Shown here: one piece after another, positions 1-64,000 of the stretch
Layout of the letters: every line of letters begins with the position of its first letter
How positions within the stretch are numbered: position 1 is the first letter of the stretch
NCBI GenBank assembly: GCA_018389105.1
Contig: JACATO010000653.1
Span: 124,001 to 188,000 of the forward strand
Length of the DNA stretch: 64,000 nucleotides
Source of the DNA: Nautilus pompilius
Taxonomy: Eukaryota; Mollusca; Cephalopoda; Nautilida; Nautilidae
Direction of reading: 5' to 3'
The notes under the pieces: generated by a model
The model's input: only the letters and a program-made list of their open reading frames with translations
What the model was told of the DNA's origin: nothing
Databases searched by the model: none
Position numbers and translations under genes: made by a program

Positions 1-579
1 ACAGAGATCATAAGTATAAGAAATAAACTAGGCCATTAGTTAATGTATTTTAGCAGCTTAAAAGTTTTATCAGAAGATCAGACATTTGGAATAGAGAGGG
101 TATTTTATAAGTTTTACTAACTTCTTTTACCTCTCAGTTTTTAAATTATGTATGAATGAGCTATTTCAACTACAGAACGACAGTTTTTGTTTTTTGTTGT
201 TGACCTTTCATAGATGAGCATAGACAGACCGAATCTTTAAGTTGTTTCACAAAAACACATCCTGGTTAAGTGTGGTGAATGAACAGATCAACCCTCAGTT
301 CTACAAGTGTGTTGAATCAATTCTCCCAGTACTGATTGGCTTCAGCTTCATAAAACAAACATAATAAGTGCAACATGAAACCATTTGGAGTAGTCTGATT
401 ATCTGTCAGACAATTTCTTGCAATTTTCAGCTTCAACAAATTTGTTTGGAAAACTAATAATAATGAAATGAAAATCAGCTTAACCCTGAAGTTTCTGGCT
501 TTGCTGGCTGTTGTTTTCATTTTACAGTTATTAAGATTGTTTATATTATTATTATTATTATTATATCTTTTTATTTCAG

Positions 580-3500
580 AAACTAGGAATTCTACAAGTG
601 GGTCAACAGCTTGTTGACTATTCACAGTTTGATTACATCTTCAAGAATGGTAAGCCCAACGATTTTCTGATGTAGAATGCAGAAACAAGGATTGTTTGTT
701 TGTTTTTTTTTAACCAGCAAAGAAAAATGACAAATGTAAATCTCTCCTATATTATCAACAAATTTCCTGCAGAAATGCACAATTTTTGTTGTTTTTTAAA
801 GGAACAGAAGATTAGCTGACTGAATTTGTTTATATTTCAATATAAGATGGCGTGTAAAAGCTAGAAACTGACCTTTGAAAGAGCATCGTTATAAAGCACA
901 TCTGGTTGCAGGTATCATCATTATTTTACAATAAAGATGTTGCTTAACTTTTGGGTAGCTTAATTGTGATGTCTATAATTTCCCCCTGTTTGGATGATTT
1001 ATTCACCACTTAATGATGCTCACAAAATTTTGAATGCACATTTGTCATATCATCTGTCATTCCTCTTCAAAGTCTAAGTCATATCAGCATTATTCTGAAC
1101 AGGAGGATTCCTCCTTTCTACATTAGATGTGATTCCAAAAATGCTTACTGATTCAAATTGGGACTCATAACAGGAGGCCAATCAAGGAACCTTTTTGCAT
1201 TAGCCTGAAGATATTGCAGCCACAGGTGAGGTCTGGTGGTGGTGTTCATGAATATTGGTTTATTGGTACAAGGAACAATGATAGCTCAAGAATGTTTTCA
1301 TGGTATTGTTGGAATTTAGGTTTCTAGGCTCAGTATCAAGATCAAGTTTGCAGTTTTGAGATACACATCTTCACACCATGATGGATCCACAACCCAGAGC
1401 TTTCTCCCTTTGTTGCCAAACTTTCATTTGGCCATTGCAGTGACGTCTATCAGACTAATGTACTCTCCTTCAAGTCCTCAAATTCTGCCAAAATCATTGA
1501 CTGGTTCAAGTCTCTTGAACAGTTTTGACAAACTTGCTAGTTCAGCAGGGGTTCCTCAGTTAAATATCATTGATGAAGAACTTGGTGCATTTCATGAATA
1601 TCTGCTTGGTCTTCTCTAGTCATGGTTTGACAAGGGCATCAAATACTTTGTCAATAAATGAATGATGACAGACTGGTACATTTAAAGCTGCTTCTCAGAG
1701 TGTCTCCATGAAAGTCTAGTATTTTTCTTCAATTATCTATCATCTCTCGGTTTATGAGTAGTATGTTTGTGCAGCACTTGAACACACACAATGTTGTATA
1801 TCTACATCTGCTACTATTTATACTACTTAGAACGTGTATAGATGATGACGACATACTTTATTTTCCTAAAGCCAACTACTATACATGCTTATAATCAAAA
1901 TGTTCCGAATGCACAGGGCAAGTATGAGAGTATAAATAACACAAAGCTTTGACAGGATTTCGCTAAATCATGAAAATGCTTTATTGCTACATTTTTCTTA
2001 GCTTATGTGAAAGAAAATCTGGTGGTGAGATGTATACTATAAATAGACCATTTCATCATCCAAAACTTCTGAGCAAAGACAGTGATTTAAACTGGAAATT
2101 TAAAAAAATTCCTTTTCACATTTGGAAATACACTTAAGGTACTTTACTTGTCCTTCAGTGAATTTCAGCCAATCATTTACAGGACTCTTGAAATAATGGA
2201 TCCAGCAGGGTGTAACTGTCTATCAACTTCTCATTCCATGTATAAACTTCTAAGCCAGACACATTTGATGCTCTCTTCTTTTTCTTTTCAAGATGATAAA
2301 CCTCTGGTTTTCGTTGTTTCCACAGTTGATCTTCCTAGTATAATATATATTAACATGTACTAGGGATGTTCAAATAACGGTAACTGGCTTGGCTCCATTT
2401 AAACATCCCTAGTACATTATTTCTCTCTCTTTTCTTGTAACAAAAAGTTTCAGTTTGATAGAATTTGCTTCCATCCTATTTATAGTAATTCCTGAATTTG
2501 AATCCAAAAAAAAAAAAAAATTATTGGAGTGCATCCATTTATCTCAGTATTTAAGATTTACAACAAATTTAACCCGGTTTCTACTAGTTCATTTGTTTTT
2601 TCACACCTACAATTGGCAGTTTGATTGTCACATTTAACCAACAATCTGCCAAGTGAAATTCAGTGTCACAAGTGCAAGCGTGTTGGTGGATTTTGTCATA
2701 TTAGCTCTGATGTAACGTGTAGAAGAAGAAAGGGTTTCAAGATTTATTGTTTAAAAAATATTAAAATATCAATTTCATTAAGGATAGAAAGTCTTGAAAA
2801 GTGTAAAGGTAATGAAGAACACCAGGTACAATTAAAGGTACCTCGACCAGAAGAGGATTCCTACCTTCAGTCAGTTTTGTATACAAAAGAAATGATGCTA
2901 TTGTTGTACAGTTCTTACCATATTGTTTATCTATTGTTTTCCGACAGTTTGGGCAGACAATGCTGATGTGCTTTCTAAGCAGTATGCAGGAACTGGGGCT
3001 CTGAAGACAGACTACACCAGGTTAAAATGAAAACTATCTATATTTATAGCAAGCATTTAACTATAATTCAATGCATTGCTTCCACCCCAACCCGACCTCA
3101 GATTTGGCCTGCCTTCTAGACTCAAGGAAGATGAATTCAAGACAACTATACCAAATTAAGATTTGTCTGACGTTTAAAAAGACTCAAAAAGAAAACATTC
3201 AGCCTTATTATGTCAAAATGAAATTATCTTTTCTACTGTTTATTTAGTTCAGTGATGATGGTAATATTAATACAAACAAAATCTTGGTCAAATTAGACTT
3301 GACTTGATTAGATTGTCTGAAATTTTGTTCGTCTCAGGAATTCACTCATCTACTAAATGTTACGAACTTACATTACTCTACTTACCTGGTAATGCAATTT
3401 TCTTTATTTCATTTATTTATGGATAAAATTTTTTTGATGCCAAAAAGTTTGGGCTGTTTCCTAAATTAATCAGATATTTTTGTGTGGATGGGGATGTTTA

Positions 3501-6500
3501 GGTGATTACAGTAGCTTAGTGAAAACTTGTTGAAGTAAGAAGAGTATAAATGTCAAATGATGTCCAACTGACTCAACACATGTTCCTAACATCTGCAAAG
3601 TAGAAGGAAATTCTCTTTGGTTTGTATGTTTCTAAGAAAATTAATACAGTAATTTTTAAAATCTTTTGTTACCTTTTCTGCCATAGGACAGGAAAGAGAA
3701 CGAAAATGGGTTTAATCATGGATGGGATGAATGCAACTGTACGCTACTTCAAGAATAACTTCAGAGATGGCTTCCGACAAGTAAGTAGCATGCTTAGTCT
3801 GCATTTTTACTGGAACTTTCATATGTGCTTCCTTTGATAGTGGTACACATGTATAGATGCTACTGCTTAAAAGTTTGTGTTAATTTTAACTTTTTATATG
3901 ATATTGTGCATAACATTAGAATCAAATGTATTTTATGGTCAGATATCTGTTTGTGTTTGGAATTGTATCAAAATAAATGTTATGGATCATAGACTCATCT
4001 GGAAAATCTGTAATAGTCTGTAACCAATGGAAATTAAGTATTTTATCTAGAAATTCCTATGTTGTTGGTTACAACTACTTATGTGATTTCTTTTAACATA
4101 GAAGTCTATATATTCTATTTAAAAATTAGTGAAAGTATTAATACAAGTCTGAATGAATGGCTTAAGGAAGAGATGATGGTAAATAAGGGCTATGGGTACA
4201 CTGACAAATGATGGAATATCCAGCAAGAAAAGTAAGGGTATCATTGAATGGAGTTGCTTATACAATACTGCACCTCAAAAGAACTGGTACCAATCTTGGC
4301 CATAGAAGAATAGGAAGATAAAAAACAAGTTTTCTATCAAATCATCTACTCTGTGTCCATGGTAGAGTGAATGAACATGTGCCACAAGGTTGTATTGTGT
4401 CTACTATCAGGCATTAAGGAGGAAAAACAATGGTCTGGAGTGGTTTTGCTGGTAACAGAGTCACTGATCTTTATAAAACTGAGAATACCCTAAACAAGTA
4501 AGAGCCGTGCCATTGGGTTTTATGCTTGGTTGGTCAACAATTTACCTTAAAACAAGACAGTAAGTCAACTCTTACATTGGAATTAAATAAAAATCAGCAG
4601 GATGTGGTTCTTATTGTCATGGAATGACCATCACAGTCACCAGACTTAAACCACATTGAAATCTTATGGATAGAAGAGCAAAAGATAAACAACCACCTGC
4701 AGCTGAGCTGTTGTGCCAGTTCTTACTGGAGATTTTAAGTGCAGTATCAAAATACTATCTCATAAAATTATTTGGGAAACTTCCAAGAATTTGTCGGGCA
4801 GTGATTACAGCAAAAGGAGAATGTGTTGTTGAACCAAAAGTATGGAGTCTAGATCATAATAAAATACATATTAGATTATTAAACTTGTTAGATACATTAT
4901 CAACAGTACATTTTAATTGTTTGAATTATATTTTTGCTATTCAATAGCTAACAGATTACATATCCACTAAAATTTAAAATTACTGTATTGTACCCAAACT
5001 TTTTAGTGGTAGTATGCATGTATATATTTTTTCTTTAAGCTGTCTATATTTATTATTATTATTATTATTATAAGCTAAAATATTTTGATTATATATATAT
5101 ATATTATTGTTAATACTGACAGGGAGAGAAATACTTCAGGTAAATTTAAATAATTTATTGGATTGGTTAGTAAAGTGGATACGCAGACAGTAAGGATTAT
5201 TATAAATCTAAGTAAAAACAGGAAAACCAAAAGGTATTGGTTAACACAAGACCAAAAAAATTACAAAAAAAGAATGAACCTGGATATTTCAAACATGTTC
5301 ATTTCTATCTACAATAAAAAGCCCTCCAACGTAGCAAAAGTAAAAGTATTGCTGCGTGCTTTAGAAGCACAAGTTAATACAGTCGCGCCCCCCCCCCCCA
5401 TTGCAGTTCAGCATTCGCGGCCCCAGTTATTCGCGGAATTTTCCTTAGAACCTAACTAATAATTGTTCGTGGAAACCCCCACATATTTGCGGAATTGCAA
5501 ATATCTTCCGCGATTTTTTAATGGTTTTTTTGTGGCAATATATATTTTTTCATGCTTTTAATACTAAATTATTAATAACAATATAATATACTAATTTTGT
5601 AATATAAATACTAACGTAAATTCAGCAAAATATCAATATAAAATAAACGCTATTGGCTGGAGGTTTGAAAGTAGCCAATCCGAGAGCGTTACTCATTTCT
5701 CCTCGCTGCTGATTGGCTGCTGCCCACGAAGTGCTGTCTCAGGCAGATGCAGCCCAGCATCATCCCAGTTTACCGCGTGTAGCTATCTCGAGTGTTTCGC
5801 TGAGTGTTGTGTTTTTTATTAAATTATTATTATATATTTACTTATATTTTACGTTATATTTTGACGTTTATAGGCATTTTTATGGACCATGTCCGATATT
5901 CGCAGTTTTTCACTCTTTGCGGGTGCTCTAAGAACGTAACTCCGACAAATACCGGGGGACAACTGTATAATAAATGGAGTAAAGCTTTGCATACAGTTTT
6001 TTGAAAGGCAGGAAAATAATAAAGAAACAAGATATTTCATCATTCAGAACAGGTTTGAAATGTTTAATCCATAGAGATTCTGTGAGTTGTATCTTGAAAC
6101 CATTAACAAAACTGTTAATGAGCAGAATAAATTAACAGCAAGTGTAGTCAACTAAAGGTCCTATTTCATTGAGTGAGCTAAAATCCTCCAGTTCAACAAA
6201 ATTTCTCCTGGAAATGAAAGTTGTAAGAATATGCTGTAAATAGCCAACCGTTTAAAACATCTATAAGACGCACTTCTCGTAATCCAAAGAAATGTTATTT
6301 TTCCATAAATACGGCTTAGCAAATAGATTGGATTTTTATAATTTATTCTTGTTTAATTTATTCCCTTTTAAGGATCACCAGTCTGGGGAAGCCTTCTAGC
6401 ATTGAAAAAGGGGTTGAAAAGGTAGCTATTTAAGACAAACCATTTGTTTGCTGAAACTGTGTTTAAAGTTGGATTTTTCTCAGCCTTAATCAGAACCAAA

Positions 6501-9500
6501 TTATTATGCTTCTGATTTTTAAAAAAAATCCCAAAAATTTTTATGTTCATAATTGTTATTGAACAAGACTTGACATAAGGCTTTTTAAAAAATTTTTAAC
6601 AGGATTCCATAGATTTATTCTTGGGCAATTACATTGTTGAAGAGCAGGAGGGGATCACCAAACCATCTCCCCTTAGGACGGACCGGGACTGGAAGTTCTT
6701 TGCTGTAAGCATCATTACTGTTTTGCCCATCTGGTGGGAGTATGCTTGCCCTGTTGTTTTATACATCAGCATTTTTCAGCTTTTCCATGCTTTATCTGGA
6801 ATAAACTTCCACAGAAGGTGTGGATAGAAATAAGGCTGAGTGCAGCACAAGAGAAGGGGTTGGCAGTTTTATGATCAAAACCTAGAGAAATAGTCTTCAG
6901 AACTGTTATTATCTCCCACTATTCTCTACATCATTATTCTTATTGTTTTCTTGTGAAAATGATTCTTTCTAATGTTCCTCTTTTTCTCCTTAGCTAAGGG
7001 CCCCTCTCTCCTTTCTTTTTTCACTTGTACCCCTCCTCTTTCTGCACACACAAACACTACTACTATTTCTAACAGGAGGCAGAAGTATCATTTCACCTGA
7101 TGTGGGTGGCTACTTGTACATTTGTTATCTTTATTTTTTGGTTTCCTCTGCACTGTGTCAGTAGCTCCCCTTCCATAGCCCTGGCCCAGTGGGAACCATG
7201 AAAAACAGGATTTCTAAACTGCAATACAATTTCTTTGATGACTTTAAAGACATCACTTTTGGTGTACTTGCTGCAGTAATTGTCAAGAATTACAGAGTAT
7301 TCTCATTTCATGAGTAAATAGATGGAAATGTGTATTGCTTATGTGGAATGGGAGTTTGGTCAAGAGATTATGGTTGAAGATTCATCATCTGCTGCATGGC
7401 GGATACTGTAGTGATGCGTTCAAACCACAGAAAATCTGTATGAAGTTCTACATAAGGAAAGTTAATCTTGGTGCCATATTATCTTGGAACAGTGATGGCT
7501 GCCTCACTGATTTGCATGTGGTGGGAGAATTAATACCAAACATTCAAAAATAAAAGTAATTAGTTAACTAAACTTTTGGATATTATTTAAGTTTATTTTC
7601 GATTATCATGATAAAGAACAAAAAAATGGTAATGATGGCTTGTTGGGTATTAAACCATCATCTTTATTTTTTTTAGCTTCCAGTGATATTTTTTATTGCC
7701 TGTGCAATGTGCATGATCAGCATACTAATACCAGACGGTAAGTGTACATCAGTGGAATATACTCCCATATAAGAACAAAACAACATTTTATATACTCTTT
7801 TAACTTCCTTACATTTATTTAGAAATATATTAGGAAATTCTTACAATTCAGTTTGAAAAAAGGGGGGGGGATAGTGAGACATTTTGGCCCATGCTAGTGT
7901 CTTTTGTATTATAAACATTTCGCCCTCAAAGTGAAAAGTTTAAAAAATAAATAAAAGTAAGTAAATATTTCAACATTTATCATTTTTTAAGAAACCCTTG
8001 CATCTTGTTTTGAACAACTTACCCAACATTAATCTCATGGAAACTTTTTGAAAATTAAAGATCTCAGTACTTTTTAAACATGTACTGGCAACACCCTAAC
8101 TCTCCTGTTGAAAAAAACAACAAACCATAGCTATGCACAGTGATGATGTGTAGTAGTGCTCTCACTTCAGGAGAGTTAGAAAAACAGAATATTGGTATCT
8201 GGAACATTTAATTATTCTTGAAAATATTTGATGTTAATGATTGATAATTTTAGTATTGAAATCAATATGATAAAACTGTCTACTTCAGTGTTCTTTTGAA
8301 ACTTAAATATAAAATGTTATAAAAAAAAAGTATGACATTTTAAATAAAAATAAAATGCAAAAACATCTTTGCTTAAAAATGTTTATAATGTACATTTCTG
8401 AAAAAGAAAGAGTTGAAATGAAAAAACAAAAACCCAGAAATTAAGCGTGTGTGCAAACAGGAGGTAATTCTGCAGTTTTAATTTTATTTAGATGATTTTA
8501 TCTACTTGAAAAGAAAACAGTGAGGGCAGAGTTTGTTGAGAAATTTCCCTTGGTATTTGAGCATTAGAAGTTGAACTCCAGCTGTTTAGATATTAGCAAA
8601 ATGGATGGATTGAAATTTATCTTTGAGAGCATTCTTATAATCAGATTGTTGCCCGTTTGACTGATATTTGCTTTGAGATCTTCACTTGTGAGGAATTTAA
8701 AGAAGCATAGATAGAACCTTTTTGGAAACATTCTCTTTGGTCATTTCAGGTTTAAATATTATGCTAGTTAACTAAAAAAGACTAGTTTTTCCTTGAGTAG
8801 CTGAGTGGTCTCTAAAGAAATTCCTCACCAATATGGAAAGATTAATGAAATTTCATAAAGTATTGCAAACTTTTCTTTAAACAGATTTAATATAATGTCA
8901 TGGACTAAATGTAAAAAAAAAAAAAAAAATAATAAAAAAATTCTTGTTTAAAAGCATTAGTTTTCTTTGTGATTTTTATATATAATCTGTCTATTTAATA
9001 ATATACTTTGGATGTTCTTGTTAATCAAAAGGGGTCTCTCTGGAGGAACTCTGATTCTTTACGTGTGGGTCGGTTGCCATGGTGATTTAACAAGTAATGT
9101 CTGACCATAAAAATTTTCTACAGTAGTTTTTTAAAATAACAAAACAATATTTGAAATCATGAAAATGTTTTTCAAATGTATCAAATGTAACTAACTTATT
9201 TGCTCATAATTGATATTCTATATTCTTGTAAGGGAGGTAATCATACATTTTACTGCCACTTCAAATATCAAAAAAACCAATGCAGTTAATAAAGATTTAA
9301 AATTATTAACCAGGAAATTAATTTTGTATGGCCTCCAATGGTCAGAATTTGTAATTAAATTTTAAAAAAGAGTTGCATTAATCACTATCTTTTGTTAGGT
9401 GCTTCACATCACCTTTAGTTGTTTTTTTTTTTTAACAGAGCATATCACTGAACAGCTGCTCTACATCATGTTCTGGGGTGTGGCCAGTCTGGTAACACTG

Positions 9501-9575
9501 TTAGCCATCTACATGTTTGGAGAAGTGTTTGTGGATTCACCACGGCTCACACAGGCCAAGTTCAAGACGGATTAA
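580..9575 (+). CDS. SACM1L: SAC1 phosphoinositide phosphatase, C-terminal part (5' exons outside window)
   Basis: Six coding exons are seen: 580-649, 2948-3020, 3687-3780, 6603-6704, 7677-7737 and 9439-9575 (TAA at 9573-9575). All have GT-AG borders, and phases join without a break to give the last 178 residues. SAC1 is an ER/Golgi membrane enzyme that removes the 4-phosphate of phosphatidylinositol-4-phosphate. The catalytic CX5R part must lie in exons left of the window. Recognisable family blocks are [20 protein letters not shown], then [26 protein letters not shown], and [10 protein letters not shown]. Two membrane segments follow: the first runs from LPVIFF to ISILI in exon 7677-7737, and the second starts at [11 protein letters not shown] in the last exon. 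The protein ends in KFKTD, a KxKxx-type COPI retrieval signal as expected for SAC1. KARS1 follows on the same strand 3.7 kb downstream. Exon structure is read directly; function is from the family. Confidence 0.95.
650..2947 (+). other. SACM1L: SACM1L intron with Tc1 remnant
   Basis: The intron lies between the first two visible coding exons, with GTAAGC donor and CAG acceptor. Apart from the Tc1 remnant it is AT-rich and carries no recognised gene. The short open frames at 2148-2363 and 2625-2966 have no family match I recognise; the second runs into the real exon at 2948 in another frame. Confidence 0.7.
1080..1450 (-). mobile_element. Decayed Tc1-like transposase fragment
   Basis: The minus strand of SACM1L intron 650-2947 reads through pieces of a Tc1-type transposase. 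Near 1390-1360 it gives GCGSIMV followed by a stop where the family has Trp (the GGGSxMVWG block). Near 1240-1150 it gives [10 protein letters not shown] and then [14 protein letters not shown], matching the WPxxSPDLNP block before the last acidic residue of the DDE triad. Stops and frame changes show it is dead. The ends could not be defined, and fragments may reach about 1760. Confidence 0.65.
4140..5012 (+). mobile_element. Decayed Tc1-like transposon
   Basis: Within SACM1L intron 3781-6602 the plus strand keeps the C-terminal half of a Tc1-type transposase. Around 4629-4680 it reads [14 protein letters not shown], the block holding the last acidic residue of the DD34E triad. Around 4771-4815 it reads [19 protein letters not shown], the typical Tc1 C-terminus (usually MPRR...AVIxAKGG). 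A stop directly precedes the first block and the upstream part has many stops. The right edge near 4990-5012 (CCAAACTTTTTAGTGGTAGT) resembles a Tc1 terminal repeat. The left end was not located. Confidence 0.8.
5038..5105. repeat. (ATT)n and (TA)n microsatellite
   Basis: A run of TTA/ATT triplets at about 5049-5072 is followed by a TA run at 5091-5104. It lies between the Tc1 remnant and the MITE in the same SACM1L intron. A similar ATT run precedes the acceptor of the exon at 580. Confidence 0.8.
5380..5965. mobile_element. Tigger/pogo-like MITE with TA target site duplication
   Basis: This segment begins CAGT at 5380 and ends ACTG at 5965, with TA on both sides (5378-5379 and 5966-5967). 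Both ends contain TTCGCGG or ATTCGCAG-type words in inverted order, separated by an AT-rich core. The pattern of a CAGT end, TA duplication and repeated CGCG words is what Tigger/pogo elements show. There is no transposase frame, so it is non-autonomous. A poly-C run at 5388-5399 has expanded in the left end. Confidence 0.7.
6705..9438 (+). other. SACM1L: Last two SACM1L introns with exon 7677-7737 between them
   Basis: Introns 6705-7676 and 7738-9438 are AT-rich with several A and T homopolymers (for example 8911-8928). I see no conserved coding block and no element with clear ends in either one. The frame at 7335-7553 is open but matches nothing I recognise. Confidence 0.6.
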
Positions 9576-9880
9576 CTATATGGCAGCACCAGAAACAACA
9601 ATGTATTTATTGTCTGAAGAGCGAGCAAAGTCAGTTGTTTATCTGTTTAAGTAGCCATTACAACTGCCTGCTTCACCCCTGGCTTCAGTAATCATAGAAA
9701 TCTGCCAGTCTTTATTGTAAATGTAGCCTGGGAGAAAAAAACCACAACACAAAAAATGTCTTTCTTATCTGATGCCAAATGAAAAAAAATGTCTTCACAA
9801 TTTGTAATTTAATGAATTCCTTTTGTTTGAGATGGAGGGTAGCCGGTGCACATTAAATAAATATCAGTATTGGATTGTAT
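9576..9880 (+). terminator. SACM1L: SACM1L 3' UTR with probable polyadenylation signal
   Basis: After the SACM1L stop there is non-coding sequence with a canonical AATAAA at 9856-9861. It is the first good signal after the stop and would give a 3' UTR of about 300 bases. Later AT-rich stretches could support longer forms. No transcript data are available. Confidence 0.55.
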
Positions 9881-12800
9881 TTTGTGGGTGACCTGCAAAA
9901 TTTTGCATGTAAGCTAAATTTCTTGAGTGAAAGTGAAATGATACCAAAAGAAAAGCAAACAGTATCATAGTTATACCTGTCATAGTTCTCAGATTTGTAG
10001 TGCTGACATTCTGATGCTATTTAATTATTTGCTGAAGAAAATTATCTAGAATATAATTTTCTCTCTGTGTTTACAAAATGTAACTCTTATGTATGTGTGT
10101 GTATTTTTCCCTTGAAAATCTGTGGTTACATTTTTAGATATAGAAATGAATTAAAATTGTATGGTAATCATGACTGGCTACTTATACATAAGTGAAATGC
10201 CACCAGACTCTGATTAGTAGCTATGATACTGGATTTCTTATCTTTGTAATGGCTGACAAAAGAAACAGATTAAACTAGAAACAAAAATTCAATTATTTTC
10301 CCTATACTAAATTCTTTGAGTGACTGTTGAAGATTTGAAATCCATAAGTTAATCCAGATTCTCAGCTTACATGCATTGGTATGCATATAATAGGCAGTAT
10401 TTTTTTAAATATATCAGTCTTCTGGACAGCTTCTTGGGAGTGGCACATACATAGAATTTTTGGATTTTATTGAAATTCCTATTGACATTTGGATCATTGA
10501 TTGTGGCATCCTGGATTGTTTGTTCTTTTCAGTCAGTAAAAGCACAAAGCTGGCCAGGAATTGCAGTTCTTGTGCATTTGATCTAATTTTCAAATTTGGT
10601 AAGTCATATCTGTGGGAGTCAATGGCAGTCACATTTAAGCTGTTTCATTTTGATACTTTATATTGAATTGTTATTTACACAAGTACACTTTTTGGGGGTA
10701 GGTTGTCTCCCTTTTAAGCAATATATAGCACAGAAAATGTACCACCATTGAAAAGCTTTACCTGCATCTATTCATGCAGAATGAATAGATTTAGCTCATA
10801 TTCACTTATAAAGACTGCTTGACCAATGTACACAAATATGTAAGAACAACAAATTTATTTAAAAAAGAAAATTTTAACATTAATGTGCTACTTGTAATGG
10901 GTATGTGTGGTGATAAAGTTGCTTTCCATAAAAGTAAAAAGAAAAAATTATGCTAATTTTTTAGAATTAAAAGAAACAGACCAAAAGCGAGAGAGAGAGA
11001 GAGAACTGAGTGATAACAGGTTAACAAGAAATGGACACTAATTTGTTTGACAAAAGACCTAATTGCTTTTGGCACAGTAAGAAGCAATATATCTTCTTCC
11101 TTTCTCCCAAAAGTTTCTTGTGAATGTATGAGATTGGCCAGATCATGGTAATATAGGCATGACCAATACCACTTCACATTATGTGCAAGAGATGTGTTCA
11201 GGTTGGACTAGGAAAAAAAAATGTGATAGATCAGTTTGTATTGTTTAATTATAAAAAGATTGTATAGCAAAATTATGGCAATTCTATCTAAATATGCTAT
11301 ATCAAGAATTTTAATTTTACACTTGGACCAATAAAAGATGTAATTAGAAGCATTTCATTTATATATTATTCTTTGTGTTTAGTTTTGATTAAACATTTTT
11401 TTAATTTTAAAATTTATTTCATGTTTAACATTTTAAAAAAGGATTTTGGTGTTAATCATAATTACTTCTAGAATACTTGTAATGTTTGTCCTTTTAGAAA
11501 AAAATTTTTTTGGAAAGGTATACATGATTTTAACTTTTTCACTTGCTCACACACAAGATGCTGAACTGATAAACGATCACTAATCTAGTCAGTGCAAACA
11601 TAGGCTTATAGACTTGTACAAAAGCCCTACCTTTGACTTTGTTATGAGTAGAACTCTCTACTTATTATCTAACTAGTGGTGAGGGTGTACACACCACTGA
11701 GGAGGTGAATAGATTGAAGGTAATTTTATTTTTCTTCTTAATATTTGTAAATAATAACTTTCTTATGCTGGGAATTAACACTGGAATAATTGGGATGCAG
11801 GCACTGAAGGAAAAAGTGTAAATTATCATCATTGATATTAATTACTTGCTGAAATAAAAAAAAATAATTGATTGATTGTTTTGTGTTAATTTTTTTATTT
11901 GTTTCATCTCTTTCTTGAGAAAATTTTTTTGTGGCCAAGCATGTCAGAAATTCTTTTACATTTGATTTATAGTAGATATTGAATTGAAGAATCATGAAAT
12001 TATATTGTTTATAAAGTATTGACTGGATGTTAGTAAAAAAACAATTCTAAAAGTTGCTGTGTTGTGTGTACCTGTCATGGTCATGTGTATCCTAGTCTCT
12101 TTTCCAAGATTTCAAACCACCACAAATAAGAGGGTGGAGAGAGAGAGAAGAGGATTCTTCATACATTCATAGCAGTTGGATGATACTATTGGGGAACAAA
12201 CCATCTGGCACTTTTTATTCAATGAACAGTTTATTTAATTGAAAAGTTTACTTAAAACTTATTTTAAAATATATAAATTTGTCTTTGGTAGAGTTTGGAT
12301 TAAGCTATAAATCTTTCATTTATCCACAGTGATTAAGATTGCCTTTAAATGCATTTAGTTTCAATTTCAGCTGAACTTTTTTTTTTTCAAAAGTGTTTTA
12401 TTCATGTTTAAAATCCTAACTATTAGGGCGAAAAATGTTTCTGAGTTTAAAGTCTCAAATCCATTCCACGAGACCTGATACAGCTGTGTGGCATGAGGCT
12501 TGCTGGTCATAGATTGTAAATTATTAGATGTTTGTCATATAGATAAAATGTGGAGATACTAGGACGAAAATTCTGGCTGGAATGCAGTACACCATTGATT
12601 AAAAAGGATGCTTAACCCAGTCTATTTTCTTAAATAATGTTACAATTTTAGTTTTATTTATGAATGATGAAACAGTAAACTTTGTATCAAGGAAGAAGAA
12701 GAAAAAAAAGAGGAAAACTATGCCATAGAAGCTGGCTGAAAGCACTTGTTCAATAGTACCTATAATTTTTATTGTCAACATTAAATTCTGACTAACCTGA

Positions 12801-12950
12801 ATAGTTATTTCTATGAGCCTCTTATTCTGTGTTGAGTTTTGTGTTGTTACTGGCAACTGAGCAATATTTGAAGTGGTGGTAAATGGATTGGATCTCTCTC
12901 TCTCTATTCAGATCATGAAACTACCACACCCTTTGGTGGAATGCAGGAAA
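9881..12950. other. Intergenic spacer between SACM1L and KARS1
   Basis: About 3 kb of AT-rich sequence. It holds a (GA)n run at 10988-11002 and a (CT)n run near 12895-12906. Short open frames occur on both strands but overlap one another without any conserved motif. No RNA gene was recognised. Confidence 0.6.
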
Positions 12951-12954
12951 TTGC

Positions 12955-13303
12955 ATTACTTCGCCTTTAAATAGCGAAACGGTTCCACCACCCCGACAAT
13001 TGGTGAACTGGACGAGAATTACTTTCAATTTACAAGCGACGACGAGACGCGGTTTCGTTTCGCTTCGCTCCCCAATTCGCGGAACGGAGGAGGAGTCGTT
13101 TGTTGCGGGCGGTAAGCAATCGCGGCCTCGGAGGGAAAGTGGTCAGTACAGAAGCAGGACGGCTGTGAGAAGGTGATTTCCACAGTTTGACTCTGCTGCG
13201 CAGTGCCGCCCGTTCTGGAGTCTCCTCTGGTGCTTTCTCTCCATCCTCCCTTTCAGAAACCCAGTCCGCATTTTGATTTCGCCCGCCGCCGCACGTGGAC
13301 AAA
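12955..13303 (+). promoter_or_regulatory. KARS1: KARS1 CpG-rich promoter and 5' UTR region
   Basis: Base composition changes sharply here from AT-rich spacer to a block rich in C, G and CpG (about 13010-13300), directly before the KARS1 start codon. Such blocks are typical of housekeeping promoters. A TTTAAATA word at about 12966-12973 could be a TATA-like element, but the transcription start cannot be fixed from sequence. The opposing minus-strand frame 13030-13329 is a by-product of the GC-rich composition. Confidence 0.6.
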
Positions 13304-42533
<29,230 letters not shown>

Positions 42534-43646
42534 AGAGATTCCAGTAAGAGTGGGATTGTGTGGCCCAATCTTCTGATGAACAACATTATGCAAGATTGAA
42601 AGCCTAGTTACTGTAGCTGACAAACTAACAGCCCCCCCAAAAAAACAATTTAATGAAGGATGTATTATGGTATGTGAACAAGAATTCTTTCATAATCCTT
42701 AATTTAAGATTAGTACAGCAAGAGTAAGGGTGGATAAACCACCAGATTTTTACTTCTGTTGTATTTTCCATCCAGATGCAGCATGGATAAACATTAATAT
42801 TATATTGAAATGGTCCCCCCCACCCACCTTTTTCTTTCTTCATTTATTGATAAAATATTCCACTGTGACAAAGTCTAAAAATATCTTTGAGGTAATTTAA
42901 AGCAGATATTTTTCCATTTGAAGATCACAAGCTGTCCATCTTAAGATTCTGGCCCAGTTCCCGTGATCTCAGCAATGGTATTTGCAGATGTTATGTTAGA
43001 AAAACCACCGGTAACCCTTCTGACTTCTTCACTAATGGATTTTGTTTCTTTTTAGTTCATTTAAATTACTAAAAAGCATAGCAAATAGTTTTTTTTTTTT
43101 TTTTACAACTTTTCCCAACTGATATGTGATAGCCACATCATGAGGGAAGACTATCTTGTTATGCCTTTCCTCTAGCTCATTGGAATGTTGCACAACAGGA
43201 TACATAGGACTTAGTCAATCTAATCAACAATTCTGTTGGCATGCTTCAAACATGTCAGGAACGAAAGCAAACTTTCCATCTTCTTCCTAGTATAACAACA
43301 GGTTCAGAGCTGCACCTCACATGTCTTGGATTGAGGCGGCATCAGTGCAGAGATGTTAAGAGCGTGTACTGTTGGGGCTGTGTCATCTTCTGATCATTAA
43401 AACTTGCCTGGGGAAGAATAAGGTCTTGAAGTTGTGGGGGTCCTCAGACTCTTACAAGCTGGATGGAATTGGAGGTTGGTCTTGTGGTTCTGTTTTACTT
43501 CTATAAACAAATGTGACCCTCGCTTGGCAGTGATTTTTTTTTTTTTTTGCTGGCATGCATAGAATTGTATATCTTGGTCACTTTGGTTTTTCATAGTTGT
43601 AAGTTTATCCCTCCTGTGCCATTTCAAAAAGTAGTGCTTTAAAGGC

Positions 43647-43652
43647 AATAAA
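43647..43652 (+). terminator. KARS1: Probable KARS1 polyadenylation signal
   Basis: AATAAA about 1.1 kb after the KARS1 stop. A second AATAAA at 43908-43913 and an ATTAAA at 43396-43401 are alternatives. Choice between them cannot be made from sequence alone. Confidence 0.5.
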
Positions 43653-43677
43653 TTTTATAAATCAAGGTGTAGCCTCT

Positions 43678-43683
43678 TTTATT
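43678..43683 (-). terminator. OTUD6B: Probable OTUD6B polyadenylation signal
   Basis: On the plus strand this is TTTATT, i.e. AATAAA on the minus strand, about 660 bases past the OTUD6B stop codon. I found no other canonical signal between the stop and this point. It sits 25 bases from the candidate KARS1 signal on the other strand. Confidence 0.6.
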
Positions 43684-44343
43684 CAGTTTGAAATAATTTG
43701 ATGGTACATGTTGCAGGACAGACAATTGGATCGTTGTTTTTTTATATGCTTGCTTAAAATCCACTTTCTCCAAATTATAGTGGTGGATGAAAATGTTTCA
43801 AACAAACTTTCACCTATGTTCTGTCTTCACATAAGTGATATTATCTGTGGTTTGTAAGGGAAGGAGGTGGAAACTGATGACTACCAGTAAAATTGCTAAG
43901 ATTCCTCAATAAAGAGATGGACTAAAGTCATGGTTTCTAGCCTTGCTTGTCCTTTAACCATCTCCAGACTATCTGAAAGTGTGGAGTGTCCACTTTAAGG
44001 TATTAATGATAAGATCAAGTGCATCATTGCTTCTGCACATTATGAAAACTGGCATCAAGGAGTAATACACAGTTAAAGGAATAAGAAAATCTCTAACCAG
44101 AAACAGTGATTTAGCTTAGCTGTGTGGCCTCATTGGAACATGCAATTTAAACCACCGACCTTGAGTGCGTACAGTTTTGGTCTCATTTTTCCAGAATATA
44201 ACAAACAAACAGAAAATAACTGATATTTTTTTAACCTTACAGGTAAATGAACAGTACATTTTTGAAAAATAAAGGGGAAAATCATTCAACTCTCGGCCAT
44301 CTTGCAAGTTTCTTGAATAACCAAAGTCTATCATCAGCAGCTG

Positions 44344-47300
44344 TTACGCAAAGCCATCCTCTTCCTCTTCTACTGTGCTCCGTTCCACCACAGAGTTGTA
44401 ATGTTCACCCAGGCCATAGGCATGCCTGTGGTACCTGAGGGTTGGTGGTGGTGGGGGGAAACAAGAAGGATTTCACATTCAGTCTACCTAAGAAATTCTT
44501 CACACGTTTAAAATAGAACCAGAGGTTAACTAAACATTAGATGGATTTCTTTACAAAAACCATTTAGATGAGTGCATATATATATTCTTTAAAAATCTGG
44601 TGCCCTGACAACATTTAATGCCTTAAATGTGTGTATGTATATCAAAGAAAAAAAAAACAGTTAAGTTAACAGTGATGATGGACTTTGTATTCTTTTTAGT
44701 TTTCAAAAAAAAGGAGGGAAAATTGTTTCTAAAACCTTGAAAACAACTCACAGCAGTAGGATTGGATCTCCCTGTTTGTCTTCCCCAACTGTGATCGATG
44801 GCCCTTCAGTCTGGATGATTTCTATGGGACTGTTTAGAACTTCAGCCAGTGCTCTAATCTGAAACAAACCGCAGACAGACCTATAGACACAATTGGCAGC
44901 TGGGGAGGGAAATGGTGGTTCCAGTCAGACTTACTTCTACTTGGCCACCCCAGACTGCTGTTGTCGCAATTTTCTCCAGATAATCTTCATACTCCTCTGC
45001 AAAAAGAGTGGAAATAATGAAACTTACAAAGGGGAGAATTGATCTCAAACTCAAAATATTTCACCATAGAGAGAAAATTGTGTAATCAAGGTCTTTACAA
45101 TTTAAGAGTTCAAGATGCATCAATTCCATATTAGTCCTGTGGGAGGGGAACTGGCTTGCCAGCTACTCATACCACCTGAAAACACTCCATGATGGATGAT
45201 CTGGAGGTAGTTCTTAGGTGAGACATGAATGCAACAAAACCACAAGAAATGTGCATGGTTTTGTTTCACACAAGGGGCTCTAAAGGCATAAAAAAAAAAA
45301 CAAATATATTCTTCATTTAGAATCAATGAATCTATTCCTGCTGTGATGTGTTGTGGATCAATGATAAAAACCAGAGTTTGGCTTATGATATGACATTCAG
45401 TTACAGACAACATCAACTGTCGCAGAACCTGTTTTGGGTGGCTGGCAATGTCCTAAATGGTGATCAAGCAAATCTCAAAGATGTTCAGTCTGAAGAATGA
45501 GAAAGCTCCAGTCTAGCATATTAACATAGGCATGCATGAAGGGAACAAAATGGCACGCTTTTGTCACCTGTCACATGAGGCTAAATCCTGTGCCAGTGAC
45601 TCTGCTGGTGCTGAACTGATACCTGGGTTAAAATGCAGCTGTTTTAGGGCCAGCCAGTTACTAGAACTACACAGTAGTTCCTGATTTTTTAGTGGTAACC
45701 ACAACTATGTGCAGTGTTCTTGGTCGTGTGGATTCTTATTTGTTGAAACTGGTCCCAGTTTGTGCCAGATGACAATGTCTGTATACAGTACTGACTGCTC
45801 CAATGCACAGAAAAGTCAGACACCCTTTTGTATTAGAGCAAAGAAAACAACGTAAAATCAGATTTAAAGTTTTCAAAGTTAAAAACAAAACTTACAACTG
45901 CGAGAATTATTTGTGGATTTCATTCAAACTTTGTTCAAGAATATAAATCTGATGAAGATTCTGTAAATGCCAGCCTCTGTCCTATAAATTCTGGTTAATC
46001 CAGAGGGTAGGAGGATGTGGAATAACGTAAGGTGATGGATGCTCACTTGCTGTGAATTGACTTCCAGTCTCTGTTTTACTCAAGAATGGTAGAAAGTCCT
46101 CTGGATGTTCACGCATGTACTGGGAAATCTGCAGCCTGAGTGATCTGTTGGTGGCCTGAAATACGTAGAAAGCAATAACCATGGCTGTATATTGGGGAGA
46201 GGTCTTTAGAAAATCAGATAAAAACAATGTATGAATAACAATGTAAGAAAATTAATATAAAATATAGATTTTTTTAATTTAAAAAAAAAAACCAACTTTT
46301 TGAAAAGTTTTGATATTTGTAAAAAAATAAGATAAGACAGTTGGTGCATCTTTACGAAAAGATGTCCACGTTGTTCTTGTGTTGAACTAAGCAGATGTGA
46401 TAAGTAAAAACCTAACCATAATCTCCTATTTTTAACTGGAATTATCATCGAAAAATATATTTCCATGATTCTTTATAAAAACAGAGGGTATGAAAGAACT
46501 TGAAAACGTCTGCTGGGTTGGACATCAAAAAGGCACTTGGGACATTGTCCAGCCAGAGAACGGGCTGCTGAAGAGAACCGTAGAGGGCCACTGAAAATCA
46601 GGTGCAGAGACATCGAGAAGAACAGCTGTATTCACGAGGTGGAAGAGCCTGCGGTCGTCTTATGTATGACCCCCTCAACATGGCTGTACACTCGCACTGT
46701 AGATCACACAACCTTAGAAGGTTTGCTATTCTACGAGCTTCCTGGCTTGAACAAAGAACATCCATGCAGCCCGTGTCAATAGCCAATCAGCAAATTTAGA
46801 AATGTGAATAGTAAACATAAAAAAAACAACAACTTTTGTGTGTGGAGGGATTGTGTATATTGTTTTTTCACATGCCTCCCCCCCAAAAAACTGATGTGTA
46901 TCAGTCTGAAGCTAGCACTGGATTTCAGCCATTTCACGCAGCAAAACTAAAAATGTTACTAAAAAATACAAAGGCAGCAGAAAATGTACATTATATCACA
47001 TGTGCTGTTCACTGTTCAATATTCAGAGAACGAAAATCACATTTCATTAAATAAATACCCCCCCCCCTGATATCACTTACCTTCATCTTCTGTTTTTTCA
47101 GCTGGTGACACACAGCATTGTACAGACTGAAATGACAAAATCAGGGAGAATATGTCTGTTTTTTTGAGATTATCTTGACACTTAAGCAGATGTATACACA
47201 GTAATGATCCTCAATATAAATAAATAAACTATTCCAAACAAGAAAATAATAATATGTTGTGTGTGTGCTTTCAGGATCTCAAGATCCTGTAGACAGCACA

Positions 47301-50300
47301 CATGGGTTAGCAACTGGAAATTCCTAGTTCAAATCCTAGCATCAGTGTTAGCTGTCTACAGTATCCGAAAATGCTAAAAAAACATACATGCAACACATCA
47401 TTCTACTTGTGACAAAAAGTACTCACTCAGTTACAGATATTGCAAAGAGTTCTTTAGCAAAACACCAAGAAAAAAATAATATTAAACAAAGCATGTACTT
47501 CAGCAGTAGTGTTTCAAAGATGCTTTAACTTAAAATCATAAGTATTAAGATAAAATGCACAGAACATAAATAATCAACATTGTGTCCACTGTACCGTAAG
47601 AAACCATTTGCTGTACAAAAGTTGTGCCAGGTGAAAGATTGAGTTCTTTAATGAATTCTGCAAGAACTAAGCTTTTTTGAAATGGAAACTTTAGATTAGC
47701 AGCATTCCACTGGCATCTGCTAAATAGAGAATTGTGCCCAGAATGGCTGATGTCTAGGGCAGAGGCATTACAAAATGAGACCTTCACAGATTTAGCCCAT
47801 GCTTGTTAAAAACACTTGGGTTTCCATATATATATATTTTTACCCATTTTCCAATGCATTTCTGTTCATCTAAGATAGATTCCATAATCAAAACAATGCT
47901 ACTTACTCATACTTTCAGATGAAGTGGATTTTATTGCTGTTAGAGATTAACACCGTCAAAACTACTAAGAGCAAGCATTTAAGATTTTCAGATTTCTAAA
48001 GTCATCCACAAAGAGGACAAGGATTGAAAACCAAGTAGCAGATCAATGTTTTTTTTACTGAAAGGGTACAGGTTAAGTTTGCCAAATATAGCTGACTGTA
48101 TCAACTTTTTTAAACATCTAGTATCGCAGAGTAATCCTCTAAGATGTAAATTACCCAACTACAAAATGACAATAACAACTTTCTAAAAATACAGTAGTAA
48201 AATCTCTGTCAGTTTCAAGATGACAAGTATGCAGTGGACTGTTAGAGAAATGAAATCTCTACTGTGAACCCAGCGCTGTACAAGGCCGTTGTCTGTACAC
48301 AAACCCTGTGTTCAGTCGGGTCCAGGTAAGTGAATGCAGACTCACAGTGACAAAGCTCCATGTTGGCTGCTGGGAAAACATGCAAAACCGACTGCATTAT
48401 CATTTCAGAGTTATCTTTCTCTTCAAGTTATTTTGCACTGAAGGACTATTGAAAAAACTTGGGGAATGAGCCCTAATTTATTCTTTACAAGAAACTTCTA
48501 CTTTTCACTCACCAATTTCCATCTGATGGAATCTGAAAATAGAAAATAAAATAAATGCATATTAACCTACAAAGGCTATAGCATAATTTACTTGTAAATT
48601 TTATTCACAGTGATATGGAATAAGTGCTTGTGATTATTGCCAATTAAAAGAGGACATCTGCTTATTTAGGTAATCGTCCACAGTGTGGCTGGTATTTAGA
48701 CCACTGGACCGCCAAAGCTGAGGCAAGAGAGTTCCCTCCCATATCTAGGAATGAAGGGTTTTCCAGGTACACATTGTAGGTTCTACAAGTAACTTTTGCC
48801 TGACTCATCCTTTGATCATTGGTCAAGGGCCCTCAACCATACTTAGGTAACAACTCGCTTGGTCACCAAGGCTGACACTTCACACCCCCCTGCTTCTAGC
48901 TCATTGCTATGAGATGTCCTAAGACCTCAGAAGTTAGAGCCACAAATGTGGAACCACCAATGAAATATTTCACAAAATCAAGTTTTCAGTGTTGAGACGA
49001 CAGTATAGGACTGTTATAAAATACAATTTTTAAATAAATGTATTAAGAGTTTATAATGGAATGCTGGTTGCACAAGACTTTCCATGAGAACACCTCCCCC
49101 CCCTTTGCTTGATAATTTTATACTCTCATTGTGGCATCCCCATGTTTTGAGCTAGTAAATTCCATTCTTCACTCGAGTCATTCCATAAATGAAAAACATG
49201 AGCTGACCCCCCTATTCTTAGTTAATCCTTCTGTCTAGTTCTCAAGACAAACTCAATGGGGTTGCTATCTGGAAACAGGTTACTTTGTCACTTTCAGAAT
49301 TTAATCCTCTTTTCATATACTCTGAGATCACTGTCTTGTTGCATGATAAAATCAGGGGCCCTGTGTCAGCACCCAGAAGGTACAACATGATGCTAAAATT
49401 TTTTAATTTAATTTTGAGAAGAAAGTATTAAAATTTATGCAAGTTAGGGAAACAAAATTTTTGTTTTCTCCATTACTGCCAGAAAACATTTATTGACAGT
49501 TCAGAGGACCTATCTAAAAATCACGCCTGTCAACTAATGAAGATGGGGCCCTACACCCAGTCGATAATTGAAATATTTTTGTATTGAGTAACATGTTTTG
49601 AACTTGCAACCACTTGAAGAATTCGATGCTCTTTCCAGACCTGTGCTATATCAGTCTCCAGCATTTTGAGATATTTGAGTTTTTATTGTAAGTTGCATAT
49701 GCTTTGTGTACGAGTATCCTGTGTGTGTCACTTTTATCTTTTCTGAATCCATAATCTACTACAACTGATTTCTTCAAAGTGGACAGCTGTCCTTTGATAT
49801 GAATCTCTTTCTGCTCACATCTGAGAAAGCAGATGTGTGTTCCTAGATGTCATTTGTCTGGTTAGATCCAGTAAGGTCAATCACTTTCCTAGATGAACAT
49901 TTACATATATGTGTCAAAAAAGAAAAAAATATGCCTAGAATTATCTAGACCCAGTCCCAATCAGCCCACAAGATGATACATTTACAGAACTTACCATGTG
50001 CCTTAATATCCTTTTCCATTTATAAAATTTTTACTAATGACACCCCTCAAAGTAAAAATGCTTAGAGATGTTGATCTACACCATCCCTGACATCATTTGA
50101 CTTTTCCATCACAATGACCCCCAAAAAACAGATATTTTAGTATATTTAAGTGGTTCTGTGCAGATGAAGTTCTTAATACAATTGATCATTTTAAGGAATA
50201 AGTGCAAAGTCAGTCAGTCAGTAAGTCTGTCTATGCCTTTAGTAAGATAAATGCTGCATTTCAGCACTTGGTCTGAGGCAAATGTGATACCATCTAAATT

Positions 50301-53300
50301 CAGCCTGTAGTCAAATGATGAAAAGTGTTTGTGTAGTCTGTCAAGGATCTCATGGTTGTAAGAATAAACTCATCATAGCAGAAACAACATACTACCTTGT
50401 ACTGCCAATTCCTATTCATTCATAATGTTGACACTTCTGCAGTCAGGTAAATACCAATAACCAAGACTTGTGGATAATTTTTGTTGTTATCCTGGGAACT
50501 AAAATATCCTCAGCCTTAAAAATTTTGTTTTTTTCTTCTTCAGAGAACCAGTAAAGGATCTTGCCAGCTGTAGCAGATGCTAACTTTACAGAAGAAAGAT
50601 GCAGCACCAGTAGCTGACTGATTTTAACTCCTCTGGTTCTAGACAGATAAAAACTGAACTCTTCACTAGGTCAAATATTTGCTTACTTGCTTTAAACATT
50701 TGCATCTACTACTGTACCTCAGAAATGGCCAGACCTCTTTTTCGGATAATGGCTTCCATTTTCTCTGCTTCAATATTCCGAGCCCCACACAAGTTGTTGA
50801 TTTCTTGCTCTCTGATTCTCTCCTCACGCTCTTTTTCTTCCTTTACTTTCTTCTCCTGAAATATTAATCCTACAAGGTTAAAAGTTGAGACTGGAGTTCT
50901 ACCAATCTTCTCCAGCTGCAATGCTTCACCATTTGAGAGAGATTCCAACTCTCAGACATTCCACTTGCAATAAATAAAATCACTTAGCATTCAAATGGTT
51001 CTGTCAATAACAAAACTAAACACCAAAATCAGCCAGTGCTATAATAAATATACGAGGGTGTTTCACAAAATAAAGGCAATGCTGCCATGTACTTGAATGC
51101 ATCCTCCTGTTCACACATTTTTTTGCATTTGTGGTATCAGCGAGCAAGTAAACAATATGGCTGGGCAGTTGTAGGTGCGCACAGAGCAGAGCAGTAATTA
51201 TATTTTGAGGGCCAAAGGTATTTCACTGATTGAAATTCACCAGAGAATGCTGGTGCAATATGGAGAAAACTGCATGACAAAAAAATGTACAAGTTGGTGC
51301 ATAGGTTTAAAAGTGAACTAATATCAGTAGTGGATGAAGATCAACCAGGATGGCTCAGCAATGCCAATGACAAGGTCTTCCAATGCAGCATGACAATGCA
51401 ATAAAACTTTTGCTATGGTATGGATCTTGCCCTATCCCTCTTTGGACCCTAAAAAGATGCTCTCTGAGATTGAAGATTTGTCAATGATCACGAGGACCAG
51501 CTTATGTAGCAACCAAAAAACATCTGCCAGAATGGTAACAAGAAACTTGTGAGTTGTTAGACTGTGTTGAAAATCAAGGACTCAGTAGAGAATGATGCAC
51601 CAAATAAATGATATGACACTTGTTTTATTTATGAATGGCCTTTATCTGAAGCATCCTTGTACACACTAGTATAAAGCCAAAACCTCCATTATTCAAATTA
51701 GTGAAAAAACACAGAAGACTAAATAATGCTAGTTAGGTTTAATGATCATGCACATTAACTTTGGGAATTAAACAAATATTTCTAAGATTTAGTGCGGAAA
51801 GTATTTTTTTTATTATACTTCAGAAATATACAGCTAATTTCGAGCAACAATACCTGGTTTTGTTTCCAAAGCAAACTTCCATCAAAAATAAATAATTTGT
51901 GTATTGAATCTGTCAGTCAGTCAGCTAATTACTGACTTAGTACACACAAGACCTGCATTTTTTTCAAGAAATTTTAAATTAAACTAACAATAGAAAAATT
52001 CAGTGATGTCAGGACCCATACAGCAGCACAACTGTGATTCAGTTGCTGGTCTTTTTAACAGGAGACAGACCGTTCATGTGCTTGAAAAGCTAAATTCAAC
52101 AAACTTCCTCCTGAGATGATGACATATGGGTCATTCCACGTCAAGTGGACCAGTGGTCAACACCCGACCCCCTCAGAAATATTTGTAAAGATATATGTTG
52201 TAGTAGAAGCTTTTAGAATTCTAAATGTGAAATCTGAGCATCTTAAGTAAAAAATTGACCAAGATATCGTCATTTTTCTGCATAGCCCCCTTTCAGACTC
52301 AAAAACATCATTAATTTTCTTCCATTTATCCCTACATTTTTTTTTACTATTCCTGTTGGGCTGCAGATACCTAATTTTGCAGTCTGGAAGAACATTTTAT
52401 GTAGATTATGACTATGCATTTTGTTTTTCTGCATCTCTTAACCCTTTCCTGTCAGCACTTTGCAAAAGTGAGAAAAAATTTGGTCTCCTTTGTTTTTTGG
52501 CATTTTTGGTGGCTTCTTAGAGTACCTGCTGTACCACCATCCAGAACTGTGCAAATTGGATTTTCAGTATATGATTAGGCATATAAAGACTAGAAAATAA
52601 CATTGTGATGATATGAGTGATATCCCCCAAGATATTAATAATTAGTCAGCGAGGGACTCAACACCTTAATGTTTTCATTACAAATATAATCTGTGGCTGC
52701 CACCACAACAGGCTGCCTCATCATCATGCCAGTCCGCGAATCCGATGTGGTACATGCTCATTGATATTACTCACCAATCATCAAATGATGTCATCCAATG
52801 ATCATCTAAGGGTAGGGTGTATGGGCATAGTGTTAGTCCGGCACAGGGCACAGGTGCATTGACTTTTGGCCTACTTTCATTTTTTTCTGACCATTTATTA
52901 ATTCTGTGCAACTTGATTTGATAGTCAAGGAAGATGGAACAGTGTACAATAGGAGCGCAACTTGGAGAAACTTGTCATAGTAGACAATTCATACGGACAT
53001 GTGGACTGATACAGTTTGCTGAATTAATTTAGAGATAGAAGCCTACTTCAGTTGTGTACAGGAAAGCAACTGAACCAGGAATCGACAACGGTGAGTCACC
53101 ATCATAAGAAACTGTACATTTCCAAATACGAGTCTTAGCACAAAGAAGTGCGAGGATCCATTTAAATGTCATAAATCAAGAGTAAAAAGTGAGTAGCATA
53201 ATTTTCAATCGTTTTCATGTCTTTGCACATTTACTGAATGATTTTAGCAGTGCTATTTGAAAGGTCTTTCTTTGTTCTTTAGACTAGAGTTAATGATTTG

Positions 53301-56300
53301 AAGAATATACTTTTCAGAGGACCTAAGGGCAATTGATTCTGAACTGGCTGAATCTATGAATTACATCGTTAAGCCCAGACAGAAACTATGCAAACACTGT
53401 ATAGAGAAAATGGAATCTTTGACTCCTGAAGTATGAGCATCCTACTTGCTTATTGGGTCATATGTGACCGGATGACCTGGCCAGCTAGCTGATAAAGCTG
53501 CTTTTTCTATGATCTTCGAAGACAATTTGCGAAGAAACTGTAGAGGGAATCACTTTATTTAATATATTCATAATCTACTTAAAAAGTTCTTTTAGACTGA
53601 TGATATTGACCATCTTGGTGCAAAAAGTAAGGATTTCTTTGCAGCATACGAAGATGCAACAATGCATGATATTGCCAAGATGCACAAAAAAAGATGGCAA
53701 AAATAAAAATAGAAGCACTTGAGTGCCAGAGCTTTCATTTGCAATAAAAATTAATCTTGTTGACATTGTCTGACATGGCCAAATTGGCCATTTTTCCATG
53801 GGAAAGCAAGTTCAGACAGATATATCTTGGGGGATATCACTCATATCATCACAATGTTATTTTCTCAGTTCTGGATGGTGGTACAGCAGGTACTCTAAGA
53901 AGCTGCCAAAAAACAAAGGAGACCAAATTTTTTCTCACTTTTGCAAAGTGCTGACAGGAAAGGGTTAAGAGATGCAGAAAAACAAAATGCATAGTCATAA
54001 TCTACATAAAATGTTCTTCCAGATTGCGAAGTCAGGTATCTGCAGCCCAACAGGAATAGTAAAAAAAAATGTAGGGATACATGGAAGAAAATTAATGATG
54101 TTTTTGAGTCTGAAAGGGGGCTATGCAGAAAAATGACGATATCTTGGTCAATTTTTTACTTAAGATGCTCAGATTTCACATTTAGAATTCTAAAAGCTTC
54201 TACTACAACATATATCTTTACAATATTTCTGAGGGGGGGGGGGTCGGGCGTTGACCACTGGTCCACTTGACGTGGAATGACCCATAGGAAAGTCCTTTTT
54301 CTTTTAAAATATTTAGATTAAATTAAGTCTGTATAAGGAGAAAATTGTCTACAATCTGAGAGCAGTATTATTGGCTGTCATAACCCAGATGGTAACCAAC
54401 CCTACTCTAATGAATGAATGTTAAACATTGCGTTTTTTGGAGTTTATATTTCCATATTCCAAACACACCTATGTAAATATAATCAGATGGCAATAACAGA
54501 TGGCAGACAGCATTAGCAAAGCAAAAATCTTATGTAAAGAAGCGTTCTTACTGAATAAATTGTTAATTATTGATTCTTTCCTTTGTGTAAGGCTGTCTTT
54601 GTATCGTGTGTTTATCAGCTTACAGATGAGTTGTAAATGGTCATAAAATAGCAATCAAAGTTCCATGACAATAGGACATGGCAATCAATTTAGTATCTGA
54701 AGCACATTTTTGCCATCCTCACTTACACTCTAGAGATTATAACAGTAATTGCTGCTGCAAATAAATACCAAACTTATCCATGTTTTTCAGCAACAAGAAA
54801 AACTCAATCTCTTCATCTGGTTGACTGAAACTGGCAGAATCAATGATCAATAGTTATCATAACGCAAACTTAATTTCCTGGCCTGCTAATGGAGTTCATT
54901 TAGTTAAGTCTTTTGACAGATTGTTTATCTGTAAAGAAATGAGTAACTGAAAAAAAGAAAAATTCTCACTATTCCTGCTTCCCAATCACTATTTGCTGTT
55001 CATGTTTATATCTGTGTGGTTGGCAATCAAGCTGCTCCTAGACAGCATGATTGATAGCAGTCACAGGTCAAAATGGAATTCACAGATCTTCAATACATCC
55101 TCAAAAAAATAAGAAGGGACCGGGATACAGAGTTTCTAGAATGGCAGCAAAATAATGAGGTAGGAGCTAACTTTAAACACTTGACAACATTTCTCCATGG
55201 AATATAGAAAATAGCTTTTAGAAATTTTAATTAGAATCCATTTAAGCTGGTTTATGGTATTTATTTTAAATGTTTTAAGGCAAAGAGAAAATTCTGCACA
55301 GATCATTTATCCACCATCTCATTTTTGGTGTGTCTATAAACATTTTAAGGCAAGCATACAATAACCCTCAAATATTTCCTCTCCAGTCAGCTAACTAATA
55401 AAATAACTAGTTGTATATCTTCCACCATAAAGTGATTAAATAAAATATACTTTTACCATAAAATTGGTTATTCTAAGAATATATTTTGTATTCAATCAGT
55501 TAATGAGTGCTGCTCGACCAGGACCCAACTTCAGAAGTACAATTGGTTTATAGGGATAAATACCAAGAAATATACACACATACACCAAATACAGTTTGGG
55601 TTTCAATGAAAAATAAACAGAAAAAAAAACTGACCTCAAAACAGTTTCAGAAAAGAATCTTTGGAGAATAATTAAGAATAAGTAAGCTGTAATGCATCAG
55701 GGGAGAGACAAGCATGATTTTATGATCAAAATAATTGTGCACAAGGCCAAGTTCAGCAAGGTTCCACAGTTCCTAGAACAAACACAGATATAGGCCAATT
55801 AGTCTAACATCAGTGATAGGGAAACTGCAAAAGTACTTGTATCGAATGATGTTGAAATTAGATTCGGTAATTCTCTGAAGTTTGCTGTGGCACTAAATTA
55901 TACAGCAGACTAGCTAATAATAGTATGTTAACTTATTTAAAAAATCTTAACATATAAAATAAATTTGCAAATGTAAAATGCAGTTTAATTTTCCAAAATG
56001 TATAAATTTATATTCCAATAATACTGTTTACATTTATCAATTAGAAAATAGTAAATTATTTTATGTAGAAGGTTTTGAGAGTTTATTGTGGCTAATTCTC
56101 TGGAAGGTCAGAAGCAGAGACAACTGTGGGCAGTAGAATGTGCAGCTATGCAGGCCCTATATTAACAAGAGAGTACAGAGATATTTTACCTGTTTGAAAA
56201 GAGGTATGAATAATTATAGCCATCAAGAACTAAAACTACCAAAAATTGTCCAGTTTAGTGTGCTGGTGTCAGCAACACCATTCTGGACTATTCCAACCAT

Positions 56301-59300
56301 TCTTAATGGATCTCCGTAAATACAGGCAAAGAGGCCAATCATCCAAAACAAAATGGAACGTGAACAAGGGCTGTGCCAATTTAATTCAGGCTTCAATCTT
56401 GCAGAAAGAGATCACAAACACCACATACTGAAGTGGTCAGTCTTGTTGTCAGTAGTGCATCAACCTATTCCAAGTCCCTACTATAGATCCGTTTTTTTTA
56501 AATATGGAAGGAAACTCACATGGCTGGCTGGGGAGTGAGAAGAAACCATGCTAGGGAGATTAGCCCTTATGAGACCACCTGCTCCTTAATTAATGAGGCT
56601 ATGTGCCATTAATCAGAAACTGTATGTAAATGGCAGCCTATTAATTCCTGTGGCTCACAATAGGTTCATCTAGTCAATGTGGGATTTCTCCAACTAATCG
56701 ACATATATAGGTTGATCAACATAAGGAACAATCTGAATCCATTTGACTGGCCATCCAGGTCAATCACCCACAAACTTTACTTCAGCAGCTAGACTGGATT
56801 TACTTTTATGAGAAAATAATCAAATCCATTAAGATGCAGCCATGAGAATCAATGTTTTTCAAACAAAGTGATTTAGAATCAACCAGTGATACCACTGGGA
56901 CCAAGTAGTGTCCAAAGACTTTTCCTTTTAAATGCTGGTAACCACAAACTGCTTACCCTCCTGCGCTGAGCCTTTGATGCTTTATTCCTCCTGACCTCAG
57001 TATCCAGGGATTCATCCAGCTCCTTTGTCTGCAGAGCATCCAACTGGTTGGTCACTTCTGCAGTCTGGAAAAAAAGGACAACAATCTAAGGTTAAACAAA
57101 GAACCAAAATCTCTCAAAGTAATGTACTTGTTTATGTGGTTCTTAAAATATTTAATCTAGATGCAAGTATTTTCATGTACAGTAGAATTTCTATCCATTT
57201 CCCAGACCAATGCTAGTAAGCCCATGTGTAGACAGAGCAGGGGTGGCTCAAGTGTTCACCAGCAGAGAACCCTGCTGGCTCACCTAATGAAAATAATTTG
57301 CTCCTATTGTTTATGAAACAGTTATCGCTTCTCGTATTTCATCTAGAGGACAGTTTATTATTTGTTATTGCTTTCAACAAGCAAAACCATTACATAACTA
57401 GAGCAACAAAGATCTTCAGAATGAGTCTAACTAATGGCCTGTGGTGATGATGTGGTATAATGAACACATGGCAGAAAGCAATTCTGGTCTGTAGAAGTCT
57501 TCAAACCAGAGAGAAGTTCTGCTGGCTCTTTGTCGTCTGTGTGTATCAACAGCTCTAGCAATAAAGAAGGGCACTCTGCAAACTTTCTCCAGGACAAGTG
57601 ATATTTTTTCAACTGTTGTGGTCAGTAGACATTTTAAATGGAAAATTCCTTAGTTTTAAACTCCCACCAGCCCTAATACTTTAGTGGTATTCTATGTTAT
57701 CCTAATAAAACTATTGCAACAGTACTAAACACATTTTCACAGCTCCTACTCCGGCAGCATCTTCCTTGTTCTTACTTAAAAACTTATAGGTGTATTGACA
57801 ATCAAATCTCTACATCACATTCACATTTTTATTGCTATTTTAAGATTCATGTATTATAATAATAAACATTAACAAGCAAGACCTATATAATTATAATCAA
57901 CAGATCACATTAATACACAGCTAATCTTTTTGATTAATTATACTTCTCGCAGAACGCTTCTGGCCTTACACCAGCGGACTCTCATCAGTATTAGGGGCAA
58001 CGAGATGTAGAGCACAGCACCTTTTTGCGATAAAATTTCAAAAAGCACTCAATGCTATTATATTTATTCTTAAATATATCTTATATTTATTGACTTTTAT
58101 GAATTAAATCAGATTTGCATAAAAAACTAATTTTAAGGGAATTTTGCTGCTTAATCCTGTTGTATTTAATAGGAAAGCATTTGAATCCTTGTGTCACAAT
58201 TCTGTTTCAAGGACACTAATCACTAATTTCTAAATACTCACAATAAATAGTCAAATGTTCTTGTATCAATGCTTGTCAGAACTATACAGCCAGACCTGTT
58301 CCTCGTCTCCTTGATAGACTTACAGTCATCTATACACTCAAGTATTTAAACTTTTAATATACTGAAATTCCCCTTGAAGTTAATAATAGGTCAAATAAAA
58401 TATCTTCTTAGTTAGGGAATAAATAACTGTTTATTAAAAGATTTCCCTCTCCCTCTTAACCTTCTAGCCATTATAGAATGTTTATACCACTTTATTATGT
58501 GCATGCGTTTTTTCAGTATACATGTAATTTGCTCCACTTGTGACAAAAAGTACTAAATCAGTTACAGACACTGCAGTGAGTTCTGTAGCAAAAAACTTTA
58601 CTTATTTCAAACAAGAATGCCTACAGGGAGACAACTCTGGTAAAAAAAAGGAGTGGAGTGCCCGTTATCTACCATGAGGGGCCCAGCACTTACAGAATTC
58701 AGCCATTGCTCATACATGAATATTAACACACTATTTAGCTAATCTAAGATATACTTGAAATATTAAAATAATGAATGAATTTACCTTCAAATTTTTTCTT
58801 ATAGTTTTTAATACTTGCAATTTATTTTAATTACATTATGAAGATTCTCTAAAAATTGCATTCGCAAAGTTCATAACGACAGACTACCTCCCAAGTTTTG
58901 AATTTGAGTAAAAACACATTTTGTAGCCTATTTGTAATTATGTCTATGAAACAAATTATAGGAAAATTCCTGAAATGTAGCCTACTAAAAGATGGTGACT
59001 TAAGTAAGACTGAAACTAGGCTGTGTAACAAAGACAATCTCTTCCCTGGAGGCTATAGTATAGGTCATCATGGTTTCTTTTAACTATAAAGCTAAGCTAA
59101 ACTAAACTAAGGCAGATATTTGTTTTGTTGTTTAAAGATAACTATTTAATTTCATATGATAAGATACTTTGTAAAATTTAAAATATAGTAAATTTCCCCA
59201 CAAACATTTGACAAAGATAATTCAAAGTCACATTCTGCTTTAAATAATTTCAAAATTGTCGTACTTGTCTCAGCAGCTTTGACAAGTTGTCTTTCTAGGA

Positions 59301-61066
59301 AAAAAGTTCTTATTTTCAAAGGAGTTCTCTCTCAACAACCTGAACTCTGTAATAAGACTTTATTTAGTACAAGAGAAGTAACTGCTATTAGACAAACTTC
59401 TCAATTCTGACAGATTAATTTGAAAATGGAAAAACTTTTTTTTTTTTTAGAATTAATGTTGAATCATAAGACAAACATCATAACCCATCATTAAAATTTA
59501 TCAACAAACTTATAGTAACTCACTCACTCAGTCTTACTAACTACAGGCTCATTCCATCACAACACAATTTTAACTTAAAATGCACAGTAAAATTAAAGCT
59601 CACATTGATGTTACTTGGGAAACAAAAATTCTTAAACTGAAAAAACAAGGCACTTTCACAATAGTGATACATGAGGTTCAGCTGGTTCTAATTGGATTTC
59701 CACTGATTGTGCATGATAAACAACAAAATAATGTTTCGTGATTTGGCTTTTGATGCTCATTGACTTCATATGTAAATATTTGGCTCCTTGATTTTTTGGA
59801 TCTCTTCATATACGAAATTATCATAGCTAGAAAATGATGCAAAGGCAGGTAAAATTTCTTCTCTGTAAATGAAGATTATAGAAAAGCATTATTTCTAGGG
59901 CAGTGCAGAAAATAACTTTTTAAATTGTTGATTCCCACCACAGTAAATAGAGTTCAGGATTTTACAGATGTAGACTGGAGCTGTCCACACTAAGTCATCC
60001 ATAGCATAGCCCTTTGTCCTCTTGATGAATGCAAAAATCAGTATAATTACACACTTGGATCATCACCATTCAATGAATGGCAAAACCAGCTGACAATTTT
60101 GTAGCCTATGACCATTTAAAACAAAAAAAAAAAAAAAAAAACTGACTTTCCCTGCAAGAATTCTAATGACACTTTAAACAAGACAATTCACCATAATTCT
60201 GATACAAACTGTAAAGAAAATTATGAAGAATAGAAAATGAAAATCTACCAGGAAGGTAGTTGTATTTAAACTTCCACAAAGACAGAAAAAGCTATATTAA
60301 TTTGTTGTTTGACTTAAAAACCAAACAGAAGTTTTCTAAAAAATCAATGTAAATTAAGATATCCAAATAGTTTTCTTTTCAGATTGCTGCAAACATTTTC
60401 AAAGCTCTTATAGAGGTTTGTAACCACCCCCCCCACTCTGTTTGACTACTATAAAAACTTGTTTCATAAATGCACAGCGTGAATTTAATTACACTTGAAA
60501 ACCTCACCTCTTTTAAGGCTGTCAGTTCTTCTTCATGCTTCTGATTTAAGTTAGTTTCAAGTTTAGCGATGCGGTCACCAACTTCCTTCTTCCTCTTCTT
60601 GTCTCCTTTGGGGATGGTGTGTTTCAGTTTCTGGATCTGGGCTAAAATATCCCCCAGAAAAGAGAGAGAGAGAGAAGTAATTTAAGTAAAAACCTGATAA
60701 GAACGAGAACCAGCTCGTATACCTCTCACACTACAAATAGCAATACGACAAACAGCTTGTTGTTTTTCGAGGCGGCTGGAGAACAAACACCTCGTGGATT
60801 CTGATATCTTCGGACCGGGCGGGATTCCTCATTAACCCACAGAGAAGTCCCCCCCCCACTAACCCTAGCACCAGAGACCGCTGGGCCCGGGGGGTGGGGG
60901 TGCAGCCAGCTCCGTCCGTCCGCGCACACACACACACACTTCGGTAAGAAAGCACCCGAGAACCAGCCCAAGAAAAACAACTTAACCAACCCTGAGTTTC
61001 CTTTCGTTCTCTTCTATGTTTCTGAAGCAAATTTTCAGAAATGTCATCACCGCCTACATCCGCCAT
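44344..61066 (-). CDS. OTUD6B: OTU domain-containing deubiquitinase 6B (complete, 10 coding exons)
   Basis: Exons in transcript order: 61066-60991, 60641-60508, 57064-56957, 50855-50718, 48532-48513, 47126-47081, 46155-46047, 44996-44935, 44858-44752, 44434-44344. All borders are GT-AG and phases agree, giving 296 residues (human 293). OTUD6B is a cysteine protease that removes ubiquitin and is linked in other animals to proteasome assembly and translation control. Residues 10-150 are highly charged and likely coiled coil (ENLLQKHRRERKE; SKAQRRR; EEKEREERI). The OTU domain starts at IPSDGNCLYNAV (153-164), with D156 and the nucleophile C159. Further blocks are EDFLPFL, TTAVWGGQVE, SPIEIIQTEGP and HAYGLGEHYNSV, where H278 is the catalytic histidine. 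The start has A at -3 and G at +4, and sits in a CpG-rich block. The acidic tail EEEEDGFA is lineage-specific as far as I know. Confidence 0.96.
47403..47462. repeat. Copy 1 of a dispersed repeat shared with 58534-58593
   Basis: The stretch containing ACTTGTGACAAAAAGTACT and then TCAGTTACAGA recurs in the same orientation at 58534-58593 with a few substitutions. Both copies are in OTUD6B introns. The parent element is unknown. Confidence 0.7.
48513..48532 (-). CDS. OTUD6B: 20-nt microexon coding the OTU active-site loop
   Basis: This minus-strand exon codes IPSDGN plus the first two bases of the catalytic Cys codon. The third base comes from the next exon at 47126. Acceptor TATTTTCAG and donor GTGAGT flank it. 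Leaving it out would remove the Asp-Gly-Asn-Cys loop and shift the frame, so it must be included for an active enzyme. Confidence 0.92.
51051..51661 (+). mobile_element. Internally deleted mariner with terminal inverted repeats
   Basis: The left end TACGAGGGTGTTTCACAAAA at 51051 and the right end, read inverted as TACAAGGATGCTTCAGATAA from 51661, form imperfect terminal repeats that continue into AAGGC. The TA at each edge fits a Tc1/mariner target duplication. Inside, the frame near 51209-51300 gives KGISLIEIHQRMLVQYGEN, followed by VVDEDQPGWLS (about 51330-51362), the helix-turn-helix and linker of a mariner transposase (DExRxGRPS). The catalytic half is missing and stops are present. Confidence 0.75.
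52127..54284. mobile_element. DNA element with ~460-510 bp terminal inverted repeats
   Basis: The arm 52127-52634 recurs inverted at 53822-54284. The outer ends are TGGGTCATTCCACGTCAAGT and its complement, with TA on both sides (52125-52126 and 54285-54286). The arms are near identical over most of their length. The left arm has about 45 extra bases near 52555-52600, and the right arm has an expanded G run (54232-54242). The unique core is 1.19 kb and holds a two-part coding segment (see 53120-53450). I do not recognise the family. It sits in OTUD6B intron 3. Confidence 0.85.
53120..53450 (+). pseudogene. Spliced zinc-binding-like coding segment inside the long-repeat element
   Basis: In the core of the element, 53120-53187 reads PNTSLSTKKCEDPFKCHKSR and then VK, and runs into a good donor (AAAA|GTGAGT, 53188). 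After an acceptor ending TTTTCAG (53319), the frame continues DLRAIDSELAESMNY and then IVKPRQKLCKHCIEKMESLT up to a stop near 53437. The spacing of Cys and His residues (C..C-H ... C-x2-C) looks like a metal-binding domain. It may be a fragment of the element's own gene. No start codon or full gene was found, so it is listed as broken. Confidence 0.45.
55700..55890 (+). mobile_element. Non-LTR retrotransposon reverse transcriptase scrap
   Basis: The plus-strand frame at about 55789-55875 reads RYRPISLTSVIGKLQKYLY, matching the NYRPISLTSxxGKxxE block of LINE-type reverse transcriptases. It ends at a stop soon after, and the upstream side is out of frame. Only this short piece was recognised, within OTUD6B intron 3. 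Confidence 0.6.
57065..60507 (-). other. OTUD6B: OTUD6B intron 2 (3.4 kb)
   Basis: AT-rich sequence with an A run at 60123-60141, a C run at 60428-60435 and the dispersed repeat at 58534-58593. No other element or gene was recognised. Confidence 0.6.
58534..58593. repeat. Copy 2 of the dispersed repeat at 47403-47462
   Basis: It has the same words as copy 1 (ACTTGTGACAAAAAGTACT, TCAGTTACAGA, and a variant of GAGTTCTTTAGCAAAA). Similarity fades outside about 60-75 bases, so only part of an element is conserved. Confidence 0.7.
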
Positions 61067-61100
61067 TTTTCCACGTTCGGAACTCTCCTGTCTGAAAACC
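60700..61100 (-). promoter_or_regulatory. OTUD6B: CpG-rich 5' region of OTUD6B
   Basis: GC and CpG rise at about 60770-61090 around the first coding exon and the short first intron (60642-60990). This matches the block at the KARS1 start and suggests a housekeeping promoter. No TATA box is evident upstream of the start codon. Long minus-strand frames here are extensions of exon 1 into the GC-rich intron. Confidence 0.55.
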
Positions 61101-61377
61101 ACGTTAAACGTACACATCTATATATGTGTGTGTGTGTGTACAGTATTGCTAATTAAAGAGATATTAGTATTCTAATGATGTTAACTCTTACCTGAACTAG
61201 ATAAATATCTATTACTGCTAATAATACACCTGAAAAACATTTAAAAACCTAAATTAACACTTATAATATAAAGTACCTTTTTCTGAAGATAAGGAAGACG
61301 AGACGATATTATCATCACCATCTGGACTCTTTACTTATCTAGAATGTCACTTATTCCAAGTTTGTTTGTTTTTTCTC

Positions 61378-61378
<1 letters not shown>

Positions 61379-61426
<48 letters not shown>

Positions 61427-61427
61427 G
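61379..61427. repeat. (AAT)n microsatellite
   Basis: About 16 uninterrupted AAT/ATA triplets, 310 bases upstream of the OTUD6B start codon. Confidence 0.95.
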
Positions 61428-61747
61428 GTTAATAGAATTTAGTGACAATTGACTTCTTTGTTCAGGTTTAAAGTCCGATCCACCTTTTCACCAACCCTTC
61501 CAGATACTAATTATTCTCTCTAGTTTTAGAGAGCTGGAAAAATGGTGGGTGTGTTTCCGGTTTTTCGATCTTTAACATCTTGATTTCAGTACGTAATCGA
61601 AGGCGATATTTGAGCTACATGCCATCCCTGATATCGTCGGGAGGCTTTCCTTCAGAATCTATGCTTTAAAAACAAATTTTTGTTGAAGCCTGAAGCAGGC
61701 AGATCGCCGATGCTGGGGGCCGCTTTGGGGGATCTTAAGTAAAGCGG

Positions 61748-62976
61748 AAGATAATGGGGCCGGTCCCTTCTCGTCAAAGCTCGATGGTGCTAACCGCTGC
61801 AGCCTGGAGGATAATGGGGCCGGTCCCTTCTCATCAAAGCTCGATGGTGCTAACCGCTGCAGCCTGGAGGATAATGGGGCCGGTCCCTTCTCATCAAAAC
61901 TCGATGGTGCTAACCGCTGCAGCCTGGAGGATAATGGGGCCGGTCCCTTCTCGTCAAAGCTCGATGGTGCTAACCGCTGCAGCCTGGAGGATAATGGGGC
62001 CGGTCCCTTCTCGTCAAAGCTCGATGGTGCTAACCGCTGCAGCCTGGAGGATAATGGGGCCGGTCCCTTCTCGTCAAAGCTCGATGGTGTTAACCGCTGC
62101 AGCCTGGAGGATAATGGGGCCGGTCCCTTCTCGTCAAAGCTCGATGGTGCTAACCGCTGCAGCCTGGAGGATAATGGGGCCGGTCCCTTCTCGTCAAAGC
62201 TCGATGGTGTTAACCGCTGCCAGCCTGGAGGATAATGGGGCCGGTCCCTTCTCGTCAAAGCTCGATGGTGCTAACCGCTGCAGCCTGGAGGATAATGGGG
62301 CCGGTCCCTTCTCGTCAAAGCTCGATGGTGCTAACCGCTGCAGCCTGGAGGATAATGGGGCCGGTCCCTTCTCGTCAAAGCTCGATGGTGCTAACCGCTG
62401 CAGCCTGGAGGATAATGGGGCGGTCCCTTCTCGTCAAAGCTCGATGGTGCTAACCGCTGCAGCCTGGAGGATAATGGGGCCGGTCCCTTCTCGTCAAAGC
62501 TCGATGGTGCTAACCGCTGCAGCCTGGAGGAGCGGGATAATGGGGCCGGTCCCTTCTCGTCAAAGCTCGATGGTGTTAACCGCTGCAGCCTGGAGGATAA
62601 TGGGGCCGGTCCCTTCTCGTCAAAGCTCGATGGTGCTAACCGCTGCAGCCTGGAGGATAATGGGGCCGGTCCCTTCTCGTCAAAGCTCGCCGCTGCAGCC
62701 TGGAGGATAATGGGGCCGGTCCCTTCTCGTCAAAGCCGATGTTGCTAACCGCTGCAGCCTGGAGGATAATGGGGCCGGTCCCTTCTCGTCAAAGCTCGAT
62801 GGTGCTAACCGCTGCAGCCTGGAGGATAATGGGGCCGGTCCCTTCTCGTCAAAGCTCGCCGCTGCAGCCTGGAGGATAATGGGGCCGGTCCCTTCTCGTC
62901 AAAGCCGATGTTGCTAACCGCTGCAGCCTGGAGGATAATGGGGCCGGTCCCTTCTCATCAAAGCTCGATGGTGCTA
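61748..62976. repeat. 60-bp GC-rich minisatellite, 21 copies, upstream of OTUD6B
   Basis: The word ATAATGGGGC recurs every 60 bases from 61751. The unit continues CGGTCCCTTCTCGTCAAAGC, TCGATGGTGCTAACCGCTGC, AGCCTGGAGG. Variant copies include single-base indels near 62221 and 62420, a 6-base insertion near 62531, and two 49-base units lacking ATGGTGCTAAC (near 62690 and 62860). Copies are otherwise almost identical. Because 60 is a multiple of three, several frames stay open across the array on both strands. That creates frames of 318 and 199 codons that I do not regard as genes. The sharp GC contrast with the flanks suggests a recent local expansion. Confidence 0.97.
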
Positions 62977-64000
62977 GTCCGTGTCATTGCGAGAAGCCAG
63001 ACGCCTACGCCGAGATCTTATGTGGCGTTTAAACTCACGACTAAAAGATCTGAATAAAGGATAGAAAACAATTCAAAATACAGTGGGTTTTATACCAGTA
63101 GTCAGACAGAAATAAAATTAATAAAATCAGTTCAGTTCCAGTGGGTAGGTACAAATTAAGAAAACAAGCGGTCAGATGCAAATTTGTTGACATATTTTTA
63201 GAGTATCTCTTTATTATCGTGAACTATGTACTGTTATGTGTTGGGAAGATGAAGTTGGGAACATAAGTAACGTATTTCCATTAAGAACTAAAACTAACAT
63301 TAAATGCCAAAAATGAAAGTGAAAAAATCCTGATATTTTACTTATCAATGGTTGTAGATTATTTTTGTTGTAGCTGTCTTTCATTTTTAATCATAAGTAG
63401 TTGGGTGCATTTCTGACAATCAATATTCACTTTCGATAAGCACACAACTTTTATAAATTATAGTGGTAATTTACTGTATTTATCAAGACAGAGACAGGAA
63501 AATGGGAACGTATCACCATTAGAATAAGGGTTCCAGGTACTGATATTTATGCAAATACATTAAAATGTAATAATTTAATTTTTGTCAAATTTAGAATTTT
63601 AGAAACATTTTTTTGTTGATTTTACAGCCACCCACAGTCAACATTTCTGTTCTATTACACTTATTAAAAAAAAAGAAAATCCTGAATGAAATTCACTAAA
63701 TACAGATGTTTTACAAGTAGATCATTTTTACCAAGTCTAATTTTTAAGTCATTTTCATGAAGAAGTTTGATTTTGTTTTTTGTTAAAAAATTAAAAAATC
63801 TTTAGCTGAACCTTGTTTTTGATAACTCAGCTGAGCTTAGTAAGTTCTCATAATTTTTGTCTGTACAAATACAAAATTGTATAAATTTAAAATCATTATT
63901 CTATTCATTGATTTATTCTCTCATTCATGTTTCATTCTTTCCTTCTATCTCTGGAATCACATGAAAGATAGTGACAGACTGAAATACCCTTACATTCTGC
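62977..64000. other. AT-rich sequence without recognised features
   Basis: Past the minisatellite about 60 bases remain GC-richer, then the sequence is AT-rich to the window end. No conserved coding block, RNA gene or element ends were seen. Confidence 0.6.

Follow-up and report, generated by a model that had tools for sequence, protein, structure and literature searches.

What is the 2.16-kb stretch with near-identical inverted arms that lies in an intron of a protein-coding gene of Nautilus pompilius, and why do its two arms resemble each other so closely? We addressed this question in a 64,000-nucleotide stretch of genomic DNA (contig JACATO010000653.1, positions 124,001 to 188,000; herein referred to as the window), in which the element occupies positions 52128-54283 (2,156 bp) within intron 3 of a minus-strand gene whose exons 3 and 4 lie near 57.0 and 50.8 kb, respectively. 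We take this gene to be OTUD6B-like, from motifs in its translated exons matched by eye to the OTUD6B protein; the exon 4 frame gave no match in Pfam. The element itself is, with a probability that we put at roughly 0.85, an internally deleted, non-autonomous copy of a multi-copy family of cut-and-paste DNA transposons.

Several other sequences share the window or its assembly. A 60-bp tandem repeat of about 21 copies, open in more than one reading frame, lies on the upstream side of the first OTUD6B-like exon (61746-62976), a tandem repeat with a 65-bp unit occupies 29799-31569 (27 copies at 95%), an exon at 35.8-36.1 kb is lysyl-tRNA synthetase-like (Pfam tRNA-synt_2, 7.2e-21), and a decayed minus-strand frame at 26917-27309, with no Pfam match, resembles by eye the end of a mariner transposase. 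The assembly also holds 61 COI-like matches (e.g., L089-L091), many with internal TGA and TAA, which look like repeated mitochondrial fragments in nuclear copies; the best of them reaches 69% over 84 residues against a mammal-like query, and a 29-residue piece reaches 76%, values that hint at an invertebrate rather than a vertebrate host.

The inverted arms of the element (52128-52635 and 53822-54283) are 98.1% identical over their outer 440 nt in a local alignment (8 substitutions in 419 aligned bases, plus 3 gaps) and 93.2% identical by BLAST with gap columns counted (453 columns, 15 mismatches). The initial annotation of long inverted arms in intron 3 of an OTUD6B-like gene is borne out, as is its size of 2.16 kb; its outermost bases (52127 and 54284) are not part of the element. 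The ends that it gave as TGGGTCA/TGACCCA begin at GGG (GGGTCATTCCA), and the outer T/A belongs to a 4-bp target duplication. Nor is the 1.19-kb internal part unique as had been stated: its segment 53559-53821 is the inner stretch of the right arm, the left partner of which has been deleted. The features of the window copy, with the full-length copy C339 as reference, are as follows:

52124-52127: left copy of the target site duplication (TSD), ATAT, from flank comparison.
52128-52634, plus strand: outer part (about 507 bp) of the left terminal inverted repeat (TIR), the inner part being gone through a private deletion.
52634: junction j1, at which about 548 bp, comprising the inner left arm and sequence next to it, are absent relative to C339.
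52634-53433, plus strand: 5' portion of the transposase transcription unit, with 90% identity to C339.
53140-53188, plus strand: putative end of transposase exon 1, with the motif CEDPFKxHKS; the frame is broken here.
53189-53317, plus strand: candidate GT-AG intron within the transposase coding region; skipping it joins the frames of C339.
53318-53433, plus strand: start of exon 2 (EDLRAIDSELAES...KLCKHCIEKMESLTPEV), truncated by the deletion at j2.
53433: junction j2, at which the gene is shorter than in C339 by about 2,183 bp (most of exon 2, including the entire catalytic domain).
53559-54283, minus strand: right TIR, of which the inner 53559-53821 is unpaired in the window copy.
53564-53599, minus strand: 36-nt subterminal repeat unit, possibly a transposase-binding repeat; further units lie at 52380-52415 and 53991-54026.
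54284-54287: right copy of the TSD, ATAG, with one mismatch, from flank comparison.

Copies were sought throughout the assembly from which the window comes (727.6 Mb, 2,558 contigs). With the outer 201 bases as query, the best 40 of 275 candidates were scored and show 88-100% identity, and a 24-base end pattern occurs 180 times with at most one mismatch (94 forward, 86 reverse) against 0 times for the reversed control. The many copies with common ends that the initial annotation had proposed to look for are thus present, and their dispersal makes the window element a member of a family. Near-identical long inverted arms, taken alone, are compatible with a fold-back in the assembly or with a single inverted duplication event; however, we regard such an origin as practically negligible, because the numerous dispersed copies combine common ends with differing flanks and mostly have a short duplication of their own, and because the window arms are distinguished by substitutions and by the loss of inner left-arm sequence. 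Copy number and duplications likewise contradict the two circumstances that the annotation had held against a transposon, namely a single genomic copy and a fold-back artefact. Two copies, C2021:3757174 and C2021:4900197 (L021, L020), lie 1.14 Mb apart on one contig with identical 30-base flanks, and are either a segmental duplication or an assembly duplicate. Almost identical frames are found at 5595-5822 of the window and at 2637-2879 of L012; they mark another dispersed repeat, inserted in one transposon copy.

We compared flanks in 25 end pairs, most of which start GGGTCATTCCA, with single-base differences in a few. Of these pairs, 13 came from short flanking sequences and the full copy, 10 from the loci found first together with the window, and 2 from the duplicated C2021 locus. 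An exact 4-bp flank duplication is present in 18 of the 25 pairs, and 23 have a duplication with no more than one mismatch, compared with four-base identity in 50 of 600 mispaired controls (left and right ends taken from different copies); with duplicate loci removed (L022/L023 and the two C2021 loci), 16 of 23 pairs are exact. Two-base identity was found in 11 of 25 pairs, five-base identity in none and six-base identity in two, both within ATATAT. Among independent exact duplications, ATAT and TATA occur four times each, TTAA three times, and ATTT, AGTG, CATT, ATAA and TATT once each; two or more mismatches are seen in the pairs of C573 and of C1061, whose left end is decayed. The target duplication is 4 bp, and the TA at the window arms, initially read as the duplication itself, is only part of a 4-bp word (ATAT on the left, ATAG on the right).

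The full-length copy (C339:496040-501044) is 5,005 bp long. The TIRs of the full-length form are about 800 bp, and the family's outer TIR end is GGGTCATTCCAYRTCAARTGGACC; the arms of C339 match at 99% across 789 alignment columns, with the outermost 43 bases, which are more divergent, falling outside this match, and are 97.0% identical over the outer 440. The other copies measure 835-4,959 bp by their end coordinates, and the six that were aligned to C339 besides the window copy share its layout with internal deletions, some of them inverted relative to C339. The transposase frame of C339 spans about 1,360-3,995 and has three stops in exon 2, that is, the gene is decayed; the initial annotation had expected an intact copy to show the transposase, and relatives that share the ends and carry a transposase gene do exist. 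Judging from its sequence, the gene has a candidate 129-bp GT-AG intron, the skipping of which joins the C339 frames CEDPFKRHKSRVK and DLRSIDSELAES. Exon 2 would encode about 746 residues, to which exon 1 would add some 20-90, giving a predicted transposase of about 770-835 residues in total (start codon not fixed). Its motifs include DFAENYSF, FSDGxxxQYKN and SHGKxxCDGxGG, together with an N-terminal Cys/His motif and a C-terminal beta-rich domain. A structural model of moderate confidence, with Mos1 among its structural matches, suggests an RNase H (DDE/D) topology with D60, D144 and D185 as candidate catalytic acids, the third of which is D in most rows of the alignment; a single-sequence prediction (pLDDT 33.8) was set aside. 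A related transposon lineage, with a transposase about 40% identical, is represented by L048, L049, L075 and L076 (C1386, C640), and the C1386 copy is flanked on both sides by AGCT, in contrast to the AT-rich targets of the family to which the window copy belongs.

The two deletions leave the window element a non-autonomous copy without its own catalytic core. Their breakpoints have only 1-2 bases in common, as might be expected if gaps had been repaired by end joining. With a 120-base query over j2, 26 of the best 40 of 83 candidates span the junction (the window and at least 25 others, at 86-96% identity) and the other 14 end at the breakpoint, including those in the transposase-bearing copies C339, C2007 and C1807. 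With a query over j1 (best 40 of 290 candidates), the window alone spans the junction among the matches listed, and within that set j1 is private to the window copy. Because j2 is common to at least 25 other places, the shortened form itself multiplied after the loss of the transposase; having none of its own, it needed transposase from other copies and was presumably mobilized in trans.

The target duplication and the coding copies bear on two further readings of the element. A Tc1/mariner-type element with a TA duplication and unusually long arms would account for the TA adjoining the arms in the window, and Tc1-like fragments are present in the genome. The frame of one of these (L035) does give weak matches, both below curated cut-offs (HTH_Tnp_Tc3_2, E 0.0014; DDE_3, 0.021), whereas the four transposase frames returned no row against Tc1/mariner profiles at a maximum E of 10 (HMMER filters drop most rows above 0.1). 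Moreover, TTAA, ATAA, TATT, CATT and AGTG on both sides of copies are incompatible with a TA duplication, and four-base identity outnumbers two-base identity by 18 pairs to 11. We consider this reading almost certainly wrong, and the earlier view that the element is distinct from the mariner fossils nearby holds on both its TSD length and the absence of Tc1/mariner Pfam matches. It is also very unlikely that the element is TTAA-specific, as a Kolobok or piggyBac would be. TTAA does stand on both sides in 4 of the 25 pairs (3 independent insertions) and the ends begin GG, compatible with the 5'-RR ends of Kolobok; however, most exact duplications are other words, chiefly ATAT and TATA, the related C1386 copy lies between two AGCT words, and no piggyBac match was found in Pfam. 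In the region of the Kolobok C/DxxH motif (second D to last acid) the conserved stretch is NLCFH, NLCRH or NLTHH, with no clear CxxH.

The multi-copy family offers an answer to the second question, that of arm similarity. Pairwise comparison of nine copies in which both arms are long (C568a included; C2021, C875 and C2034 left out, as were copies represented by 70-base ends only) gave 94.1-99.8% identity between the arms of one copy and 88.7-94.3% between arms of different copies (144 comparisons). Each of the nine has its two arms closer to one another than to any arm from the remaining eight copies (best other, 92.8-94.3%), the narrowest margin being that of C1807 (94.1% within versus 93.4% between). 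An earlier joint alignment of 11 copies placed the partner arm closest in seven of eight long-armed copies; in it the window arms, at 91.2%, were not clearly nearest each other, the left arm being nearest C2034 (91.7%), a result that we ascribe to misplaced gaps, and C2021, C875 and C2034, in which one arm is mostly missing, showed 58-63% within-copy identity. Arms evolving independently would differ within a copy at least as much as between copies, and we therefore favour homogenization of the arms, which, from these sequence comparisons, may have taken place in the source elements, before they transposed, or at the insertion site once they had done so. The initial annotation had offered recent insertion or arm homogenization as the cause of the close match; the latter is supported in nine of nine copies, whereas the mismatch in the TSD and the private deletion of the window copy speak against its having inserted very recently.

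The full-length element, of about 5.0 kb, encodes one transposase, its gene split by a single candidate intron and its core predicted to be RNase H-like (DDE/D). This transposase would presumably bind the repeats, excise the element and reinsert it at AT-rich, often palindromic 4-bp targets that are duplicated on insertion. Two deletions have cost the window copy its catalytic domain and a portion of one arm; the larger (j2) would have been copied through transposition in trans, the smaller (j1) is private to the window copy among the matches listed, and homogenization would have kept both arms of each copy alike. The sequences directly show the ends, the copies, the 4-bp duplication, the full-length copy, the deletions and the similarity of the arms, whereas the fold and catalytic residues (from the model), the mobilization in trans, the mechanism of homogenization and the superfamily name are inferred. 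The true ends, the target rule and the coding relatives allow many related copies in this genome to be annotated, and the family is a good case of arm homogenization, with a deletion derivative in at least 25 other places and arms that stay alike within a copy as the copies drift apart. The element is chiefly of interest to transposon classifiers.

As to classification, this is an ordinary cut-and-paste family, probably of an already named group. We consider its membership of the Sola superfamily fairly probable, a name suggested by described features rather than by comparison with a Sola protein: the TSD length, the AT-rich targets, the arm length, the element size and the candidate third acid, D in most rows, fit the published descriptions (PMC10741241, PMC3627910). 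A superfamily of the same DDE/D cut-and-paste kind that is nameless or other than Sola, for example Academ, is possible but distinctly less likely. In its favour, nothing exceeded the curated cut-offs in Pfam (nine frames) or NCBIfam (four frames), PHROGs returned chance-level rows only (four frames), and transposase strings such as DFAENYSF and SDGAASQYKN had no occurrence in the literature searched; against it stands the agreement with Sola just described, and Pfam may simply lack Sola. PDB sequence searches with the transposase protein and with alignment A3 returned one chance-level row each, no relative was confirmed in viral contigs, prokaryotic genomes or phages, and searches with element-end strings found no transposon paper, judged by title and start of abstract. 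Grouped by identity, the lineages in this genome form at least four groups, and it is doubtful, though conceivable, that the transposase motifs and the end GGG(T/G)(C/T)ATTCCAYGTCAARTG mark an unnamed DDE/D superfamily. If the transposase is not Sola, it represents a DDE/D group absent from the protein libraries searched.

Among known systems, Foldback-type and other long-TIR elements (Galileo, FB, MULE) have very long, variable and internally deleted arms, as does the family described here. The duplications of MULEs are nevertheless 7-12 bp in the account given by PMC10741241, compared with 4 bp here. Tc1/mariner elements resemble the family in the RNase H-like DDE/D core predicted here and differ in their TA duplication, and the arms here are far longer than the approximately 30 bp of plant members (PMC10741241). 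Kolobok, described as TTAA-specific in PMC9587614, is similar in its 4-bp duplications, some of which are TTAA here, and in ends beginning with purines, but TTAA is in the minority in this family; the TTAA rule of piggyBac is likewise at odds with it. Sola elements, among which Sola2 is the group most like the family, have DDD transposases, 4-bp TSDs and terminal repeats of 11-1,124 bp, and mostly measure 2-9 kb, as summarized in PMC10741241; C339 lies inside these size ranges, a loose criterion that many families would pass. Sola is reported from teleosts (PMC4746887) and bivalves (PMC10294476). The Fanzor-carrying Sola2 elements treated in PMC3627910 differ in having repeats of 12-21 bp against about 800 bp here, whereas the AT-rich TSDs that the same paper reports for Sola2 of two amoebae (ATAT, AAAT, ATTT; one transposase of 888 residues) recall the AT-rich 4-bp duplications of the Nautilus family.
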